A stretch of DNA of 64,000 nucleotides from Microbispora hainanensis (GTDB lineage: Bacteria > Actinomycetota > Actinomycetes > Streptosporangiales > Streptosporangiaceae): positions 62,001-126,000 of the forward strand of contig NZ_VIRM01000016.1 of NCBI RefSeq assembly GCF_006874475.1, read 5' to 3'. Numbering within the stretch: position 1 is the first letter of the stretch; each line of letters starts with the position of its first letter. A model generated the notes under the pieces. It saw only the letters and a list, made by a program, of their open reading frames with translations. It made no database searches and was not told the DNA's origin. Of the stretch, positions 1 to 64,000 are shown one piece after another. A program made the position numbers and the translations under genes.

Positions 1-1
1 C

Positions 2-403
2 GACACCGACGGCCCGGAGGTGGGGCTGGCCAGGCTGCCCCGGCTGGTGGACCGGGCCGAAGCGGCAGGGCTGCCGGTCACGACATCGACCATCGGCACG
101 CGCAGGGAGGTGCCCCCGGAGGTCGACCGGGCCGCCTACCGCATCGTGCAGGAGGCGTTCACCAACGTGCTGCGGCACGCCGGGGCCGCCTCGGTCACCG
201 TGACGATCGAATACGCGGCTGACATGATCAAACTGAGCGTCGAGGACGACGGACAGACCACGACGGGGACGGCGGACAACGGGATGGGGTTGATCGGAAT
301 GCGCGAGCGCGCGGTCGCCCTCGGCGGCTCGCTCACCGCCGGGCCGCGACCGGGGGGAGGCTTCGCCGTACGGGCCGAGCTGCCGACGGCGGCCGCCCCG
401 TGA
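2..403 (+). CDS. Sensor histidine kinase, NarL-type (3' part only)
   Basis: This is the C-terminal part of a two-component sensor kinase; its start and phosphorylated histidine lie before the window. The visible residues are the HATPase_c domain. The N box reads EAFTNVLRHA, the D box is VEDDG, and a G box with GMGLIGMRERA is followed by the usual ALGGSL and PGGGF end. This arrangement is typical of the HisKA_3/NarX-DesK class, which pairs with LuxR-type regulators. The stop codon overlaps the GTG of the response regulator by 4 bases, so the two are translationally coupled and form a cognate pair. The signal sensed cannot be told from this fragment. Confidence 0.93.
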   Translation, partial: DTDGPEVGLARLPRLVDRAEAAGLPVTTSTIGTRREVPPEVDRAAYRIVQEAFTNVLRHAGAASVTVTIEYAADMIKLSVEDDGQTTTGTADNGMGLIGMRERAVALGGSLTAGPRPGGGFAVRAELPTAAAP

Positions 404-1062
404 TCCGGGTGCTGCTGGCCGACGACCAGCCGCTGATCCGCGCCGGTTTCCGGGCGCTGCTGGAGATGGCCGAGGACATCACGGTCGTCGCGGAAGCGGG
501 CAACGGCGGCGAGGCCGTCGAGCTGTGCCGTGCCCTGCGGCCCGACGTGGCGTTGCTCGACGTACGGATGCCGCTGCTCGACGGCATCCAGGCCACGAGG
601 AGGATCGGGGCCGACCCGGAGCTCGACTCGGTGCGCGTGGTCATCCTCACCAACTACGCCCTCGACGAGTACGTCTTCGCCGCCCTGCGCGCCGGCGCCA
701 GCGGATTCCTGGTCAAGGACATCGAACCGGCCGACCTGCTGCAGTCGGTGCGGGTGGCGGCCAACGGCGAGGCGCTGCTGTCCCCCTCGGTCACCAGGCG
801 GCTGATCGAGGAGTACGTCTCCACGCCGCCCAGGCCCGTGCCGGGACCCGGCCTCGAACGGCTGACCGACCGGGAGCGCGAGGTCCTGTCGCTGGTCGCG
901 ACGGGGATGTCCAACGAGGAGATCGCCGGCCACCTCACGATCAGCCACGCCACCGTCAAGACCCACGTCAGCAGGGTGATGGCCAAGCTGGGCGCTCGTG
1001 ATCGCGCGCAACTCGTGGTGCACGCCTACGAGTCCGGGCTCGTCACCCCGGGACGTCGCTAG
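400..1062 (+). CDS. LuxR/NarL-family response regulator
   Basis: A 220-residue DNA-binding response regulator. The N-terminal receiver domain has the acidic pair DD at residues 8-9, the phosphoacceptor Asp54 in ALLDVRMP and the conserved Lys in FLVKD. The C-terminal LuxR helix-turn-helix begins at LTDREREVLSLVA and contains SNEEIAGHLTISHATVKTHV. The GTG start overlaps the kinase stop by 4 bases. It receives phosphate from the preceding kinase and should bind DNA as a dimer. Its targets are not visible here. Length and domain order are normal for the family. Confidence 0.95.
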   Translation: MIRVLLADDQPLIRAGFRALLEMAEDITVVAEAGNGGEAVELCRALRPDVALLDVRMPLLDGIQATRRIGADPELDSVRVVILTNYALDEYVFAALRAGASGFLVKDIEPADLLQSVRVAANGEALLSPSVTRRLIEEYVSTPPRPVPGPGLERLTDREREVLSLVATGMSNEEIAGHLTISHATVKTHVSRVMAKLGARDRAQLVVHAYESGLVTPGRR

Positions 1063-1133
1063 CCGCGCCCGGCCTGCCCCGCCGCGGGACGTTGCGGGGA
1101 CGTCGCTGGTGGTGCGTGGCCGGGGCAGCCGAA

Positions 1134-1166
1134 GGGCCGGGCCGCCGTTCCCGGCGGCACCGGCCC
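1134..1166. terminator. Hairpin between convergent genes
   Basis: A long GC stem lies between the response regulator and the oppositely oriented CBS gene. GGGCCGG-GCCGCCG pairs with CGGCGGC-(A)-CCGGCCC around a TTCC loop, with one unpaired base. There is no T tract, as is common in high-GC actinomycetes. It probably terminates transcription from both sides. Confidence 0.6.
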
Positions 1167-1183
1167 GGAGATCGCCGCGACGG

Positions 1184-1618
1184 TCAGCCCCGCGCGTAGA
1201 TGCGGTGCACGAACTCCGCGAGCTTGCTGTCGGGTAGTTCCTTGGCCAGGTCGGCCTCGGTGATCATCCCGACGATGCGGTGGTTCTCGATCACCGGCAT
1301 GCGCTTGATCTGGTGCTCCTCCATCTTCGCCAGGGCCTCCTCGACGCTGGCTCCGGCGTCGACCCAGACGAGGCCGCGGGCGAGCTCGCCCGCCGTGGTC
1401 TGGTCGAGGTCCTTGCCCTCGGCCACGCACTTCACCACGATGTCGCGATCGGTGATGATGCCCTTGAGCCGGTCGTCGTCCCCGCAGATGGGAAGGGCGC
1501 CGACGTTCATGTCCCGCATCATCTCCGCGGCCCTGCGCAGGCTGTCGTGCTCGCCGATGCATTCCGCGCCCTCGTGCATGACCTCACCGGCGGTCTTGCT
1601 TAATCCCTCTGTGGTCAT
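1184..1618 (-). CDS. CBS-domain protein (tandem CBS pair)
   Basis: A 144-residue cytoplasmic protein made almost entirely of two CBS motifs, a Bateman module. The first covers about residues 14-70 and contains GALPICGDDDRLKGIITDRD. The second covers about 78-135 and contains KRMPVIENHRIVGMITEAD. The two IITDRD/MITEAD ends are the conserved adenosyl-ligand-binding strands. Such stand-alone proteins in actinomycetes sense ATP, AMP or related nucleotides, and in mycobacteria they are dormancy or stress genes. The partner enzyme is unknown. It is a single gene, convergent with the response regulator upstream. Confidence 0.9.
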   Translation of the reverse strand: MTTEGLSKTAGEVMHEGAECIGEHDSLRRAAEMMRDMNVGALPICGDDDRLKGIITDRDIVVKCVAEGKDLDQTTAGELARGLVWVDAGASVEEALAKMEEHQIKRMPVIENHRIVGMITEADLAKELPDSKLAEFVHRIYARG

Positions 1619-1681
1619 GGCTAACCCCCGATTCCTTCTTTTAGGGTGACATGCCCCGTATGTCCGAAATTAAGAGCGCAG

Positions 1682-2044
1682 TCACAGGCGAGGGAGGAAG
1701 TGCTCGCCGCGCAGGGCCCGTTCCACGAGCGCGACCGACTCGGCCAGCCGTACGAGCCGGGGGCCTTCCTGGCGGTAGGCGTCCAGGACGGCCTCGATCG
1801 CGTGCGGGGGCAGGTGCTCCTTCAGCTCCACCGCCGCGCCCCGGTATCCCTCCCTGGCCGCCTGGATCGAGGCCGCGACCTGCTGGCGGGCCATCCGGGC
1901 GAGCGCGAGCGGATAACGGCGCAGCACGCCGTACGCGCGGTAGTCGGGCGGCACCGCGTCGAGCAGCCACGACACGGCCGAGACCTCCCAGTCGGGGCTG
2001 CCAGGAGGGCGCACCTCCGGTGGCCAGCCGGGTGGCACGTACAC
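1682..2044 (-). CDS. Conserved hypothetical protein, about 120 aa
   Basis: A 120-residue cytoplasmic protein that I recognise only as an actinobacterial conserved hypothetical. It is Pro/Trp-rich at the start (VYVPPGWPPEV) and then helical, with no membrane segment and no catalytic motif I can name. I chose the GTG at 2044 because a TATGAT box lies exactly 6 bases upstream, consistent with a leaderless mRNA. A longer in-frame reading up to 2260 runs into the promoter region of the divergent oxidase and is unlikely. It is divergently transcribed from lhgO. Confidence 0.7.
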   Translation of the reverse strand: MYVPPGWPPEVRPPGSPDWEVSAVSWLLDAVPPDYRAYGVLRRYPLALARMARQQVAASIQAAREGYRGAAVELKEHLPPHAIEAVLDAYRQEGPRLVRLAESVALVERALRGEHFLPRL

Positions 2045-2050
2045 TCCGCC

Positions 2051-2056
2051 ATCATA
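2051..2056 (-). promoter_or_regulatory. -10 box of a leaderless promoter
   Basis: TATGAT on the minus strand ends 6 bases before the GTG at 2044. There is no convincing ribosome-binding site, so transcription probably starts at or next to the start codon. Confidence 0.6.
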
Positions 2057-2132
2057 CCGAACACAGGTTCGATCACCGTGGAGCGGCTCCGGCTGCGAGA
2101 ATGTCCCGCATGCTGTCGACAACCACGCGGCC

Positions 2133-3317
2133 ATGAGGATCGGGATCGTCGGTGCCGGGATCCTCGGTCTGGCCGTGGCCCGGCAGATGGCGCGGGCGGG
2201 CGCCGAGGTGACCGTCCTGGAGAAGGAGCCCCGGATCGCCGCCCACCAGACCGGGCACAACAGCGGGGTCGTGCACGCCGGGATCTACTACCAGCCCGGC
2301 TCGCTCAAGGCGACGCTGTGCCGGGAGGGCATGGCGATGCTGCGCGAATACTGCGCCGAGCACGGCCTGCCGTACGACGAGGTGGGCAAGCTCGTCGTGG
2401 CCTCCACCCGGGCCGAGCTGCCCGGGCTGCGCACCATCGCCGAGCGGGCCAGGGAGAACGGCGTGCCCGGCATCGCCGAGCTCGACGCCATCGGCCTGCG
2501 GGAGGTGGAGCCGCACGCGGTCGGAGTCGCCGCCGTCCACTCGCCGCACACCGCGATCACCGACTTCTCCGCGGTCGCGCGCCGCCTCGCCGCCGACCTG
2601 GCCGAGGCGGGCGGGTCCGTACGGCTCTCGCGTCCCGTGCTCGCCATCAAGCAGACCACCGACGGCGTGGCGGTGGCGGCAGGTCCGGAGAGGCTCACCT
2701 TCGACCGGCTGGTCTCCTGCGCCGGCCTCGGCACCGACCGCGTGGCGGACCTGGCGCGGGCGGGGGGCGACGTGCGGATCGTCCCGTTCCGCGGTGAGTA
2801 CTACCGGCTCGCGGGCCCGGCACGCGGCCTGGTGAAAGGGCTCATCTATCCCGTGCCCGACCCCCGCTACCCCTTCCTCGGCGTCCACCTGACCCGCAGG
2901 ATCGGCGGGGAGGTCCTGGTCGGGCCCAACGCCGTGCCCGCGCTGGCCCTGGAGGGCTACTCCTGGCGGTCGGCGTCGCTGCGCGACCTGCGGCGGATCG
3001 TCGCCTGGCCGGGCACCCGCCGTATGGCGGCCGAGCACTGGCGCACCGGCCTGCGCGAGGTGTACGGCTCGCTGGCCAAGCGGGCCTTCGTGGCCGCCGC
3101 CCGCCGGTACGTGCCCGAGCTGGCCCCGGCCGACCTCGTACGCACCCAGGGCGGTGTGCGGGCCCAGGCCGTGGCACGCGACGGCAGGCTGCTCGACGAC
3201 TTCGTCATCGACGTCCGCGGGCGTATCGTGCTGGTGCGAAACGCGCCCTCACCTGCGGCGACGAGCAGCCTGGCGATCGCGCGGCACATCGCTTTAACGG
3301 TTCCCTTAACTTCCTAG
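2133..3317 (+). CDS. lhgO: L-2-hydroxyglutarate oxidase (FAD-dependent)
   Basis: A 394-residue flavoprotein of the DAO/LhgO family that oxidises L-2-hydroxyglutarate to 2-oxoglutarate, passing electrons to the respiratory chain or oxygen. The Rossmann FAD motif is at the N-terminus (GIVGAGILGLAVARQ). It is followed by the family signature around HNSGVVHAGIYYQPGSLK and a later GEVLVGPNAV segment. Length and both ends match LhgO. It starts at ATG 2133, just beyond the divergent promoter. Its 3' end contains the TTAAC repeats that precede the next response regulator gene, so part of that gene's control region is inside this coding sequence. Confidence 0.9.
   Translation: MRIGIVGAGILGLAVARQMARAGAEVTVLEKEPRIAAHQTGHNSGVVHAGIYYQPGSLKATLCREGMAMLREYCAEHGLPYDEVGKLVVASTRAELPGLRTIAERARENGVPGIAELDAIGLREVEPHAVGVAAVHSPHTAITDFSAVARRLAADLAEAGGSVRLSRPVLAIKQTTDGVAVAAGPERLTFDRLVSCAGLGTDRVADLARAGGDVRIVPFRGEYYRLAGPARGLVKGLIYPVPDPRYPFLGVHLTRRIGGEVLVGPNAVPALALEGYSWRSASLRDLRRIVAWPGTRRMAAEHWRTGLREVYGSLAKRAFVAAARRYVPELAPADLVRTQGGVRAQAVARDGRLLDDFVIDVRGRIVLVRNAPSPAATSSLAIARHIALTVPLTS
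3294..3310 (+). promoter_or_regulatory. Direct repeat TTAAC, candidate response-regulator box
   Basis: TTAAC occurs at 3294-3298 and again at 3306-3310, about one helical turn apart, 26-42 bases before the response regulator start. OmpR-family regulators bind direct repeats with this spacing, so autoregulation is possible. A TAGAGT box follows at 3321-3326. This is pattern only. Confidence 0.35.
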
Positions 3318-3335
3318 GTCTAGAGTGCTGCCGAC

Positions 3336-4058
3336 ATGGTCGTTGAATCTCCCGAAGCCCGGCTGCTGATCGTCGAGGACGAGCCGAACATCCTCGAACT
3401 GCTCGCGGCCAGCCTCCGGTATGCCGGGTTCGAGGTCCACACCGCATCCAACGGCGGCGAGGCGGTGGCCGCGGCTCAGCGGCACCGGCCGGACCTGATC
3501 GTGCTCGACGTCATGCTGCCCGACATGGACGGGTTCGACATCGTGCGCAGGCTGCGCAGTGGCGGAACCCTCACCCCTGTCGTCTTCCTCACCGCGCGCG
3601 ACGCCACCGAGGACAAGATCCGGGGCCTGACGCTCGGCGGCGACGACTACGTGACCAAGCCGTTCAGCCTGGAGGAGGTCGTCGCCCGGATCCGGGCCGT
3701 GCTGCGCCGCACCGCCGGAGACCCGATGATCACCCCGCCGCGGCTGACCTTCGCCGACATCGAGCTGGACGAGGAGTCCCACGAGGTCTGGCGCGGCGGC
3801 CGGGCCGTACCCCTGTCGCCGACGGAGTTCAAGCTGCTGCGTTACTTCATGTGCAACGCGGGCCGGGTGCTGTCCAAGGCGCAGATCCTCGACCACGTGT
3901 GGGACTACGACTTCCGCGGCGACGCCGGGATCGTCGAGTCGTACGTGTCGGTGTTGCGCCGCAAGCTCGACAACGCCCACTCGCGGCGCCACCCCCGGCT
4001 CATCCACACGCTGCGCGGCGTCGGTTACGTCATGCGGACACCACCCAGCGGCGCCTGA
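3336..4058 (+). CDS. OmpR-family response regulator
   Basis: A 240-residue regulator. The receiver domain has E15/D16 near the start, the phosphoacceptor Asp58 in LIVLDVMLPD, the signalling Thr in FLTARD and Lys in YVTKPF. A winged-helix domain follows, with LSPTEFKLLRYFM and the recognition region ending in HTLRGVGYVMR. The sequence is close to the mycobacterial TcrA/TrcR type. It lies 3 bases before its kinase gene. A clear paralogue sits at 13677-14363 in the efflux island, so the two systems probably arose by duplication and could cross-talk. Confidence 0.95.
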   Translation: MVVESPEARLLIVEDEPNILELLAASLRYAGFEVHTASNGGEAVAAAQRHRPDLIVLDVMLPDMDGFDIVRRLRSGGTLTPVVFLTARDATEDKIRGLTLGGDDYVTKPFSLEEVVARIRAVLRRTAGDPMITPPRLTFADIELDEESHEVWRGGRAVPLSPTEFKLLRYFMCNAGRVLSKAQILDHVWDYDFRGDAGIVESYVSVLRRKLDNAHSRRHPRLIHTLRGVGYVMRTPPSGA

Positions 4059-4061
4059 GCC

Positions 4062-5456
4062 GTGTCGGGGCGCACGCCGCTGCGGATCCGGCTGAGCGCG
4101 GCCATGCTCGCGCTGGTCGCGGTCGCGCTCGCGGTCATCGGCGTGGGCAGTGTCTCGGTGCTCCGCGACTATCTGATCACCCGGGTCGACTGGAAGGTCG
4201 CCATCCTGGCCCACGAGGCGGAAAGACGGCTCGACCAGGGACCGGCGGCGTTCACCCGCATCAGGGTGATGCCCGAGGGCCGGGTGGAGATCCGTGACAA
4301 CGCCGGCAAGACGCTGCTCGCGCAGGCGGGCATCAGCGCGGAGACACTGCCGGGGCCCGGCGCCGTGACCTCCCGGAAGCCCGTGACGGTGGCGGCGGTG
4401 TCGGGTGACGGCCAGTGGCGGGCCCGGGTGGTGCCCGTGGAGGGCGTCGGCATGGTCGTCGTCGCGGTGGACATGGCCTCGGTCGGGCAGATCACCACCC
4501 GGCTCGCGCTCATCGAGGCGCTGGTCGGCGGCGCCCTGATGGTCCTGCTCGCCGTCGTCGGCGTCGTGATCGTACGGCGCAGCCTGCGGCCCCTCGCGGA
4601 GATCGAGGCGACCGCGGAGGCCATCGCCCGGGGGAACCTCGGCAGCCGGGTCCCCGACCGCGACCCGCGCACCGAGGTCGGGCGGCTCGCCCGCTCGCTG
4701 AACGGCATGCTCGCCCAGATCGAGGCGGCGTTCCAGGCCAGGGCGGCCTCCGAGGCCGCGGCCAGGGAGTCGGAGGCGCGCATGCGCCGCTTCGTGGCCG
4801 ACGCCTCGCACGAACTGCGTACGCCGCTCACCTCGATCAGGGGCTTCGCCGAGTTTCACCGGCAGGTGCCGGACGCCGATACCACGCGGCTGATGTCGCG
4901 CATCGAGAGCGAGGCCGCCCGCATGGGCCTGCTGGTGGACGACCTCCTGCTGCTCGCCCGGCTCGACCAGCAGCGCCCCCTGCGTACGCAGCCCGTGGAC
5001 CTGCTGGCCCTGGCGGGCGACGCGGTGCACGACGTCAGGACCCTGTGCCCCGACCGCGACGTGTCGCTGGTGGTCGAGGGGGACGCGGCGCTGATCGTCT
5101 CGGGGGACGAGGTGCGGCTGAGGCAGGTCGTGGGCAACCTGATGAACAACGCCACGACCCACACGCCTGAGGGAACGCCGATCACCGTGCGCGTCGGCAG
5201 CTCGGACGGCGCGGCGTTCATCGAGGTGGCCGACAAGGGACCCGGCCTCACGCCCGAGCAGGTGGCCCGGGTCTTCGAGCGCTTCTACCGCGCCGACCCC
5301 TCCCGCACACGGCCGGCTGGCGGCAGCGGCCTCGGGCTCGCGATCGTGGAATCCCTCGTCAAGGCGCACGGCGGCGAGGTCGGCGTGGAGTCGGCTCCGG
5401 GCGCCGGCGCCATCTTCCGCGTCACCCTCCCCCTCGCCGCCGAGGCCCACACCTGA
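4062..5456 (+). CDS. Sensor histidine kinase, HAMP/HisKA type
   Basis: A 464-residue membrane kinase, cognate to the regulator just upstream. TM1 is at about residues 11-33, an extracytoplasmic sensor at 35-145, and TM2 at about 149-172. A HAMP linker follows at 173-225, then HisKA with the phosphorylated His250 in DASHELRTPL. The HATPase domain has the N box NLMNNATTH, DKGPGL and a GSGLGLAIV G box. The start is GTG at 4062, 3 bases after the regulator stop. The short extracytoplasmic loop gives no clue to the ligand. The kinase at 14338-15972 is a paralogue. Confidence 0.95.
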   Translation: MSGRTPLRIRLSAAMLALVAVALAVIGVGSVSVLRDYLITRVDWKVAILAHEAERRLDQGPAAFTRIRVMPEGRVEIRDNAGKTLLAQAGISAETLPGPGAVTSRKPVTVAAVSGDGQWRARVVPVEGVGMVVVAVDMASVGQITTRLALIEALVGGALMVLLAVVGVVIVRRSLRPLAEIEATAEAIARGNLGSRVPDRDPRTEVGRLARSLNGMLAQIEAAFQARAASEAAARESEARMRRFVADASHELRTPLTSIRGFAEFHRQVPDADTTRLMSRIESEAARMGLLVDDLLLLARLDQQRPLRTQPVDLLALAGDAVHDVRTLCPDRDVSLVVEGDAALIVSGDEVRLRQVVGNLMNNATTHTPEGTPITVRVGSSDGAAFIEVADKGPGLTPEQVARVFERFYRADPSRTRPAGGSGLGLAIVESLVKAHGGEVGVESAPGAGAIFRVTLPLAAEAHT

Positions 5457-5532
5457 CCGGGTAATTCCGTTGACCCGCGCACCCCCGGGCGTGCAGGTTT
5501 CGGGGAGTGCAGGTCGAGGGGCGGAGGTGCTC

Positions 5533-5904
5533 GTGGCCATTGTCAGCAAGGGCTCGCGGCTCATCACGGTCGACGGTGTCGCGTACCGGTGGCGGATCCG
5601 CCGCAAGCCGACGTATTGGCAGGCGATCGGCCAGGAGCCGCTGACCATGCCGATCGAGCTCGCGGAGGGACCGGGCCCGGTGCTCCTGGTGTCGCTTCCC
5701 TTCTCCCGCCCCGACGCCTGGGTGGGAGAGCGGACGATGGCCGTACGGCCGGCGCTCGTGGCGGAGGTCATCCGTACGGCCCTGCGTCGCGGTTGGGACC
5801 CCTGCCGGCCGGGCCGCGCCTTGGACCTCGACGTCACCGAGGACGACCTGACGGCCATGCTGGGCACCCCGCCCGTCTACGAAGTCCCCTTCGCCCGCCG
5901 GTAA
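5533..5904 (+). CDS. Conserved hypothetical protein, about 123 aa
   Basis: A small cytoplasmic protein with strands near the N-terminus (SKGSRLITVDGVAYRWRIRRKP) and a helical middle (VRPALVAEVIRTALRRGW). The style matches actinobacterial hypotheticals of the MAIVSKGSRLI type, but I cannot name a function. I chose the GTG at 5533 because GGAGG lies 5 bases upstream. An in-frame ATG-like start 63 bases earlier would add a sequence with no conservation-like character. Confidence 0.65.
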   Translation: MAIVSKGSRLITVDGVAYRWRIRRKPTYWQAIGQEPLTMPIELAEGPGPVLLVSLPFSRPDAWVGERTMAVRPALVAEVIRTALRRGWDPCRPGRALDLDVTEDDLTAMLGTPPVYEVPFARR

Positions 5905-6014
5905 CCGCTTCCGCCGTCCGCTGCCCTGAGACGCTGCCCGGGCCGAGTTGGGCGGGGGCACCGGACCGCTCGTCGCAGAAAGTGACGATATTGATGCGGC
6001 TCGTGTTTCAAGCT

Positions 6015-6032
6015 CATAGCATTGATGCTATG
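6015..6032. promoter_or_regulatory. Palindromic operator over the toxin start codon
   Basis: CATAGCATTGATGCTATG has perfect 8-base arms around a 2-base centre. The left arm contains TAGCAT (6017-6022), which is placed 7 bases before the ATG and fits a -10 box. The right arm contains the ATG itself. A protein bound here would block both transcription and start selection. The obvious candidate is the antitoxin encoded downstream. Confidence 0.7.
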
Positions 6033-6386
6033 GATTGGGGTACAGTCGAGCTAGAACCAGAGGTTCGGCAGTGGCTTGAAGGTCTGTCGGCCGCATCGTT
6101 CGCGAAGGTGGCGTTCTATGTCGATCTGCTCGCGGCGGAGGGAGCTCTGCTCGGGGAGCCTTACAGCAAGCAACTCGACGGCAAGTTACGCGAGCTGCGG
6201 TTCTATCTCAACGAGATCGCGGTACGAATCACCTACTGGATCGCACCGGGGCGCAGAATCGTGCTCTTGACGGTTTTCTATAAATTCAGGCCACGCGACG
6301 AGCGTGAGATAGATCGGGCGCGTCGGGCGCTGCGTCGCTGTATCGACGCGGCGCACACGGTGGATGAGGAAGAAGAAGCGGTATGA
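6030..6386 (+). CDS. RelE/HigB-like toxin of a type II toxin-antitoxin pair
   Basis: A 118-residue protein of the phage-derived Gp49/HigB-like group, whose members are RNases acting on translated mRNA. The conserved blocks are KQLDGKLRELRF, then VRITYWIAP, then IVLLTVFYKF, ending in a basic helix with RPRDEREIDRARR. The start is ATG 6030: the first residues read MDWGTVELEPEVRQWLE, and this ATG is the end of the operator palindrome. The stop overlaps the antitoxin ATG by 4 bases. Toxin-first order is usual for HigBA. The GC content is visibly lower than in the neighbours, consistent with transfer. Confidence 0.85.
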   Translation: MDWGTVELEPEVRQWLEGLSAASFAKVAFYVDLLAAEGALLGEPYSKQLDGKLRELRFYLNEIAVRITYWIAPGRRIVLLTVFYKFRPRDEREIDRARRALRRCIDAAHTVDEEEEAV

Positions 6387-6682
6387 GCGAGCAGGAGAGC
6401 TGGCGGGAGCTCCGGAATCGCCGTATGGCCGAGCCCGGAGCGGTCGAAGCCTACGAGGCCGCGCGTCTCGCTTATGAACTGGGAAAGACGATCCGGGCGA
6501 TGCGAGAGACGCGAGGCTGGAGCCAGAGTGATCTGGCTCGTGCCGCCGGCATGACCCAGTCGGCGGTGGCGCGGTTCGAGGCCGGTGGAACGGTTCCTAC
6601 CCTGCCTGTCATCGAGCGCCTGGCGAGCGCCCTGGACGCGGATGTCGAGGTCCGCCTGACGCCCCGGGTTCCCGCGGCGTGA
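6383..6682 (+). CDS. XRE-family antitoxin (HigA-like)
   Basis: A 99-residue protein with a helix-turn-helix at about residues 33-85: LGKTIRAMRETRGWSQSDLARAAG, then QSAVARFEAGG and PTLPVIERLASAL. The N-terminal 30 residues, with RNRRMAEPGAVEAYEAARLAYELG, are the toxin-contacting segment typical of this group. It overlaps the toxin stop by 4 bases. It should neutralise the toxin and repress the operon through the palindrome at 6015-6032. Confidence 0.9.
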   Translation: MSEQESWRELRNRRMAEPGAVEAYEAARLAYELGKTIRAMRETRGWSQSDLARAAGMTQSAVARFEAGGTVPTLPVIERLASALDADVEVRLTPRVPAA

Positions 6683-6818
6683 CACCCGCTGTCGAACTCC
6701 TCGCGCCATCCCTCCCGCACACGTCCATTCGCCGATGATGATCACGGATGCGTCGACCGCGCCCAGTGGGAGATCCCTGTCAGCCGTACGGTTCCCCGAT
6801 ACGTGTCAGGTCTTCTGC

Positions 6819-6995
6819 TCAACCCTCGCGGAGCACCTCTTCATGGCGTTCCGCCAGATCACCGATTCCCGACCTCATTGCGCCGATGAACGACAACTGT
6901 CGCCGGCCCTGGAGCACGACCGCATGCGGATCGCGAGCCTGCTCGGGCCGCAGCCCGTCCACCGGAGCGTGCAGATCCTCGTGCGCCGTGGTCAT
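6819..6995 (-). CDS. Small protein, possible antitoxin-like, 58 aa
   Basis: Begins MTTAHEDLHAPVDGLRPEQ and ends RRQLSFIGAMRSGIGDLAERHEEVLREG. The pattern of a short helix (ELHxLVDxL) followed by RxLSFIGxxxSGxxDLAERxEEILR is one I recognise from small actinobacterial proteins often found next to PIN or RelE toxins. No toxin is adjacent on this strand, and the middle segment is shorter than usual, so the gene may be an orphan or partly decayed. The ATG at 6995 is preferred because TACACT lies exactly 6 bases upstream. Confidence 0.6.
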   Translation of the reverse strand: MTTAHEDLHAPVDGLRPEQARDPHAVVLQGRRQLSFIGAMRSGIGDLAERHEEVLREG

Positions 6996-7001
6996 GGGCG
7001 G

Positions 7002-7007
7002 AGTGTA
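7002..7007 (-). promoter_or_regulatory. -10 box of a leaderless promoter
   Basis: TACACT on the minus strand, 6 bases before the ATG at 6995. There is no ribosome-binding site in between. Confidence 0.55.
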
Positions 7008-7103
7008 CGGCGGGTCGTACGCGGTGGCGCTACGGCTCACGGTTCATGGGCGGAGCCGGTAGCAGAGCTCAGAAGGCGGCTGCTGCGCTGATCGCGGAGT
7101 CCG

Positions 7104-7109
7104 TACGCT
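7104..7109 (+). promoter_or_regulatory. -10 box of a leaderless promoter
   Basis: TACGCT, 7 bases before the ATG of the DUF4262 gene. There is no Shine-Dalgarno sequence between them. Confidence 0.55.
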
Positions 7110-7116
7110 ACGGCCC

Positions 7117-7647
7117 ATGTCTACCGAAGGCCCGGGTTGTCGCTGCATCCTCTGTCATGACTACGGGGACCGTGATGAGTGGGATGCCATGGATCGGCAC
7201 ACCGTGGAGCACGTCCGGAGTCGCGGCTGGAGCGTGAAGATGATTCCGGAGGACGAGCTGGGCCCCGGATTCGCCTACACCGTCGGCCTGTGGCACACCT
7301 ACCGGTCGCCTGAGCTGGCCATGTTCGGTCTGGACGTTCATCTCATGCACGAACTGCTGAACCACCTCGGAGACGGTGTCGCCGCGGGGGAGCCGGTTGA
7401 GGCGGAGCAGGAGCGGCACGACCTCATCGCGCGGCACCCTGTGGTTCTCAAGCAGGTCGACCCGAGGTGGTATCGAGAGTTCTTCGGGCAGGCGATCGCG
7501 TTCTATCGGCGACCACCGTTTCCGGTGTTACAGGTCGTGTGGCCTGACGCCGATGGCCGTTTTCTCTGGCACGCGGACCACGCCGAGCACTGTCGGGAGC
7601 TACAGCCGTCGTTGTGGCTGTGGCCGGATGTCCAGCGGGGAGTGTGA
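7117..7647 (+). CDS. DUF4262 protein
   Basis: A 176-residue protein matching the DUF4262 pattern: a Cys-rich start (CRCILCHDYG), then HVRSRGWSVKMIPEDELGPGFAYTVG split by GLWHTY, then PELAMFGLDVHLMHELLNHLGDG, and a C-terminal WPDADGRFLW. The family is widespread in actinomycetes and has no established function. It begins a small cluster: its stop overlaps the next GTG by 4 bases. The promoter appears leaderless. Confidence 0.85.
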   Translation: MSTEGPGCRCILCHDYGDRDEWDAMDRHTVEHVRSRGWSVKMIPEDELGPGFAYTVGLWHTYRSPELAMFGLDVHLMHELLNHLGDGVAAGEPVEAEQERHDLIARHPVVLKQVDPRWYREFFGQAIAFYRRPPFPVLQVVWPDADGRFLWHADHAEHCRELQPSLWLWPDVQRGV

Positions 7648-7802
7648 GAGTGGAGCGGCGGATCGAGCGGGACCTGCTGGAAGAGGCCCTGCAGGCGAAC
7701 GAGAACGAGAGCGGTCCTATCCCGCAGCATCTGCGGGACGAAGCTGAGCAGTTGTTCCGAAGCGTGAAGTCCGCTCCGGAGTTGCTGAAGGAGCGTGGAT
7801 GA
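7644..7802 (+). CDS. Hypothetical protein, 52 aa
   Basis: A very charged, probably all-helical peptide (VERRIERDLLEEALQANENE, then DEAEQLFRSVKSAPELLKERG). The GTG at 7644 overlaps the DUF4262 stop in a GTGA arrangement, the strongest evidence that it is translated, and it suggests coupling with that protein. No known domain. Confidence 0.6.
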   Translation: MRVERRIERDLLEEALQANENESGPIPQHLRDEAEQLFRSVKSAPELLKERG

Positions 7803-7887
7803 CACGCGCACGAGGGACGCCGAGTGCGGGGTGGTCATCCTCGCCTCCGAGGGATGCGGAAAGGTGGTCCGCCTCGTACGCGTGTAG
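7795..7887 (+). CDS. Possible 30-aa peptide
   Basis: A GTG-started reading frame overlapping the end of the 52-residue gene; it reads VDDTRTRDAECGVVILASEG and then CGKVVRLVRV. Third codon positions are strongly G/C, unlike the competing ATG frame at 7799. It could be a real small product or the tail of a lost gene. It has no good ribosome-binding site. Confidence 0.3.
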   Translation: MDDTRTRDAECGVVILASEGCGKVVRLVRV

Positions 7888-7889
7888 AC

Positions 7890-7941
7890 GCCGCCCAGGC
7901 GATGCGGCTGCCACAAGCAGGCCGCCGCACGCCTGGACGGC
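7890..7941. terminator. Large stem-loop between convergent genes
   Basis: GCCG, CCAGGCG and GCGGC pair in order with GCCGC, CGCCTGG and CGGC, with small internal bulges and a loop of about 12 bases. It lies between the small + strand genes and the 3' end of the minus-strand adaptor gene. There is no T run. Confidence 0.5.
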
Positions 7942-7947
7942 AGACGC

Positions 7948-9663
7948 TCAGTGGCCGTCGGACGGGCTGGTCGCCGCCGGGAAGCCCTCGTCCGGGAAGG
8001 CGGTGGAGGCGCCGGGCAGGACGACCTGGTCTCCTTCGGAGAGGCCGCCGGTGATCTGCACGTAGCTGTCGCCGCGCACGCCGACCTTGACCGTCCGCCG
8101 CGTCTGGGTGCCGCCGTCGGCCACCGTGACCACGGCGGTGCCGTCGCCCTGGGCGCGTACGGCCTGCGAGGGGACGTAGAGCGCGTCGGATGCCTCGCCG
8201 GTCGTCACCCGTACGGTGACGCTCTGGCCCAGCAGCAGGCGGGCGGGGCGTTTGTTCAGGACGATCGTCACGCCGTAACGGACCAGGCGGTTGGTGGTGG
8301 TCGCGGTCGGGTCGACGTGGGAGACCGTTCCCGGGTATTCCTGCCCCGGTTGCGTGGGCAGCGTCACGGTGGCCGCCTGACCGACCTTGAGGAAACGGAC
8401 GTCCGACTCGGTGAACATCGCCTGCACCTGCAGGTCGTCGAGGTCACCAAGGGTGATGAACGTGCCCGACGTGTAGCGGGAGCCCGTGGTTCCCGCGACG
8501 GACAGGATCGTGCCGTCCGCCGGAGCCTTGATCGTCACTCCGTCGAGCGCCTCCTTGGCGTCGGCCAGTTCGGTCGTCGCCTGGCTGACCTGTGCCTCTG
8601 CCTGTGCCTCGGTGAGCCGGGCGCCGCCGCCCTGGCCGCCCCGACCCCCCTGGCCTGCCTGGCCGCCGGCGAAGCCGCCGCGCCCCTGCGCACCGCCGCT
8701 GGAGCCCGCACGCCCCTGGGCACCGCCGCCCTGGCCCTGAGAGTTCTGTCTCTGCGGGTTCTGCCCCTGGCCGCCCTGCCCGGATGCGCAAGCGCCGGAG
8801 GAGCCACTGGAGGAGGGGCTCGGCGTGGCGGACGGATGCGCCGGTGGCGTGGGCGGGATCGAGACGCTCGTCCCGGGGTCCGGCGTGCTCGTGCCGCCCG
8901 TGGGGGCCGGATGGTGCGTCCAGGACGGCCTCGGACGCGGGTGGGGATGCGGATGCGGGTGTGCCGTGACCGTCGGCGCCGGGGTGGGCGGGGGTGTTGA
9001 GCCGCCGTGGTCACCACCCTGGTAGGCCACGAGCTCGATGCTCGCCGCGCTCGCGCCCGTGTTCGCCGAGGCGGCGACCGGCCGGTACGAAGGCCCGGCG
9101 GTCGCGGACGGCCGTGGCGAGGGCTGCGAGGGGCGCGTGGGCTCCTGTCCGGACGGCCGGACGGAAGGGGTGGTCGGGCACGAGACAGGGCCGCCACTGC
9201 CGGTCGCCCCGCCGCCGGAGCCCGTATAACCCGAGCCGCCCGCAAAGCCGGAGCCGCCCGCGCTCGGGGCTGCGGCTCCGCCCGCCGTGGCGGTGCCGTT
9301 CTGGACGTCGTCGAGGGTCTCCTTGGCGGCGGCGAGCGCGGCCTTCGCGGCCTCGTAGTTCTCCTTGGCTATGGTGTCGTCGATCCGGGCGAGGACCTTG
9401 CCGCGGCGGACCTTCTGACCCACCATGACGTAGACCTTCTCGACCGTGCCCTCCGCTCCGAACGCGAGATCGCGCACGCCGTTGTCGACGGTGTTGCCGG
9501 CGGCCGAGACGTACGACGCGACCGTGCCCCGCTTGACCGAGGCGAGCGCTATCCGGTCGGCCACGGAGGTGTCGCCGCCGGTGGCGGAGATCACGGCGAC
9601 GCTCGCGATGACGATCCCCGCCAGCGCGAGCCCTCCGACCCTGAGGGGAGTGCTCGATCTCAT
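7948..9663 (-). CDS. Efflux membrane-fusion (adaptor) protein with Pro/Gly/His-rich insert
   Basis: A periplasmic-adaptor-type protein of the HlyD/MacA superfamily, about 571 residues, where most relatives have 350-450. An N-terminal anchor (GGLALAGIVIASVAVISATG) is followed by the first half of the lipoyl domain (GAEGTVEKVYVMVGQKVRRGKVLARIDD). Then comes a very long insert rich in Pro, Ser, Gly and His, including several HPHPHP runs. The second lipoyl half is GVTIKAPADGTILSVAG, followed by a beta-barrel with TESDVRFLKVGQAATVTLP. The start at 9663 is preferred over 9672 because AGCAGGA is well spaced. It is divergent from the MacAB-like operon and has no transporter of its own nearby. Confidence 0.85.
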   Translation of the reverse strand: MRSSTPLRVGGLALAGIVIASVAVISATGGDTSVADRIALASVKRGTVASYVSAAGNTVDNGVRDLAFGAEGTVEKVYVMVGQKVRRGKVLARIDDTIAKENYEAAKAALAAAKETLDDVQNGTATAGGAAAPSAGGSGFAGGSGYTGSGGGATGSGGPVSCPTTPSVRPSGQEPTRPSQPSPRPSATAGPSYRPVAASANTGASAASIELVAYQGGDHGGSTPPPTPAPTVTAHPHPHPHPRPRPSWTHHPAPTGGTSTPDPGTSVSIPPTPPAHPSATPSPSSSGSSGACASGQGGQGQNPQRQNSQGQGGGAQGRAGSSGGAQGRGGFAGGQAGQGGRGGQGGGARLTEAQAEAQVSQATTELADAKEALDGVTIKAPADGTILSVAGTTGSRYTSGTFITLGDLDDLQVQAMFTESDVRFLKVGQAATVTLPTQPGQEYPGTVSHVDPTATTTNRLVRYGVTIVLNKRPARLLLGQSVTVRVTTGEASDALYVPSQAVRAQGDGTAVVTVADGGTQTRRTVKVGVRGDSYVQITGGLSEGDQVVLPGASTAFPDEGFPAATSPSDGH

Positions 9664-9747
9664 GGCGGACATCCTGCTGACGTCACGTGACCGGTGGCTT
9701 GGCCGTACCTGAGAGTTGTCTGTAAATGCGCATCCTGACGTGGACTG

Positions 9748-9764
9748 TCAGCAAACCCTCAGCA
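9748..9764 (+). promoter_or_regulatory. 11-bp-spaced direct repeat TCAGCA
   Basis: TCAGCA at 9748-9753 and 9759-9764 lies in the intergenic region between the two divergent adaptor genes. An 11-base period is the spacing used by OmpR-family regulators, and one is encoded in this operon at 13677. Candidate site only. Confidence 0.35.
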
Positions 9765-9808
9765 TCGGCCTAGGTTGCCCGAAGCGGGGTTTGCCATGGT
9801 TCGACGTC

Positions 9809-10972
9809 GTGAAGCTGTCGACGAAGCGCAGGACATTGATCGTCAACGGTGTCCTGGTGGTACTGCTGCTCGGCGGGATCGCGGCGGCCTGGGCGTCCGT
9901 GGGAGGCGGCTCCTCCGGAGACGGCGCCGTGCCGCTGACGACCCGGGTGACCCGCGGGACCGTGCTCGCCTCGGTATCGGCCTCCGGTTCCGTCGAGAGC
10001 GCCAGGACGCGCGCCCTCGATTTCGGTACGAACGGCACCGTCGAGTCCGTCCTGGTCGAGAGCGGCGACAAGGTCAAGAAGGGACAGGTGCTCGCGCGCA
10101 TCGACGACACGGCCGCCCAGGAGAGTCTGGAGGCGGCCAAGGCGAGCCTGGACGCCGCCGAGGAGGCCGACACCTCGACCGCCTCGGGCTACTCGCAGTA
10201 CATCAACGCGAGGAACGCCTACCGGTCGGCCAAGCGGGCTGTGGCGGGCACGGTGATCAAGGCGCCCTTCGCCGGGGTCGTCACGGCCGTCAACGGGGCC
10301 GTGGGCGGCTCCTCGGGCGCGTCCGGCGGCGGATCCGGCGGGTCCTCCCAGGGCGGCCTGGGGCAGTCGCAGGGCGGCTCGGCCGCGTCGGGCGGGTCCG
10401 GCGGCTTCATCGACATCGCCGACCCCGCCCGCCTGCAGATCGTGGGCGACTTCACCGAGGCCGACGTCAGCAGGATCAAGGTCGGCCAGGCGGCCACCGT
10501 GTCCTTCGACGCTCTCCCCGGGGTCACCGCCGCCGGCAAGGTGACGGTGGTCGATCCGCAGCCGCAGACGAACAACAACGTCGTCCAGTACGCCGTGACG
10601 ATCTCGCTGACCGACGTGCCGTCCACCGTACGGCTCGGCCAGACGGCCACGGCCCTGGTGACCGTGGGCAAGGCCGACGACGTGCTCACGGTGGCCTCCT
10701 CGGCGGTCACGACGGCGGGCGGCCAGACCACGGTGACCGTGCTGGAGAACGGCAGGCAGGTCGTGAAGCGGGTGGAGGTCGGCCTGAAGGGCGACACGAC
10801 CACCGAGATCAAGTCGGGACTCCAGGAGGGCGACCAGGTGGTGCGGCCACAGGCGTCGACGACCGGCGGAGGCGGCGGCGGCATCCAGCTTCCCGGCGGA
10901 GGCGGGCTCGGCCGCGGCTTCGGTGGCGGTGGCGGTGGCTTCGGCGGCGGTCGCGGCGGAGGCAACCGATGA
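9809..10972 (+). CDS. MacA-like membrane-fusion protein
   Basis: An adaptor of the MacA/HlyD type, about 387 residues. It has an N-terminal membrane anchor (LIVNGVLVVLLLGGIAAAWA), a lipoyl half FGTNGTVESVLVESGDKVKKG, an alpha-helical stretch, and a second lipoyl half VIKAPFAGVVTAVNGAVGG. It then has a Gly/Ser-rich linker, a barrel with DVSRIKVGQAATVSFDALPG, and a Gly-rich tail. GTG 9809 is taken because it places the anchor directly after VKLSTKRRT; an earlier in-frame ATG at 9716 would precede the probable promoter. The stop overlaps the ATPase ATG by 4 bases. It links the ABC permease to the cell wall side. Confidence 0.88.
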   Translation: MKLSTKRRTLIVNGVLVVLLLGGIAAAWASVGGGSSGDGAVPLTTRVTRGTVLASVSASGSVESARTRALDFGTNGTVESVLVESGDKVKKGQVLARIDDTAAQESLEAAKASLDAAEEADTSTASGYSQYINARNAYRSAKRAVAGTVIKAPFAGVVTAVNGAVGGSSGASGGGSGGSSQGGLGQSQGGSAASGGSGGFIDIADPARLQIVGDFTEADVSRIKVGQAATVSFDALPGVTAAGKVTVVDPQPQTNNNVVQYAVTISLTDVPSTVRLGQTATALVTVGKADDVLTVASSAVTTAGGQTTVTVLENGRQVVKRVEVGLKGDTTTEIKSGLQEGDQVVRPQASTTGGGGGGIQLPGGGGLGRGFGGGGGGFGGGRGGGNR

Positions 10973-11736
10973 GGGCCGGCCCTCCGGTGCTCGTCCGCCC
11001 TGTACTCGACCCACCCGTGCTCGACCTGCGCCACGTCACCAAGGTGTACGGCGAGGGCGAGACCGCGGTGCACGCGCTGCGCGGCGTGTCGCTCCGGGTG
11101 GAGCGCGGCGACTATGTCGCGATCATGGGCGCTTCCGGCTCCGGCAAGTCCACGCTGATGAACATCATCGGCTGCCTCGACATCCCGTCCGGCGGGACCT
11201 ACCGCCTCGACGGCACCGACGTCGGCGGGCTCGACGAACGGCGGCTCGCGATCGTCCGCAACCGCAAGCTCGGCTTGGTCTTCCAGTCGTTCAACCTCAT
11301 CCCCCGGATGAGCGCGCTCGCCAACGTCGAGCTTCCCCTGGCGTACGGCGGGGTCAAGGCCGCGGAGCGGCGCCGCAGGGCGCTGGCCGCGCTCGACCGG
11401 GTCGGGCTCGCCGAGCGCGTCCACCACCAGCCCAACGAGCTGTCCGGAGGCCAGCAGCAGCGGGTGGCGGTGGCCCGCGCGCTCGTCACCGCGCCGACCC
11501 TGCTGCTGGCCGACGAGCCCACGGGCGCTCTCGACAGCAAGTCCAGCGAGGACGTCATGAACATCTTCGACCGCCTCAGCGCGAACGGCCGGACCCTGGT
11601 CGTCATCACGCACGAGGAGGAGGTCGCCGCGCACGCCAAACGGGTCGTCCGCCTCATGGACGGCCAGATCGTGGAGGACGCGCGCACCACGCCGGTCGGC
11701 GGGCTGCCCCCGCGGCTCGCGGAGGTGGCCTCGTGA
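10969..11736 (+). CDS. ABC transporter ATP-binding protein (MacB/LolD type)
   Basis: A 255-residue ATPase. Walker A is GASGSGKSTLMN, the Q loop is LVFQSFNLIP, the signature is LSGGQQQRVAVARAL, Walker B is LLLADEPTGALD, and the switch is VITHEE. The MNIIGCLD and FNLIPRMSALANVELPL segments are typical of the type VII (MacB/LolCDE) group rather than of importers. It overlaps the adaptor upstream and the permease downstream by 4 bases each. Confidence 0.96.
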   Translation: MRAGPPVLVRPVLDPPVLDLRHVTKVYGEGETAVHALRGVSLRVERGDYVAIMGASGSGKSTLMNIIGCLDIPSGGTYRLDGTDVGGLDERRLAIVRNRKLGLVFQSFNLIPRMSALANVELPLAYGGVKAAERRRRALAALDRVGLAERVHHQPNELSGGQQQRVAVARALVTAPTLLLADEPTGALDSKSSEDVMNIFDRLSANGRTLVVITHEEEVAAHAKRVVRLMDGQIVEDARTTPVGGLPPRLAEVAS

Positions 11737-13013
11737 ACGGCGCGGAGGTCCTGCGGTTCGCCCTGCGCGGCCTGGCCGCCAACAAGATGCGCAGCGCGCT
11801 CACCATGCTCGGCATCCTGATCGGCGTCGCCGCGGTGATCCTGCTGGTCGCGATCGGTGAGGGGTCCTCCCGGCAGATCCAGCAGAACATCCAGCGGCTC
11901 GGGGCCAACTCGCTGACCATCACGCCCTCCACCTCGGGAGGCGGGGGAGGTGGGGGGTTCGCCCGAGCCGTCGGCGGAGGCGGAGGCGGCGGCGGGGCAG
12001 GGCGGCAGAACGGCGGCCCCCGCACCCAGGCCAAGAACCTGACCGTCGAGGACGCGCGGGCGCTGGCCGACCCGGCGAACGCCCCCTCGGTCAAGAGCGT
12101 CTCGCCCGTCGTGACGGCCCAGTCCCAGACCGCGACGTACGAGGGAGCGAGCCACGCGATCGGCCAGCTCGTGGGCACCTACCCGAGCTATTTCGAGGCG
12201 TCCAACAAGCCGGTGGCGAAGGGGTCGTACTTCTACAACGACGACGTGCTCGCCGCGCGCAAGGTCGTGGTGATCGGGCAGACGGTGGCCGACGACCTGT
12301 TCGGCACGGTCGATCCCCTCGGCAAGCAGATCACCGTGTCGGGCGTGCCGTTCACGGTCGTGGGAGTGCTCAAGGAGGCCGGCTCGTCCGGTTTCCAGGA
12401 CGCCGACGACGTGGCCGTCGCCCCGCTGCCCGCCGTGCAGCAGAGCCTGACCGGCTTCGGGCCGTTGGGACAGATCCTCGTCCAGGCCAAGAGCGCCGAG
12501 ACGGTGGACGCCGCGCAGGCCGAGGTCACCGAGGTGCTCAACCAGCGGCACGGCATCACCGCCACGGCGAGCGCCGACTATCGCATCCTCAACCAGGAGA
12601 CCCTGCAGGAAACGGTCGGCGCGGCGATCGGGACGTTCACGGTCCTGCTCGGCGCGGTGGCCGCGATCAGCCTGCTCGTCGGCGGCATCGGCATCACCAA
12701 CATCATGCTCGTCACGGTCACCGAGCGGACCAGGGAGATCGGCATCCGCAAGGCGATCGGCGCGCCCAAGGGCGCGATCCTCGGCCAGTTCCTCGCCGAG
12801 GCGACGATGCTCAGCCTCGTCGGCGGCCTGCTGGGCGTGCTGATCGCCGTGGTCGGCGCCCAGTTCACCATCGCGGGCGTGCAGCCGGTGATCGTCCCCA
12901 CGTCGATCGCGCTGGCGCTCGGCGTCTCGGTCGCGATCGGCCTGTTCTTCGGCAGTTATCCCGCCAACCGCGCCGCCGGGTTGCGGCCGATCGAAGCCCT
13001 CCGCTTCGAGTGA
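11733..13013 (+). CDS. MacB-like ABC permease
   Basis: A 426-residue permease. TM1 is near residues 20-42 (LTMLGILIGVAAVILLVAIG). A large extracytoplasmic MacB_PCD domain contains a Gly-rich insert and VVVIGQTVADDLFG. Three C-terminal FtsX-type TM segments follow (FTVLLGAVAAISLLVGGIG, then LSLVGGLLGVLIAVVG, then ALALGVSVAIGLFFGSYP). ERTREIGIRKAIGA is the coupling region. GTG 11733 overlaps the ATPase stop by 4 bases. With the adaptor and ATPase it forms a complete MacAB-type exporter, likely for a lipid, peptide or antibiotic. Confidence 0.95.
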   Translation: MNGAEVLRFALRGLAANKMRSALTMLGILIGVAAVILLVAIGEGSSRQIQQNIQRLGANSLTITPSTSGGGGGGGFARAVGGGGGGGGAGRQNGGPRTQAKNLTVEDARALADPANAPSVKSVSPVVTAQSQTATYEGASHAIGQLVGTYPSYFEASNKPVAKGSYFYNDDVLAARKVVVIGQTVADDLFGTVDPLGKQITVSGVPFTVVGVLKEAGSSGFQDADDVAVAPLPAVQQSLTGFGPLGQILVQAKSAETVDAAQAEVTEVLNQRHGITATASADYRILNQETLQETVGAAIGTFTVLLGAVAAISLLVGGIGITNIMLVTVTERTREIGIRKAIGAPKGAILGQFLAEATMLSLVGGLLGVLIAVVGAQFTIAGVQPVIVPTSIALALGVSVAIGLFFGSYPANRAAGLRPIEALRFE

Positions 13014-13041
13014 TGGCCGGACCCATGGAAGGGAGATGGAT

Positions 13042-13680
13042 GTGAGCAGGCACGACACCGAGGAGCTTCTGGAGACCTCGCCGTTCGACGACGACCTCCA
13101 GGAGGTCCTGGCGGCGCGTCCCGCTCGGGCGGGCGGGTCGAAGCTGACGCTCGCCCTGGCCGGAGGCGTCCTGCTCGTGGCCGGGCTGCTCCTCGGCATC
13201 CAGGTGCAGAAGCTCCTGGGCGGCTCCACGCCGGGCCGGTTCCCGTCCCGTGCGGCCGGCGCCGGTGCGTTCGCGGGCGGCCAGGCCGGCGAAGGTGGCG
13301 GGGCGAACGGCGGGTTCGCCCGGGGCGCGGGCGGGGGCGGCGGCTTCGCCGGCGGCGGCGCCGGACGTGCGGACGGCGGCGCCGGGGCAGGATCAGGGAC
13401 AGGGGCAGGAGCGCGGGCAGGAGCGGGGCCGGGCGGCGCGACCTTCGGCACGGTCAAGCTGGTCGACGGCGACAAGATCTACGTCCAGACCGTGAACGGC
13501 GGCGTGGTCACGGTGACGACCTCGGGCGACACCAAGGTGCGGGTCACCCGGTCGGGGAAGGTCTCCGACCTCAAGCCGGGCAGCTTCGTCACCGTCGCGG
13601 GGACCGCCGACGCGCAGGGCCAGGTGGCGGCGACGTCCGTCACCGAGGGTGCCGCCCTGGGCCGGAGGACGGGATCGTGA
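13042..13680 (+). CDS. Gly-rich membrane-anchored protein with DUF5666-like domain
   Basis: About 212 residues. A cytoplasmic acidic N-terminus (DTEELLETSPFDDDLQEVLA) is followed by one TM (LTLALAGGVLLVAGLLLGIQ), a Gly/Ala-rich stretch of about 65 residues, and a C-terminal small beta domain. That domain reads FGTVKLVDGDKIYVQT, then VTTSGDTKVRVT, then LKPGSFVTVAGTADAQGQV, a DUF5666/OB-like pattern. I prefer GTG 13042 (GGAAGGGAG 6 bases upstream) over ATG 13036. The stop overlaps the regulator GTG. It may be an accessory or sensor for the exporter. Confidence 0.75.
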   Translation: MSRHDTEELLETSPFDDDLQEVLAARPARAGGSKLTLALAGGVLLVAGLLLGIQVQKLLGGSTPGRFPSRAAGAGAFAGGQAGEGGGANGGFARGAGGGGGFAGGGAGRADGGAGAGSGTGAGARAGAGPGGATFGTVKLVDGDKIYVQTVNGGVVTVTTSGDTKVRVTRSGKVSDLKPGSFVTVAGTADAQGQVAATSVTEGAALGRRTGS

Positions 13681-14363
13681 TCAGGGAAGGCCGTCTGCTG
13701 GTCGTCGACGACGAGCCCGACATCAGGGAGCTGCTGTCGGCGAGCCTGCGCTACGCCGGGTTCGAGGTGATCACCGCGTCATCCGGCCGCGACGCGGTCC
13801 TGATCGCCGGCAAGATGCGCCCCGACCTGATCGTGCTCGACGTCATGCTGCCCGACCTGGACGGCTTCGCCGTCTCCGACCGGCTGCACGCCTCCGGGCG
13901 GCGGATCCCCGTGCTGTTCCTCACCGCGAGGGACGCGAACGAGGACAAGATCGTCGGGCTCGGCTCCGGCGACGACTACGTCACCAAGCCGTTCAGCCTG
14001 GAGGAGCTGCTCGCGCGCATCCGGGCCGTGCTGCGGCGCACCCGCGGCGACACCACGCCCGCCCGGCTGCGCGTCGGCGATCTGGAGCTCGACGAGGAGT
14101 CCCGCCAGGTCTGGCGGGACGGCGCCCCCGTACGGCTGTCGCCCACCGAGTTCAAGCTGCTGCACTACTTCATGGTCAACCAGGGCCGCGTGGTGTCGAA
14201 GGCGCAGATCCTCGACCACGTCTGGCACTACGACTTCGGCGGCGACCGCAACGTGGTCGAGTCGTACGTCTCCTATCTCCGCCGCAAGATCGACACCGTC
14301 GAGCCCAAACTGATCCACACGCTCCGCGGCGTGGGCTATGTCCTCCGTGCGCCGCGTCAGTGA
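13677..14363 (+). CDS. OmpR-family response regulator of the efflux operon
   Basis: A 228-residue regulator. The receiver domain has DDE at 11-13, the phosphoacceptor Asp55 in LIVLDVMLPD, Thr in FLTARD and Lys in YVTKPF. The winged helix contains LSPTEFKLLHYFM and ends in HTLRGVGYVLR. It is a paralogue of the regulator at 3336-4058. One residue is missing in the loop before YVTKP: this protein reads GLGSGDDYV where the paralogue reads GLTLGGDDYV. It is coupled by 4-base overlap to the DUF5666 gene and overlaps its kinase by 26 bases. It probably controls the exporter operon. Confidence 0.95.
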   Translation: MIREGRLLVVDDEPDIRELLSASLRYAGFEVITASSGRDAVLIAGKMRPDLIVLDVMLPDLDGFAVSDRLHASGRRIPVLFLTARDANEDKIVGLGSGDDYVTKPFSLEELLARIRAVLRRTRGDTTPARLRVGDLELDEESRQVWRDGAPVRLSPTEFKLLHYFMVNQGRVVSKAQILDHVWHYDFGGDRNVVESYVSYLRRKIDTVEPKLIHTLRGVGYVLRAPRQ

Positions 14364-15972
14364 CCTGCTCCACGCCGGCGGAACGGCCCGCGGCGCTGGT
14401 GAAAGGGCCGGCGCGAAGACCGCTACGGGCACCGACGCGGAGGCGGGTGCGGAGGCGGACGCGTCCGGCCGCACCCATCGGTGGTCCCGGCTGCCGCGCC
14501 CGCTCGGCGCGCTGCGCCTGCTGAGCGTCCGCGAGCTGCGGCGGCGGGTCGCGAGGACCCCGCTGTGGCTGCGGCTCGTGGCGGGGACGCTGCTGCTCGT
14601 GACGCTCGCGATCGCGCTCACCGGCGGCTTCGCCGTACAGCTCCTGCGGGGCTACCTGGTGGACCGGGTCGACGTGCAGCTCACGGCCTTCGGGCGGCGC
14701 CCGGTGGAACCGCCGGTTCCGCCCCAGGTGACGGGCAACGCGTTCCGGCCGCCACGGCAGTTCGGCTCGTTCTACATCGTCCAGCTCGACCGGAACGGCA
14801 CGGTCGTCCGCACCGTCCAGGAGCCGCCGAACGCCGATCCGCTGCCCGCGCTGCCCACCCCCCGGCAGGACCGCAGGCAGTGGTTGTTCACGGTCGAGGG
14901 CCCATCGGGAGGGCTGTGGCGGGCGATCGCCGTACGCGAGGACGACGGCGCCCGCTTCCGCGTCGCGGCCATCAGCCTGGACGACATCGACGGCACGGTC
15001 TCCCGGCTGGCGGTGATCGTCCTGGGCGTCGGCCTTGCCGTGCTCGTCGCGCTCGGGGTCGCCTGCTACTGGCTCGTACGGCGCAGCCTGCGCCCGCTGG
15101 GGGAGATCGAACGGACGGCGGAGGCCATCGCGGCGGGCGACCTGTCGCGGCGCGTCCCGCTCCGGCACCGGCGCACGGAGATGGGCCGTCTCGGCCGGTC
15201 CATCAACGGCATGCTCACCCAGATCGAGACGGCCTTCCGGGAGCGAGAGGCGTCGCAGGAGCGGATGCGCCGGTTCATGGCCGACGCCTCCCACGAGCTG
15301 CGCACCCCGCTCACCTCGATCCGCGGCTTCGCCGAGCTCTATCGGCAGCAGAACTCGCAGGATCCCGTCGTGCTGCTGCGCCGCATCGAGGACCAGGCCG
15401 TACGGATGGGCCTGCTGGTGGACGACCTGCTGCTGCTCGCCCGCCTCGACCAGCAGCGCCCCCTCGAACGCCGCCCGGTCGACGTGCTCAGCCTCGCGGC
15501 GGGGGCGGTGCTCGACGCGCAGACCCTCGCGCCGGACCGGGAGATCGACCTGATGCGGCTGGACGACTCGGACGAACCCGTGCGGGTGCTCGGCGACGAG
15601 GCGCGGCTGCGCCAGGTCGTCGGCAACCTCGTCAGCAACGCCCTGCGGCACACCCCCAAGGGCACCGCGTTCCGGGTGGGCGTGGGGATCGTGTCCGGCT
15701 CGCAGGCCCTGATCGAGGTGGCCGACGACGGGCCCGGCCTGGCCCCCGGCGACGCCGAGCGGGTCTTCGAGAGGTTCTACCGCGCCGATCCCTCGCGCAG
15801 CCGGTCGGACGCCGGCGGCACGGGGCTCGGGCTGTCCATCGCCGCCGCCCTCGTCCAGGCCCACGGCGGCACCATCACGGCCGACAGCAAGCCCGGCCGC
15901 GGCGCGGTGTTCCGCGTCCGCCTCCCCGCGTGCCCTCCACAAGGAGAGGCTCCCGACGAAAGGCTAGGGTGA
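14338..15972 (+). CDS. Sensor histidine kinase of the efflux operon
   Basis: A 544-residue kinase. It has an unusual Ala/Gly-rich cytoplasmic N-terminus of about 75 residues, TM1 at about 78-103, an extracytoplasmic domain to about 220, and TM2 at 222-247. A HAMP domain follows, then HisKA with His319 in DASHELRTPL, then HATPase with NLVSNALRHTP, DDGPGL and a GTGLGLSIA G box. The C-terminal 480 residues closely parallel the kinase at 4062-5456. The start at 14338 overlaps the regulator; an internal start would remove the Ala-rich region without losing a domain. Confidence 0.94.
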   Translation: MSSVRRVSDLLHAGGTARGAGERAGAKTATGTDAEAGAEADASGRTHRWSRLPRPLGALRLLSVRELRRRVARTPLWLRLVAGTLLLVTLAIALTGGFAVQLLRGYLVDRVDVQLTAFGRRPVEPPVPPQVTGNAFRPPRQFGSFYIVQLDRNGTVVRTVQEPPNADPLPALPTPRQDRRQWLFTVEGPSGGLWRAIAVREDDGARFRVAAISLDDIDGTVSRLAVIVLGVGLAVLVALGVACYWLVRRSLRPLGEIERTAEAIAAGDLSRRVPLRHRRTEMGRLGRSINGMLTQIETAFREREASQERMRRFMADASHELRTPLTSIRGFAELYRQQNSQDPVVLLRRIEDQAVRMGLLVDDLLLLARLDQQRPLERRPVDVLSLAAGAVLDAQTLAPDREIDLMRLDDSDEPVRVLGDEARLRQVVGNLVSNALRHTPKGTAFRVGVGIVSGSQALIEVADDGPGLAPGDAERVFERFYRADPSRSRSDAGGTGLGLSIAAALVQAHGGTITADSKPGRGAVFRVRLPACPPQGEAPDERLG

Positions 15973-15978
15973 TCTCCC

Positions 15979-16533
15979 TTGCGCTACCTGTCCATCGCCG
16001 TCGCCGCCGCGGCCCTGGCCGTCACGGTGACCGGCTGCGGCGGCGGTGACGACACCGCCGCCGCCACGCCGACCACGGCCACCACGCAGGCCGCCGGGGG
16101 TGGTTCCGGCGCCGGCTCCGGGGCCGCGTTCACCGACTGCCTGCGCGAGAACGGCGTCACGCTGCCCACCGGCCGTCCGTCCGGGATGCCGAACGGACGG
16201 CCCAGCGGCAGACCCAGCGCCTGGCCGAGCGGACGGCCGAGCCGGCGGCCCGGCGGCGGCTTCGGCGGGTTCCGGTCGGCGGACCCCGCCATGAGCAAGG
16301 CGTTCGAGGCGTGCCGTTCGCTCATGCCCAGCGGCCGGGGCGGGTTCGGCGGCCGGCGCGGCGCCGATCCGCAGGCCCTCCAGGCGTTCCGCACCTGCAT
16401 GAAGGACAACGGCGCCGAGCTGCCCGCCGACGGGCGCGTACGCGGTCTCGCCACGGCGGACCCCAAGGTGGCCAAGGCGTACGACAAGTGCAAGGTGCTG
16501 CTTCCCACTCCCACTGCAACGCCCACCGGCTGA
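15979..16533 (+). CDS. Lipoprotein with two internal repeats
   Basis: A 184-residue secreted lipoprotein with signal peptide and lipobox VTVTGC (Cys at about residue 20). The mature part has an internal duplication. Each unit holds a Cys-helix (FTDCLRENGVTLP, FRTCMKDNGAELP) and then an ADPxxxKAF/Y segment with a second Cys (AFEACRSLMP, AYDKCKVLLP), so each may form a disulfide. The units are separated by a Gly/Pro/Arg/Ser-rich linker. The start is a TTG 6 bases after the kinase stop, so it is the last gene of the efflux operon. Function unknown; I infer an extracellular sensor or accessory role. Confidence 0.8.
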   Translation: MRYLSIAVAAAALAVTVTGCGGGDDTAAATPTTATTQAAGGGSGAGSGAAFTDCLRENGVTLPTGRPSGMPNGRPSGRPSAWPSGRPSRRPGGGFGGFRSADPAMSKAFEACRSLMPSGRGGFGGRRGADPQALQAFRTCMKDNGAELPADGRVRGLATADPKVAKAYDKCKVLLPTPTATPTG

Positions 16534-16581
16534 CACCGGGAGCGGTTGATTCGGCGGCCTTCCACAGGGAAGGTCGGGGGT

Positions 16582-17499
16582 GTGGCGGGAAACGACAGGC
16601 TGCGCGCTGCTCTGGAGAGCCTGCGGCGTCACCTCGATCAGGACCTGTTCCCCCTGGAAATCGGGGACGCCGCGGCCGACCGGCGCGTCCTGGCGGAGTT
16701 GCGCGGGCAGCTCGACGACTACCTGCTGCCCCGCCTGTCGGCCATCGACGCGCCGCTGCTCGCCGTGGTCGGCGGCTCGACGGGGGCGGGCGTGCCTGCC
16801 GTGGTCGATGCGGTCGCGAAGTCGCATCGGCACCGCTCGATCGCCGCGACGGGCTGGCCGGTGACGCGCTGGCTGCGAAAGCTGCGGCCCGACCCGCTGC
16901 GCCGTCTCCACCTGGCCAAGGGCGCCCGTTCCTCGCTGCCCGCGGCCACCGCCGTGGAGGTCTCCGCCGTGGACACCGCCCTTCGCGACGTCGGGGCCGC
17001 CGCCGCGGCAACGGTGCCCGAGCCGTGGGCGACAGCCGTACGGCACGCGGCGCGGTCGCGGTCGGAGGAGCTGACGGACGCCCTCGACCGCATCGTCGCG
17101 GCGGCGACCTCGGGCCGTGTCTCCAGAGCCCCTCGATGGTGGCGCGTGGCGGGGGCGGCGCAGTGGCTGACCGTCGCGGCGATGGCCGTGGGCGCGATCT
17201 GGCTGCTCGTGCGCTTCGCGCTGGACTACCTCATGCTGCCCGGGCTGCCCACCCCCACCCTCGGCCGCGCGCCTTGGCCGACCGTGCTCCTGCTGGGCGG
17301 CGCGCTGGCGGGGCTGCTGATCGCGGGGCTGTGCCGGGTGTTCGCCTGGGCCGGAGGGCGGCGCAGGGCCCGCAGAGCCGCCAAGGCGTTGCGCGCCGGC
17401 ATCGAACAGGTCGCCGAGGAGCTCATCGTCGCCCCGGCACGCGACGAGTTGTCGCGTTACGCCCGTTTCGCCGACCGCATCACCCTCGCCGCCTCCTGA
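16582..17499 (+). pseudogene. Fused remnant of two dynamin-like GTPases, G domain missing
   Basis: An open frame of 305 residues. Residues 1-70 match the start of the actinobacterial GTPase that reads LDDYLxPRL and then LLAVVGGSTGAGKS; here the P-loop stops at GGSTGAG (64-70) and continues VPAVVDAV. From there on it matches the C-terminal half of the neighbouring YfjP-type GTPase: SHRHRSIAATGWPVTRWL, PDPLRRLHL, a TM pair at about 180-215 and 232-255, and a basic end. Walker A lysine and G2-G5 motifs are absent, so it cannot bind GTP. The frame is intact, so a product may still be made. GTG 16582 has GGAAGG 8 bases upstream. The fusion reading rests on family memory. Confidence 0.65.
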
Positions 17500-17601
17500 G
17501 CGCACGTGAACGCGCGCGCCGCCGCGGAAGCGGCCCGGCGCCTGTCCGTCGACGTTCACGACAGAGGTCGTGGGCGCCGCACCAGCGAGAGGCCGCCCCC
17601 T

Positions 17602-17961
17602 TCAGCGAGCGGAGGAGTCGCCCTTGTCCGGCGTGGCTTCGCTCATCGCGTGCAGGGCAAGGGTGGAGTGCGCGTAGGCGCCGCCGGCGCGCAACTCCGC
17701 GGCCACCCAGATCGCCTCCATGATTTCCTCAGGACTGGCCCCCTTGTGACGGGCCAGACGGGTGTGCCCGTCTATGCAGTACGGGCACTGGGTGACGTGC
17801 GCGACCGCCACCGCGATCAGCTGCTTCGTCTTCTCCGGAAGCGCTCCGTCGGCGAACACGGCACGGCCGAAGTTGTCGAACGCCTCGTGGATGTCCGGGG
17901 CGAGTCGCCTGCGCCACCCCGCGATCTCAGGTGTGGCCCTGGGGTAGATGGGCTCGGTCAC
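17602..17961 (-). CDS. AhpD-like carboxymuconolactone decarboxylase family protein
   Basis: A 119-residue protein of the CMD/AhpD group with the redox-active CxxC plus His motif at CPYCIDGH. Around it are EKTKQLIAVAVAHVTQ and a C-terminal helix AGGAYAHSTLAL. In this family the two cysteines and the histidine act in alkylhydroperoxidase or disulfide-reductase chemistry. It lies 81 bases downstream of the doxX-like gene on the same strand, and a redox role for the pair is plausible. The GTG start has GGAAAGGA upstream. Confidence 0.9.
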   Translation of the reverse strand: MTEPIYPRATPEIAGWRRRLAPDIHEAFDNFGRAVFADGALPEKTKQLIAVAVAHVTQCPYCIDGHTRLARHKGASPEEIMEAIWVAAELRAGGAYAHSTLALHAMSEATPDKGDSSAR

Positions 17962-18042
17962 AGGATCGCCATCCTTTCCGTGGGCATGCGGTGGTGCCGG
18001 CGGAGCCCGGGTGTCGTCAAGCCTCGGCTACGTCCGCGGGCG

Positions 18043-18522
18043 TCACCGCGACGTGTGTTCCAAGACCTTCGCCTTGCGGCCCTGCCACAGGTTGTCGGCG
18101 GCGAGGGCGCCTCCTCCGCTGAAGGCGATGGCGAGGCTGGCCGCCGCGAGGGCCAACACGAACTCGACGCCGTCGTCGGCGATGAAGAAGCCCTTGGCGC
18201 CGTGGACGAAGACGATCGCTCCCAGCATGTCGAGCGTGAGCAGCGTGCCGAAAACGGGCAGCAGCAGCCCGAGCACCAGTGCCACGCCTCCCACCAGTTC
18301 CAAGGTCGCGATCACCACGGCCGACACCCAGGGGAGAGGCACGCCCACCGATTCGAAGAATGCGGCCGTGCCGCCGATGCCCGTCATCGCGAACTTCTCC
18401 CAGCCGTTCGCGATGAAGACGGTGCCCAGGCCGACGCGGGCGAGCAGCAGTGCGATCGGGCGCGCCTTCTCGACGAGAGTCGGCTGTTCGCGCAGCGCGG
18501 GGCTACTCCCGTGTACGTCCAC
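18043..18522 (-). CDS. DoxX-family membrane protein
   Basis: A 159-residue protein with four hydrophobic segments: ALLLARVGLGTVFIANGWEKF, WVSAVVIATLELVGGVALVLG, LLPVFGTLLTLDMLGAIVFV and FVLALAAASLAIAFSGGG. The NGWEKF after TM1 and GG in TM2 fit the DoxX/DoxD family. Mycobacterial relatives form a membrane oxidoreductase complex with SodA and SseA. It starts with GTG. Together with the AhpD-like gene downstream it looks like a small oxidative-stress unit. Confidence 0.9.
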   Translation of the reverse strand: MDVHGSSPALREQPTLVEKARPIALLLARVGLGTVFIANGWEKFAMTGIGGTAAFFESVGVPLPWVSAVVIATLELVGGVALVLGLLLPVFGTLLTLDMLGAIVFVHGAKGFFIADDGVEFVLALAAASLAIAFSGGGALAADNLWQGRKAKVLEHTSR

Positions 18523-18564
18523 GGCGGCCCAGCCAGCGACAAGACGACATATTCACAACGCTAT

Positions 18565-18609
18565 GGTCCGGTCGGACAGGCGGACAATCCCGGTCCGGTC
18601 AACGGTCCG
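18565..18609. promoter_or_regulatory. Triple GGTCCG direct repeat
   Basis: GGTCCGGTC at 18565-18573 and 18592-18600 (period 27) and GGTCCG at 18604-18609 lie between the doxX start and the MFS stop, all on one side of the doxX gene. Possible binding sites for an unidentified regulator of doxX; no regulator gene is adjacent. Confidence 0.3.
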
Positions 18610-18643
18610 TTCGGTTATCCACAGGCTGTCCTGCCCGGATGCC

Positions 18644-20140
18644 TCATCCGGGCCGCCGCTCGGCGCGGCGCTCGACGAACACGTCGGCGACCCCGGCGGC
18701 CAGCGCGGCCAGCACGAACACGATGTTGACCAGCAGTGCCTGCTGGAACGACGCCGCGTAGATGCCATGGGCCGAGCCCACCGCCGCGATACCGATGGAG
18801 GCGCCGATGCGCTGTCCCATCTGCAACATGCCGGCGGCGACCCCGGCCTCGGCGACCGGCACAGCCGACAGGGTCAGCGTCTGGTTGGGCGAGACGATCA
18901 GGCCGTTGCCCACCCCGGCGACGAACAACGGCGCCGCGATCGCCCAGGCCACGTTCTGGCCCGCGACCAGCCGCATGGCGGGTTCGGTGGCGCCCAACCC
19001 GAGCGTGACCAGCACCAGCCCGAACACGACCAGCGGGCGGCCGAACCGGACGACGACCCGGCCGCCGAACGCGGCGCTGAGCGCCGACCCCAGCGCGAAT
19101 GCCGCGCTCACCCAGCCCGCTCGCAGCGCGGAGTAGTGCAGGCCCTCCTGCAGATACTGGGTGATGATGAAAAAGATCGCGGTGAATCCGCCGAAGTAGA
19201 GCAGCGCGAGCAGGGTGCCGAGGGCATACGAGCCCCTGCGGAACAAGGAGAGATCCACGATCGGGTCGTGGCGCTTCCCATACCAGCGCTCCCAGCCCAC
19301 GAAGCCGGTGAGCACGACGGCCCCGGCCAGTATCAGCAGCCACTTGCTCTGTCCCGGCCATGCGCGCCCCTCCACGAGCGGGAGGATCAGCAGCAGGACG
19401 CCGACGGCCAGGAGCAGCACTCCCACAGGGTCCATGCTTTCCCGCCGCCGCTTCCCGGCCGGCCGCCCGGGGATGTACCGGTACGCCAAGATCATGGCGA
19501 TGAGGCTGATGGGTATGCTGACGTGTAGGACGTGCCGCCACCCTTCACGCTCACCGCTGAACCGGATGAGCAGGCCGCCGAGCAGCGGGCCGACCGCGGT
19601 CGAGATGCTCATCGTGGCACCCAGCAGGCCGAACGCCCGGCCGCGCTCCGCGTCCTGGAAAAGCTGCTGGATCAGACCGGTGAGCTGCGGAGCGACCACT
19701 CCCGCTGCCGCCCCCTGTACGACCCGCGCCACGATCAGCCAACCCGGTGCGGGGGCGGCTCCGGCGGCGGCGCTGGCAAGGGTGAACAGGGCCGCGCCGA
19801 AGAGGAACACGTTGCGCCGGCCGTGCGTGTCACCGAACCGCCCGGCAGGCACCAACAGCAGTCCGAAGGCGAACGCGTATCCCGACACCACCCACTGCAG
19901 GGCGCTCGGCGGGGCGTCCAGCGCGACGCGGATGGAGGGCAGCGCCACGTTGACGATGCTGATGTCCAGCCACGTGATGAAACCGGCGATCAGGCACACG
20001 CTCAGCGCCTTCCAGCGGCGAGGGTCCGCGACCTCCTGCCCGTGCCTGCCGGGCGCCCCATCCGCGGGGACCCCGCTGCTCAACCGGTCAGGCACCGGTG
20101 CGCGCACCCCGTCTCGGCGGAGCGGCGGGGAACCGCTCAC
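18644..20140 (-). CDS. MFS drug exporter, DHA2 family (14 TM)
   Basis: A 498-residue proton-driven exporter. After a polar N-terminus of about 45 residues, TM1 carries FITWLDISIVNVALPSI, the DHA2 signature. The motif A region reads RFGDTHGRRNVFLFGAALF. Motif C-like sequence occurs in TM5 (STAVGPLLGGLLI), and about 14 hydrophobic segments are present. A role in efflux of antibiotics, dyes or an endogenous product is likely. There is no adjacent TetR or MarR regulator. It is transcribed in the same direction as doxX, 121 bases upstream of it. Confidence 0.93.
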   Translation of the reverse strand: MSGSPPLRRDGVRAPVPDRLSSGVPADGAPGRHGQEVADPRRWKALSVCLIAGFITWLDISIVNVALPSIRVALDAPPSALQWVVSGYAFAFGLLLVPAGRFGDTHGRRNVFLFGAALFTLASAAAGAAPAPGWLIVARVVQGAAAGVVAPQLTGLIQQLFQDAERGRAFGLLGATMSISTAVGPLLGGLLIRFSGEREGWRHVLHVSIPISLIAMILAYRYIPGRPAGKRRRESMDPVGVLLLAVGVLLLILPLVEGRAWPGQSKWLLILAGAVVLTGFVGWERWYGKRHDPIVDLSLFRRGSYALGTLLALLYFGGFTAIFFIITQYLQEGLHYSALRAGWVSAAFALGSALSAAFGGRVVVRFGRPLVVFGLVLVTLGLGATEPAMRLVAGQNVAWAIAAPLFVAGVGNGLIVSPNQTLTLSAVPVAEAGVAAGMLQMGQRIGASIGIAAVGSAHGIYAASFQQALLVNIVFVLAALAAGVADVFVERRAERRPG

Positions 20141-20304
20141 CGTCCCCGGAGATGTCCACGCACCCGGTCAAGGCCTTCCCCTCACGTGTCCGGCAGCAGT
20201 AGTCCCCCTGATCGGGTACCCGTCAACTCACTCCTCACGTACAGCGACGACAGTCGTCACGGGAATTTGGAGCGCTCGCTGCCTCACGCCGCGAGACGGC
20301 GCGC

Positions 20305-20334
20305 TTGACAGCGGAAAGGCAGTATCCGGATACT
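20305..20334 (+). promoter_or_regulatory. Strong promoter with palindrome over the -10 box
   Basis: TTGACA (20305-20310), an 18-base spacer and GATACT (20329-20334). The perfect 14-base palindrome AGTATCCGGATACT (20321-20334) covers the -10 box, so a dimeric repressor could shut this promoter. No convincing protein gene follows on this strand. Confidence 0.6.
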
Positions 20335-20342
20335 GTGTGTGT

Positions 20343-20360
20343 CGCATCCCCTGGGATGCG
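20343..20360. repeat. Inverted repeat, 8-base arms
   Basis: CGCATCCC-CT-GGGATGCG lies directly downstream of the palindromic promoter, just past its predicted transcription start. It may be a second operator or an RNA hairpin near the 5' end of the transcript. Confidence 0.45.
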
Positions 20361-20367
20361 GAAGTGA

Positions 20368-20403
20368 CGCCGGGAACCCCCCGATGGAATCGGGAGCCCG
20401 GCG
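20368..20403. terminator. Two-part stem-loop after the DUF3800-like gene
   Basis: CGCCGGG pairs with CCCGGCG, and inside it CCCGAT pairs with ATCGGG around a GGA loop. It begins 10 bases beyond the stop of the minus-strand gene ending at 20413, so it is probably that gene's terminator. It lacks a T run. Transcription from the + strand promoter at 20305 would also run through it. Confidence 0.55.
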
Positions 20404-20412
20404 TTCGCGTTT

Positions 20413-20985
20413 TCACCGGTGGTTTTCTCCTGCTTCCAGGAAAGTGACACGCTTCTCGAACAGAGGCCACCACAGGTTCTCCCCGCCCAGCCACCCTGTC
20501 ACGATGCCGGCGAGGACGTCAGCGACCCACAACGCGGCATCCGAGCTGGCTCGCTCCCACCTGACCGTCATCCCCGCGGCGACCTGGCCGTGTCGGCGAA
20601 GCACTGTCAAGATCGCGCGGTCATGCGCGTCTTGCGTCCTGCGCGACTCGAAGACCACCGTCCCGACATTGCGTGCCGACAGTTCGGGCAGCAATCGAAG
20701 CAGGCAGTGCCGCCGGGCGCGTTCCGGACGGCTGCCCATGTCGTGCAGGCTGACCGCCACCATCGAGGCGAAATCAATGGACGCCACTGCCTCCGCGATC
20801 ACTGACTTGCGAGGCGTCCGCTCCGTCCTCCAATGCACCGTCGGGGCTTTCCCGTACCGCAGAGCGTCCATCAACGATCTGACGTGCTCAAGCCCGCTGG
20901 AAGGAAGGACAACCGCAGCCAAGGCATAGACGCAGTCGTCGTCCGCACGCACCCGGCAGCTCTCATCAACGAAGGCCCACAACAC
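20413..20985 (-). CDS. DUF3800-like protein
   Basis: A 190-residue protein. It starts LWAFVDESCR, the FxDES/G motif of DUF3800, which has an RNase H-like fold. It continues with VYALAAVVLPSS, a middle TVVFESRRTQDAHDRAILTVL, and ends with DAALWVADVLAGIVTGW, the usual C-terminal helix with Asp. Family members are often found in mobile or defence contexts, but function is not established. GTG 20985 has TAAGGT 6 bases upstream and no ribosome-binding site, so it is probably leaderless. It is slightly lower in GC than its neighbours. Confidence 0.75.
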   Translation of the reverse strand: MLWAFVDESCRVRADDDCVYALAAVVLPSSGLEHVRSLMDALRYGKAPTVHWRTERTPRKSVIAEAVASIDFASMVAVSLHDMGSRPERARRHCLLRLLPELSARNVGTVVFESRRTQDAHDRAILTVLRRHGQVAAGMTVRWERASSDAALWVADVLAGIVTGWLGGENLWWPLFEKRVTFLEAGENHR

Positions 20986-20991
20986 GAGCCG

Positions 20992-20997
20992 ACCTTA
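20992..20997 (-). promoter_or_regulatory. -10 box of a leaderless promoter
   Basis: TAAGGT on the minus strand, 6 bases before the GTG of the DUF3800-like gene. Confidence 0.5.
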
Positions 20998-21134
20998 CGC
21001 GACGATGGGTATTCACCACACTACTCTTTGCTGCCCTGGTGGTCGGTCCAGGCGAATCAAGATCGGACCGGGATGGCAGAGGCGTGGCAGGCGCGTGACA
21101 GGGATTTGGCAGAGCGGCCTGTCACGGTCGGGGC

Positions 21135-22514
21135 ATGCATGAGAACACGGACGTACTGATCGTCGGAGCCGGGCCCACCGGGCTCACCCTCGCCGTGGAC
21201 ATGGCCCGCCGTGGTGTCGCCTCCCGCATCGTGGACGAGTCGCCCGAGCCCGTGGCCGGCTCCAAGGGGAAGGGCCTGCAACCTCGTACGCAGGAGGTCT
21301 TCGACGACCTCGGGGTGATCGGCCCGATCCTGGCTGCGGCGACGCCCTACCCGCCGTTGCACGTGAGGATGGGCGCCGTGCCGATCTGGCGGGCTCGCAT
21401 GCACAAGTCCGCCGCGGCCACGGACGCCGTGCCGTACCCGACGGTGCTCATGCACCCGCAGTGGCGCACCGAGGCGGTGCTGCGCGAGCGCCTGGCCGAG
21501 CTGGGCGGGCAGGTGGAGCAGGGCAGTGCGCTGACCGGCTTCGAGCAGGACGCGGACGGGGTGAGCGCCAGGCTCGGCACGGGAGAGCGCGTGCGGGCGC
21601 GTTACCTCGTCGCGGCGGACGGCGGCAGGAGCCAGGTGCGCAAGGCCCTCGGCATCGGCTTCGCCGGCGAGACCCGCGAGGAGCAGCGGATGGCCCTCGG
21701 CGACGTACGGGCCGAGGGGCTCGACCGGGATCACATCCACGTCTGGGTGCGGCCGGGCCGGGGGATGGTGGCGCTCTATCCGATGGCCGGCACCGACACC
21801 TTCCAGATGATCGCCACGCTGAAGCCGGGGAGCACGCCGGAGCAGACGCTGCCCGCGTATCAGCGGATCCTCGCCGAGAGGTCCATGCTGCGCCGGGTGC
21901 GCCTGACCGAGTTGTTGTGGTCCTCCCTCTATCGGGTCAACATCCGCCTCGCCGACCGCTATCGGTCCGGGCGGGTCTTCCTGGCCGGGGACGCCGTCCA
22001 CGTGCACCCGCCGGCGGGCGGGCAGGGGCTCAACACGGGCGTTCAGGACGCCTACAACCTGGGCTGGAAGCTCGCCAGGGTGCTCGAGGGAGCGCCGGAG
22101 ACACTGCTGGACACCTACGAGGAGGAGCGCAGGCCCGTCGCCGCCCGGGTGCTCGGCCTCAGCGTGGATCTCGCCGACAAGAGGTCCTACAAACGCGGAG
22201 AGGACACCTACCAGCTCTCGCTGAGCTATCGGGGCGGCTCGCTCGCCCGGCGGGGCGGCGACCGGGTGCCGGACGGCCCGCTGACGCTGGCGGACGGCAC
22301 GCGGGCCCGCATGTTCGACCTGCTGCGGGGCCCGCACTTCACCCTGCTGTCCCCCGACCCCGCTCCGCGCGTCCCCGGTGGTCCCGAGGTGCGCGCGTAC
22401 GCGCCGGCCGAGCCGTACGGCGGCGAGCGGCACACCCTCGTACGGCCGGACGGATACGTGGGAATCTCCACGTCTTCCGCGGAAGAACTCGCCGCCTACC
22501 TGGCCATGGTGTGA
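21135..22514 (+). CDS. FAD-dependent aromatic monooxygenase
   Basis: A 459-residue class A flavoprotein hydroxylase. The dinucleotide fold is LIVGAGPTGLTLAVDMA. The second FAD motif is GDAVHVHPPAGGQGLNTG with DAYNLGWKLA, and YLVAADGGRSQVRKALG is the family DG motif. The substrate domain resembles PheA/RdmE-type phenol or polyketide hydroxylases. The C-terminal thioredoxin-like part of the largest members is shortened here. NADPH and O2 are the expected co-substrates. It is a single gene, so whether it acts in catabolism or in a specialised pathway cannot be told from context. Confidence 0.9.
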   Translation: MHENTDVLIVGAGPTGLTLAVDMARRGVASRIVDESPEPVAGSKGKGLQPRTQEVFDDLGVIGPILAAATPYPPLHVRMGAVPIWRARMHKSAAATDAVPYPTVLMHPQWRTEAVLRERLAELGGQVEQGSALTGFEQDADGVSARLGTGERVRARYLVAADGGRSQVRKALGIGFAGETREEQRMALGDVRAEGLDRDHIHVWVRPGRGMVALYPMAGTDTFQMIATLKPGSTPEQTLPAYQRILAERSMLRRVRLTELLWSSLYRVNIRLADRYRSGRVFLAGDAVHVHPPAGGQGLNTGVQDAYNLGWKLARVLEGAPETLLDTYEEERRPVAARVLGLSVDLADKRSYKRGEDTYQLSLSYRGGSLARRGGDRVPDGPLTLADGTRARMFDLLRGPHFTLLSPDPAPRVPGGPEVRAYAPAEPYGGERHTLVRPDGYVGISTSSAEELAAYLAMV

Positions 22515-22524
22515 TCCCGCCGAC

Positions 22525-22558
22525 GCGGCTCCCCGCCCCCGAGGGGCTGGGGAGCCGC
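22525..22558. terminator. Bidirectional hairpin
   Basis: GCGGCTCCCC pairs perfectly with GGGGAGCCGC over a 14-base loop, exactly between the convergent monooxygenase and SPFH genes. Confidence 0.7.
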
Positions 22559-22586
22559 AACAGGGCGGGGTGTGGCCGTCCGGGAG

Positions 22587-23681
22587 TCAGGCCTGCTCGT
22601 CCGGGCGTACGGCGTGGGCCGGGTCGGGGGAGGGGATGCCGTCCGTGCCGAGGCCGGGGCGACCGGCTTCGATCTGGCGCGGCCCCAGCTCGCTGTCCTC
22701 GGCCGCGGCCTTGGCCTCGGCGGCGGCGCGCTCGGCCTCGGCGACCGCCTCGCTGCCCGCCGTCCTCCGCTCGTGCTCCCTGCCGTCGGTCACGGTGGCC
22801 CGGCTCGCGGGCAGCGACTCGGTGAAGGCCTTGGACAACGTGTTGAGCGCCGAGGTGACCTCGCTCGGGATCACCCACATCGTGTTGCCCTGGCCCTGGG
22901 CGAGCTGGGGCAGCACCTGGAGGTACTGGTAGGCGAGCAGCTTGGGGTCGGGGTCGTTGCGGTGCACGGCCTGGAACACCTCGTCGATCGCCTGCGACTG
23001 ACCCTGGGCCTTGAGGATCTGGGAGGTGCGCTCGCCCTCGGCGCGCAGGATCGCGCTCTGCTTCTCGCCTTCGGCGGTGAGGATCTGCGACTGCCGCTGG
23101 CCCTCGGCGGTGAGGATCGCCGCGCGCTTGTCCCGCTCGGCGCGCATCTGCTTCTCCATGGCGTCCTTGATGGTCTTCGGCGGGTCGATCGCCTTGATCT
23201 CGACCCGGTTGACCCGGATGCCCCACTTGCCGGTGGCCTCGTCCAGCACGCCGCGGAGCTGGCTGTTGATCATGTCGCGAGAGGTGAGCGTCTTCTCCAG
23301 GTCCATGCCGCCGACCACGTTGCGCAGCGTCGTCACGGTGAGCTGCTCGACGCCCTGGATGAAGTTGGCGATCTCGTACTCCGCCGCCCGGGGATCGGTG
23401 ACCTGGAAATACAGCACCGTGTCGATGTCCACGACGAGGTTGTCCTCGGTGATCACCGGCTGCGGCTTGAACGACACCACCTGCTCGCGCAGGTCCAGCA
23501 GCGGGCGGACCCGGTCGATGTAGGGGATGACGAAGTTCAGGCCGGGGCCCAGCGTGCGGTAGTACCTGCCCAGGCGCTCGACGTTGCCGGCTCTGGCCTG
23601 AGGCACGATCCGGACCGCCCGCAGCACCGTCAGGATCGCGACGAACGCGATGACGATTCCGGCGATCAGTGCAGCGTCCAT
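22587..23681 (-). CDS. SPFH/band 7 protein, QmcA-like
   Basis: A 364-residue stomatin/prohibitin-type protein. A single N-terminal TM (ALIAGIVIAFVAILTVL) is followed by the SPFH domain from about residue 25 to 190, with GRYYRTLGPGLNFVIPYIDR, VITEDNLVVDIDTVLYFQV and RDMINSQLRGVLDEATGKWG. A coiled-coil segment then repeats ILTAEGEKQSAILRAEGER, and the tail is Ala/Glu-rich. Such proteins scaffold ordered membrane domains. ATG 23681 has GGGAG 5 bases upstream; a GTG at 23687 would overlap the nfeD stop instead. It is the usual partner of NfeD. Confidence 0.93.
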   Translation of the reverse strand: MDAALIAGIVIAFVAILTVLRAVRIVPQARAGNVERLGRYYRTLGPGLNFVIPYIDRVRPLLDLREQVVSFKPQPVITEDNLVVDIDTVLYFQVTDPRAAEYEIANFIQGVEQLTVTTLRNVVGGMDLEKTLTSRDMINSQLRGVLDEATGKWGIRVNRVEIKAIDPPKTIKDAMEKQMRAERDKRAAILTAEGQRQSQILTAEGEKQSAILRAEGERTSQILKAQGQSQAIDEVFQAVHRNDPDPKLLAYQYLQVLPQLAQGQGNTMWVIPSEVTSALNTLSKAFTESLPASRATVTDGREHERRTAGSEAVAEAERAAAEAKAAAEDSELGPRQIEAGRPGLGTDGIPSPDPAHAVRPDEQA

Positions 23682-23683
23682 GC

Positions 23684-24115
23684 TCACTCCCGGGGATATA
23701 CGAGGGCCGTGGCGCCCTCGATTTCTATGACGTCTACCGTGGCCCCCGGCGGGATCACGAGCGTCTCGTCGTAGGCACGGGCCGACCACTCCTCGCTGCC
23801 GATCTGTACCCGGCCGTCCCTGCCGGTGACCTCTCTGGTCACGTACGCGGACTTGCCGACGAGCGCGGACACGCCGAAGCGTTTCGGCGGCGGCTGCTTG
23901 ATGTGCCGGAGCGCGATCGGGCGCACTCCGGCGAGGCCGGCGGCGGAGGCGATGACGAACACGACCAGTTGGAGCGCGGGCGGCAGCCCGACGGCCGCGA
24001 CGGCGGTCGTGAGCAGAGCCGCGATGGACAGCAGCCCCAATGACGCGGTCAGCGTGAAGATCTCCGCCACGCCCAGTGCCGCCGCCAGGATGAGCCAAAT
24101 GATCCAGGGGTCCAT
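23684..24115 (-). CDS. NfeD-like membrane protein
   Basis: A 143-residue short-form NfeD. Two or three N-terminal hydrophobic segments (IIWLILAAALGVAEIFTLTASLG, then LSIAALLTTAVAAVG, then LQLVVFVIASAAGLAGV) precede a C-terminal OB-fold domain, LVGKSAYVTREVTGRDGRVQ and EWSARA, ending in VIEIEGATALVYP. Start 24115 is chosen because GGAGG lies 5 bases before it. Its stop abuts the QmcA-like start. The NfeD/slipin pair is a standard operon, thought to help organise membrane microdomains. Confidence 0.92.
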   Translation of the reverse strand: MDPWIIWLILAAALGVAEIFTLTASLGLLSIAALLTTAVAAVGLPPALQLVVFVIASAAGLAGVRPIALRHIKQPPPKRFGVSALVGKSAYVTREVTGRDGRVQIGSEEWSARAYDETLVIPPGATVDVIEIEGATALVYPRE

Positions 24116-24167
24116 TGCCGCCTCCATAGCGATGAACGAACACCGCTCGGGTGGGGTTCCTCCTCAA

Positions 24168-24183
24168 ACCTAACGCGTTAGGT
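24168..24183. promoter_or_regulatory. 16-base perfect palindrome upstream of nfeD
   Basis: ACCTAACGCGTTAGGT lies 53-68 bases upstream of the nfeD start on the minus strand. A perfect palindrome with an AT-containing arm is rare in this GC-rich background and looks like a repressor or activator site for the nfeD-qmcA operon. Confidence 0.5.
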
Positions 24184-24227
24184 CGCGTTGTCCCAGAGGC
24201 CGGGCCTCACGCAGCGGACCCCTGGCC

Positions 24228-24659
24228 TCACTCAGGGAAAGCGGTGACGCGGAACTCGTTGCCCTCCGGGTCGGCCATCCTGATGTGATCGTCGAACGCC
24301 TCCAGAATCGTGCCGCCGGCGCGCACCAGCCGGGCGGCCTCCGTCCTGATCCGCTCCCACCGGTCGGCGGGCGTGCCGTCCCCCGGCACGCGGACGTCGA
24401 TGTGGAGCCGGTTCTGCGCCGTCTTCCGCTCGGGGACCCGGAGGATGGAAAGCCGGGGGCCGTTTCCCTCGGGGTCGCGGAGGTAGGCCCCGTCGTCCTC
24501 GGCGCCCCCGGCCGGCAGGTCGAACCGCGGGAGGGACTCCTCACTGGTCGCGTGCCCGGCCGCCGGAATCTCGTCGACGTAGCCGAGCGCCGTCTTCCAG
24601 AACTCGGCGACGAGCCGCGCGTTCTCGCAGTAAAGGGTCAAGTCGATTGCTACTGCCAT
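24228..24659 (-). CDS. VOC/glyoxalase-like protein
   Basis: A 143-residue protein of the VOC superfamily (Glyoxalase-like domain, PF18029 type). Strand motifs are AIDLTLYCENARLVAEFWKTALGY, QNRLHIDVRVPG, and MADPEGNEFRVTAFPE at the end, with the His and Glu of the metal-binding set in LHIDV and GNEF. Substrate unknown; many relatives act on small electrophiles or antibiotics. Start 24659 is preferred because TACGGT lies 6 bases before it. Confidence 0.87.
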   Translation of the reverse strand: MAVAIDLTLYCENARLVAEFWKTALGYVDEIPAAGHATSEESLPRFDLPAGGAEDDGAYLRDPEGNGPRLSILRVPERKTAQNRLHIDVRVPGDGTPADRWERIRTEAARLVRAGGTILEAFDDHIRMADPEGNEFRVTAFPE

Positions 24660-24665
24660 GCCTCG

Positions 24666-24671
24666 ACCGTA
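24666..24671 (-). promoter_or_regulatory. -10 box of a leaderless promoter
   Basis: TACGGT on the minus strand, 6 bases before the ATG at 24659. A TTGACA sequence lies further upstream (24704-24709) but is too distant to pair with this box. Confidence 0.5.
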
Positions 24672-24705
24672 ATGCAGGACGCTGACTCGCATGCGACGAC
24701 CTCTG

Positions 24706-25893
24706 TCAAGAGGTGGCTGCAGGGGTCTCGGCGTCCTCGAGCCGGAGGGCGCTGCCGGCCAGCCATCGGGGCCAGGAAAGCTGCCAGTAGCCCCAGCCGT
24801 TGTTCCACTCCAGCTCGCGCGTGGTGCCGGTGACGACGACGGGATCGCCGCGCAGCGCGTGCTCGTAGAACCAGCGCGCCTGGTCGGGGCGGACGTTCAC
24901 GCAGCCGTGGCTGACGTTCACCCGGCCCTGCGCCCACACGTTGTCCAGCGCGTGGACGTACTCGCCGCTGTTGGAGATCCGCACGGCGTAGTCGATGAGC
25001 TTGTCGTAGTAGCCGGGTTCGCCCTTGCGGCGGCCCGGCGAGACCATGCGGACGGGGTTGCCCTTGTCCATCGTCAGGTGGATCCCGCTCGTGGTCGTGT
25101 ATTCCCTGGTGGTCGCCCTGCCGGCGCTGATCTGCATGCGCTGGACCGGCTTCCCGTCCTCCCGCACCACCATCTGGTGAGTGCGGGTGTCGACCGTGCT
25201 GATCATGGCTCGCCCCACCGTGAAGGCCACGCTCCGGTCGGCGGAGCCGTACGTGCCGGGGGCGGCGCGGACGCCGGCGAGATGGGCGGTGACGCGCACG
25301 TCGGCGCCGGTCGGCCACCATGTGCGCGGCCGATAGACGACCTGGGTGGAGCCTGTCCAGTGCCAGGCGCCCTCGGCCGGGCTCCGGACCTCCAGCGCCC
25401 GCTCGACCGCCGCGCGGTCCTCGACCGGCCGGGTGAACGTCACGATGACCGGCATGCCGATCCCGACGGTCTCCCCGTCGGACGGGACGACCGAGGCGAC
25501 GGCGACCTCGTGGCGCGGGGTGAGCGTGCGGAACCGGCCGGCGACCTGGGCGGTGACACTCTCGGGCCCGGTCGCGACGGCGTTGACGACATACTGCGTG
25601 CCGGGGCGCAGCGTCCACGACGACCGCCACACGGTGTGGCCCGGATCGAACGCGCCGGGCACCGGATCCCGCCCCGCGAACGCCAGCACGCTGGTCAGCC
25701 TGCCGCCCTCGGCCCTGACGACCAGCGCCGCGTCCGGCGGGACCGCCACCGTGCCGTCGGCCGGGCTGATCGTGATGCGCGGCGCGGGCGGCACGCGTAC
25801 GGCACAGCCCGCGGCGAGCGCGGGACAGGCCACGAGCAGCACCGCGAGCAGGGCGCGGGCGGCGGGAGGCAGGGTGCGTGGCTTCACGGGCAC
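24706..25893 (-). CDS. L,D-transpeptidase lipoprotein
   Basis: A 395-residue cell-wall enzyme that forms 3-3 peptidoglycan cross-links. The signal peptide ends in lipobox ALAAGC. Two Ig-like domains of about 100 residues each (ISPADGTVAVPPDAAL, then ASVVPSDGETVGIGMPVIVTF) precede the YkuD catalytic domain from about residue 240. It has HLTMDKGNPVRM, the conserved His in GEYVHALD, and the active-site SHGCVNV. A C-terminal Trp-rich NNGWGYWQLSW follows, as in mycobacterial LdtMt2. The GTG at 25893 is followed by another at 25887, which lies 8 bases after TATCTT and may be the real start. Confidence 0.95.
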   Translation of the reverse strand: MPVKPRTLPPAARALLAVLLVACPALAAGCAVRVPPAPRITISPADGTVAVPPDAALVVRAEGGRLTSVLAFAGRDPVPGAFDPGHTVWRSSWTLRPGTQYVVNAVATGPESVTAQVAGRFRTLTPRHEVAVASVVPSDGETVGIGMPVIVTFTRPVEDRAAVERALEVRSPAEGAWHWTGSTQVVYRPRTWWPTGADVRVTAHLAGVRAAPGTYGSADRSVAFTVGRAMISTVDTRTHQMVVREDGKPVQRMQISAGRATTREYTTTSGIHLTMDKGNPVRMVSPGRRKGEPGYYDKLIDYAVRISNSGEYVHALDNVWAQGRVNVSHGCVNVRPDQARWFYEHALRGDPVVVTGTTRELEWNNGWGYWQLSWPRWLAGSALRLEDAETPAATS

Positions 25894-25925
25894 CCAAGAT
25901 AGCGATGGGTGACGACAGAAATACG

Positions 25926-27017
25926 CTAAGTCGCCGGAAGGACCTTCCCCGAGACCTCGCCGAGGCTGACCCCGCTTGCGGTCCAGGCGGTGATCGTGAC
26001 GGTGTCGCCGTCATCCAGAAAGGTCCGGGTCCCGCCGGGCAGTTTGACCGGGTCCGCGCCGTTCCAGGTCAGCTCGATGAGCGAACCCGGCTGCCCGACC
26101 GACGAGACCGTGCCGCTCGCGAACAGGTCGCCGGTGCGCAGGCTCGCGCCGTTCACCGTCAGGTGGGCGAGCATCTGGTCGGGCGTCCAGTACATGTCGC
26201 GGAACGACGGCGTCGAGACCGTCTCGCCGTTGAGTTCCACGCGCAGGGTGAGGTCGAGCCCCCAGGGCGCCTGCCTGCGGAGGTAGGCGGGCGGCTCGGG
26301 TTCCTGTGACCGGCCCTCGACCCTGGCCTCCTCCAGGGCGTCGAGCGGCGTGATCCACGCGGACATCGTGGTGGCGAACGACTTGCCCAGGAACGGCCCG
26401 AGCGGCACGTACTCCCACGCCTGAATGTCGCGCGCGCTCCAGTCGTTGACGAGCGCCACCCCGAAGACGTGGTCCTCGAACGCGCCGGCGCGCTCGCCGA
26501 GCCGCGTCGGCACGCCCACGACGAAGCCGACCTCCGCCTCGATGTCGAGCTTCTGCGACGGGCCGAACGACGGCCGCTGGCCGCATGGCCGCCTGATCGG
26601 CGTCCCGGAGACCACGACCGTGCCCGCCCGCCCGTGGTAGCCGACGGGCAGGTGCCGCCAGTTGGGCTTCAGCGGCTCGTCGTCCGGGCGGAAGATCCGC
26701 CCGAGGTTCGAGGCGTGCTCAAGCGAGGCGTAGAAGTCGACGTAGTCGGCCACCTCGACCGGCAGGTGCAGGGTCACCTCCGACAGCGGGATCAGGTGGT
26801 CGCCCGTGGCCGCCGCGTCGCGTGCCCGCGCCCGCGTCTCCCGCCAGGCCGGACGGCCCAGGGCCAGCAGCGGGTTGAGGCTGGGCGCCGCGTAGACGTC
26901 CCCGCCGAGGGCCGCCGCCAGGTCGAGGACGTGGTCCCCGACCCGGACGCCGACCCTGCGGGGCTCGCCGGGCCGGGAGAACACCCCGTACGGCAGGTTG
27001 TCGAGCCCGAAGCTCAC
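25926..27017 (-). CDS. fahA: Fumarylacetoacetase
   Basis: The last enzyme of tyrosine/homogentisate degradation; it hydrolyses fumarylacetoacetate to fumarate and acetoacetate. The N-terminal domain begins FGLDNLPYGVFSRPGEP. The catalytic domain has YVDFYASLEHASNLGRIFR, IEAEVGFVVGVP and ALVNDWSARDIQAWEY, which hold the metal-binding Asp and Glu residues, then GPFLGKSFATTMSAWI. About 363 residues, slightly shorter than the human enzyme. GTG 27017 overlaps the hmgA stop; a second in-frame GTG at 27032 would add five residues. Co-transcribed with hmgA. Confidence 0.95.
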   Translation of the reverse strand: MSFGLDNLPYGVFSRPGEPRRVGVRVGDHVLDLAAALGGDVYAAPSLNPLLALGRPAWRETRARARDAAATGDHLIPLSEVTLHLPVEVADYVDFYASLEHASNLGRIFRPDDEPLKPNWRHLPVGYHGRAGTVVVSGTPIRRPCGQRPSFGPSQKLDIEAEVGFVVGVPTRLGERAGAFEDHVFGVALVNDWSARDIQAWEYVPLGPFLGKSFATTMSAWITPLDALEEARVEGRSQEPEPPAYLRRQAPWGLDLTLRVELNGETVSTPSFRDMYWTPDQMLAHLTVNGASLRTGDLFASGTVSSVGQPGSLIELTWNGADPVKLPGGTRTFLDDGDTVTITAWTASGVSLGEVSGKVLPAT

Positions 27018-28180
27018 CGCGCCCACGTCCACGCGTAGTCGGTGTCCTCGCACGCGAGGGCGGCCTGGCCGAGGTCGAGCGGGCGGAAGGTGTCGATCAT
27101 GACGGCCATCTCGGTCGTCTCGGTGTGGCCCTGCCGTACGGCCTCGACGGCGGCCTCCACCGCGCCCGGCTGCGGGCCGTGCGTGAAGCCGGCCGGGTGC
27201 AGCGAGATCGAGCCGACGTCGATGCCGGACCCCTTCCTGGCCGTGTAGTCGCCGCCCACGTAGAACATGAACTCGTCGGAGTCCACGTTGTGGTGGTTGT
27301 ACGGGATCGGCACGGCCTCCGGGTGGAAGTCCAGCGGCCGTGGACAGAACGAGCAGACGACGAAGCCCGGCCCCTCGAACGTCTGGTGCACCGGCGGCGG
27401 CGCGTGGGTGCGCTTCACGATCGGCTCGAAGTCCCGGATGTTGAACGCGTACGGATAGAGGCAGCCGTCCCAGCCCACCACGTCGAAGGGGTGATGGGCG
27501 TAGGTCAGCCTGGTCAGCCCGCCCCGCGTCCTGACCAGCACCGGGACCTCCTCGCCGTCCACGAGCAGCGGCTCGTCCGGCGCGCGCAGGTCGCGCTCGC
27601 AGTAGGGCGCGTGCTCCAGGAACTGGCCGAACTGGGACAGGTAGCGCTTCGGCGGCCTGATGTGCCCGGACGCCTCCACCACCAGCGCAGTCACCCGGCC
27701 CTCGGGCACCCACCGGTGGATCGTCCCGGTCGGAATCACCACGTAGTCGCCCTCGGCCACGTCGAGCGCGCCGTACGCCGACTCGAACCGGGCCCGGCCG
27801 CTCGCGATGTAGACGCACTCGTCGCCCATCGAGTCGCGGTACAGCTCGCTGGGCGCGTCCGTCGCGGCGTACGAGATGCGGACGTCGGCGTTGCCCGCGA
27901 GCAGCATGCGCCCGGAGACCAGGTCGCCGTCGGGCGTCAGGTCCCGGGTGCGGAAATGGCGCGGGGACAGCGGCAGATTGGGCGTGAGCCCCGGGGCTCC
28001 CGCGTCCACGGCCTCGGCCTTGACGATGGCGGTCGGCGCATAGCGGTGGTAGAGCAGCGAGGAGTCGGAGGAGAAGCCCTCCTCTCCCATGAGCTCCTCC
28101 TTGTACAGCCCGCCGCCGGGTGCGCGGAACTGCACGTGGCGCTTGGGCGGCACCTCCCCGACCACGCGGTAGTACGGCAT
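27014..28180 (-). CDS. hmgA: Homogentisate 1,2-dioxygenase
   Basis: A 388-residue cupin-type Fe(II) dioxygenase that opens the ring of homogentisate to maleylacetoacetate. Recognisable segments are PYYRVVGEVPPKRH, the core YVVIPTGTIHRWVPEG, HPFDVVGWDGCLYPYAFN, NHHNVDSDEFMFYVGGD with the iron ligands, and SLHPAGFTHGPQPG. It starts ATG 28180 with GGGAGG 5 bases before. It heads the hmgA-fahA operon. The isomerase MaiA and 4-hydroxyphenylpyruvate dioxygenase are not in the window. Confidence 0.95.
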   Translation of the reverse strand: MPYYRVVGEVPPKRHVQFRAPGGGLYKEELMGEEGFSSDSSLLYHRYAPTAIVKAEAVDAGAPGLTPNLPLSPRHFRTRDLTPDGDLVSGRMLLAGNADVRISYAATDAPSELYRDSMGDECVYIASGRARFESAYGALDVAEGDYVVIPTGTIHRWVPEGRVTALVVEASGHIRPPKRYLSQFGQFLEHAPYCERDLRAPDEPLLVDGEEVPVLVRTRGGLTRLTYAHHPFDVVGWDGCLYPYAFNIRDFEPIVKRTHAPPPVHQTFEGPGFVVCSFCPRPLDFHPEAVPIPYNHHNVDSDEFMFYVGGDYTARKGSGIDVGSISLHPAGFTHGPQPGAVEAAVEAVRQGHTETTEMAVMIDTFRPLDLGQAALACEDTDYAWTWAR

Positions 28181-28196
28181 GACACCTCCCGTGCTT

Positions 28197-28211
28197 GTCC
28201 GTTTATCGGAC
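28197..28211. promoter_or_regulatory. Inverted repeat in the hmgA leader
   Basis: GTCCG-TTTAT-CGGAC lies 17-31 bases upstream of hmgA, just downstream of an AT-rich TATATA stretch (28212-28220) that would serve as -10 for hmgA. Such a position suits a repressor of homogentisate degradation. It does not match the palindrome near the IclR gene at 29736. Confidence 0.4.
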
Positions 28212-28272
28212 GCGAGTGTCCTATATATGTACGACGATTCGCCACGCGGTCGGGAATGTCAAGCTGTGGGCC

Positions 28273-28995
28273 ATGAGCACAACCGCGGAGATCCACGTGT
28301 CCGTCTCGACCTGGCGGCAGCCGACGCCGGTGCCCGTCTCCCCCGCGCGTACGGCGTTGGTCCGGCGGGTGGCGGAACGCGTGCTGGCCCTGGGCGAGGG
28401 GCGCCTGCGCGTCGGCGTGGACGGGCTCACGGCGGCCGGGAAGACGAGCTTCGGCCACGAGCTCGCCGAGCACCTCGCCGGAGCGGGCCGCCAGGTGCTG
28501 CGGGCGAGCCTCGACGACTTCAAGCGGCCGTGGCGCGACCGGCACCTGTACGACCGGGAGTCGGGCGAGGGGTACTACCGCAACGCCTACGACTACGACG
28601 CCGCGATCGCCCTGCTGCTCGAACCGGCGGGTCCGGACGGCTCGGGGGACGTCGCGCTGTGCTCCATCGACCCGCTCACCCAGGTGGACCACTCCTCGGT
28701 GCGGACGGCCGCCGCGCCCGGCGCGATCACGATCGTCGACGGGGTGTTCGCGTTCCGCCCGGAGATCGACGCGTACTGGGACCTGCGCGTCTGGATCGAG
28801 GTGTCTCCGGAGACCTCGGTGCGCCGCGGAGCGGAACGCGACCAGGACTGGGCCGGGTCCGAGGCCGAGGCGCTGCACCTGCACCGCTATCTGCCCGCCG
28901 AGCGCCTCTACATCGCGGAGGCCGATCCGCTGGCGCGAGTCGACGTGGTGGTCGACAACACGCTGTTCGGCGAACCGCGGCTGCTGAAGTGGTGA
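28273..28995 (+). CDS. Uridine kinase-like P-loop protein
   Basis: A 240-residue P-loop kinase. Walker A reads GVDGLTAAGKTSFG, followed by the lid and substrate region RASLDDFKRPWRDRHLYDRES and a GEGYYRNAYDYDA motif that is characteristic of the actinobacterial uridine-kinase-like family. Walker B is TIVDGVFAFRPE, and the C-terminus has VDNTLFGEPRL. It probably phosphorylates a nucleoside or another small alcohol with ATP. Start ATG 28273; longer in-frame starts run into the hmgA promoter. Convergent with the IclR gene across a tandem repeat. Confidence 0.85.
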   Translation: MSTTAEIHVSVSTWRQPTPVPVSPARTALVRRVAERVLALGEGRLRVGVDGLTAAGKTSFGHELAEHLAGAGRQVLRASLDDFKRPWRDRHLYDRESGEGYYRNAYDYDAAIALLLEPAGPDGSGDVALCSIDPLTQVDHSSVRTAAAPGAITIVDGVFAFRPEIDAYWDLRVWIEVSPETSVRRGAERDQDWAGSEAEALHLHRYLPAERLYIAEADPLARVDVVVDNTLFGEPRLLKW

Positions 28996-29061
28996 CCGTC
29001 AGCGCGGGGGTTCGGACAGGGCGGACGTGACGGTCAGCGCGGGGGTTCGGACAGGGCGGAC
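28992..29061. repeat. 35-bp tandem duplication at convergent gene ends
   Basis: A 35-base unit starting GTGACCGTCAGCGCGGGGG is present twice (28992-29026 and 29027-29061) with a single mismatch. The first copy contains the kinase stop codon, the second the IclR stop codon on the other strand. It duplicates the last codons of the IclR gene. Confidence 0.9.
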
Positions 29062-29687
29062 GTGAGGCGGCAGGCGGCCTCCAGGACCAGCGGGCCCACC
29101 TTGTCGGCGTCGAGGTCGGCGAAGCTGACCAGGCCCACGGAAGCCTCCAGCCACGGCAGGCCCGGGATCGGCGCGGCGATGCCCTGCGCGCCCTCCTGGA
29201 GGTGTCCGCTGCTCGTGTGCAGCGGCGGCTCCGTGCGGCCCTCGCGCAGCGCGAGCAGCGCCAGCCCGGCCGCGCCGCGCGTCAGCGGATGGCGGGAACC
29301 CTCTCGGTAGGCGACGTGGAAGTCGGTCCACGACGGCTCGACCACCGCGACCGCCAGGCCCTCGTCGCCCTCGGCCACGGTCAGGTGCGCGGTAGCCCCG
29401 GCCTGCTCCGCGAGCGCGCGCAGCGCCGGCAGCGCCGTCGCCCGCAGCAGGGGGTGCACGGCCTGGGCCAGCACGAGCACCCCGAAACCCAGATGCACGC
29501 GGCCGTGCGCGTCCCGCCGGGCGAAACCCTCGGCCTGCAGGGTCGTCAGGAGCCGGTAGACGATCGGCCGGCTCAGGCCGAGCTCCTGGGCGAGCTCGGT
29601 CGGCGTGCGGCCCCGGTTCGCGTCGGCGAGCAGCCGCAACAGCCGTAAACCCCGTTCGAGCGTCTGCGCCGATTCGGCCGCCATCAT
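29034..29687 (-). CDS. IclR-family transcriptional regulator
   Basis: A 217-residue regulator. An N-terminal winged helix (ERGLRLLRLLADANRGRTPTELAQELGLSRPIVYRLL, given here in part) is followed by an effector domain with ALRALAEQAGATAHLTVAEG, the RGAAGLALLA segment and GIAAPIPGLPWLEASVGLV. IclR proteins often control aromatic-acid degradation, so the nearby hmgA-fahA operon is a candidate target, but the divergent amine oxidase gene is closer. A GATAAT box 7 bases before the first ATG suggests a leaderless mRNA. Confidence 0.92.
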   Translation of the reverse strand: MMAAESAQTLERGLRLLRLLADANRGRTPTELAQELGLSRPIVYRLLTTLQAEGFARRDAHGRVHLGFGVLVLAQAVHPLLRATALPALRALAEQAGATAHLTVAEGDEGLAVAVVEPSWTDFHVAYREGSRHPLTRGAAGLALLALREGRTEPPLHTSSGHLQEGAQGIAAPIPGLPWLEASVGLVSFADLDADKVGPLVLEAACRLTSALSEPPR

Positions 29688-29694
29688 GTCTCCG

Positions 29695-29700
29695 ATTATC
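29695..29700 (-). promoter_or_regulatory. -10 box of a leaderless promoter
   Basis: GATAAT on the minus strand, 7 bases before the ATG of the IclR gene. Confidence 0.5.
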
Positions 29701-29735
29701 GCCGCGCCGAAGCGTCTGTAGGCGAGGCCCGCATT

Positions 29736-29752
29736 CGACGTAGCCTACGTCG
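29736..29752. promoter_or_regulatory. 17-base palindrome between iclR and the oxidase gene
   Basis: CGACGTAG-C-CTACGTCG is perfect and sits midway between the divergent IclR regulator and amine oxidase genes. It is the best candidate operator for the IclR protein, controlling itself and the oxidase. Confidence 0.55.
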
Positions 29753-29784
29753 GCAGGTGTCGGTCCGCGATCAAGGAGCGGTGG

Positions 29785-30909
29785 ATGAAGTCGGCGATCG
29801 TCGTGGGGGCGGGGATCTGGGGGGCGTCGTTAGCGCTGCGGCTGGCCGACGAGGGCTGGCGCGTGACGCTCGTCGAGCAGTACGCGCCGGGTCACGTTCG
29901 TCAGGCCAGCGCCGGGGAGACCCGGCTGCTGCGCTGCGCGCACGGCTCCGACGACTGGTATCCCCGCATGGCCTGGCAGGCCCGCGACGCCTGGCGCGGG
30001 CTGGAGCAGCGGACCGGCGAGGAGCTGTTCGTCGAGTCGGGGCTGATGTGGTTCGCCCGTGACCCGGACGGCTGGGAGGCGCGCAGCGCCCACGTGCTGG
30101 AGCGGCTGGACATCCCCCATGAGCTGCTCGACCCGGCCGAGGCGGCGCGGCGGTTCCCCGGTCTGCGGGGCGACGACCTCGCCTTCGTGCTGTGGGAGCC
30201 GAACGCCGGCGTGCTGCGGGCCCGGCGGGCGACGCAGGTGACCGCGCGCCTGGCCGCCGCGTCCGGCGTACGGCAGGTCCGCGCCCGTGCCGTGCCGTAC
30301 GGACGAGGGGCCGGGGTGGTGGCGGACGGCGAGGTGCTGACGGCGGACCGCGTGGTGTGGGCGTGCGGCGCGTGGCTGCCGCGGCTGTTCCCGCACGAGG
30401 TGGGGCACGTCGAGGTGACGCGGCAGGACACCTACCACTTCGGGGTGCCCAGGGACTGGACCACGCCGCCGCTGCCCGCGTTCTGCGACTACGACCTGTC
30501 GGCCTACGGGCACGGCGACCTGGACGGCATGGGAATGAAGATCACCGGCGACGCCGAGGGCGAGCCGTACGACCCGGAGAGCGGCGGCAGGCGGGTGCTG
30601 CGGCACACCGAGGAGCAGGCCCGCGCCTATCTGGCCAGGCGGTTCCCCTCGCTGGTGGGCGCGCCGGTGGTGTTCAGCCAGGTCTGTCAGTATTCGCTGA
30701 CCAGGGACGCCGAATGGATCATCGCCGAGATCGACGACGGCGTCTGGCTGCTCGGCGGCGAGTCCGGGCACGGCTTCAAGCACGCCCCGGTCCTGGCCGG
30801 ATATGTCACGGAGATCCTCGACGGCACGCGGGAGCCGGAGGCGCGGTTCGGCCTGCACGAGCGGCAGGCGACCCGGGGCCTGCGCACCAGCGGCGGCAGC
30901 CTGTCCTGA
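29785..30909 (+). CDS. FAD-dependent amine oxidase, sarcosine/N-methyltryptophan oxidase-like
   Basis: A 374-residue DAO-family flavoenzyme. FAD motif AIVVGAGIWGASLALRLA at the N-terminus, then SAGETRLLRCAHG, the binding loop typical of monomeric sarcosine oxidase. VCQYSLTRDAEWIIAE holds a Cys in the position that covalently links FAD in that family, and GGESGHGFKHAPVLAGY is near the C-terminus. It should oxidise an N-methyl amino acid or related amine with O2, giving H2O2. AAGGAG precedes the ATG at a good distance. Divergent from the IclR gene, which may control it. Confidence 0.88.
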   Translation: MKSAIVVGAGIWGASLALRLADEGWRVTLVEQYAPGHVRQASAGETRLLRCAHGSDDWYPRMAWQARDAWRGLEQRTGEELFVESGLMWFARDPDGWEARSAHVLERLDIPHELLDPAEAARRFPGLRGDDLAFVLWEPNAGVLRARRATQVTARLAAASGVRQVRARAVPYGRGAGVVADGEVLTADRVVWACGAWLPRLFPHEVGHVEVTRQDTYHFGVPRDWTTPPLPAFCDYDLSAYGHGDLDGMGMKITGDAEGEPYDPESGGRRVLRHTEEQARAYLARRFPSLVGAPVVFSQVCQYSLTRDAEWIIAEIDDGVWLLGGESGHGFKHAPVLAGYVTEILDGTREPEARFGLHERQATRGLRTSGGSLS

Positions 30910-30974
30910 ACACCGGGTCCTGAACGCCGGGTCCTGAACACCGGGTCCTGAACACCGGGTCCTAAACGCCGGGC
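30905..30974. repeat. Five tandem copies of a 14-bp unit
   Basis: CCTGAACACCGGGT and close variants occur five times without interruption. The first copy holds the stop codon of the oxidase gene and the last that of the PucR gene on the opposite strand. The units differ at only one to three positions. It is too short and lacks spacers, so it is not CRISPR. Confidence 0.95.
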
Positions 30975-32167
30975 GGGTCACGGCGGGCCTGGCGGGCGCG
31001 CAGGACGATCTCCAGCTCGAACCGGACGTCGGGGTCGGCGAGGGCGTCGCCGTACAGCTGCTCGATCTGGCGCAGGCGATAGCGCACGGTCTGCGGGTGG
31101 ACGTGGAGCGCGGCGGCGACCTCGGCGACGCCCCGGCCGTGGCGCAGCCAGGCGAGCAGGGTCTCGGCCAGGCGGTCCTGCTGCGTCTGGCGCAGGTGGG
31201 CGAGGGGCGCGAGGCGCACCTCCGCCAGGGCGGCCACGAGCTCCTCGTCCTTGAAGACGACCAGCGTGGCCATGTGGTCGGCGCAGCGCAGCAGTCCCCG
31301 CCGGGGCAGGACGCCGCGGGTGCCGAGGTCGAGGGCCTCCCTGGCCCAGCCGAGCGAGTTCGCGGCGGCGGCGAGCGGCACGGCGGGGCCGATCGCGGCC
31401 CGCCAGCCGCGCAGGGCCTTCTCCAGCGCCTGCACCTGCCCGGGGCCGCCGGGGTCCGGCACCACGAGACACGGGACGTTGCGGTCGAGCCCGGTCAGCA
31501 CGTCGGGCGGCAGCACCGGCAGGGGAGAACCGCCGTCGCCCTCCTCCAGGGCCACTCCGGCGACCGTGCGGGGGAGCCGCCAGCCGACCGCCCTGGCCAG
31601 GTCGGCGACGGCCTCCGGCGAGGCCGCGGGACGGGTGAGCAGCAGGTCGAGCAGCCGCCGGCGGCGGCGCTCCATCTCGCCCGCCGCGTGCGCCCGTGCC
31701 TCGGCGAAGCCTTCCGCGGCCGCGTCGGCGAGCTGGTCGAGGTAGACGAAGATGGCCTCGCCCAGGTCGTACAGCGTCCGCGGATCGAGGCCGAGTTGCT
31801 CGGACTGCTCGGTGAGCCGCCGCCACGCGACCCGCGCCCCCAGCCGCATCGCGGTCTGGAAGGGTTCGAGGTCGCGTCCTTCGGCGGCCTCGCCCCTGCC
31901 GATCGTCCGGAAGATCTCGGGGTCCCACGGCGCCCGCGGGTTCTCGATGCGTTCGAGGAACCCCTGCAGCGCCTGGTTGACCGACAGCCGCAGGACCTTG
32001 ATGTAGAGCTCGTCCTCCGGGCGGGCATATTCGGGCACCCGCCGCTGGATCTCCGCGATCACCCGGTCCGCGACGTCGCCGACGCGGGGACGCAGCAGCC
32101 TCGCGACACCCGCCGGCACCGCGCCCCAGAACTCGTCGTGGCCTTTCAGCGCCCGCTCAAACGCCAC
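30962..32167 (-). CDS. PucR/CdaR-type transcriptional regulator
   Basis: A 401-residue regulator. Its N-terminal region (about 1-150) is the RsbT co-antagonist-like sensor domain: RVIAEIQRRVPEYARPEDELY, then ALQGFLERIENP, then LYDLGEAIFVYLDQLADAAAEGF. A GGDEF-like central part follows. The C-terminal PucR helix-turn-helix is ETLLAWLRHGRGVAEVAAALHVHPQTVRYRLRQIEQL (given in part). Such proteins activate purine or amino-acid use, or specialised metabolism. The GTG start is preceded by tandem GCGGTGAAGA units. Target genes are not evident. Confidence 0.9.
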   Translation of the reverse strand: MAFERALKGHDEFWGAVPAGVARLLRPRVGDVADRVIAEIQRRVPEYARPEDELYIKVLRLSVNQALQGFLERIENPRAPWDPEIFRTIGRGEAAEGRDLEPFQTAMRLGARVAWRRLTEQSEQLGLDPRTLYDLGEAIFVYLDQLADAAAEGFAEARAHAAGEMERRRRRLLDLLLTRPAASPEAVADLARAVGWRLPRTVAGVALEEGDGGSPLPVLPPDVLTGLDRNVPCLVVPDPGGPGQVQALEKALRGWRAAIGPAVPLAAAANSLGWAREALDLGTRGVLPRRGLLRCADHMATLVVFKDEELVAALAEVRLAPLAHLRQTQQDRLAETLLAWLRHGRGVAEVAAALHVHPQTVRYRLRQIEQLYGDALADPDVRFELEIVLRARQARRDPPGV

Positions 32168-32168
32168 T

Positions 32169-32200
32169 CACCGCTCTTCACCGCTCTTCACCGCCGCTCA
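32169..32200. repeat. 10-bp tandem repeat
   Basis: ACCGCTCTTC occurs twice in succession, with a degenerate third copy, in the short gap between the PucR start and the EF-hand stop. Confidence 0.7.
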
Positions 32201-32407
32201 GCGCTGCTGGCCGCTCAGCCAGGCGCCGAACTCTTCCAGATTGATCAGGCCGTCGCGGTCCGCGTCGACCCGGTCGATCGCGCCCTGCGCCCCCTGCGGC
32301 GTCAGCGGCCGACCGAGCACCTCCATCAGGCGTACGAGCTCCTCGGCGGAGATCCGCCCGTCCCCGTCGGCGTCGATAAGTTGAAAAGTCGCCGCATATT
32401 CGCTCAT
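32198..32407 (-). CDS. EF-hand calcium-binding protein
   Basis: A 69-residue calmodulin-like protein with two canonical EF loops, DADGDGRISAEE at about residues 12-23 and DADRDGLINLEE at about 46-57, each with Asp at 1, 3 and 5 and Glu at 12. It resembles the small EF-hand proteins of Streptomyces (CalD type) that buffer or sense cytoplasmic calcium. ATG 32407 has GGAGGAGG 5 bases upstream. It lies 30 bases upstream of the PucR gene on the same strand and may be co-transcribed with it. Confidence 0.95.
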   Translation of the reverse strand: MSEYAATFQLIDADGDGRISAEELVRLMEVLGRPLTPQGAQGAIDRVDADRDGLINLEEFGAWLSGQQR

Positions 32408-32526
32408 GCCGTCCTCCTCCGGGATCGCGATCAGCACCCTAGCTGAAAGCACGCCGCTGCCCCCAGGGATCGCGACCAAGCCGCGGGACGCGATTTTGTC
32501 GGTGGCGGGTGCCAGCATGTCGTCTC

Positions 32527-33441
32527 ATGACGAGCAGTCTGGAGGGGAAGGTCGCACTGGTGGCCGGGGCGACCCGGGGCGCCGGACGCGGCATCGCGGT
32601 CGAGCTGGGCGCGGCGGGGGCGACGGTCTACGTGACCGGCCGCAGCACCCGCGAGCGGCGCTCGGAGATGAACCGGCCGGAGACGATCGAGGAGACGGCG
32701 GAGCTGGTGACCGCCGCCGGCGGGCGGGGGATCGCCGTGCCGGTCGACCACCTCGACCGCGAGCAGGTGCGGGCTCTCGTGGAGCGGATCGACGCCGAGC
32801 AGGGCGGGCTCGACGTGCTGGTCAACGACATCTGGGGCGGCGAGCTGCTGTTCAGCTGGAGCGACCGGCTCTGGGAGCACTCGCTCGACGACGGCCTGCG
32901 CATCCTGCGGCTGGCGATCGACACCCACATCATCACCAGCCACTACGCGCTGCCGCTGCTGATCCGCAGGCCGGGCGGTCTGGTGGTCGAGGTCACCGAC
33001 GGCACGGCGGAATACAACGCCGCCAACTACCGCGTCTCGTTCTTCTACGACCTCGCGAAGACGTCCGTCAACCGCATGGCGTTCGCCCAGGCCAAGGAGC
33101 TGGCGCCGCACGGCGCGACCGCGGTGTCGCTCACGCCGGGCTGGCTGCGCTCGGAGCTCATGCTGGAGCACTTCGGCGTGACCGAGGCCAACTGGCGCGA
33201 CGCGCTGGCCAAGCAGCCGCACTTCGCCATCTCCGAGACACCCGCCTTCGTGGGACGCGCGGTCGTGGCGCTGGCCGCCGACCCGGAGGTGAGCCGCTGG
33301 AACGGGCAGTCCCTGTCCAGCGGCCGGCTGGCCCAGGTGTACGGCTTCACCGATGTGGACGGCAGCCGCCCCGACTGCTGGCGCTACATGGTGGAGGTCC
33401 AGGACCCCGGCCGCCCCGCCGACGTCACCGGCTACCGATGA
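32527..33441 (+). CDS. Short-chain dehydrogenase/reductase
   Basis: A 304-residue SDR. The cofactor motif is AGATRGAGRGIAVELG, VLVNDIWGGE takes the place of NNAG, and the catalytic YxxxK is YDLAKTSVNRMAF. The RSTRERRSEMNRPETIEETAELV insert is typical of a Streptomyces SDR subgroup with long N-terminal loops and no assigned substrate. Start ATG 32527. It is divergent from the EF-hand gene and monocistronic. Confidence 0.92.
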   Translation: MTSSLEGKVALVAGATRGAGRGIAVELGAAGATVYVTGRSTRERRSEMNRPETIEETAELVTAAGGRGIAVPVDHLDREQVRALVERIDAEQGGLDVLVNDIWGGELLFSWSDRLWEHSLDDGLRILRLAIDTHIITSHYALPLLIRRPGGLVVEVTDGTAEYNAANYRVSFFYDLAKTSVNRMAFAQAKELAPHGATAVSLTPGWLRSELMLEHFGVTEANWRDALAKQPHFAISETPAFVGRAVVALAADPEVSRWNGQSLSSGRLAQVYGFTDVDGSRPDCWRYMVEVQDPGRPADVTGYR

Positions 33442-33489
33442 CGGAGCCGGTCCGGGCCGCCGCTTGGGGGCGGCCCGGACCGATGGGGG

Positions 33490-34611
33490 TCAGGCGGTCG
33501 CGCAGGCGGGCGTGGGGGCCGAGTTGGCGGAGTTCCAGGAGGCGATGAAGCCGAAGGCGGTGCTCGCGCCGGCGCCGAGCGAGCCGTTCCAGCTCTCGTT
33601 CTTCACGGTCACGCTCGCCCCGCTCTGGGTGGCCTTGCCGCCCCACGCCTGGGTGACCTGCTGCCCGTTGGCGAAGGTCCAGGTCACGGTCCAGGCGCTG
33701 ACGGGAGAGGTGCCGGTGTTCTTGACCGTGACCTCACCCTGGAAGCCGCCGCCCCACTGGTTGATGATCGTGTAAGTCGCGCTGCAGCCCGAGGAACCGG
33801 ACGACGGCGAGGGGGACGGAGACGGGGACGGGGACGGAGACCGGGTCGGGGCGGGAGACGGGGTCGGCGAGGGGCTGGGGCTGGGGCTGCGCGTCGGGCT
33901 CGGGCTGGGGGACGGCTGGACGCCGCTGAGCAGCGCCGACAGCGCCGGATACCACGTGTCCGCCATCTTCTGGTTGCCGTTGTCGTTGGGGTGCACGCCG
34001 TCGTAGGTGTCCGTGCTCGTGCTGAAGCCCGTCCACTGGTCGACGACCACGATCGGGGAGGCCGTCGTGGTCTTCGAAGCGGCCCAGCCCGGGATCGCGT
34101 TGTTCAGGGCGACGGTTCGCTGGGCGCACTCGGGGCAGGTGCTCGGGTTCATCGGGATGATCTCGGCGACCAGGATCTTCATGTTCGGGTTGCTCGCCCG
34201 CATCTGGTCCACGAGCTTGCTGTAGGCCGCGAGGATCGTGCCGGTGGACCTGTTGCTCCACACGTCGTTGGTGCCGAAGTGCATCATCACGATGTCGGGA
34301 CGGGTCGCCGAGAGCCAGCCCGGGAGCTGGTTCTGGTCGGCGACGTTCGTGACCAGGGCACCGCCGTGGCCCTCGTTGTCACCGTCGTGCGCCACCCCGC
34401 ATCCCTGGGCGGGCAGCGTCCCGACCATGTCGATGTTGGTGAAGCCGCCGTTCTGCAGCTTGTTCCACAACAGGGCCCGCCAGCAGCCGGGCGACCCGGT
34501 GATCGAGTCGCCCAGAGGCATGATCCGCACCGCCGCCGCCTCGGCGGGCCGGGCGACGAGCAGCCCGAGGACCACGAGCAGGGCCGCCACCACCGCACTT
34601 CTCTTCGACAT
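33490..34611 (-). CDS. Secreted GDSL/SGNH esterase with CBM2
   Basis: A 373-residue secreted enzyme. The signal peptide ends near PAEAAA. The SGNH hydrolase domain has block I MPLGDSITG, block III HFGTNDVW and block V TYDGVHPND with the catalytic Asp and His. A Pro/Ser/Thr linker of about 45 residues (PSPSPSPTRSP repeats) leads to a family 2 carbohydrate-binding module (CSATYTIINQWGGGFQGEV, SAWTVTWTFANGQ, ending ACATA). It probably removes acyl groups from plant polysaccharides. ATG 34611 has GGGAGAG upstream. Confidence 0.95.
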   Translation of the reverse strand: MSKRSAVVAALLVVLGLLVARPAEAAAVRIMPLGDSITGSPGCWRALLWNKLQNGGFTNIDMVGTLPAQGCGVAHDGDNEGHGGALVTNVADQNQLPGWLSATRPDIVMMHFGTNDVWSNRSTGTILAAYSKLVDQMRASNPNMKILVAEIIPMNPSTCPECAQRTVALNNAIPGWAASKTTTASPIVVVDQWTGFSTSTDTYDGVHPNDNGNQKMADTWYPALSALLSGVQPSPSPSPTRSPSPSPSPTPSPAPTRSPSPSPSPSPSPSSGSSGCSATYTIINQWGGGFQGEVTVKNTGTSPVSAWTVTWTFANGQQVTQAWGGKATQSGASVTVKNESWNGSLGAGASTAFGFIASWNSANSAPTPACATA

Positions 34612-34900
34612 CGCGTCTCTCCCTCGTTCTGTCCGGCGCGATGGTAGAGAGCGCACTGTCGCCCGCCCTAGGGACGAGGCGCGGCAAAAGCCCTGACCAG
34701 CGGGGATGTATGTACGGTTCATCCGATGACGTGCCCGTCGGCGGTCGCGTCCCGGCGGCCGGTCGGATCCCGTCGAGCACACGAGGCGCAGCCGCCCCGG
34801 CTTCACCGCCTGCGGCGATGCCGGGTTCCACCTCGCCGCACGACCGAATATGCTGCACGTCGGTCTACTTTTCGCACGTCACCGAGAGGATTCGGTCCCC
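34612..34900. other. Intergenic region without a recognised gene
   Basis: A gap of 289 bases between the divergent esterase and the 30-residue peptide. I see no protein-like reading frame. Possible -10 boxes for the peptide are TATGCT (34849-34854) and TACTTT (34866-34871). Confidence 0.5.
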
Positions 34901-34993
34901 ATGTACAAGGAGTTCCTCGGCGAGGTCGTGGTGTGGCTGATTCCCATCGTCATCCTCGTGGGCATCGCGCTGCTGGTGACCAGCCACGCCTGA
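34901..34993 (+). CDS. 30-aa single-TM membrane peptide
   Basis: ATG 34901 opens a 30-residue peptide starting MYKEFLGEVVVWL and continuing with an uninterrupted hydrophobic segment IPIVILVGIALLVTS to the stop. GAGAGGA lies 10 bases upstream, and a textbook terminator begins 16 bases downstream, so the unit has the layout of a complete small gene. It is too short for usual gene callers. No family is known to me; a role as a membrane-protein modulator is speculation. It is far from cognate genes. Confidence 0.6.
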   Translation: MYKEFLGEVVVWLIPIVILVGIALLVTSHA

Positions 34994-35009
34994 CGACACG
35001 TCCTGAGGA

Positions 35010-35046
35010 GGGCCGGGCCGCGAGGCCCGGCCCTTCCCTTTTTTCC
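35010..35046 (+). terminator. Intrinsic terminator with T run
   Basis: GGGCCGGGCC-GCGA-GGCCCGGCCC is a perfect 10-base stem followed by TTCCCTTTTTT. It is the best intrinsic terminator in the window. It closes the small-peptide gene and insulates the terpene operon. Confidence 0.9.
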
Positions 35047-35134
35047 GGCAGGCCAAACCCGTCTCGACCGACAAATCTGGCTATTGGCGGCATCTAGGGC
35101 GACACACCCATAAAGGCATCACTGACCTGCAATG

Positions 35135-35164
35135 TTGATCAATCGGAGTGGATCATGTGATACT
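35135..35164 (+). promoter_or_regulatory. Promoter of the terpene operon
   Basis: TTGATC (35135-35140), an 18-base spacer and GATACT (35159-35164), placed about 40 bases before the P450 start. TTGATCAA at 35135-35142 is an 8-base palindrome. The -10 hexamer and spacer length equal those of the promoter at 20305-20334. Confidence 0.55.
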
Positions 35165-35202
35165 TCGCGAATTGGCGTGATCGTCAGGTGGGGAGCAGAC
35201 CG

Positions 35203-36558
35203 GTGGCCGTAGACGTTGGTCGCAATTCAGCGCGAAATGCGGACGTTCTTCCCTTCTATCGGTTCCTCGCGAAGCACTCTCGCGATCCGGTCTCCGCCTT
35301 CGAGGAGGCCGGCAGGCAGGCCGGTGGCAGGCTCGTCCGGCTCAACGTGGGGCCGTTCCGGCCCTATCTGGTGACACATCCGGACCATGTTCAGCACGTG
35401 CTGCGGACCAACCAGCCCAACTATGTCCGAGAGGGGATGTTCTGGGATCCGCTGGTCCCGTTGCTCGGTGGGGGGATCCTGTCCGACGGCGAGACCTGGC
35501 AGGAGAGCCGCAGGGTCCTGCAGCCCCTGTTCACCGCGAAGTACGTCGACTCGCTGACCGAGCGCATGGCCGAGATCCTTGCCGAGCAGATCGACGCTGT
35601 CGTGCGTCCCGGGGAACCTTTCGACGTCGTCGACGGGATCTCGGCCATCGTCCATCCGACGATCGTGCGGCTCTTCTTCGGCGACCGGATCACCAGGGAC
35701 GACATCGCCCGGCTCATTCCCGCGTACGAGGTGGCGGTGACGGCCACGTGGCCGCGCCTGCTGATGCCGTTCGTCCCGAGGACGATGCCGCTGCCGGGTG
35801 ACCGGCCTTTCCGCCGGTCCATCGAGACGATCAACACCGTGGTCTATCCCCGGGTGCACGAGGCCCGCCGCACGGCGGAGGAGGGCAAGGACGTGGTCTC
35901 GGCGATCTGCCGCGCCCGCGCGGACGAACCCGGCGAGGTGGGGGACCGGCGGATCAGGGACGACATGGTCAGCATGCACGGCGCGTCCACCGAGACCTCG
36001 GCGACGGCGCTCACGTGGGTGTGGGTCGCGCTCGACGCGCATCCCGAGCTGGCGGCGAAGATCTACACGGAACTCGACGAGGTGGTCGGGACGGACCCGG
36101 TGCAGCCGTCTCATCTGCCCGAGCTGCGCTACCTGAAGATGTTCCTGTCCGAACTGGTGCGCCTGTATCCGCCGGGCTGGATCCTGCCGCGGCAGGCGGT
36201 GAAGGACGACGAGATCGACGGGGTCATGATCAAGGCCGGGTCCACGGTGATGCTCAGCCCTTACCTCACGCACCGGCTTGAGGAGTTCTGGGAGCGGCCG
36301 ACCGAGTTCGACCCCGAGCGCTTCGCACCGGGCATGGAGCGGCGGCACCGCTGGTCGTACTTCCCGTTCGGCGGCGGCCCCCACCAGTGCCTGGGGCAGC
36401 ACCTGTTCATGATGGAGGCGCAGTTGCTCATGGCGGGCCTGTTGAGCCGCTACCGGCCTGTGCTCACCGCGTCGAGGCCGGTCAGGCCGCGGCTCGCCTC
36501 CTCTCTGCGGCCGAACCAGAAGGTGAAACTCACGCTGGTCGAGCGTGCCCGCACATGA
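35203..36558 (+). CDS. Cytochrome P450 of the terpene cassette
   Basis: A 451-residue soluble P450 of the CYP4/CYP102-like shape rather than the short CYP105 type: the N-terminus LPFYRFLAKHSRDPVSAFEE has no TM. The I-helix reads MHGASTETSATAL with Glu-Thr conserved but Ser where Gly is usual. ExxR is SELVRLYPPGW, and the heme loop is FPFGGGPHQCLGQHLF. GTG 35203 is chosen (GGGGAG 8 bases before) over GTG 35188. The stop overlaps the next ATG by 4 bases. It should oxidise the product of the two cyclases downstream, with ferredoxin or reductase supplied from elsewhere. Confidence 0.93.
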   Translation: MAVDVGRNSARNADVLPFYRFLAKHSRDPVSAFEEAGRQAGGRLVRLNVGPFRPYLVTHPDHVQHVLRTNQPNYVREGMFWDPLVPLLGGGILSDGETWQESRRVLQPLFTAKYVDSLTERMAEILAEQIDAVVRPGEPFDVVDGISAIVHPTIVRLFFGDRITRDDIARLIPAYEVAVTATWPRLLMPFVPRTMPLPGDRPFRRSIETINTVVYPRVHEARRTAEEGKDVVSAICRARADEPGEVGDRRIRDDMVSMHGASTETSATALTWVWVALDAHPELAAKIYTELDEVVGTDPVQPSHLPELRYLKMFLSELVRLYPPGWILPRQAVKDDEIDGVMIKAGSTVMLSPYLTHRLEEFWERPTEFDPERFAPGMERRHRWSYFPFGGGPHQCLGQHLFMMEAQLLMAGLLSRYRPVLTASRPVRPRLASSLRPNQKVKLTLVERART

Positions 36559-37451
36559 TCATCGAGCACATCGCCAGGCAGGAGACGGCTCTCGCCGCGG
36601 ATCTGGGCAGGACATGCGCGCTCGCCGCGCGGTGCCAGCGGGACCTGCAGGCCGGCGCCGCGGCGTACGGCGAGTTGTTCCCGGCCAGGCCGTTCGATCC
36701 GGCGTTCTTCGCCGCTTTGTCGATGGTCACCGCGTTCGGCTCGCCCTGGGCGTCTCCCGACGAGCTGCGCGCGGTCGGCCGCGCGTCGCTGTGGATCTTC
36801 GCGGTCGACCGCCTGGTGGACGAGGTAGCGGGATCGCGCGCGGAGGTGGAGGCGCTGGTCGCCGAGTGCCTCGCGGCGGCCGAGACGGGCCCGGCCGGGG
36901 ACGCCCCCGCCGTGGTGCGCTTTCTCACCGATCTGCGGGACGGCCTGTCGGCGGCGCCCGCGTTCGCCGGCCTGAGGCCGGTCTGGCTCGACCGGCTCCG
37001 GCGGACGCTGCGTGGGATGGTCCGCGAGTGGCGCTGGAAGGAGGAGGGAGCGCCGGTCTCGCTGGACGAGTACCTCGACGGCGCGGACGGTTGCGGATCC
37101 TCCTTCGTGAACCTGTCCCACTGGATCAGGACGGGAGACTCCTGGACGACCGCACACATCGACGAGCTCCTGTCGGTCAGTGACGAGGTGCAGCGCTACC
37201 TGCGCCTGCTCAACGACCTGGCCACCCGGGAACGGGAGCGCGGCCAGGGCGACGTCAACGCGCTGGCCTTCGGCGCCGGCGTCGCGGAGGTGACCGCGCG
37301 CATGAACGAGATCCGCGACCGCTGCCTGACCCTTCTCGAACCCGTGCGGCAGCGCAGCCCGCGCGCCGCGGCCTACCTCGAACGACAGATCGGTTTCAAC
37401 ACGGGCTTCTACGGGCTCGTGGACTATTGGGGCGAGTTTGAACGTGCGTGA
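36555..37451 (+). CDS. Class I terpene synthase (probable diterpene synthase)
   Basis: A 298-residue all-helical protein. The first metal motif is IFAVDRLVDE (Asp85 and Asp89, a DxxxD form rather than DDxxD), and the second is the NSE triad NDLATRERE (Asn220, Thr224, Glu228), an exact match to the consensus. A VQRYLRLL segment precedes it, and a C-terminal GFYGLVDYW follows. About 300 residues is right for a bacterial class I partner of a class II cyclase. It should ionise a cyclised diphosphate made by the next gene. It overlaps the P450 by 4 bases and the cyclase by 8 or 14 bases. Confidence 0.85.
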   Translation: MIIEHIARQETALAADLGRTCALAARCQRDLQAGAAAYGELFPARPFDPAFFAALSMVTAFGSPWASPDELRAVGRASLWIFAVDRLVDEVAGSRAEVEALVAECLAAAETGPAGDAPAVVRFLTDLRDGLSAAPAFAGLRPVWLDRLRRTLRGMVREWRWKEEGAPVSLDEYLDGADGCGSSFVNLSHWIRTGDSWTTAHIDELLSVSDEVQRYLRLLNDLATRERERGQGDVNALAFGAGVAEVTARMNEIRDRCLTLLEPVRQRSPRAAAYLERQIGFNTGFYGLVDYWGEFERA

Positions 37452-39024
37452 TGCCTTCCTGGACGAGCAGCCGGACGTGGCGGTGGCCGCGGGCGAGTTG
37501 ATGCGGGATCTGATGTCCCGGCCCTGGGGGCAGGTGTCCCCGTCCGTGTACGAGACCGGGCGGCTCGTCACCCTGGCCCCCTGGCTGCTGGGCCACGACG
37601 AGCGGGTGGCGTACCTGCTCGCCACGCAGCGGCCCGACGGTTCATGGGGCGTGCCCGACGGCTATGGCCTGGTTCCCACCCTGAGTGCCACCGAGGGGTT
37701 GCTGTCGGTCCTCGCCAGGGGCGACCACAACGAGGACCGGGATGCCCTGATCGACGCGGTCCGGGGCGGGCTCGGCGTGTTGTCCGGCTGGCTGGCGGAG
37801 ACGGCGGTCGCCGCTCTGCCCGACACCCCCGCGATCGAGATCATCGTGCCGGCGCTCGTGTCGCTCATCAACGCGCACCTGGACGGTCTGGACGCGTGCG
37901 GGATCGACCGTCTGCCGATCCCCGAGGGAATGAGCGAGGGGCCGCTCACCCTGATCAGGAAGCGCCTGGAGTCCGGCGCCGCCCTGCCGGACAAGCTCCT
38001 GCACGCGCTGGAGGTGGCCGGAGGATCCGCGGCCAGTGCCCCGGCCGTCTGCCCGACCTCGATCGGCACGGTCGGAGCCTCGCCGGCGGCGACCGCGGCA
38101 TGGCTGAGCGGCACCGAGCTGCCCGATCCCGGGCACCATGCCCGGCGTTACCTGGAGGCGGTGGCGCTGCGACACGGCGGCCCGGTGCCGGTGGGCCTGC
38201 CGATCACGGTGTTCGAACGCGGCTGGGTGTTGAGCTGGCTCGCCCGCTCGGGCATCCGCTTCGACGTGCCGCCGGAGATGCTGGCCGATCTCCGCGCGGC
38301 CATCGGTCCCGAAGGCACGCCCGCCGGTGCGGGACTGCCGCCCGACGCCGACACCACCTCGGTCGCGCTGTACGCGCTGGCGCTGCTCGGCATGCCGTAC
38401 GAGCCGGACAGCCTGTGGGCCTTCGAGACGCCGACGCACTTCTGCACCTGGCAGGGCGAGGAGGGCTCCTCGGTCAGTGTGAACGCTCACGTACTGGACG
38501 CCTTCGGCCAGTACGCGGCGGCTCGGCCCGAGCAGGCGCCCCGCTACGCCGTGGTGCTGGCCAGGATCGCCGCCTGGCTGCGCGAGCGGCAGCGGGCCGA
38601 TGGAAGCTGGGACGACCGCTGGCACGCTTCGCCCTACTACGCGACGGTCTCCTGCGCGCTCGCGCTGCACGAGTTCGGCGGGCCGGAATCCGCGGCCGCG
38701 GTGCGGTCGGCCGTACGGTGGGCGCTGGACACCCAGCGCGAGGACGGCTCATGGGGCCGGTGGGGCGGCACGGCCGAGGAGACGGCGTACGCCATGCAGC
38801 TCCTGCTGATGACCGGCCCGTCGGCCGGAGACGGAGCCCGCGCCGAGGCGGTGCGGCGGGGGTACCGCTATCTGCTGCGCTCCGCCGACCCGGCGGACGG
38901 ACCGGCGCTCTGGCACGACAAGGACCTCTACCTGCCCCTGGCGGTCGTCCGGGCGGCCGTGCTCGCCGCCCTGCACCTCGCACAGGCCAGTGGACTTGTT
39001 GTCCAACAAGCCGGTCAACTATGA
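37444..39024 (+). CDS. Class II diterpene cyclase (copalyl-diphosphate synthase-like)
   Basis: A 526-residue protein with beta-gamma class II terpene cyclase features. QW-like repeats are QRPDGSWG near residues 62-69, RQRADGSWDD and QREDGSWG. The acid motif is PPDADTTS, with Asp301-Ala-Asp303-Thr304. The usual motif is DxDD; here the last Asp is Thr while the middle Asp, the proton donor, is kept. The length fits bacterial CPP synthases and Rv3377c rather than squalene-hopene cyclases. GTG 37444 has GGGGCGAG 7 bases upstream. Expected substrate is geranylgeranyl diphosphate; no GGPP synthase gene is nearby. Confidence 0.88.
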   Translation: MRDAFLDEQPDVAVAAGELMRDLMSRPWGQVSPSVYETGRLVTLAPWLLGHDERVAYLLATQRPDGSWGVPDGYGLVPTLSATEGLLSVLARGDHNEDRDALIDAVRGGLGVLSGWLAETAVAALPDTPAIEIIVPALVSLINAHLDGLDACGIDRLPIPEGMSEGPLTLIRKRLESGAALPDKLLHALEVAGGSAASAPAVCPTSIGTVGASPAATAAWLSGTELPDPGHHARRYLEAVALRHGGPVPVGLPITVFERGWVLSWLARSGIRFDVPPEMLADLRAAIGPEGTPAGAGLPPDADTTSVALYALALLGMPYEPDSLWAFETPTHFCTWQGEEGSSVSVNAHVLDAFGQYAAARPEQAPRYAVVLARIAAWLRERQRADGSWDDRWHASPYYATVSCALALHEFGGPESAAAVRSAVRWALDTQREDGSWGRWGGTAEETAYAMQLLLMTGPSAGDGARAEAVRRGYRYLLRSADPADGPALWHDKDLYLPLAVVRAAVLAALHLAQASGLVVQQAGQL

Positions 39025-39083
39025 TCACCTGGGCTAATCTAAATTTCGCTTTATTCGGACATGCCCTGACGGGATTCTGCGGG

Positions 39084-39113
39084 TTGAGCGGTTTTCCAGC
39101 CCTTTGCTAGGGT
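39084..39113 (+). promoter_or_regulatory. Candidate promoter of the conservon
   Basis: TTGAGC (39084-39089), an 18-base spacer and TAGGGT (39108-39113) lie 115 bases before cvnA. The preceding stretch from 39030 is unusually AT-rich for this DNA. Confidence 0.45.
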
Positions 39114-39227
39114 GGCGCGAGGCGCGGCGCGGTCTTTTCGCTGGGCAGTCCGGGCTGCCCTAAACGGCGGGCGATTGTTAATGGCCGGTAAACGCGCTGT
39201 TAGGGCGTTCTGACTTCGCTGGGTGGT

Positions 39228-41543
39228 ATGTCTATGCGCTTCCGGAATTCGCGTGTGCGAACCAAGGTCGCAGCCCTGCTGGTGTCACTGACCGCTCTGT
39301 GGGCGTTCGCGGCCTGGGTCACCGTCCGGGAGGGCGTCAACCTCATCTGGGCCACCACCATCGACAGCGGGGTCGCGCAGCCGAGCGAGCCGTTGCTGCT
39401 GGAACTGCAGCGCGAGCGCCGGCTGTCGGTGACCCGCGTCGGCGATCCCACCCGGGTGCTGCGCAAGGAACTGCAGGACCAGCGCGCCCGCACCGACGCC
39501 GCGATAAGCGTCTTCAGGGAGTCGGCCAGGAGCGACAGGGTCAGCCTCGCGGCCGGTGACGCGCTGATGATGCGCCTGAACGACACGCTGCGGCGGCTGG
39601 ACGGTCTGCGTCAGACCCGGTCGGCCATCGACGCCGGGCGCCTCGACCGGGTGCGGACGGAGGACGCCTACAGCGACGTCATCGACTCCTTCGACGCGAT
39701 GTACGGCGCGGTCGCCACGCTTGACGACGCCACGCTCGCCAAGGACGGCCGCACGCTGTCAGCCATGAGCCGGGCACGTGAACTGCTGGCTCGTGAGGAC
39801 GCGATGATCGCCGGGGTCTTCGCCGAGGGCCGGTTCACCGAGCAGGACCACCGGCAGTTCACCCAGCTGGTGGGGATCGCCCGGTTCGAGCTCGACCGGA
39901 CCGCCGCCGACCTGCCGCCGGCCGACCGCGCTGCCGTGGACAAGTGGAGGAAGTCGCCGTCGGCGACGACTCTCCGTAACCTCGAAGACCAGCTCTCGCT
40001 GAGCAGGCAGGCCGGCCGTCCGCCGATGGTGACGGAGACGCAGTGGCGGGGCGCCGCGGAAGCGGCGTTGATCTCGCTGCAGAAGGTGATCATCGACGCG
40101 GGTGACGCGCTGGTCGAACGGGCCATCCCGGTCGCCGTCGCCGTCTTCGCCCGCCTCCTGCTGGCCGGTGTGCTCGGCCTCGTGGCGGTCATCGCGTCGA
40201 TCATCCTGTCGATCACCACGGCCCGTGCCCTGGTGCGCCAGCTGGAGAAGCTGCGCGAGGCCGCGCTCGAACTCGCCAACGAACGGCTGCCCGGAGTGGT
40301 CGCCCGCCTCGCCCAGGGCGAGAAGGTCGACGTCAAGGCCGAGGCGCCGCCGCTCGACTTCGGGCCCGACGTCATCGGCCAGGTGGGTGCGGCGTTCAAC
40401 ACGGTGCAGGAGACCGCCATCCGCACCGCCGTCGAGGAGGCCCAGCTCCGGCAGAGCATCCGTGACATCCTGCTCAGCCTCGCCCGGCGCACGCAGTCGC
40501 TGGTGCACCGCCAGCTCACCCTGCTCGACGTGATGGAGCGGCGCGAGTCGGACCCGGCCGAGCTGAAGGACCTGTTCCGCATCGACCACCTCGCCACCCG
40601 CATGCGGCGCAACGCGGAGAACCTCATCGTGTTGTCCGGGGCGTCCCCCGCCCGCGCCTGGCGGCGCTCGGTGCCGATGGTCGACGTCGTACGCGGCGCG
40701 CTGGCCGAGGTCGAGGACTACACCCGCGTCACCGTGATGCCGATGGGGGAGATCGCGCTCCTCGGACGCGCGGTGGGCGACGTCATCCACCTGCTCGCCG
40801 AGCTGATCGAGAACGCCGTGTCGTTCTCCCCGCCGTACACGATGGTGCAGGTGGGCGGCCAGGTGGTGGCCAGCGGCTACGCGATCGAGATCGAGGACCG
40901 CGGCCTCGGGATGACCGCCGAGGACCTCGACGCGACCAACCAGCGGATCGCCGACCCGCCCGAGTTCAACCTGTCGAGCACTGCCCGGCTCGGTCTGTAC
41001 GTCGTCAGCCGCCTGGCCGAGCGGCACGGGATCAAGGTCTCGCTCAAGGCGTCGCCTTACGGCGGCACGACCGCGGTCGTGCTGCTGCCGCGGGACCTCG
41101 TCATCGAGGGCGGGGAGGACCTGCCCGAGGAGGAGACCGAGTCCGGCCTCCCGCGGCGCGGGGCCGGCTCCCGGAAGATCGCGCTCGTCGGCGCGCCCGA
41201 GGCGGTCCCCGAACCAGTTCAGGAGGTGGTTCCCGTGCCGAGGGCTCCCGAGCCGCCCAGGCCCCTGCAGAGCGTCCCACCACCGTCCGGCGGCGCCGAT
41301 CCAGGTCCCGACGGGTCCGCGCCCTCGTCCGGGTTCACCCCGTCGGGCCTGCCCTTCCGGGTGCCGCAGGCCAACCTCGCCCCCGCGCTCGCCGAGGAGT
41401 CGAGGAACGCCGACGAGGCGGACGACCAGGAGGACCGCTCGCCGGAGGACATCCGTAAGATCATGGGCTCGTTCCAGTCGGGAACGAGGCGCGGCAGATC
41501 CGAGGCCGCGAAGTTGCTGGGCGACGAGGAGGACAACCTGTGA
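39228..41543 (+). CDS. cvnA: Conservon sensor kinase CvnA (NIT domain)
   Basis: A 771-residue membrane protein. TM1 is near residues 12-32, and an extracytoplasmic nitrate/nitrite-sensing (NIT) domain covers about 40-290 with QPSEPLLLELQRERRLSV. TM2 is at about 300-325 (LLLAGVLGLVAVIASIILSI), followed by a HAMP-like linker. The kinase-like region has RTQSLVHRQLTLLDVMERRE and the HATPase has LLAELIENAVSFSPP, EDRGLGM and STARLGLYVVSRLAERHG. A Pro-rich tail follows. In conservons CvnA holds or activates the CvnBCD complex at the membrane. The stop overlaps cvnB. Confidence 0.93.
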   Translation: MSMRFRNSRVRTKVAALLVSLTALWAFAAWVTVREGVNLIWATTIDSGVAQPSEPLLLELQRERRLSVTRVGDPTRVLRKELQDQRARTDAAISVFRESARSDRVSLAAGDALMMRLNDTLRRLDGLRQTRSAIDAGRLDRVRTEDAYSDVIDSFDAMYGAVATLDDATLAKDGRTLSAMSRARELLAREDAMIAGVFAEGRFTEQDHRQFTQLVGIARFELDRTAADLPPADRAAVDKWRKSPSATTLRNLEDQLSLSRQAGRPPMVTETQWRGAAEAALISLQKVIIDAGDALVERAIPVAVAVFARLLLAGVLGLVAVIASIILSITTARALVRQLEKLREAALELANERLPGVVARLAQGEKVDVKAEAPPLDFGPDVIGQVGAAFNTVQETAIRTAVEEAQLRQSIRDILLSLARRTQSLVHRQLTLLDVMERRESDPAELKDLFRIDHLATRMRRNAENLIVLSGASPARAWRRSVPMVDVVRGALAEVEDYTRVTVMPMGEIALLGRAVGDVIHLLAELIENAVSFSPPYTMVQVGGQVVASGYAIEIEDRGLGMTAEDLDATNQRIADPPEFNLSSTARLGLYVVSRLAERHGIKVSLKASPYGGTTAVVLLPRDLVIEGGEDLPEEETESGLPRRGAGSRKIALVGAPEAVPEPVQEVVPVPRAPEPPRPLQSVPPPSGGADPGPDGSAPSSGFTPSGLPFRVPQANLAPALAEESRNADEADDQEDRSPEDIRKIMGSFQSGTRRGRSEAAKLLGDEEDNL

Positions 41544-41974
41544 CGCAGAAGACCGGGGCCTCCGCGGACCTCGCATGGCTGCTCGACGATCTCGTCGCGC
41601 GGGTCCGCGAGGTCGAGCACGGCATCGTGCTGTCCACCGACGGCCTCCTGCTGGCCGGCTCGCAGGGGCTTCACACGGAGGACGCCGAGCACCTGTCGGC
41701 CGTCGCCTCCGGGCTGCAGAGCCTGGCGCGCGGCGTCGGCGAGCGCTTCCAGGGCGGATCCGTACGGCAGACCATCGTGGAGATGAAGTCGGCCTACCTG
41801 CTCGTGACCGTGGCGGGCCAGGGCGCCTGCCTCGCCGTGCTCTGCTCGGGAGACGCCGACGTCGGCCTGGTGGCGTACGAGATGGCGATGCTCGTCGTGC
41901 GCGTCGGGCAGTACCTCACCTCGCCGGCGCGGACGACGATCGACCGGACGACGGGGAGCGAGGTCCGCCTGTGA
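41540..41974 (+). CDS. cvnB: Conservon roadblock/LC7 protein CvnB
   Basis: A 144-residue MglB/roadblock-fold protein: LAWLLDDLVARVREVEHGIVLSTDG (in part), ASGLQSLARGVGERFQGG, LVTVAGQGACLAVLCSGDADVG and a final VVRVGQYL helix. Such proteins regulate the GTPase of the conservon. GTG start with 4-base overlap to cvnA, GTGA overlap with cvnC. Confidence 0.95.
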   Translation: MTQKTGASADLAWLLDDLVARVREVEHGIVLSTDGLLLAGSQGLHTEDAEHLSAVASGLQSLARGVGERFQGGSVRQTIVEMKSAYLLVTVAGQGACLAVLCSGDADVGLVAYEMAMLVVRVGQYLTSPARTTIDRTTGSEVRL

Positions 41975-42345
41975 ACTCCGAGTGGAGCCCGGACGAGGAC
42001 CGCTTACTCGACGCGCCGACCATCCGGCCGTACGTGATCGCGCGCGGCCGCACGGAGGCGCAGGACCGCTTCGACCTCATCTCGCTCGCGGTGACGATCC
42101 GGCCCACCACGGGAACCGAGATCGGGCTGGACCCCGAGCACCAGGCGATCGTGCGGCTGTGCCGCAGGCCGCTGTCGGTCGCGGAGATCGCGGCCCATCT
42201 TGACCTGCCGGCCGGGATCGTCCGGGTCCTCCTCGGCGACCTGTTCGACCGGGGCTTCGTGGCCGTGCAGCAGCCCCAACCGGAGATGGACGTGCTCGAC
42301 GAGCGGATGTACAAGGCGGTGCTCGATGGCCTTCGGGCGCTCTGA
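41971..42345 (+). CDS. cvnC: Conservon DUF742 protein CvnC
   Basis: A 124-residue DUF742 protein with the family start RLLDAPTIRPYVIARGRTE. A winged-helix-like core follows (HQAIVRLCRRPLSVAEIAAHLDLPAG, shown in part, and VLLGDLFDRGFVAV). Its 3' end overlaps the CvnD start. It is thought to bind CvnB and CvnD and may bind DNA. Confidence 0.95.
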   Translation: MNSEWSPDEDRLLDAPTIRPYVIARGRTEAQDRFDLISLAVTIRPTTGTEIGLDPEHQAIVRLCRRPLSVAEIAAHLDLPAGIVRVLLGDLFDRGFVAVQQPQPEMDVLDERMYKAVLDGLRAL

Positions 42346-42925
42346 TTCGGGGAAGACCCCGCCGAGGATGCCCACGGCGATCAAGTTGCTGATCGCCGGT
42401 GGCTTCGGGGTGGGCAAGACCACGATGGTCGGCGCGGTGTCGGAGATCCGGCCGCTGCGCACGGAGGAGACGCTGACCGACCGCAGCGTCGGCGTGGACG
42501 ACCTGTCCGGGGTCGAGGCGAAGGCGACCACGACGGTCGCCATGGACTTCGGCCGCATCAGCATCGGGGAGGACTTCGTCCTCTATCTCTTCGGCACCCC
42601 CGGTCAGGAGCGGTTCTGGTTCGTCTGGGACGAGCTCGCCCGGGGGGCGCTCGGCGCGGTCGTGCTGGCCGACACCCGCAGGCTCGCCGACTGTTTCCCC
42701 TCCGTCGACTACTTCGAGCGCCGCGGCACGCCGTTCGTCGTCGCGGTCAACTGCTTCGAGGGCGCTCCGGTCTTCGAGCTGGACGAGGTCAAGCTCGCGC
42801 TCAACCTCAGCCAGGACGTGCCGATCATGCTGTGCGACGCGCGCAAGCGGGAATCGGGCAAGGAAGTCCTGATCGAGCTCGTCAAGCACGCGTACGGCAA
42901 GCGGCCGACCGCCGCCGCCCGCTGA
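42326..42925 (+). CDS. cvnD: Conservon GTPase CvnD
   Basis: A 199-residue small GTPase of the MglA/Rab-like bacterial group. G1 is GGFGVGKTT, G2 lies around the ETLTDRSVG segment, and G3 is FGTPGQERF with TPGQ in place of DTAG. AVNCFEGAP stands for the NKxD region, and CDARKRESGKEVL is G5-like. ATG 42326 overlaps cvnC by 20 bases. The four-gene set cvnABCD controls development, redox response or secondary metabolism in Streptomyces, each conservon having its own signal. Confidence 0.95.
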   Translation: MAFGRSDSGKTPPRMPTAIKLLIAGGFGVGKTTMVGAVSEIRPLRTEETLTDRSVGVDDLSGVEAKATTTVAMDFGRISIGEDFVLYLFGTPGQERFWFVWDELARGALGAVVLADTRRLADCFPSVDYFERRGTPFVVAVNCFEGAPVFELDEVKLALNLSQDVPIMLCDARKRESGKEVLIELVKHAYGKRPTAAAR

Positions 42926-43189
42926 CGCTTTCGTCGGCTCCTCACCCGGGGATGTCCGGGTTCCTTGGCATGCGCGGCCTTTGGCCCCTTGCGTGCGATT
43001 TACGTTTCGTGGCAGGGTGACGTTTCCCTACCTCGGTCCTCACGCGTCCCGCGTTCGAGCCGGGCGGCCCTACGGTTTCGGTCGCCCGTTAATGCCGCCT
43101 GGTTGATCCCTATTGATCCCTTTTGGGCGGCCTCGATCGCCTGTACTTTCGTTCGCCCCCGACCATGCGTAACAGGTGCACAACAGCCG
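42926..43189. other. Non-coding region upstream of the sugar transporter
   Basis: Between cvnD and the promoter of the sugar-binding protein I see no protein-like frame. It contains a short tandem repeat, TTGATCCC at 43103-43110 and 43113-43120 (period 10), and several AT-richer patches. Confidence 0.5.
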
Positions 43190-43218
43190 TTGATATGAAC
43201 CTAACCCCGCTGTAACGT
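43190..43218 (+). promoter_or_regulatory. Promoter of the sugar ABC importer
   Basis: TTGATA (43190-43195), a 17-base spacer and TAACGT (43213-43218). The predicted start point near 43225 leaves a leader of about 60 bases containing the operator. Confidence 0.6.
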
Positions 43219-43249
43219 CGGCCCCATCGCAGAAACTATCGGGCGACTG

Positions 43250-43262
43250 CCGAAAGTTTCGG
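43250..43262. promoter_or_regulatory. LacI-type operator
   Basis: CCGAAAGTTTCGG is a perfect palindrome around a central G, of the CGAAA-N-TTTCG type bound by actinobacterial LacI regulators of sugar importers such as BxlR and CebR. It lies downstream of the start point, where a repressor would act as a roadblock. No LacI gene is in the window. Confidence 0.7.
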
Positions 43263-43286
43263 TCGGAATCCAGAAGGGAAACCACC

Positions 43287-44576
43287 GTGAAGTTGAGTCG
43301 GCGAGGTGCGGCGCTCCTGGCGGCGTCGGCACTGGTCCTCGGGGGATGTGGTACTTCGGGGGATGACGCCGCCGGAGAGGGCAAGAGCTCAGCCGGCGGC
43401 AAGGTGACCGTCGAGTTTTGGAATATCTGGACCACGGATCCCCTGAAGACCTACGGCGCTCAGGCGATCAAGGACTTCCAGGCCAAGCACCCGAACATCA
43501 CCATCAAGAGCGTTCCTTACGAGAACGAGGCGTTCAAGGCGAAGCTGACGACGCTCACGCAGTCGGGCAAGGCGCCGGACATCTTCCAGACCTGGGGTGG
43601 CGGCGTGCTCGCCCAGCAGGTCGACGCGGGCCTGGTGAAGGACCTCAGCGGCGACGCCGGGGACTGGCTCGGCACCTTCACCGACGCCGCGCTGTCGGCC
43701 TACCAGGTCGAGGGCAAGACCTACGCCATCCCCGACGACATCGGCATGGTGGGCTTCTGGTACAACAAGGCGCTGTTCAAGAAGGCCGGGATCGCCGAGC
43801 CTCCGGCGACGTGGTCGGCCCTCCTCGATGACGTCAAGAAGCTGAAGGCGGCCGGGATCACCCCGATCGCGCTCGCCGGCAAGGACAAGTGGCCGGGTCA
43901 CTACTACTGGGCCTACCTCGCCATGCGGATCGGCGGCCTCGACGCCCTCAAGCAGGCCGGTGGCAGCAAGGACTTCACGGGTCCGGCCTTCGTGCAGGCA
44001 GGGCAGAAGCTCAAGGAACTGGCCGACCTCCAGCCGTTCCAGAAGGGCTACCTCGGCGCGACGTACGGCGACCCGGGCGGTCAGGCCGCGACCATGGGTG
44101 ACGGCAAGGCCGCGATGGAGCTGATGGGCCAGTGGGCGCCCGCGGTCCAGAACGACGCCGGCAAGGGCCTGGGCGACGACCTCGGCTTCTTCCCCTTCCC
44201 GGCCGTGGACGGCGGCCAGGGCGCGGTCACCGACGCCTTCGGCGGCGGCGGCGGCTACGCCATCGGGGCCGACGCCCCGGCGGAGGCGATCGAGTTCCTG
44301 AAGTTCCTCACCGAGAGCACCGAGCACCGCAAGGCCGTCGCGACCGGCGGCGTGCTCCCGGTGCTGAAGGGCGAGGAGGACGCGGTCACGGACCCGAACC
44401 TCAGCGTGGTCGCCAAGAACCTCGCCACGGCCACCGGCTTCCAGCTCTACCTCGACCAGGCGTTCCCGCCGGCTGTCGGCCAGGAGGTCAACGACTCCGT
44501 GGCCGAGCTGATCGGCGGCACCAAGACGCCGGAGCAGGTGGCGCAGGCCATCACGGAAACGGCGAAGTCGGAGTAA
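43287..44576 (+). CDS. Sugar ABC transporter substrate-binding lipoprotein
   Basis: A 429-residue extracellular binding protein. The signal peptide ends in lipobox LVLGGC at about residue 20. The family 1 solute-binding fold has VTVEFWNIWTT, LTQSGKAPDIFQTWGGG, YAIPDDIGMVGFWYNKALF and GKAAMELMGQWAP. These match the xylobiose/chitobiose/raffinose-type group. GGGAA precedes the start. It is the first gene of an operon with two permeases. No dedicated ATPase is present, so a shared MsiK-type ATPase probably powers it, as known for Streptomyces importers. Confidence 0.93.
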   Translation: MKLSRRGAALLAASALVLGGCGTSGDDAAGEGKSSAGGKVTVEFWNIWTTDPLKTYGAQAIKDFQAKHPNITIKSVPYENEAFKAKLTTLTQSGKAPDIFQTWGGGVLAQQVDAGLVKDLSGDAGDWLGTFTDAALSAYQVEGKTYAIPDDIGMVGFWYNKALFKKAGIAEPPATWSALLDDVKKLKAAGITPIALAGKDKWPGHYYWAYLAMRIGGLDALKQAGGSKDFTGPAFVQAGQKLKELADLQPFQKGYLGATYGDPGGQAATMGDGKAAMELMGQWAPAVQNDAGKGLGDDLGFFPFPAVDGGQGAVTDAFGGGGGYAIGADAPAEAIEFLKFLTESTEHRKAVATGGVLPVLKGEEDAVTDPNLSVVAKNLATATGFQLYLDQAFPPAVGQEVNDSVAELIGGTKTPEQVAQAITETAKSE

Positions 44577-44583
44577 CTGTCGC

Positions 44584-45510
44584 GTGAAGACGACGAGACC
44601 CCGGAGCCTCAGGCTCCGGGGGTTCACCACTATCCTTCTGTTCCTGCTTCCCGCGCTTGTGCTCTTCTTCGGGCTCGTCGTGGCCCCGATCCTGCTCGCC
44701 TTCTACGCGAGCGTGTTCAAGTGGAACGGCATGCGCGGGCTGCCGACGGACTTCATCGGCCTGGCGAACTTCACCCGGCTGCTGGCCGACGAGGTCTTCC
44801 TCGGGGACCTGTGGCGCGGACTGCTGCTGATCATCCTGTCTCTGGTGATCCAGCTTCCCCTCTCGCTGGGCATCGCCATGCTGCTCAACCAGAGGATCCA
44901 CGGCCGGGCGTTCTTCCGCCTGCTGTTCTTCGCCCCGTACGTGTTGTCCGAGGCGATCACCGCGGTCCTCTTCATGATGATCCTGTCGCCCACCGAGGGC
45001 CTGGCCAACTACATCCTCGGCTGGTTCGGCATCGACCCCCTCGACTGGTTCGCCGACCCGTCGTCGGTGATGATGTCGGTGTTCATCGTCATGACCTGGA
45101 AGTACTTCGGCTTCCACATGATCTTGTACATCGCCGGCCGCCAGGGCATCCCGAGGGAGCTCACCGAGGCCGCCCAGATCGACGGCGCGACCGGGTGGAA
45201 GGTCTTCCGCTACGTCACGCTGCCGCTGCTCGGGCCCACGATCCGCATCAGCGTGTTCCTGTCGGTCATCGGTGCGATCCAGCTGTTCGACCTGGTCTGG
45301 ATCATCACCGGCGGAGGCCCGTCGCACTCCTCCGAGACCATGGCCGTCACGATGTTCCAGTTCGGCTTCAAACGCTTCCAGGTCGGCTACGCGAGCGCGA
45401 TCAGCGTGGTGATGTTCTTCATCAGCCTCGTGTTCGCGGTGTTCTACCAGAGATACGTCATGCGCCGCGACCTCGAAGGAGCGAGCACCGTGCTGAGGGA
45501 CCAGCGATGA
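44584..45510 (+). CDS. Sugar ABC transporter permease (MalF-type)
   Basis: A 308-residue permease with six TM segments, starting TTILLFLLPALVLFFGLVVAPI. The EAA loop that contacts the ATPase is ELTEAAQIDGATGWKVFRYV. GTG 44584 is 7 bases after the binding-protein stop. Its stop overlaps the second permease by 4 bases. It forms a heterodimer with that protein. Confidence 0.95.
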   Translation: MKTTRPRSLRLRGFTTILLFLLPALVLFFGLVVAPILLAFYASVFKWNGMRGLPTDFIGLANFTRLLADEVFLGDLWRGLLLIILSLVIQLPLSLGIAMLLNQRIHGRAFFRLLFFAPYVLSEAITAVLFMMILSPTEGLANYILGWFGIDPLDWFADPSSVMMSVFIVMTWKYFGFHMILYIAGRQGIPRELTEAAQIDGATGWKVFRYVTLPLLGPTIRISVFLSVIGAIQLFDLVWIITGGGPSHSSETMAVTMFQFGFKRFQVGYASAISVVMFFISLVFAVFYQRYVMRRDLEGASTVLRDQR

Positions 45511-46364
45511 GCGCCAACCGTCACAAGCAGTCGCCGACGTCGGGCGGTCCGCTGCGCAGCATCTCCCTGCACACGATCGTCGTGATCACGGCGTTGTTCG
45601 TCGGCATCCCGCTGCTGTACGGCGTGCTCGGCGGGTTCAAGACGACCCGGCAGCTCTCGAGCAACCCGATCGGCCTGCCCAGCCCCTGGGTGCCGGAGAA
45701 CTACACGAGCGTCCTCGGCTCCGCGTCGTTCTGGCAGATGCTCTGGAACAGCACCTACATCGCGGTGCTGACCACGCTCGTGGTCGTCGCGGTGTCCGCG
45801 CTGGCGGCCTTCGTGTTCGCGCGCTTCGCCTTCCGGGGGCGTGAGGCGCTGTTCACGATGTTCGCCGCCGGGCTCATGTTCCCGTTCGCGGTGGCGATCC
45901 TGCCGCTGTTCGTGCTGCTGCGGATGTTCGGGCTGCTGGACAACCCGCTCGGCGTGATCCTCCCGCAGGCCGCCTTCGGCATGCCGATGACGATCATCAT
46001 CCTGCGCGGCTTCTTCCGGGCCATCCCGGGAGAGATCGAGGAGGCGGCGATCCTCGACGGGTGCTCCCCGCTCGGATTCTTCTGGCGGATCCTGCTGCCG
46101 ATGGCCCGGCCCGCGATCGCCACGGTCTCCGTGCTCGCGGTGGTGAACAGCTGGAACCAGTTCATGCTGCCGCTCGTGGTGTTCAGCGACGACAGCCTGT
46201 TCACCATCCCGCTGGGCGTCATGCAGTTCCAGGGGCAGTACGCCACGGACATCGCACGCGTCATGGCCTACATCGTGGTCGCGATGCTGCCCGCCCTCGG
46301 CTTCTACGCCGTGGCCGAGCGTCAGCTGGTGAGCGGCCTGACCGCGGGGGCCATCAAGGGCTGA
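45507..46364 (+). CDS. Sugar ABC transporter permease (MalG-type)
   Basis: A 285-residue permease with six TM segments. The EAA loop is EIEEAAILDGCSPLGFFWRI, and the C-terminus VAERQLVSGLTAGAIKG is the usual end of this group. ATG 45507 overlaps the upstream permease stop. The operon ends here, with no hydrolase gene attached. Confidence 0.95.
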   Translation: MSANRHKQSPTSGGPLRSISLHTIVVITALFVGIPLLYGVLGGFKTTRQLSSNPIGLPSPWVPENYTSVLGSASFWQMLWNSTYIAVLTTLVVVAVSALAAFVFARFAFRGREALFTMFAAGLMFPFAVAILPLFVLLRMFGLLDNPLGVILPQAAFGMPMTIIILRGFFRAIPGEIEEAAILDGCSPLGFFWRILLPMARPAIATVSVLAVVNSWNQFMLPLVVFSDDSLFTIPLGVMQFQGQYATDIARVMAYIVVAMLPALGFYAVAERQLVSGLTAGAIKG

Positions 46365-46438
46365 TCCGAGCGGACAGCCGTACGGGGTGGCCGGGCGTCG
46401 CGATCCCCCTGCACGCGCCCTATGGTGATCGGGACAGA

Positions 46439-46477
46439 GGGCGAAACCGCAGGGCGAAACCGCAGGGCGAAACCGCA
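46439..46477. repeat. Three tandem copies of a 13-bp unit
   Basis: GGGCGAAACCGCA repeated three times without a mismatch, in the leader just before the acetyltransferase ribosome-binding site. Confidence 0.95.
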
Positions 46478-46488
46478 GGGGGAGACCG

Positions 46489-47475
46489 ATGGCGGAACCG
46501 ATCGTCCGTCCCGCCGCCGGAGCCGACATGGCCGGCGTACGCGCCGTCGCCGGCCACTTCGGCCTCCTGGACCTGTGGCCGGAGCGGCCGGACTTCGTGG
46601 ACGCGGAACGCGAGTTCGGCGAGGTGCTCGTCGGCGAGGTGGACGGCACGATCGTGGGGTTCGGCGGCACGCTGCGCCGGGGGACGGTCACACACCTCGG
46701 AGACCTGTTCGTCCTGCCCGGCCACCAGTCGTCGAGGGTCGGCCGCACGATCCTCTCGCGCCTGCTGCCCGGCGACACGCCCAAGGTCACCTTCGCGTCG
46801 GACGACAGGAGGGCGCTCGCGCTCTACGTCAGGAACGGGATGCGCCCGCGCTGCCCGCTCTTCTACCTGACGCGCAGACCGCCGGGCGAGCAGGCGGCAC
46901 CGGGAGAGGCGGACGTCCACACGGCGGGCCTTCGGGCGCCGGGGGTGGCGGACGTCCGGGCGGCACCGGGAGAGACGGACGTGCGGGCGGCGGCGGCCCT
47001 GGACGCCCACGTCTCCGGTGGCGACCGCACCTCGACCCTCACCTGGTATGCCGGGCTGCCCGGGGTGGCCCTGCACGTCAGCGGCTCGGGCTACGCGTTC
47101 GTCAGGACGGCCGGAGACCAGGTCGTCATCGGCCCGGCCGGGGGCGCGACCCCGCAGGACTGCGCCGGCATCGTGCTGAAGGCGGCGAACGCCCACCACC
47201 GTGCTGTGCCGGTCCACATGCCGGTCCACATGCCGGTCCACATGCCGGTCCACATGTCGAGTCACGGGCCGGGCCCTACGCCGGGTCATGGGCCGGTGCA
47301 CGGGCCGGTGCACGCGCCGGGCCACCTGCCGGTCCACGTGGCGGTGCCCGGCACGCATCCGCTGCTCGCCCTGCTGCTGGAGGCGGGCTGGCGCATCGGC
47401 GACATGGACACGTTGATGACCAGCGAGGACGTCATGCGGCTCGACTGCTACATTCCGCATCCCGATCTCGGCTGA
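46489..47475 (+). CDS. GNAT-like protein with His-rich insert
   Basis: A 328-residue protein. The first 130 residues look like a GNAT acetyltransferase: GEVLVGEVDGTIVGFGGTL, HLGDLFVLPGHQSSRVGRTIL for the acetyl-CoA loop, and FASDDRRALALYVRNGM. A linker of Ala/Gly/Asp repeats follows (APGEADVH, APGVADVR, APGETDVR). A second domain with HVSGGDRTSTLTWYAGL holds a His-rich stretch made of four VHMP copies plus GHGPVHGPVHAPGH. The repeats may be metal-binding or simply slippage. GGGGGAG precedes the ATG. Role unknown. Confidence 0.75.
   Translation: MAEPIVRPAAGADMAGVRAVAGHFGLLDLWPERPDFVDAEREFGEVLVGEVDGTIVGFGGTLRRGTVTHLGDLFVLPGHQSSRVGRTILSRLLPGDTPKVTFASDDRRALALYVRNGMRPRCPLFYLTRRPPGEQAAPGEADVHTAGLRAPGVADVRAAPGETDVRAAAALDAHVSGGDRTSTLTWYAGLPGVALHVSGSGYAFVRTAGDQVVIGPAGGATPQDCAGIVLKAANAHHRAVPVHMPVHMPVHMPVHMSSHGPGPTPGHGPVHGPVHAPGHLPVHVAVPGTHPLLALLLEAGWRIGDMDTLMTSEDVMRLDCYIPHPDLG
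47208..47255 (+). repeat. Four copies of a 12-bp unit inside the GNAT gene
   Basis: GCCGGTCCACAT repeated four times exactly, encoding VHMP repeats. It keeps the frame because the unit is 12 bases. Confidence 0.95.
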
Positions 47476-47610
47476 AAGGCCGCGGCCCCCGTCCCCGGCC
47501 AGGGGGATGCCGGGGAAGGGGGCAGCGCGGCTTCGCCGAGTCCGGCGAGTGCCGGCCGGCGCGTCCCATGCCTGCTGGTCAGCGCGTTCCGGGCTTTCCG
47601 GCCCGAGCCG

Positions 47611-48324
47611 TCACATCCTGCGGAGGTAGCGGGCGGAGGCCCATCCGGGAATGCCGTCGCCGCTGTCCACGGCCACCCAGCCGCGGGTGGCGTCGCAGGC
47701 TCCGGCGATGTTCCCGTCGGCCCGCCGCAGCTTGCCGACGGGGGCGTGGTGGATGCCGGCGCCCTCGCGGACGTTGAGGAAGCTGCCCTTGCGCACGTGC
47801 CGGAGGCGGTAGACGCACGAGAGCGAGGGCCGTCCGCTCAGGTCGAGCCGGCGGAGGTAGCGGGCGGCGGCGTAACCCGAGGTCCCGCCGGCGGTCTTCA
47901 CCGCGATCCAGCCGCCGGTGGCGGTGCAGGCGCCGGAGAACCCTCCGTCGGCCGGTCGCAGCTTGGCGACGGGGGCGTGGCGGATGCCGGCGCCCTCGCG
48001 GACGTTGAGGAAACCCCCCTTGCGTACGCCCTTGATCCGGTAGGCGCACACGAGACCGGGCCCCCGCTGGGCCTGGTGCACGACCTCCCCGTACGGCCCC
48101 GACGCCGTGGGATCACCGGGGCCGGGAGGCCGGACCGTCGCGGCTCCCGAGCCGGGATGCCCCCGGACGCCCGACGCCGGCTCGGTTGCGATCCTCGGTG
48201 TGAGGTGCCCCCCGGCGTCGGAACCGGCCGGTCCCGCGAGGGCCGGCGTGGGCTGGCCCGCGACGAGCCACCCCGCGGCGGCCAACGTCGCCAGCGCGGG
48301 AACGATGCTCTTCGCCACTGTCAC
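47611..48324 (-). CDS. Secreted protein with two SH3-like repeats
   Basis: A 237-residue exported protein. The signal peptide ends near TPALAG. A Pro/Gly-rich linker of about 60 residues precedes two near-identical repeats of about 68 residues. Each has a Cys-Tyr start (CAYRIKGVRKGGFLNVREGAG, CVYRLRHVRKGSFLNVREG), a second Cys (GACTATGGWIAV, GACDATRGWVAV) and ends ARYLRR. The NVRxGxG core is the bacterial SH3 (SH3_3/SH3b) motif, often a cell-wall-binding module; there is no catalytic domain. The GTG start has GAAGGGAGAG upstream. Confidence 0.85.
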   Translation of the reverse strand: MTVAKSIVPALATLAAAGWLVAGQPTPALAGPAGSDAGGHLTPRIATEPASGVRGHPGSGAATVRPPGPGDPTASGPYGEVVHQAQRGPGLVCAYRIKGVRKGGFLNVREGAGIRHAPVAKLRPADGGFSGACTATGGWIAVKTAGGTSGYAAARYLRRLDLSGRPSLSCVYRLRHVRKGSFLNVREGAGIHHAPVGKLRRADGNIAGACDATRGWVAVDSGDGIPGWASARYLRRM

Positions 48325-48481
48325 GATCTCTCCCTTCGGTCGGCATCGTCCACGCCCGGCCGGGGGGACCCGGGCCTGTTCTGCTCACCCGAAGTTCTGA
48401 TCTGATTACCGAGCGTTTACACCTCGGTGGAATTCCCGCTCTGATTTTTTACTCGACGCCTTGGGAAAAAGGGTGATTCGG

Positions 48482-50569
48482 TCACCCGCCGTGCGCGCCG
48501 TGGAAGGGCGAGGTCACCCCCTGGTAGGCCAGGTGCAGCATCATGCCCAGGTCGGCGTGGCTCAGGTTGTGGCAGTGGTTCATCCACAGCCCCGGATTGT
48601 CGGCGCGGAAGGCCACCTCCCACACCTCGCCCGGCCGTACGTCGAAGGTGTCGAGCCACAGGGGACTGCCGGTGACGGAGTTGCCGTTCCGCGAGAGCAC
48701 GAGCACCCGATGGCCGTGGAGATGCCAGGGGTGGGTATCCCGGCCGCGGTTGACCACGGTGAGCCGCACCAGGTCGCCGTCCCTGACCACTTCCGTGGGG
48801 ATGTTGGGGAAGGCGAGGCCGTTCACCGTGTGCGCATACGCCGGCCGCCCGTTCGTCAGCGCGAGCCCCCGGTCGAGGACCAGCGTGAAGTCCCGGTCGA
48901 ACCGGCTGCGGGACGTGTACGGCGTGGACGCGGGGGCGCCATATCGGGTCAGGTCGAGCTCCGGCCAGTCCGCCGTCCGACCGTCGGCGGCGGCAACGGC
49001 ACCGGCGTCCGCCGTCGCGCTCACGCCCTGTGTTGTCGTGGGGCTCGCGCCTTCCGGGACGAGTCGTACGGAGTCGGTGCGGTCGTCGATCTTCAGCACG
49101 ACGGGGCCCGAGGGCATCGTGAACGCGAGGTCATACCGGCCGCCCGCCGCGAGTCGCAGGCCGGCCTCGCCGAGCGTGCCCGGCCCGTTGAGGTCCGTCC
49201 CGTCCACCGCCACCAGCCGGTAGGGCGTGCCCGCCAGCGTGAACCGATGCGGCGTGCTGTCGGTGTTGATCAGGCGCAGCCGTACGGGCGTGCCCGGCGC
49301 GGCCTGCTTGGCCAGGGGCTGGTCGCGATCGCCCGTCACCAGCACGCCTCCGAGCGTGTGCACGGGCAGCGTGAGGTCCAGTCCTGTGGGCGCGGCTCCC
49401 TTCGGCGCGACGACGAGCGTGCCGTAGAGCCCCATGCGGACGCCGATGTCGGACACCTCATGGGTGTGATACCAGTACGTCCCCACCTGCTCGGCGACGA
49501 AGCGGTAGACGAACTCCCCGCCGGGCGGCACGGCGTCCTGGGTCAGGCCGGGCACGCCGTCCTCGCCAGAGGGCACGTCATAGCCGTGCCAGTGCAGCGT
49601 CACCCCCGACGTGATGTCCACGTTGCGCAGCCGCACCTCGATGAGGTCGCCCTGCTCGGCGGTGAGCGGCGGCCCCGGAACCTGACCGTTGAAGGTCCAC
49701 GCCGGCACCTTCCGTCCCGAAGACAGCGTGACGGTCGCCATACGGGCCGTCAGGTCGAAGCGGCGTACGGCGCCGCCCGGTGGAGGCGTGGCCGGGCCGC
49801 GCAGGTCGGTCACCGGACGAGGCGGTCCGCCCACGGCGGATCCTGTCGAGGCGGAGTGGTCGTGGGAGGCGGGCTGCACCCCCATGTCGGTGGCACCCAT
49901 GTCCATGCCGTCCGTGTCCATGCCGTTCATGTCCATGCCGTTCATGTCCACGGCACCCATGGCGGTGGCGCCTTCCGGGGCGGAGCCCTCCGCCGTGGCC
50001 GGCGCGGAGGGAAGGAAGACGAGACCGGCGCCGAGCACGGCGGCCACGGCGGTGGCCGCCGTCGCGGACCGCAGCCCCGGGACACGCGCGCTCATCGCTC
50101 TCCAGGTCCCCAGGACGGCCCCCGCGACAACGGTCAGGAGGAGGAGAGCGGTGCCCGGATCCGCCGGATATCCGATCAGGAAGGTCTGCACGATCCCGGC
50201 CGCCGCGGCGTACCCCGCGCCGAGCAGCGGGACCGCGACCACGGGTGCTCTGACGGCGTCGCGCGAGGCCGCGTCCGCCCGCCGGGCGGCCCGAAGCAGG
50301 CGCGGCCCGGCGAGCGCGGCGGCCACGACGCTCGCCGCGACGAGAAGCGGCAGGGCGACGGTGATCTTCTCCTGCACGAACCACCAGCCGGCCCCGGCCA
50401 GGGCCAGGACGGACCAGACCCGGGCCAGGGACGCGACCAGGGCGACCGCGAACAGGGCCGCGGCCGTCCTCGGACGGCGGGCCGCGGCCGTCGCGCCGGC
50501 GCCCACCCACGCCGCCGCGGTCAGCACCGAGACGAGCAGGTCGAGCGCCATGAGCAGGTCGGTCGTCAT
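48482..50569 (-). CDS. Membrane-anchored multicopper oxidase with Met-rich segment
   Basis: A 695-residue protein. The N-terminal about 200 residues hold four or five TM segments (LLMALDLLVSVLTAAAWVG, then VWSVLALAGAGWWF, then VAASVVAAALAGP). A Met/Asp-rich linker with repeated MNGMDMNGMDTDGMDMG follows, then His-rich ASHDHS, then three cupredoxin-like regions. Copper ligand motifs are LHWHGYDV, YWYHTHEV, HPWHLHGH and NHCHNLSHADLGM. It should oxidise Cu(I) or another substrate outside the membrane. It overlaps the DUF6220 gene by 4 bases. Confidence 0.9.
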   Translation of the reverse strand: MTTDLLMALDLLVSVLTAAAWVGAGATAAARRPRTAAALFAVALVASLARVWSVLALAGAGWWFVQEKITVALPLLVAASVVAAALAGPRLLRAARRADAASRDAVRAPVVAVPLLGAGYAAAAGIVQTFLIGYPADPGTALLLLTVVAGAVLGTWRAMSARVPGLRSATAATAVAAVLGAGLVFLPSAPATAEGSAPEGATAMGAVDMNGMDMNGMDTDGMDMGATDMGVQPASHDHSASTGSAVGGPPRPVTDLRGPATPPPGGAVRRFDLTARMATVTLSSGRKVPAWTFNGQVPGPPLTAEQGDLIEVRLRNVDITSGVTLHWHGYDVPSGEDGVPGLTQDAVPPGGEFVYRFVAEQVGTYWYHTHEVSDIGVRMGLYGTLVVAPKGAAPTGLDLTLPVHTLGGVLVTGDRDQPLAKQAAPGTPVRLRLINTDSTPHRFTLAGTPYRLVAVDGTDLNGPGTLGEAGLRLAAGGRYDLAFTMPSGPVVLKIDDRTDSVRLVPEGASPTTTQGVSATADAGAVAAADGRTADWPELDLTRYGAPASTPYTSRSRFDRDFTLVLDRGLALTNGRPAYAHTVNGLAFPNIPTEVVRDGDLVRLTVVNRGRDTHPWHLHGHRVLVLSRNGNSVTGSPLWLDTFDVRPGEVWEVAFRADNPGLWMNHCHNLSHADLGMMLHLAYQGVTSPFHGAHGG

Positions 50570-51021
50570 GACGCGCGAACCGGGCGGCCCTCCGCGGCGG
50601 CCTCCGACGAGGCGGGCCCGGCCGACATGAGCTGCCGCGCCTTGCGGAACACCATCCCGCAGACACCGAGGACCGCCATGCCGTTGATGGCGTGCAGGCC
50701 GAGGATCGCCAGGGAGACCGGCGTCGTGTTGCCGGTGCTGTCCTCGAACAGGCCGCCCAGCGCGACGATCAGCGACTGCACGATGACGAGGCCGACGGGC
50801 AGGACGGTCAGCCCGATCAGGCGTCCCGGCGCCTTGGCGGCCGCCGCGGCGGCGGTGGCCACCAGCGACAGCACCGGGATGACCATCATGCCGTTCATGC
50901 TGTGCAGGCTGAACGAGGAGTCGTCCTGCGGCTTGTCGAACGCGCCGACGGCCGCGAGGTACATCTGCAGGACGGCGGCGGCGAGTAGCAGCCCCGCAAA
51001 TACCGTGTATACCTTTCGCAC
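50566..51021 (-). CDS. DUF6220-like membrane protein
   Basis: A 151-residue protein with about four TM segments: VYTVFAGLLLAAAVLQMYLAAVG, MNGMMVIPVLSLVATAAAAA, LIGLTVLPVGLVIVQSLIVA and SLAILGLHAINGMAVLGVCG. Paired His-xx-Asn-Gly-Met motifs (HSMNGMM and HAINGMA) could be heme or metal ligands, as in DUF6220. It heads the operon with the multicopper oxidase (ATGA overlap), so it may supply electrons, copper or assembly help. The GTG start has GAAGGGAG upstream. Confidence 0.8.
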   Translation of the reverse strand: MRKVYTVFAGLLLAAAVLQMYLAAVGAFDKPQDDSSFSLHSMNGMMVIPVLSLVATAAAAAAKAPGRLIGLTVLPVGLVIVQSLIVALGGLFEDSTGNTTPVSLAILGLHAINGMAVLGVCGMVFRKARQLMSAGPASSEAAAEGRPVRAS

Positions 51022-51271
51022 GCTCTTGCTCCCTTCGGTTGGCGGAATCGCGGGTCACGGAGATCGTGTCCCACGTGGCCGGCGGTGTCGTCCCTCGTCG
51101 AGAGACACGTCGGCTACCGCTGGGGGAGTACGGGGACCCGGACGCCGTCCGCCCTCCGGCGGTGTCTCGATCGTGCCGCCGGCGGGGCCCGGCGTCGTCG
51201 CACGCCGGGAGGCTCCGGGTGCTACCGCTGTCGCATCAGGGGCGTACACCGCTACGACCGGGGGAGTACGG
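51022..51271. other. Intergenic region upstream of the copper operon
   Basis: About 250 bases without a credible gene. The sequence GGGGGAGTACGG occurs twice (near 51123-51134 and 51262-51273) and could be a regulatory element for the multicopper oxidase operon; I cannot match it to a known copper box. Confidence 0.35.
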
Positions 51272-51736
51272 TCACCGTGGCCAGCCGGCGATGATGGCCG
51301 GGGTGATGGCGTCGGTGTAGCAGTTCAGGGTCGTACGGCGCGGCCGGTCGTACACGCAGACCTTGACGTCCACCCGCGTGATCCGGCCGTCCGACGACAG
51401 CCGGATCGGCTTCCTGGGGGCGCAGGTCGCCTTCGGCAGGGCCCACCCGGTGCCGCCGCCCGCGTAGTGGAAACGGGCCCGTACGTAGGCGCAGTGGCCG
51501 CCGTGGGCGTCGCGGTCGTACAGCGCGCCGGAGACGACGAACGTCTCCGCGGTGAAGCGGGTGAGCCACACATCGGCCTTGGCGTATCCGTGGTGCCCGC
51601 TCCGGGACTGCACCGGTCCCCAGTGGATCGGCGGCGCCGCAGGCCGCGCCGAGGCGGCGGCGTGGGCCGAAGCGGCCGGCGGAATTCCGGCGATCACGAA
51701 TGCCAGCAGGCCGCCGATGGCGAGGTTCTTTCGCAT
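51272..51736 (-). CDS. Secreted hypothetical protein, 154 aa
   Basis: A signal peptide (LAIGGLLAFVIAGIPPAASA, cut near AHAAA) and a mature domain of about 120 residues. The domain is beta-rich: KADVWLTRFTAETFVVSGALY, GGHCAYVRARFHYAGGG, DVKVCVYDRPRRTTLNCYTD. Three or four Cys suggest disulfides. No family recognised. TACGGT 7 bases before the ATG suggests a leaderless transcript. Single gene. Confidence 0.75.
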   Translation of the reverse strand: MRKNLAIGGLLAFVIAGIPPAASAHAAASARPAAPPIHWGPVQSRSGHHGYAKADVWLTRFTAETFVVSGALYDRDAHGGHCAYVRARFHYAGGGTGWALPKATCAPRKPIRLSSDGRITRVDVKVCVYDRPRRTTLNCYTDAITPAIIAGWPR

Positions 51737-51743
51737 GCCGCCG

Positions 51744-51749
51744 ACCGTA
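51744..51749 (-). promoter_or_regulatory. -10 box of a leaderless promoter
   Basis: TACGGT on the minus strand, 7 bases before the ATG at 51736; identical in sequence to the box at 24666. Confidence 0.5.
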
Positions 51750-51780
51750 GGCAGGGCGACTTGGAGGGGTCTTGTATCCC

Positions 51781-51880
51781 GCTGGTCGTCAGGGCGCCCC
51801 GCTGGTTGTCGGGGCGTTCCGCCGGTCGTCAGGGCGCCCCGCTGATTGTCGGGGCGTTCCGCTGGTCGGTCAGGGTGTCC
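51781..51880. repeat. Five 20-bp tandem units in alternating versions
   Basis: Units of 20 bases: GCTGGTCGTCAGGGCGCCCC alternates with GCTGGTTGTCGGGGCGTTCC, giving a 40-base higher-order period, then a degenerate fifth copy. It starts within the upstream region of the secreted hypothetical gene and runs over the stop codon of the glycosyltransferase gene at 51870. Confidence 0.95.
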
Positions 51881-52931
51881 GGCTCGGGTCGCGAAGCAGG
51901 TCCTCCGCCTGCTCGACCACGTCGTCGATCGGGACGTCGGCCACCCACGACTCGTCGTGCGGGCACCGCTGCGCCCGCGGATCGTGACCGCTGACTCCGC
52001 ACACCGGGCACCGCACGGTCCAGGAGACCAGCGGCCGGTGGAGAGCCCGGCCGAAGGGCCCGGCGTTGATGAGATTGCCGCACCAGAAGATGCCGACGGT
52101 GGGCGTCCCGACCGCCGCGGCGAGGTGGCGGGGGCCGGTGTCGTTGGAGACGACCAGGTCACACCGTTCGTACAGGGCGGCGAGGCCGCCGATGCCGAGC
52201 GTGCCGACCGCCGTGACCGCCGGCCGCCGCATCGCCGCCGCGACCTCCTCGACCACATCCCGCTCGCTCTCGACGCCGGTGATCACGACCGGACGGCCGA
52301 GCCGGTCGGCCGCCTCCGCGAAGGCGCGGGCCGGCCAGCGCCGCCGGGGGTCGCCCGCCCCCGGATGCAGCGCGACCAGGCCGGGCGGCGGCTCGCCGTA
52401 CACCCGGGCCAGCTCGGCGCGGTCGGCGCCCGTCACGGCGATGATCGGCTCGTACGCCTCGGCCGTCCCGCCGACCAGTGCGGTCACCTCCAGGTAGCGC
52501 AAAGTCTCGTGCTGGTAGTAGACGTACGGCACCCACCGGTCGAGCCGTTCGGCGTCCGGCGTGCAGAGACCGGCCGTGACCCGGGCGCCGATCGCCTTGA
52601 CGAAGGGGTTGGAGTAGCGCCCGCCGCCGTGGATCTGCACGGCGAGGTCGAACCGGTGCTCGCGCAGCTCCTCGAACACGCTCTCCGGAGCCTGGTGGCC
52701 GCCGTTCGGCGTCGACACCCCGGAAATCGGCGGCAGGGCGATGACGTCGTCCACCGGCCCCGGCCTGCCGTCCAGGAACCGGGCGTGCCAGGGGGTGCCG
52801 AGGAGGGTCAGCCGGGCGCCCGGATAGGTCCGGCGGAGCGACTCCAGGGCGGGCATCGCGAGCACCAGGTCGCCCAGGGCGTTGGCCCGCAGCACCGCGA
52901 GGCGGCGCACGCCCTCGATCAGCGCGCCCAT
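51870..52931 (-). CDS. Glycosyltransferase family 9 (heptosyltransferase-like)
   Basis: A 353-residue GT-B enzyme. The N-terminal RLAVLRANALGDLVLAMPALESL is the family start. The nucleotide-sugar domain has VALHPGAGDPRRRWPARAFA and DLVVSNDTGPRHLAAAVGTPTVGIF. A Cys-rich C-terminus follows (VRCPVCGVSGHDPRAQRCPHDESW), probably zinc-binding. In Gram-positive actinomycetes such enzymes build extracellular or cell-wall glycans. ATG 52931 overlaps the GT2 gene upstream by 13 bases, forming a two-gene operon. Confidence 0.92.
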   Translation of the reverse strand: MGALIEGVRRLAVLRANALGDLVLAMPALESLRRTYPGARLTLLGTPWHARFLDGRPGPVDDVIALPPISGVSTPNGGHQAPESVFEELREHRFDLAVQIHGGGRYSNPFVKAIGARVTAGLCTPDAERLDRWVPYVYYQHETLRYLEVTALVGGTAEAYEPIIAVTGADRAELARVYGEPPPGLVALHPGAGDPRRRWPARAFAEAADRLGRPVVITGVESERDVVEEVAAAMRRPAVTAVGTLGIGGLAALYERCDLVVSNDTGPRHLAAAVGTPTVGIFWCGNLINAGPFGRALHRPLVSWTVRCPVCGVSGHDPRAQRCPHDESWVADVPIDDVVEQAEDLLRDPSRTP

Positions 52932-53752
52932 GCCGTCTCGAACACGTAGTCGTAGCACTCGGCGCTGCGGTCGGTGAGCGTCGTGGGCAGCTCCAGGTGG
53001 TAGGCGCGGCTCGGCAGCAGGCCCGCGCCGCCGTGCCTCTCCATGACCCGCAGCTGCGCCGCGACGTCCTCACCCGCGTGCCGGGGCGGCACCGACCGCC
53101 AGAAGTCGAAGCCGCCGCACTCCAGCAGCCGTTCCCGGTCGTACAGCACGCAGCCGCCGATCCAGGCCACCTTGTACGCCCGCCACTCCCGGGGACCCGG
53201 CGAGCCGAGGTGCTCGCGGGCGAGATGCAGCGGGTTGGCGGCGTTGTGCAGGGTGTGGCGCCGCCAGGCCGGCGACTCCCGGCGCACCCGTTCGGGCCGC
53301 ACGCCGTCCGTCCACTCCTCGTACGGCGCGAGCTCGTCGGGGCGCACGTCGTCTCGATAGGACAGGCCGTGCAGGGCGTAGCCGACGAAGCCGCAGCGCA
53401 GCTCGCTCATCGCGGACAGCAGGACCTCGATCGCCTCCGGCTCCAGCCAGACGTCGTCGTCGATATAGAGCGCCAGCCGCCGTCCGGCCCGGCCGAGCAG
53501 GAACGCGCGCTGCTCGGCCATGCCCCGCGGGGGCAGGTGACGGTGGACGGCAGTGGGCCTGCCGAGGTGGTCGAGGATCCGCAGCTGCGCCGCCACCAGC
53601 GGGTCACCGGCGATCGGCTCGTGCGACTGGTCCGAGACCACGACGTGGAAGCCTGGCACGGTCTGCGCCGCGAGGCCCGCCAACGTGACGGCCAGCGCGC
53701 CCGGGCGGTCCTTGGTGGGCACGAGAACATCCAGGTCGGACGGGGCCAACAT
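52919..53752 (-). CDS. Glycosyltransferase family 2
   Basis: A 277-residue GT-A enzyme. It starts LDVLVPTKDRPGALAVTLAGLAAQ, has the DxD-type acidic triad in LALYIDDDVWLEPEA, and contains WIGGCVLYDRERLLECGGFDFW near the acceptor site. Start ATG 53752 is preferred because the longer frame to 53911 reads low-complexity Arg/Ala sequence; TATCAG lies 6 bases upstream. Works with the GT9 gene, likely on a surface polysaccharide or glycoconjugate. Confidence 0.9.
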   Translation of the reverse strand: MLAPSDLDVLVPTKDRPGALAVTLAGLAAQTVPGFHVVVSDQSHEPIAGDPLVAAQLRILDHLGRPTAVHRHLPPRGMAEQRAFLLGRAGRRLALYIDDDVWLEPEAIEVLLSAMSELRCGFVGYALHGLSYRDDVRPDELAPYEEWTDGVRPERVRRESPAWRRHTLHNAANPLHLAREHLGSPGPREWRAYKVAWIGGCVLYDRERLLECGGFDFWRSVPPRHAGEDVAAQLRVMERHGGAGLLPSRAYHLELPTTLTDRSAECYDYVFETAWAR

Positions 53753-53899
53753 GCGCGCCTGATACCCGTGAGGTCGTACGGCAAACGGAGCCGACGGACG
53801 ACCCCCGGCACGCCCGGCCGCGGCGGATCGTCTCGCGGCTCCGTGAGGCCACACGGCAGGCGGAGCCTCAGCCGCGCACGCCCGCCGTGTCCCTCTCCT

Positions 53900-54026
53900 C
53901 AGCCCGCGCATCTGTGGCCGTGCCCGGCCGAAGCAGGATCAGCGTGAGCACGCATCCCACTGCGGACAGGAGCATGGAGCCCCGAACCGATGCGCCGCGC
54001 GGTGTTGACGATCCCGGCGGCGGGGG
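53900..54026 (-). pseudogene. Relic of an MFS exporter C-terminus
   Basis: Reading the minus strand just after the CDF stop gives TPAAGIVNTARRIGSG, the conserved loop of DHA2 exporters. Another frame directly continues LLSAVGCVLTLILLRPGTA, the last TM of such proteins, ending at a stop near 53900. The two parts are in different frames and about 80-100 residues of a normal protein between them are missing. So this looks like a deleted and frameshifted gene. Confidence 0.45.
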
Positions 54027-55190
54027 TCAGGAGAGGCGTCTGGCGCTGGGAAATCTGATGTAGCGGCGGGCGGCACAGCCCTGCGAGGGGCGGTCGTCCC
54101 CGGCCGCCGTCTGCCCGTTGACGTGCGCGGGGCCGTGCGCGTCCGCGCAGTGGGGCTCGGCGGCCCCGGCCGCCGTCTCGCCGATCGCGAGAAGCTCGGG
54201 CGGGGCGTGGTCGACCTGCAGCGTGGTGTGGGCGATGCCGTACTCGTCGTGGACCATCCGCTGCGCGGCCTGCCGTACGGCGTGGCAGTCGGCGCCCGGG
54301 GCGACCAGGATGTGCGCCGACATGGCGGGGTAGCCGCTGGTGACCTCCCAGATGTGCAGGTCGTGCACCTCCACCACGTGTTCCAGGGCGGCCGCCTTGC
54401 GGCCGATCTCCGCGGGGTTCATCCCGGCGGGGGCGGCCTCCATGAAGACCCGGCCGGACTCGCGCACCAGGTCCCACCCGGCCTTCAGCATCAGCGCGGC
54501 CACGACGAGCGCGGCCAGGGCGTCGGCCCGCCCCCAGCCGGTCAGCCAGATCACCGCGCCGGCGACGGTGGTGGCGATGAAGGCGAACAGGTCGTTGAGG
54601 ATGTGCTGGAAGGCGCCCTCGACGTTCAGGCTGCTGCGGTTGGCCCTGCTCAGCAGCCAGGTCGCGGCCAGGTTCACCGCGATTCCGGCGATTCCGGTGA
54701 CGACGACATAGGCGCCGTGGACCTCGGGCGGCTCGATCAGCCTGCGTACGGCCTCGTATACGAAGTAGACGCTGAGCAGCAGCAGCGTGATGCCGTTGAT
54801 CTGGGCGCTGATGATCTCGGCGCGTTTCAGGCCGTAGGTGAAGCCGCCCTGCGGCGGGCGGGCGGCGATCCGCATCGCGATGATCGCGAAGGCGATCGCG
54901 ATGGCGTCGGTGAGCATGTGCCCCGCGTCGGACACCAGGGCGAGGGAATGCGCGATGACGCCGATGACGACCTCGACCGCCATGAAGCCGAGGATGAGCG
55001 CCAGCGCGCCGGTCAGCAGGCGCCGGTCGGCCTCGGCGCTGACCGCGTGTCCGTGCCCGTGCCCGTGTCCGCGCCCATGCGCATGTCCGCGGCCGGGCGC
55101 ATGCTCGCGACCGCGACCGTGCGCGTGGTCATGGTCGCGGTCGTCACCCGTCCTGGTGAGGTGCCCGTGCTCCCTGCCGGCTTCACCCAT
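54027..55190 (-). CDS. CDF-family zinc exporter (CzcD/ZitB-like)
   Basis: A 387-residue cation diffusion facilitator. A His-rich cytoplasmic N-terminus has GHAHGRGHGHGHGHAV. Six TM segments follow, with the transport-site motifs HxxxD in TM2 (LVSDAGHMLTDAIAI, D and H and D) and in TM5 (HILNDLFAF). The C-terminal metallochaperone-like domain has HDLHIWEVTSGYPAMSAHI and is followed by a His/Cys-containing tail. The HD-HD set is typical of zinc carriers. ATG 55190 overlaps the ArsR gene by 8 bases, so expression is metal-controlled by that regulator. Confidence 0.95.
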   Translation of the reverse strand: MGEAGREHGHLTRTGDDRDHDHAHGRGREHAPGRGHAHGRGHGHGHGHAVSAEADRRLLTGALALILGFMAVEVVIGVIAHSLALVSDAGHMLTDAIAIAFAIIAMRIAARPPQGGFTYGLKRAEIISAQINGITLLLLSVYFVYEAVRRLIEPPEVHGAYVVVTGIAGIAVNLAATWLLSRANRSSLNVEGAFQHILNDLFAFIATTVAGAVIWLTGWGRADALAALVVAALMLKAGWDLVRESGRVFMEAAPAGMNPAEIGRKAAALEHVVEVHDLHIWEVTSGYPAMSAHILVAPGADCHAVRQAAQRMVHDEYGIAHTTLQVDHAPPELLAIGETAAGAAEPHCADAHGPAHVNGQTAAGDDRPSQGCAARRYIRFPSARRLS

Positions 55191-55590
55191 CGTCCTGGTC
55201 CTTCTCCTCATGTCCGATGTGAGTGATCGCCAGGTCGAACAGCAGTCGCACGTGCGAGTCCGCGAGGCGGTAGTAGGCCATCCTTCCCGCGCGCCGCACC
55301 TTCACCACGTTGTGGACGCGGAGCAGGCGCAGGGCGTGCGACGCTGCCGACATGCTGTGGCCGGTCGCCGCGGCGAGATCGCACACGCACATCTCGCCAC
55401 CCTCGAGCAGCGCCGCGATCAGCCGCAGCCGCCCGGGATCGGCGAGGAGGCCGAAGACCTGTGCCAGGTCCTCCACCGTCCCCTGGGACGGCACGGTCCT
55501 CCTGACCGTCTCCACCCGGTGGGCGTCCACCACCGGCAGCGCGCAGGAGTCGGCCGTCGCGAGATCCACAACATTTGAACGATCGTTCAC
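55183..55590 (-). CDS. ArsR/SmtB-family metal-sensing repressor
   Basis: A regulator of about 135 residues. The winged helix is FGLLADPGRLRLIAALLEGGEMCVCDLAAATG (given in part), with the CVC of the alpha-3 thiolate site. The recognition helix SMSAASHALRLLRVHNVV follows. The C-terminal ADSHVRLLFDLAITHIGHEE gives D-x-H, then H-x-x-H ten residues on, the alpha-5 site of SmtB/CzrA-type zinc sensors. GTG 55590 is preferred because TACACT lies 7 bases upstream and the operator covers the start. It represses the operon until zinc (or Co, Ni, Cd) binds. Confidence 0.94.
   Translation of the reverse strand: MNDRSNVVDLATADSCALPVVDAHRVETVRRTVPSQGTVEDLAQVFGLLADPGRLRLIAALLEGGEMCVCDLAAATGHSMSAASHALRLLRVHNVVKVRRAGRMAYYRLADSHVRLLFDLAITHIGHEEKDQDDG
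55576..55589. promoter_or_regulatory. ArsR operator at the start codon
   Basis: TGAACGATCGTTCA is a perfect 14-base palindrome starting one base into the arsR start codon. It matches the TGAA-N6-TTCA pattern of SmtB/CzrA sites. Bound repressor would cover both the transcription start and the start codon. Confidence 0.8.
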
Positions 55591-55597
55591 GTGTTTG

Positions 55598-55603
55598 AGT
55601 GTA
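55598..55603 (-). promoter_or_regulatory. -10 box of a leaderless promoter
   Basis: TACACT on the minus strand, 7 bases before the GTG at 55590; same sequence as the box at 7002. Confidence 0.55.
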
Positions 55604-55672
55604 GGTCGCGGACCTGTCATGTCAACGCGTTCCCGGTCGTTCTTCGCCGGAACCCGCCACAGAGCCTCGCAG

Positions 55673-55728
55673 CTCTACGGTTCAGGGGCTCTACGGTTCA
55701 GGGGTTCAGGGGTTCAGGGGCTCAGGGG
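55673..55728. repeat. 8-bp phased tandem repeat
   Basis: Seven consecutive 8-base units made of CTCTACGG, TTCAGGGG and CTCAGGGG variants, filling most of the gap between the kinase stop (55730) and the arsR start. Confidence 0.9.
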
Positions 55729-55729
55729 C

Positions 55730-57043
55730 TCACTGCGCGAGCGGCAGCCGCAGCACGAAGCGCGCCCCCTCGGCGCTGTCTTCGATGGTCAGCCGGCCGC
55801 CGTGGTTCTGGGCGACCTGCCGGGCGATGGCCAGCCCGAGCCCGGCTCCTCCCGCGTCCCTGCTGCGGGCCGAGTCGAGCCGCGTGAACCGCTGAAAGAC
55901 CTTCTCCCGCTGCTCGCGGGGGATTCCGGGGCCGTCGTCGGTCACTTCGAGCACGGCCGTTCCGCCCGGTGATCCGCCCGGTGATCCGCCCGATGATCCG
56001 CCCGATGATCCGTCCGGTGACCCGCCGGGTTCGCGCGGTTCTCGTGGTTCGCGCCGCACGGTGACCGTGACCGTGCTGGCGGCGTGCCGCTGCGCGTTGC
56101 GGATGAGGTTGCTGATGAGGCTGCCGAGCGAGTGGGGGTCTCCCAGCACGACGACGTCCGGGCCGAGCAGGGGGACCATCCGCTTGGTGATCGGCAGCAT
56201 CTGCAGCTCGCCTTCGGCCAGCTTGCCGAGATCCACCCGCTGCCGCCGGATGGGCAACGCGTCGCTCTCCAGCTGCGAGAGCGCCAGCAGGTCGGTCGCG
56301 ATCCGCTGCAGCCGGTCGAGGCTCGGCAGCAGCGCCCTGGCCAGGGTGACCACATCGGTCTCCTGCGGCGCCTGGAGCGCGTCCTCGATCTGCGTGCGCA
56401 TGGCGGTCATCGGCGTGCGCAGCTCATGGGAGGCGTCGGAGCTGAAACGGCGCTGCCGTTCCAGCGCCTCCTCCAGCTGCCCGAGCGTACGGTTCACACC
56501 GGGGGCAAGGCCGTCGACCTCGCCGGGCGGCGGGGCCGGCCGCTGCGAGCCGGCCGCCTCCATCTCCCCGCCCTCCTCTGGCTCGCCCTCCTTCGGCTCG
56601 GCCTCCTTCGGCTCGGCCGGGGGCGCCGACGGCGACAGGACCATTCGGCGGGTCAGACGGAAACCGAGATACGCGACCGCCGCGGCCAGCAGAAGCACCC
56701 CGCAGATCAGCACCAGGAGCACCACCGGGTGCCCGAACGCCGGGAGCGCCGGCACGAGTTGGAGCGCACACAGCGTTCGACACAGCGTCTGACGTGGTGG
56801 CGGACACGGTGCCCGACACGCTGCCCGACGACACGGTGGCCGACACGGTGCCCGACGACCCAGTGCCCGGAGCTCGTGCGGGGCCTGGAGCTCGTGCGGG
56901 TGCGACTGCGGGTGCGGGGCCGGGCCGGCGGCGGGTGGGTGATCCGCGAACAGCCGGATGCACGTCGCCGCCAGGCACGGCAGCACGGCGGCGACACCGT
57001 GGGCCGGTGCCGGCCGGGCCGTGATCGACGAACGTCGCGGCAT
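55730..57043 (-). CDS. Orphan sensor histidine kinase with low-complexity inserts
   Basis: About 437 residues from ATG 57043. The N-terminal 110 residues are unusual: a short hydrophobic stretch (HGVAAVLPCLAATCIRL), then His/Pro sequence, then a Cys/Arg/Pro-rich run encoded by repeats that may hide a frameshift. A clear TM (PVVLLVLICGVLLLAAAVAYLG) and a Pro/Glu linker follow, then HisKA with DASHELRTPM and HATPase with NLIRNAQRHA. A Gly/Ser/Pro insert breaks the ATPase domain before VTDDGPGI and GAGLGLAIA. No response regulator gene is adjacent. The start is uncertain. Confidence 0.75.
   Translation of the reverse strand: MPRRSSITARPAPAHGVAAVLPCLAATCIRLFADHPPAAGPAPHPQSHPHELQAPHELRALGRRAPCRPPCRRAACRAPCPPPRQTLCRTLCALQLVPALPAFGHPVVLLVLICGVLLLAAAVAYLGFRLTRRMVLSPSAPPAEPKEAEPKEGEPEEGGEMEAAGSQRPAPPPGEVDGLAPGVNRTLGQLEEALERQRRFSSDASHELRTPMTAMRTQIEDALQAPQETDVVTLARALLPSLDRLQRIATDLLALSQLESDALPIRRQRVDLGKLAEGELQMLPITKRMVPLLGPDVVVLGDPHSLGSLISNLIRNAQRHAASTVTVTVRREPREPREPGGSPDGSSGGSSGGSPGGSPGGTAVLEVTDDGPGIPREQREKVFQRFTRLDSARSRDAGGAGLGLAIARQVAQNHGGRLTIEDSAEGARFVLRLPLAQ
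55964..56027 (-). repeat. 12-bp repeats inside the kinase ATPase domain
   Basis: GATCCGCCCGAT and close variants repeat about five times, encoding GGSPGGSS-like sequence between the N box and D box. Confidence 0.85.
56803..56895 (-). repeat. Repeats in the kinase N-terminal region
   Basis: GACACGGTGCCC-like 12-base units (about four copies) followed by two copies of GGAGCTCGTGCGGG. They encode the Cys/Arg-rich N-terminal stretch of the kinase. Third-position GC is poor in the annotated frame here and better in another frame, suggesting slippage. Confidence 0.7.
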
Positions 57044-57178
57044 GGCGCACATCCCCCTGACCTCAGTGCACCACGAGGGGAGTGCGGAAAGCCGCTCGGG
57101 GGCCCCGCCAAGCTGCCGCGCCATGCTGGGCCGATCGGCCTGCGGTTCCTGACTGTCGCTGTCATTGGGCCTTCACTG

Positions 57179-57191
57179 TTAGGAAACTTTC
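57179..57191. promoter_or_regulatory. GGAAACTTTC element upstream of the LPMO gene
   Basis: TTAGGAAACTTTC with the 9-base palindrome GAAACTTTC, followed by AT-rich TTTTATATTT. I recall TTAGGAAA-N-TTTCCTAA-like elements upstream of secreted polysaccharide-degrading enzymes of actinomycetes; here the right arm is decayed. It probably is the promoter/operator of the LPMO. Confidence 0.45.
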
Positions 57192-57231
57192 TTTTATATT
57201 TACGCCACCCCCCCAGCAGTGAGGAGCACAC

Positions 57232-58002
57232 ATGCGAAGGACGCTGACCTTCCTCGCAACGGCGACGATCGGCATCGGCGCCACGGTGTTCATCGCCTCA
57301 CCGGCCCAGGCGCACGGATACATCTCGTCGCCCGCGAGCCGCCAGGCGATGTGCGCCCAGGGCCGTGTGCCCAATTGCGGCGACATCGTCTACGAGCCCC
57401 AGAGCGTGGAAGGACCGAAGGGGCTGCGCAGCTGCAGTGGCGGCAACGCACGCTTCGCCCAGCTCGACGACGAGAGCAAGCCCTGGCCGGCCACCAGCGT
57501 CGGCAACACCGTCACCTTCACGTGGTCGCTGACCGCCCGCCACTCGACCAGCACGTGGGAGTACTACATCGGAGGCACCCGGATCGCCGTCTTCGACGAT
57601 CACGGGGCGCAGCCCCCGGCCACCGTCAGCCACACCGTGAACCTGGGCGGACGGACGGGCCGGCAGAAGGTGCTGGCGATCTGGAACGTCGCCGACACCG
57701 CCAACGCGTTCTACGCCTGCGTCGACCTCCAGGTCGGCGGGGGCGGGACGCCCAGCCCCACGCCCACTCCGACGCCCACTCGGACGCGCACTCCGACCCC
57801 GTCTCCCACGCCGACGCGCACCCCGACGCCCACGCCGACGCCCACGCCGACCGTTCCCAAGGGCACCTGGGCCGCCGGTACGGCGTACAAGGTGGGTGAC
57901 CAGGTCACCTACGGCGGTGCGACGTACCGGTGCATCCAGGCTCACACGGCGCTCGTGGGCTGGGAGCCGCCGAACGTCCCCGCGCTGTGGCAGAGGGTCT
58001 GA
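57232..58002 (+). CDS. AA10 lytic polysaccharide monooxygenase with CBM5/12
   Basis: A 256-residue secreted copper enzyme cleaving chitin or cellulose. The signal peptide ends PAQA and the mature protein starts with His28 (HGYISSPASR), one half of the histidine brace. The catalytic domain has VEGPKGLRSCSGG, FTWSLTARHSTSTWEYYIGG with the second copper His, and WNVADTANAFYACVDL. A Pro/Thr linker of about 50 residues leads to a chitin-binding CBM5/12 (GTWAAGTAYKVGDQVTYGG, YRCIQAHTALVGWEPPN, ALWQRV). GAGGAG precedes the ATG. Confidence 0.96.
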   Translation: MRRTLTFLATATIGIGATVFIASPAQAHGYISSPASRQAMCAQGRVPNCGDIVYEPQSVEGPKGLRSCSGGNARFAQLDDESKPWPATSVGNTVTFTWSLTARHSTSTWEYYIGGTRIAVFDDHGAQPPATVSHTVNLGGRTGRQKVLAIWNVADTANAFYACVDLQVGGGGTPSPTPTPTPTRTRTPTPSPTPTRTPTPTPTPTPTVPKGTWAAGTAYKVGDQVTYGGATYRCIQAHTALVGWEPPNVPALWQRV

Positions 58003-58014
58003 GACAGCGGAACC

Positions 58015-58059
58015 GGCCGGGCGGGCCCGCGACGTACGTGACGCGGACCCGTCCCGGCC
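58015..58059. terminator. Bidirectional hairpin
   Basis: GGCCGGG and CGGGcCCGCG pair with CGCGGaCCCG and CCCGGCC with two small mismatches, between the convergent LPMO and OsmC-family genes. Confidence 0.6.
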
Positions 58060-58083
58060 GGGTCCGGGACGGGTGGCGGGCGC

Positions 58084-58686
58084 TCAGGCGAGGTGGACGT
58101 GCACCTCGGCGCCCTGCATGAAGGCCCGCGAATAGGGGCACTCTCCGTGGGCCTGTTCCACCAGCCTGCGGGCCGTCTCGGGCTCGACCCCCGGCAGGCG
58201 TACGGTCAGGTCGGTGGCGATCGTGTAGTCGTCGGTGGTGCCGCGCTTGCGCAGCGTGACGGCCGTGTCCACCGTGGCGCCCGAGGTGTGGACGCCCTGC
58301 CGTCCGGCGACGAGCGCGAGCGAGTTGTGGAAACAGGAGGCGTACGCCGCCGCGAGCAGTTGCTCGGGATTGGTCGCCCCGCCGGGGCCGCCGAGCTCGC
58401 CCGGCGCCTTGACGCGGACGTCGAGCGTGCCGTCGTCCGACGCCACCGTGCCGTGGGCCGACGAGGCCCGGGCCGTGTAGAGGTCGTCATATCTGCCGCG
58501 ATCGAAGTGCTCGGGCCGTTCTGACCGTTCTGACCGTTCCGACCGCTCGGGCCGCTGGGGTCGCTCGGCGGGGCGGCCCTCCGGCATCCGGCCGGTGAGC
58601 TCCGCCTCGACTCCGGGCCCCGAATAGTCGGGTCCGGGCGCCCGGTCACTCGGCAGATGGGTGAATCGCCATATTTCCTCGCTCAT
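58084..58686 (-). CDS. Ohr/OsmC-family peroxidase with N-terminal extension
   Basis: About 200 residues; normal Ohr is near 140. The C-terminal domain is typical: YTARASSAHGTVASDDGTLDV, TNPEQLLAAAYASCFHNSL with the peroxidatic Cys, and HGECPYSRAFMQ with the resolving Cys. It reduces organic hydroperoxides, with lipoyl or thiol donors. The N-terminal about 70 residues begin SEEIWRFTHLPSDRAPGPDY and contain Glu/Arg/Ser repeats (RPERSERSERSERPEHF) that are not part of the fold. ATG 58686 has GAGGA at a good distance. The extension is either a real leader or an in-frame repeat expansion. Confidence 0.85.
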   Translation of the reverse strand: MSEEIWRFTHLPSDRAPGPDYSGPGVEAELTGRMPEGRPAERPQRPERSERSERSERPEHFDRGRYDDLYTARASSAHGTVASDDGTLDVRVKAPGELGGPGGATNPEQLLAAAYASCFHNSLALVAGRQGVHTSGATVDTAVTLRKRGTTDDYTIATDLTVRLPGVEPETARRLVEQAHGECPYSRAFMQGAEVHVHLA

Positions 58687-58872
58687 TTCCTGCATTCCTC
58701 GTCCGCTCGCCTGGCGTCCCGGTCGGGATCGGCGGGTCACGTACCCGGCGGGCTCCCCGATATCGGACTTTAGAGGCAAAAGTTCCCATCAGCACCGCTG
58801 TGCTACGGTCCCGGCAGGTATTCCGCGGTGAATGGCTAAACGTCGGTAACGGCGGCGAGGAGTGGGTGCGGT

Positions 58873-59826
58873 ATGAGTGGGGCTGTCCGGTGGGGCGTCC
58901 TCGGGACGGCGGGCATCGCCGCGCGGGCGTTCCTGCCCGCGTTGCGCGAGGCCGGCGGAGGTACGGCGGCCGTGGTGGCGGGCCGTGATCTGTCCCGGGC
59001 CGAGGAGTTCGCCGCGCGGAACGGCGTGACCCGGGCCGTACGCGGCTATGAGGCCGTCATCGAGGACCCGTCGATCGACGCGGTGTACATCCCGCTGCCG
59101 AACGCCCTGCACGCGCAGTGGACCATCGCCGCCCTGGAAGCGGGCAAGGCGGTCCTGTGCGAGAAGCCGCTGTGCCTCACGGCCGAGGAGGCCGGGAACG
59201 TCATCGAGGTGGCGCGCCGTTCGGCCCGGCCGCTCTGGGAGGCGTTCGTCTTCCCGTTCCACCCGCAGACGGCCCGGCTGCGCGGCCTGCTCGCCGACGG
59301 CGCGATCGGCGAGCTGCGGGAGATCTGGTCGTCGTTCACCTTCACGATGGAGGGCACCGAGGACATTCGGCTCGACCCGGCCCTCGGTGGCGGCGCGCTC
59401 TACGACGTGGGCTGCTATCCCGTACGGCTCGCGCACGTGCTGTTCGGCGGCGACGCCGTCGCCGGGCACGCCGTCGCGGTCAAGGGCGAGGCGGGGGTGG
59501 ACATCGAGACCGCCGGGGTCCTGGAGTTCGACTCCGGCCGGCTGATGATGAGCTGCAGCTTCGCCCTGCCGTTCACGACGTACACCCGGCTGGTCGGCAC
59601 GGGCGGGGAGATCCGGCTGACCAACCCGTTCCACCCCGGGCCGCACGACGGGCTCGAAGTGTGGCGTGATGGACGTCTTGTCGCCCGGCACGAGCCGGGC
59701 GAGGGCACCGCGTTCTCCTGGGGCATCCGCCACATCCACGAGGTGCTGCGCGGAGAGGCCGAGCCCCGGCACACGGCGGCCGACGACTCCCTCGGCACCG
59801 CCCGGTCCCTCGACATGCTGCGCTGA
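58873..59826 (+). CDS. Gfo/Idh/MocA-family oxidoreductase
   Basis: A 317-residue NAD(P)-dependent sugar or inositol dehydrogenase-like enzyme. The Rossmann start is VRWGVLGTAGIAARAFLPAL. The EKP motif is AVLCEKPLCLTAEEA, with the catalytic Lys. The C-terminal domain has LGGGALYDVGCYPVRLAHVLFG (in part), including the DxGxYxxxxxxxL signature. Substrate unknown. ATG 58873; single gene upstream of a 22-base duplication. Confidence 0.94.
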   Translation: MSGAVRWGVLGTAGIAARAFLPALREAGGGTAAVVAGRDLSRAEEFAARNGVTRAVRGYEAVIEDPSIDAVYIPLPNALHAQWTIAALEAGKAVLCEKPLCLTAEEAGNVIEVARRSARPLWEAFVFPFHPQTARLRGLLADGAIGELREIWSSFTFTMEGTEDIRLDPALGGGALYDVGCYPVRLAHVLFGGDAVAGHAVAVKGEAGVDIETAGVLEFDSGRLMMSCSFALPFTTYTRLVGTGGEIRLTNPFHPGPHDGLEVWRDGRLVARHEPGEGTAFSWGIRHIHEVLRGEAEPRHTAADDSLGTARSLDMLR

Positions 59827-59830
59827 CGTA

Positions 59831-59874
59831 GGCCGTCCCCGGGCCGCCTCCGGGCCGTCCCCGGGCCGCCTCCG
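59831..59874. repeat. 22-bp tandem duplication
   Basis: A 22-base unit beginning GGCCGTCCCCGGGCC is present twice without a mismatch, between the stop codons of the convergent oxidoreductase and lipoprotein genes. Confidence 0.9.
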
Positions 59875-59887
59875 GGTGCCCAGGCTG

Positions 59888-61174
59888 TCAGGGTGCGGTG
59901 AGCGTCGCGCAGAGCTCGCGCGGGAAGCGCGGCTCCGCGGCGAGCACGTCGTCGCATCCGGGCTTGGTCGTGCCCGCGATCACCCGCCACCCCGTGGGCG
60001 TCGCACGGTAGAAGTACCGGGTCGTCCGGGACGCGCCCGCGCAGTCGCCCGGCCTCTCGCACACCGGCCCGCCGTTGATCGAGATGTCCATGACGAGCCA
60101 CTTCCCGTCGCATGCCCGCTCATGGTGATAGCTGTGCTCCGGCGCGTCCGCGTCCCTGGCGGCCTGGAAGTAGGAGTCGGAGGTGCAGCCCGTCGGCGCC
60201 GGGTGACAGCCGAGCTCGCCGCAGCGGCGCAGCAGGCCCGGCCGGTCGAGGGTGTAGCGCTGGTCGAGGTTGACGACCACGTCGCGCTCGCCGAGCGGCT
60301 TGGGCAGCCGCACCTCCACCGGCACCGTACGCTCGCCGGGGCAGCCGTTCCCCGCCATCAGAAGCCGGGACTCGAAGCGGATGTCGACGCGGACCAGCTT
60401 CGGCTCGAAGCCGTCCAGCCTGCCGGTCGGCCCGCGCAGGCAGCCGTCGGGGCCGTCGGGCACCCGGGCGTCGAGCGTCAGGACCCTGCCGTCGTGGGAG
60501 ACGCGGACCTCGGTGACCGTGGACACGGCGTAGGTGACCCAGCGGGTGGTGTCCTCGTGCGTGACGATCGAGGGGGTGGCCTCGCCGGTCGCGCCCGCGC
60601 GGCGCAGCGCGCGTACGCCGATCTCGTTCACCAGCGTGGCGTCCCCGGCCGTGCTCTCCAGGACGGAGACGATGTGGTCGCCGGCCCGGCCGACCAGGTA
60701 GACGCCCGTCGTCTCCGTGCCGTCCTCCTGGTGGTCGTGCTGCACCAGCATCGTGCCGGGCACGCCGATGTCCCTGGCGACGAGGGAGTAGTGATCCTCC
60801 TCGTCCTGGCAGCGTCCGAGCCGCTCGCCCAGTTCGTCGAGGTACGCCTGCGCGCCGCCGGGGCGGTAGCCGGCCACGTACTCGTAGACCTGGAAGCGGC
60901 GGTCGCCGCTCCCGGGAGCCACGCTCGCCGTGATCGCCCGCGTGTCCAGACGGTCGTCGTCGCTGCCGAACGGTTCGTCCGGACAGGGTGCGGGCACGAG
61001 CGGCGGATGCGCGCCGGACACCTCGGTGGGCCACGCGCCGTACAGGTCCGCCGCGCCCAGCATGCCCTCGCCCCCCGCGCCCGCGTGGACGAGGCCGCAG
61101 GCCGACAGCGCCGTGCACAGGACCCCGCACAGCGCCGCGCACAGGACGAGGAGGGGCAGCCGTCTGACCGTCAC
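59888..61174 (-). CDS. Large lipoprotein of unknown function
   Basis: A 428-residue exported protein. The signal peptide ends in lipobox ALSAC at about residue 26. The mature chain has no family I recognise. It contains about fourteen Cys, mostly in the last third (RRCGELGCHPAPTGC, ERACDGKWLVMDI, VCERPGDCAG, KPGCDDVL), suggesting disulfides, and an N-terminal domain with VYEYVAGYRPGGAQAYLDEL. GTG 61174 lies 6 bases after CATGAT, so the mRNA may be leaderless. Single gene. Confidence 0.75.
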   Translation of the reverse strand: MTVRRLPLLVLCAALCGVLCTALSACGLVHAGAGGEGMLGAADLYGAWPTEVSGAHPPLVPAPCPDEPFGSDDDRLDTRAITASVAPGSGDRRFQVYEYVAGYRPGGAQAYLDELGERLGRCQDEEDHYSLVARDIGVPGTMLVQHDHQEDGTETTGVYLVGRAGDHIVSVLESTAGDATLVNEIGVRALRRAGATGEATPSIVTHEDTTRWVTYAVSTVTEVRVSHDGRVLTLDARVPDGPDGCLRGPTGRLDGFEPKLVRVDIRFESRLLMAGNGCPGERTVPVEVRLPKPLGERDVVVNLDQRYTLDRPGLLRRCGELGCHPAPTGCTSDSYFQAARDADAPEHSYHHERACDGKWLVMDISINGGPVCERPGDCAGASRTTRYFYRATPTGWRVIAGTTKPGCDDVLAAEPRFPRELCATLTAP

Positions 61175-61224
61175 CCATCGATCATGTCATTCGGGGTCCG
61201 GCCCACGCGTGGTATGCATGGGCG

Positions 61225-61842
61225 GTGACGAACCCCCGGCCGTACGACGCGGTGCTGTGCGACTTCGACGGTGTCATCCGCTTCCACGACCAGTCGGAGC
61301 TGACCGCGCTGGAACGGGCCATGGGCCTGGCCGAGGGCACCACGGCGAAGGTCGTCTTCGCGCCCGAGGTGGACCGGCCGGCGCTGCTGGGGCAGATCAC
61401 CGTCGAGCAGTGGACGGAGGCGGCCGAGGCCGCCCTGGCCCTCCAGGTGCCGCTGGAGCAGGCCCGCGCGCTGGTCACGGCGTTCGTCAAGGCGCCCGCC
61501 CGGGCGGACGAGGACGTGCTCGGCCTGCTGCGCCGCGCCCAGGCGCACGTGCCCGTCGTGCTGGTCACCAACGCGACGCTGGATCTGGAGGACGACCTGG
61601 CCTGGCTGGGCCTGAGCCACTTCGCCGACGAAGTGGTCAGCAGCGCCCGGGTCGGCGTGGCCAAGCCCGACCCCCGCATCTACGAGATCGCCGCCGAGCG
61701 CGCGGGTGTGCCACTCGGGCGGTGCCTGTTCGTGGACGACCGGGCGGAGAACGTCGAGGCGGCCAGGGCGCTCGGCATGACGGCCGTCCTGTTCACCGGC
61801 CTGCCCGACCTGGAGACGGCCCTCGCGCCGCTGCTCGGCTGA
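61225..61842 (+). CDS. HAD-superfamily hydrolase
   Basis: A 205-residue phosphatase-like enzyme with all four HAD motifs: I, AVLCDFDGVIRF; II, VVLVTNAT; III, Lys in GVAKPDPRIY; IV, CLFVDDRAENV. The helical cap between I and II is of the C1 type. It acts on small phosphorylated compounds; the substrate is unknown. GTG 61225 has TATGCA 6 bases upstream. Convergent with a second, truncated HAD gene. Confidence 0.93.
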   Translation: MTNPRPYDAVLCDFDGVIRFHDQSELTALERAMGLAEGTTAKVVFAPEVDRPALLGQITVEQWTEAAEAALALQVPLEQARALVTAFVKAPARADEDVLGLLRRAQAHVPVVLVTNATLDLEDDLAWLGLSHFADEVVSSARVGVAKPDPRIYEIAAERAGVPLGRCLFVDDRAENVEAARALGMTAVLFTGLPDLETALAPLLG

Positions 61843-61868
61843 CCCCCCAGCCGGGCGAGGCCATCCCG

Positions 61869-62270
61869 TCACAGAGGGCGGCGCGCGCGGTCGCCGTCGA
61901 GGCCGGTGCTCCGGATCTTGCCGAGCTGATTGTCCGCGTGCCCGTTGGTGACGATCGCCACCCGCCAGCCCGCCGTACGCAGACGGGTGAGGCCGTCGCG
62001 CACCTCCTGCGGGCAACGGGCGAGGTGCGGCATCCGGCGCCGGTATGCGCCCCACAGGTCCTCGGCCGGGCCGTCGATACCGAAATCCTCCCGGATATGG
62101 GCGAAGAGCGTCTCGCGCGGCAGGTAACCATGCTCGTCGAGGGCGACCAGCCGCTTGACCGCCTCGGCGTCCAGGCCGTGGTCGTTCGCGAACTCCTCGG
62201 CCCACCGGCGGAATGCCTCGTCGCGGTCGACCAGTGTGTTGTCCAGATCGAAGAGCGCCAGCCTCGTCAT
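61869..62270 (-). pseudogene. Truncated HAD-superfamily hydrolase
   Basis: 133 residues carrying HAD motif I (ALFDLDNTLVDRD), a cap with RWAEEFANDHGLDAEAVKRL, and motif II (VAIVTNGHADNQLGKIRSTGL). The frame then ends after GDRARRPL. Motifs III (Lys) and IV (DD), about 90 residues in relatives, are missing, so catalysis is not expected. The break lies next to the end of the convergent HAD gene. TACCGT lies 8 bases before the ATG. Confidence 0.7.
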
Positions 62271-62294
62271 GTCTGATCACGGTACCCGCCCGAG

Positions 62295-62464
62295 GTGGCG
62301 CACCTGGAGACGGCCGTACGCGGCCTGACCACGAGCAATCGGGAGGATGTTGCCGCCGCCGCGGAAGTGTTCGACGCTATCCGTCGCTTTTCTTCACTCC
62401 CGCCGGATGGGCCGCGTTCCTCGACGGCGTCAGGGCCGGGGAGTTCGAGCCCGGTTCGCGGTGA
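62295..62464 (+). pseudogene. Relic of an XRE-DUF5753 / DUF397 gene pair
   Basis: One frame reads VAHLETAVRGLTTSNREDV then AAAAEVFDAIRR (62295-62387), like the C-terminal DUF5753 region of actinomycete XRE regulators. An overlapping frame continues SLFFTPAGWAAFLDGVRAGE and a stop at 62464, the end of DUF397 proteins. In intact loci the two genes are adjacent, so an internal deletion apparently fused their ends. It also overlaps the end of the TetR gene. Confidence 0.5.
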
Positions 62465-63095
62465 CCTTGTCGTAGAAGGGGGCGGCTTCCTGCGCCCGAG
62501 ACTCGCCCCGTACGACGCCGGCGACGACCGTGGTCACCATCTTCTGGACGGCGTCGGCCTGCGGCGGGCCGCCGTCCCGGTCGGCGAACAGCAGGTGTGA
62601 GGCGCCGAGCAGCGTGGGGGCGAGCGTGTCGACGTCGGCGTCCGCCGCGATGCGGCCGAGGTCGCGCTCGGCGGCGAGGTAGGACGCGAGCATGGCCGCG
62701 GCCTCCGTCAGGAGCGGGAGGCCGGGGCCCGGCCTGGCCTCCCGCAGCTGGGCGCGCAGGGCGTCGCGGGAGATGATCAGGCCGACGACCGCCACGGCGA
62801 CCGACCCGAACAGGTCGGTCAGCACGACGGTGAGGTTGCCGATCACGGTGCCTGTCCCGGCGGCGCGGCGAAGGGCGGCGGCCTCGGCGTCGAGCCTGGC
62901 GATGCGGTCGAGGACGAGCTCGGCGAGGAAGGCGTCGAAGTCGGCGAAGTGCCGGTGCAGGACGCCCTTGGCGCAGCCCGCCTCGGTGGTGACCGCCCGG
63001 CTGGTCAGCGCGCTCACCCCGTCGCGGAGCAGGACGCGCTCCGCGGCCTCGAACAACTGCTCCCGCGCGTCGCGGAGGGCAACCCCTGTCGGCAC
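62430..63095 (-). CDS. TetR-family transcriptional regulator
   Basis: A 221-residue repressor. The N-terminal helix-turn-helix is REQLFEAAERVLLRDGVSAL, TSRAVTTEAGCAKGVLHRHF, DFDAFLAELVLDRI. The helical ligand domain is Ala/Leu-rich with no known motif. GTG 63095 has GGAGGG 8 bases upstream. It is divergent from the methyltransferase gene across two strong palindromes, which are probably its operators. Ligand unknown. Confidence 0.92.
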   Translation of the reverse strand: MPTGVALRDAREQLFEAAERVLLRDGVSALTSRAVTTEAGCAKGVLHRHFADFDAFLAELVLDRIARLDAEAAALRRAAGTGTVIGNLTVVLTDLFGSVAVAVVGLIISRDALRAQLREARPGPGLPLLTEAAAMLASYLAAERDLGRIAADADVDTLAPTLLGASHLLFADRDGGPPQADAVQKMVTTVVAGVVRGESRAQEAAPFYDKVTANRARTPRP

Positions 63096-63140
63096 CGTTC
63101 CATCCCTCCTGTCCGTGCGTCGAGATTATCCGAATTGACG

Positions 63141-63179
63141 AGTGGGCACTTGCCCACTCATAGTGGGCGCATGCCCACT
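63141..63179. promoter_or_regulatory. Twin palindromic operators, 21 bp apart
   Basis: AGTGGGCACTTGCCCACT (63141-63158, arms of 8) and AGTGGGCGCATGCCCACT (63162-63179, arms of 7) share the arm sequence. The second contains the methyltransferase ATG. They lie in the gap between the divergent TetR and methyltransferase genes, so the TetR protein probably represses both. Confidence 0.8.
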
Positions 63180-63971
63180 TCAGCTTCCGAGAACGAATCA
63201 CACAAGGCCAGGGAGATGGCGGAGTCGTTCGGCGTGGACGCCGAGCGGTACGACCGGACCCGGCCGCCCTACCCCGACGCGATGATCGACCGGATCGTCG
63301 CCGAGAGCCCCGGGCCCGACGTCCTCGACGTCGGCTGCGGCACCGGCATCGCGGCCCGGCAGTTCCAGGCGGCGGGCTGCACGGTGCTCGGCGTCGAACC
63401 CGACGCCCGGATGGCCGGCTTCGCCCGCCGCAGAGGACTCGATGTCGAGGTGGCGACCTTCGAAGCCTGGGACCCCGCCGGCCGTACGTTCGACGCGGTC
63501 GTCGCCGCGACGGCCTGGCACTGGATCGATCCGGTCGCCGGTGCGGCCAGGGCGGCCGAGGTGCTGCGTCCCGGTGGCCGGCTGGCGCTGTTCTGGCACG
63601 TGTTCGAACCCCCGACCGTCGTGGCGGAGGCCCATGCCGCCGTCTATCGGCGGGTAATGTCCGGCTTCCCGTCGCAGGACCGGCCTGTGAAGTCGGCCCT
63701 CGACGGCTATCGGCCGCTGTTCGCCAAGGCCGCCGACGGAATCAGGGACGCGGGCGCGTTCGGCGACGTCGAGGAGTGGCACTACGACTGGCAGCGGTAC
63801 TACACCCGTGACGAGTGGCTGGACCAGATGCCGACCTCCGGCGCCCTCACGCGGCTCCCGCCGCATGCGCTCCCCGAGGTGCTCACCGGTGTCGGGGCCG
63901 CGATCGACGCGATGGGAGGCGGCTTCACCATGTCCTACGTCACCGTGGCGCTGACCGCGACGCGTCTGTGA
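63171..63971 (+). CDS. SAM-dependent methyltransferase
   Basis: A 266-residue class I methyltransferase (Methyltransf_11 type). The SAM-binding motif I is VLDVGCGTGIAARQF, motif II is near VLGVEPDARM, and motif III is DAVVAATAWHWIDPVAGA. The start of the domain, ESFGVDAERYDRTRPPYPDAM, is characteristic of the small-molecule group. ATG 63171 lies inside the right-hand palindrome. It is divergent from, and probably repressed by, the TetR gene. Substrate unknown. Confidence 0.92.
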   Translation: MPTSASENESHKAREMAESFGVDAERYDRTRPPYPDAMIDRIVAESPGPDVLDVGCGTGIAARQFQAAGCTVLGVEPDARMAGFARRRGLDVEVATFEAWDPAGRTFDAVVAATAWHWIDPVAGAARAAEVLRPGGRLALFWHVFEPPTVVAEAHAAVYRRVMSGFPSQDRPVKSALDGYRPLFAKAADGIRDAGAFGDVEEWHYDWQRYYTRDEWLDQMPTSGALTRLPPHALPEVLTGVGAAIDAMGGGFTMSYVTVALTATRL

Positions 63972-64000
63972 CCCCTCCCGCGATGAGGGCCGCCGTCAGA

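Follow-up and report, generated by a model that had tools for sequence, protein, structure and literature searches.

The closest described system is the terp1/sat cluster of Salinispora, in which the class I synthase SaDTS/Sat1646, the class II cyclase SaCPS/Sat1645 and the cytochrome P450 CYP1051A1 lead to isopimara-8,15-dien-19-ol. In pure culture, the product of this cluster went undetected (PMC10301674). The closest solved class II enzyme to the one studied here is PtmT2 of platensimycin biosynthesis (5bp8), an ent-copalyl diphosphate (CPP) synthase with the acid motif DSDD. On the regulatory side, conservons are common in actinobacteria, and their inputs and controlled genes are mostly open according to the available text of PMC13343842. 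In Streptomyces coelicolor, the conservon cvn8 acts as a repressor of the lanthipeptide cluster next to it and also influences other clusters, as described in the available portions of PMC8510531 and PMC13343842. The consulted part of PMC3617294 describes indole prenyltransferase clusters, more than 10 of them homologous and from various actinomycetes, in which biosynthetic genes always lie beside a conservon.

The window analyzed here, a stretch of 64,000 nucleotides from Microbispora hainanensis, carries a homologous operon of P450, class I and class II genes, the arrangement that marks a terp1-type pimarane cluster. The initial annotation was aware of no described cluster with precisely this composition, a statement overturned by terp1/sat, which combines the same three gene types (PMC9814573, available text), and by a terp1-like locus (L195, class I 98% identical to Sat1646) with the three genes in identical order. 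The identities between L195 and the window were 44% for the P450, 44% for class I, 53% for class II and 51% for cvnA, the first gene of a conservon that lies downstream of the cassette in L195 as well. The class II protein of L195 also has DADTT and WHDKDLY. In comparison with Sat1646, the class I protein of the window has Cys180 for Tyr183 and Phe82 for Thr85, and its class II family carries DxDTT or DADST where PtmT2 has DSDD. The indole prenyltransferase clusters differ in making prenylated indoles and in having the conservon upstream of the biosynthetic genes (PMC3617294, consulted part), while cvn8 differs in product class, in its accessory CvnF and in a CvnA8 that lacks an extracellular sensor domain (PMC8510531 and PMC13343842, available portions). 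A word search of the main text of the Sat paper returned no word that starts with kinase, GTP, regulat or conservon, and our literature search found no description of a diterpene cassette paired with a conservon.

The cassette and the adjoining conservon

Coordinates and reading frames at 35203–39024 were checked and found correct, including the overlapping stop and start codons reported earlier; all features described here lie on the forward strand. The P450 gene (35203–36558, GTG start; PF00067, E 1.3e-67) encodes the heme motif FGGGPHQCLG. It is joined by an ATGA overlap, the class I start lying on the P450 stop, to the gene of a Sat1646-like class I diterpene synthase (36555–37451, ATG start; PF19086, E 2.1e-10, and predicted fold). 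The third gene encodes a copalyl-diphosphate-synthase-like class II diterpene cyclase (37444–39024 with a GTG start, or a TTG start at 37438; PF13243, E 3.8e-17, and predicted fold). For the three genes, dN/dS against two near relatives was 0.23–0.31, which indicates purifying selection. The cassette has no prenyl synthase and the genome has five PF00348 genes, in agreement with the earlier view that geranylgeranyl diphosphate (GGPP) comes from elsewhere.

A conservon overlooked by the initial annotation starts 204 bases 3' of the cassette. Its four genes stand in the canonical order: cvnA for a NIT-domain, sensor histidine-kinase-like protein (39228–41543; PF08376, E 4.7e-44; HATPase, E 1.3e-12), cvnB for a roadblock/LC7 protein (41540–41974; PF03259, E 8.7e-25), cvnC for a DUF742 protein (41971–42345; PF05331, E 1.6e-33) and cvnD for a small GTPase of conservon type (42326–42925; PF03029, E 3.7e-33; P-loop GGFGVGKTT; operon position). 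Seven CvnA-type proteins are encoded in the genome; its four other PF19086 matches (contigs C230, C79 and C201) share no contig with the seven CvnA matches. Adjacency of the cassette and the conservon is in itself no proof of regulation.

The upstream unit is closed by an intrinsic-terminator-like hairpin of 13 pairs with a T tail (35007–35036), which has a similar sequence in near relatives; the terminator expected upstream of the cassette was thus located. The promoter proposed at 35135–35164 (TTGATC-18 nt-GATACT) fell below threshold in a generic sigma-70 scan of the cassette, which returned no match, yet it has a conserved footprint: of the 52 own-family loci, 26 have TTGATC-N15..20-G[AG]TACT 5' of the P450 gene, compared with a mean of 0.0 in mononucleotide shuffles. 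It was missing from the other 26 of these loci and from all 39 loci of a second family (f37). Ahead of cvnA lies a separate promoter (39084–39113, TTGAGC-18 nt-TAGGGT), recognized by its conservation among loci; the pattern TTGA-16..21-TA..[GA]T was present in 83/90 loci, compared with 1.9 expected. No element common to both promoters was seen by eye, and the cassette motif occurred 5' of cvnA in 0/90 loci. Two separate promoters point to two transcription units. The earlier idea that these signals isolate the cassette is incomplete, as cassette and conservon, although they have separate promoters, form one conserved block.

Conservation of the block across related loci

The block was followed through 100 loci chosen non-randomly from the matches (best matches, own genus, about one per genus, and extras). 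The order P450-I-II-cvnA was present in 87 of them, with class I identities down to 41%: in 53/59 loci of the own family and in 19/21 and 15/20 loci of f37. A cvnA gene lay within 7 kb in 91/100 loci, and 9/100 had a class I gene without a nearby cvnA. The CvnA of the block is one orthologous type, since the window's CvnA was the best match among the genome's seven in 89/89 and then in 19/19 cases. Among 17 named loci, which partly come from the same genomes and were therefore not added to these counts, 14 had the order I-II-cvnA (including L006, where the sequence ends before the P450). The other three, from Actinomadura, read P450-I-cvnA with no class II gene between; each of these genomes has a class II gene of 56–59% identity elsewhere.

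The conservation of this order beside a conservon suggests that conservon signalling likely either governs synthesis of the compound or senses it. Our main reading, to which we assign a probability of roughly 60%, is that the cassette forms the enzymatic part of a P450-I-II-cvnA-B-C-D block and probably makes an oxidised pimarane-type diterpenoid, with a predicted coupling of its production to conservon signalling. A less probable account, which we consider doubtful, is that the cassette is a diverged terp1 copy making isopimara-8,15-dien-19-ol, with the conservon as a passive neighbor kept by slow genome rearrangement. The three genes and their order are indeed shared with the terp1-like L195, and slow rearrangement is visible near home. 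In the 14 loci of the own genus, cvnA (14) was accompanied by genes for a lipase (13), an SDR (10), a PucR protein (9) and an ABC protein (13), so that each of these neighbors also persists in 9 to 13 of the loci, and in seven Herbidospora loci the lipase gene is still present 3 to 5 kb upstream of the P450. Outside the genus, however, the four other neighbors were nearly gone and cvnA was not. In the remaining 45 own-family loci, the counts were 38 for cvnA, 2 for the lipase, 0 for the SDR, 0 for PucR and 1 for the ABC protein, and in the 41 loci of f37 they were 38, 0, 0, 0 and 1, respectively (this control used a cut of 1e-20, at which the weak cvnA of L119 is lost and the total becomes 90 rather than 91). 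Moreover, in L204 and L207 the conservon is flipped without having left the cassette. The terp1 product itself is opposed by the two active-site replacements noted above, which affect the catalytic base Tyr183 as well as Thr85.

Active-site features of the three enzymes

The earlier assignment of a class II and class I diterpene pair with a P450 was borne out, as searches matched both synthases to terpene synthases, the best solved matches being Sat1646 (44% identity) and PtmT2 (49% over 494 aligned residues), and the predicted models agree with those folds. For class I, the model matched 7e4n with a TM score of 0.91 at 44% identity. Its predicted alpha fold is accompanied by both metal motifs expected of a class I synthase, DRLVD (residues 85–89; 36807–36821) and the NSE motif NDLATRERE (residues 220–228; 37212–37238), as first noted. 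In an alignment of the best 120 of 133 homologues (including the window's own protein; one homologue shorter than 255 aa was dropped), D85 was present in 119/120 and D89 in 117/120 (three with Glu). The second Asp of the DDxxD-type motif is Arg here and Trp in Sat1646. At the place of the catalytic Tyr183 of Sat1646 (PMC9814573, available text) the alignment has Cys180 (37092–37094), and Tyr288 is kept as Tyr286. The protein was therefore not assigned the activity of a Sat1646-type isopimara-8,15-diene synthase, which is marked by an intact Tyr183–Tyr288 dyad. Because the active site differs at Cys180 and Phe82, a double-bond position other than that of the Sat1646 product is likely, judging from sequence. 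NCBIfam assigned no family to class I.

The class II model matched 5bp8 with a TM score of 0.88 at 46% identity. The QxxDGSW repeats described earlier are present; the acid motif is also there, as DADTT (residues 301–305; 38344–38358) and not as the textbook DxDD. In an alignment of the best 120 of 1583 class II proteins (again including the window's own; one homologue shorter than 480 aa was dropped), DADTT occurred in 111/120 and DxDD in 0/120, the fourth Asp being absent throughout and relatives carrying DxDTT or DADST. Both the central acid Asp303 and Asp492 of WHDKDLY (38911–38931) were found in 120/120 of this set, which, together with a predicted beta-gamma fold, is what characterizes the bacterial CPP-synthase family. 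The Asp of WHDKDLY is tied to labdane rather than clerodane products (PMC9814783). A drimenyl-diphosphate-like, sesquiterpene-forming class II enzyme, suggested by DxDTT, was rejected since drimenyl synthase is a much poorer match than PtmT2, Tpn2 and Rv3377c. It is highly improbable that DADTT, lacking the fourth Asp, leaves the class II protein inactive and class I working alone on linear GGPP or FPP. PtmT2 and Tpn2 do have a full DxDD, and the three Actinomadura loci as well as L201 and L209 have no class II gene beside class I. Against this stand the invariant central acid, DADTT in the class II protein of L195, the alignment of Rv3377c (6vpt) with DCDTT at this position, a class II dN/dS of 0.25–0.29, and the class II genes found elsewhere in the three Actinomadura genomes.

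The P450 was 43.6% identical to the P450 of L195, which we take as CYP1051A1-like because the class I protein of that locus is 98% identical to Sat1646. Membership of a P450 family follows from an identity of about 40% or more to a member, and by identity the window's P450 is probably CYP1051-like. NCBIfam gave only sub-cutoff matches, with albaflavenone and pentalenene oxygenases first. That it is instead a CvnE-type conservon accessory, part of the sensor and not a biosynthetic enzyme, is very improbable: some conservons do carry a P450 gene, CvnE, but in the available text of PMC13343842 and PMC8510531 accessory genes follow cvnA-D and go overwhelmingly with a CvnA without NIT, whereas this P450 opens the synthase operon upstream, its CvnA has NIT, and its counterpart lies in the terp1-like L195, the type of cluster where CYP1051A1 was reported. 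The marks of a CvnE P450, a position after cvnD and a CvnA without NIT, are both absent here.

Proposed pathway and link to signalling

On the main reading, a prenyl synthase encoded elsewhere in the genome would supply GGPP, which the class II enzyme would protonate through Asp303, the central Asp of DADTT. Because Asp492 is present, the product released by this enzyme would be copalyl diphosphate, whose stereochemistry is likely normal, as it is in terp1. Using Mg coordinated by Asp85/Asp89 and Asn220/Thr224/Glu228, the class I enzyme would ionise this intermediate and close ring C to a pimarenyl cation. As Cys180 replaces the Sat1646 base, the proton would likely be lost elsewhere than at C-9, for example to an 8(14),15-diene. 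The CYP1051-like P450 may then oxidise the olefin, likely at a C-4 methyl, and the predicted product is a resin-acid-like, oxidised diterpene. The NIT-domain CvnA and the GTPase CvnD could regulate expression of the cassette or act as sensors of its product.

Strain CSR-4 of M. hainanensis makes 2-hydroxy-8(14),15-pimaradiene dioic acid (PMC7338456). A further locus (L060), whose class II protein is 99.8% identical to one named M. hainanensis, has Phe at the place of Tyr183, and its class I protein is about 51% identical to that of the window. The Y183F variant of Sat1646 gives isopimara-8(14),15-diene (PMC9814573, available text). These findings connect the cassette with the CSR-4 compound only indirectly. 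Among related genera, Acrocarpospora produces abietanes (PMC9854854) and Actinomadura geliboluensis kauranes (PMC11857663), according to the available text of these reports, so the skeleton is not fixed by kinship. The locus offers a genetic lead for Microbispora pimaranes and perhaps for Actinomadura and Streptosporangium norditerpenoids, for which the available literature yielded no gene assignments.

As a single conservon type accompanies the same set of biosynthetic genes in 91 of 100 loci and other neighbors are lost, each half gains a testable partner: the candidate conservon input is the diterpenoid or its cue, and the candidate output is the synthase operon. More speculatively, and with a rather low probability, the block may be a diterpenoid hormone system, in which a released oxidised pimarane has its own receptor and relay in the adjacent NIT-domain CvnA and small GTPase, this fixed order extending across many species of two families and to the characterised but silent terp1-type cluster of Salinispora. 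The silence of terp1 in pure culture is as expected if the cluster is signal-gated, and the conservon link is a possible reason for it.

The diterpenoid cassette and its described counterpart

The cassette comprises a P450 gene (35203-36558, PF00067), a class I terpene synthase gene (36555-37451, PF19086) and a class II cyclase gene (37444-39024, PF13243), for which reading frames and Pfam domains agreed with the positions proposed in the initial annotation, as did the overlapping stop and start codons between them. The terminator proposed upstream corresponded to a hairpin found by terminator scan at 35007-35036. The proposed promoter at 35135-35164 scored too low to be called by a generic scan, but its footprint was conserved in 26 of 52 own-family loci, where shuffles expect 0.0, and in 0 of 39 loci of a second family (f37). 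The dN/dS values of the three genes were 0.23-0.31 against two relatives.

The claim that no described cluster has this make-up did not hold. The sat cluster is reported to be nearly the same as the Salinispora arenicola cluster terp1, in which class I and class II enzymes and the P450 CYP1051A1 yield isopimara-8,15-dien-19-ol (PMC9814573). With the sat class I synthase, Sat1646, as query, a 98% match was found in one (G866) of 354 f37 genomes, and f37 is presumably Micromonosporaceae because this match falls in it. At the terp1-like locus of G866 (L195) the order was P450, class I, class II, with identities to the window of 44%, 44% and 53%, respectively, and a conservon was present, as in the window. 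Since the same three genes occur there in the same order, the make-up is not new. The cassette enzymes are a new representative of the known terp1-type set, with a changed active site; the new part is the lasting union of cassette and conservon, for which we infer a functional role.

Conserved adjacency of cassette and conservon

A complete conservon, absent from the initial annotation, starts at 39228, downstream of the cassette, with CvnA (NIT and HATPase domains) encoded from 39228 and CvnB (roadblock), CvnC (DUF742) and CvnD (GTPase) within the conservon from 39228 onward. In a sample of 100 loci, each holding a class I relative (59 own-family, 41 f37), the same-strand order P450, class I, class II, cvnA was found at 87 (own family 53/59; f37 19/21 and 15/20), with L068, where the contig ends before the P450, scored as order kept. 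A cvnA lay within 7 kb at 91 loci and was absent nearby at nine (L111, L114, L116, L125, L126, L128, L166, L175, L200). At L204 and L207 the conservon was flipped to the opposite, upstream side of the cassette, still adjacent. L201 and L209 ran from class I to cvnA without class II between. Three Actinomadura loci (L015, L017, L018) had P450, class I and cvnA, also with no class II between, and their genomes each encode a class II elsewhere (56-59% identity).

The conservon's own promoter, TTGA-16..21-TA..[GA]T, was present at 83 of 90 loci, against 1.9 expected. The CvnA of these loci is orthologous to that of the window: the window's CvnA was the top match among its genome's seven at all 89 loci with CvnA (from 97 named and unnamed loci examined, some genomes being present twice), and the best match at 19/19 with CvnA in a further set of 20. 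With seven CvnA genes spread over 8.7 Mb, one would be expected to fall within 7 kb by chance at about 1% of loci. The genome has four other class I domain hits, and none of their contigs carries a CvnA.

Whether this is more than slow rearrangement was judged by counting window genes within 8.5 kb of class I at the same 100 loci. In the own genus (n = 14), cvnA was counted 14 times, the GDSL lipase 13, SDR 10, PucR 9 and the ABC solute-binding protein 13. For the rest of the own family (n = 45) these numbers were 38, 2, 0, 0 and 1, and for f37 (n = 41) 38, 0, 0, 0 and 1. Hence, outside the genus ordinary neighbours drop away and the conservon stays, with the exception, among the named loci, of seven from Herbidospora in which the lipase is still present 3 to 5 kb upstream of the P450. 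The window's lipase gene, 33490-34806, codes for a GDSL lipase/acylhydrolase that also carries a CBM2 domain for cellulose binding. Downstream of the conservon, 43287-46364 holds a sugar ABC transporter (solute-binding protein PF01547 and permease-like frames).

A literature search found no work joining a conservon with diterpene synthases in the portions of text available. Indole prenyltransferase clusters are reported always to adjoin a conservon (PMC3617294) and are a precedent for a conservon beside biosynthetic genes. Cvn8 represses a neighbouring lanthipeptide cluster, conservon inputs are called unexplored, and accessory genes (P450 CvnE; GAF CvnF) overwhelmingly accompany CvnA without sensory domains (PMC8510531, PMC13343842). 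Because the window's CvnA has a NIT domain and the P450 gene precedes the synthases, the P450 is read as a putative biosynthetic enzyme and not as a conservon accessory. Its heme motif is intact, and it is 43.6% identical to the terp1-like P450.

Predicted active sites and precursor supply

In protein searches against solved structures, the top matches were Sat1646 for class I (250 bits; next Stt4548) and PtmT2 for class II (422 bits, 49% over 494 residues), in line with the proposed assignment. The class I AlphaFold model (pLDDT 94.6) had a TM of 0.91 to Sat1646 (7e4n), and the class II model (pLDDT 84.7) 0.88 to PtmT2 (5bp8). Among the best 120 of 133 class I matches, including the window's protein, the metal motifs singled out in the initial annotation were kept at 117-120/120: Asp85 119, Asp89 117 (3 Glu), Asn220 119, and Asp221, Thr/Ser224, Arg227 and Glu/Asp228 each 120. 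The sensor Arg217 and Tyr286 were each kept in 119/120.

In Sat1646, Tyr183 with Tyr288 is described as the base removing the C-9 proton, and Y183F gives isopimara-8(14),15-diene instead (PMC9814573). In the window's protein the Tyr183 place is Cys180 and the Thr85 place is Phe82. Among the same best 120 of 133 matches, the former was F 46, C 27, T 17, Y 11, L 9, I 5, S 3 and others 2, and the latter Phe in 115. Taken with the Y183F product change, these replacements make it likely that the double bond is shifted or that another step follows.

For class II, among the best 120 of 1583 matches, including the window's protein, the acid motif was DADTT (as in the window) in 111, DADST in 5, DCDTT in 3 and DSDTT in 1, with DxDD in 0/120. 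DADTT is taken as a predicted active acid motif because the central Asp was kept in 120/120, the terp1-like class II (L195) also has DADTT, and Rv3377c aligns with DCDTT. One Asp linked to labdane products in work on Tpn2 (PMC9814783) was likewise present in 120/120 of these best matches.

No prenyl synthase gene was found within the cassette, and the genome has five PF00348 genes, so GGPP likely comes from elsewhere, as first proposed. In two of the five (L023, L024) the residue five positions ahead of the first Asp motif is small, a sign of GGPP synthases. Some 2 kb away from the GGPP-synthase-like gene L023 (contig C230 of the window's genome, G000) is a reading frame that carries two class I terpene synthase domains.

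Distribution, chemistry leads and solitary class I copies

Class I relatives (E 1e-20 or better) were found in 165 of 297 own-family genomes and 29 of 68 genera. In f37 they were found in 43/150 genomes at 1e-15, and the Sat1646 query at 1e-60 matched 170/354. A class-level survey at 1e-15 gave 19/394 genomes, one of them (G477) outside the own family.

Microbispora hainanensis CSR-4, whose genome has several terpene clusters, is reported to produce 2alpha-hydroxy-8(14),15-pimaradien-17,18-dioic acid, a compound without gene assignment in the text available (PMC7338456). At L060, a locus not from CSR-4 itself, the class II shares 99.8% identity over 516 residues with P0137, a protein named M. 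hainanensis, and the class I has Phe where Sat1646 has Tyr183, which would fit the 8(14) double bond of the Sat1646 Y183F product. The related orphan compounds actinomadurol, JBIR-65 and k4610422 of Actinomadura and Streptosporangium (PMC10951976, PMC10301674) may, at a guess, belong to this cassette type. Abietanes from Acrocarpospora and kauranes from Actinomadura geliboluensis (PMC9854854, PMC11857663) count against a single skeleton.

Six loci of genus g4, taken as Nonomuraea (L111, L114, L116, L125, L126, L128), hold solitary class I copies, with no P450, class II or cvnA nearby. Key residues are missing from these copies: in all six, the NSE Asn was replaced by Gly and the sensor Arg by His or Leu, and the Tyr288 place was Thr, His or Asn. 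At two of the six, a cvnD-like gene lay 1.3 kb downstream.
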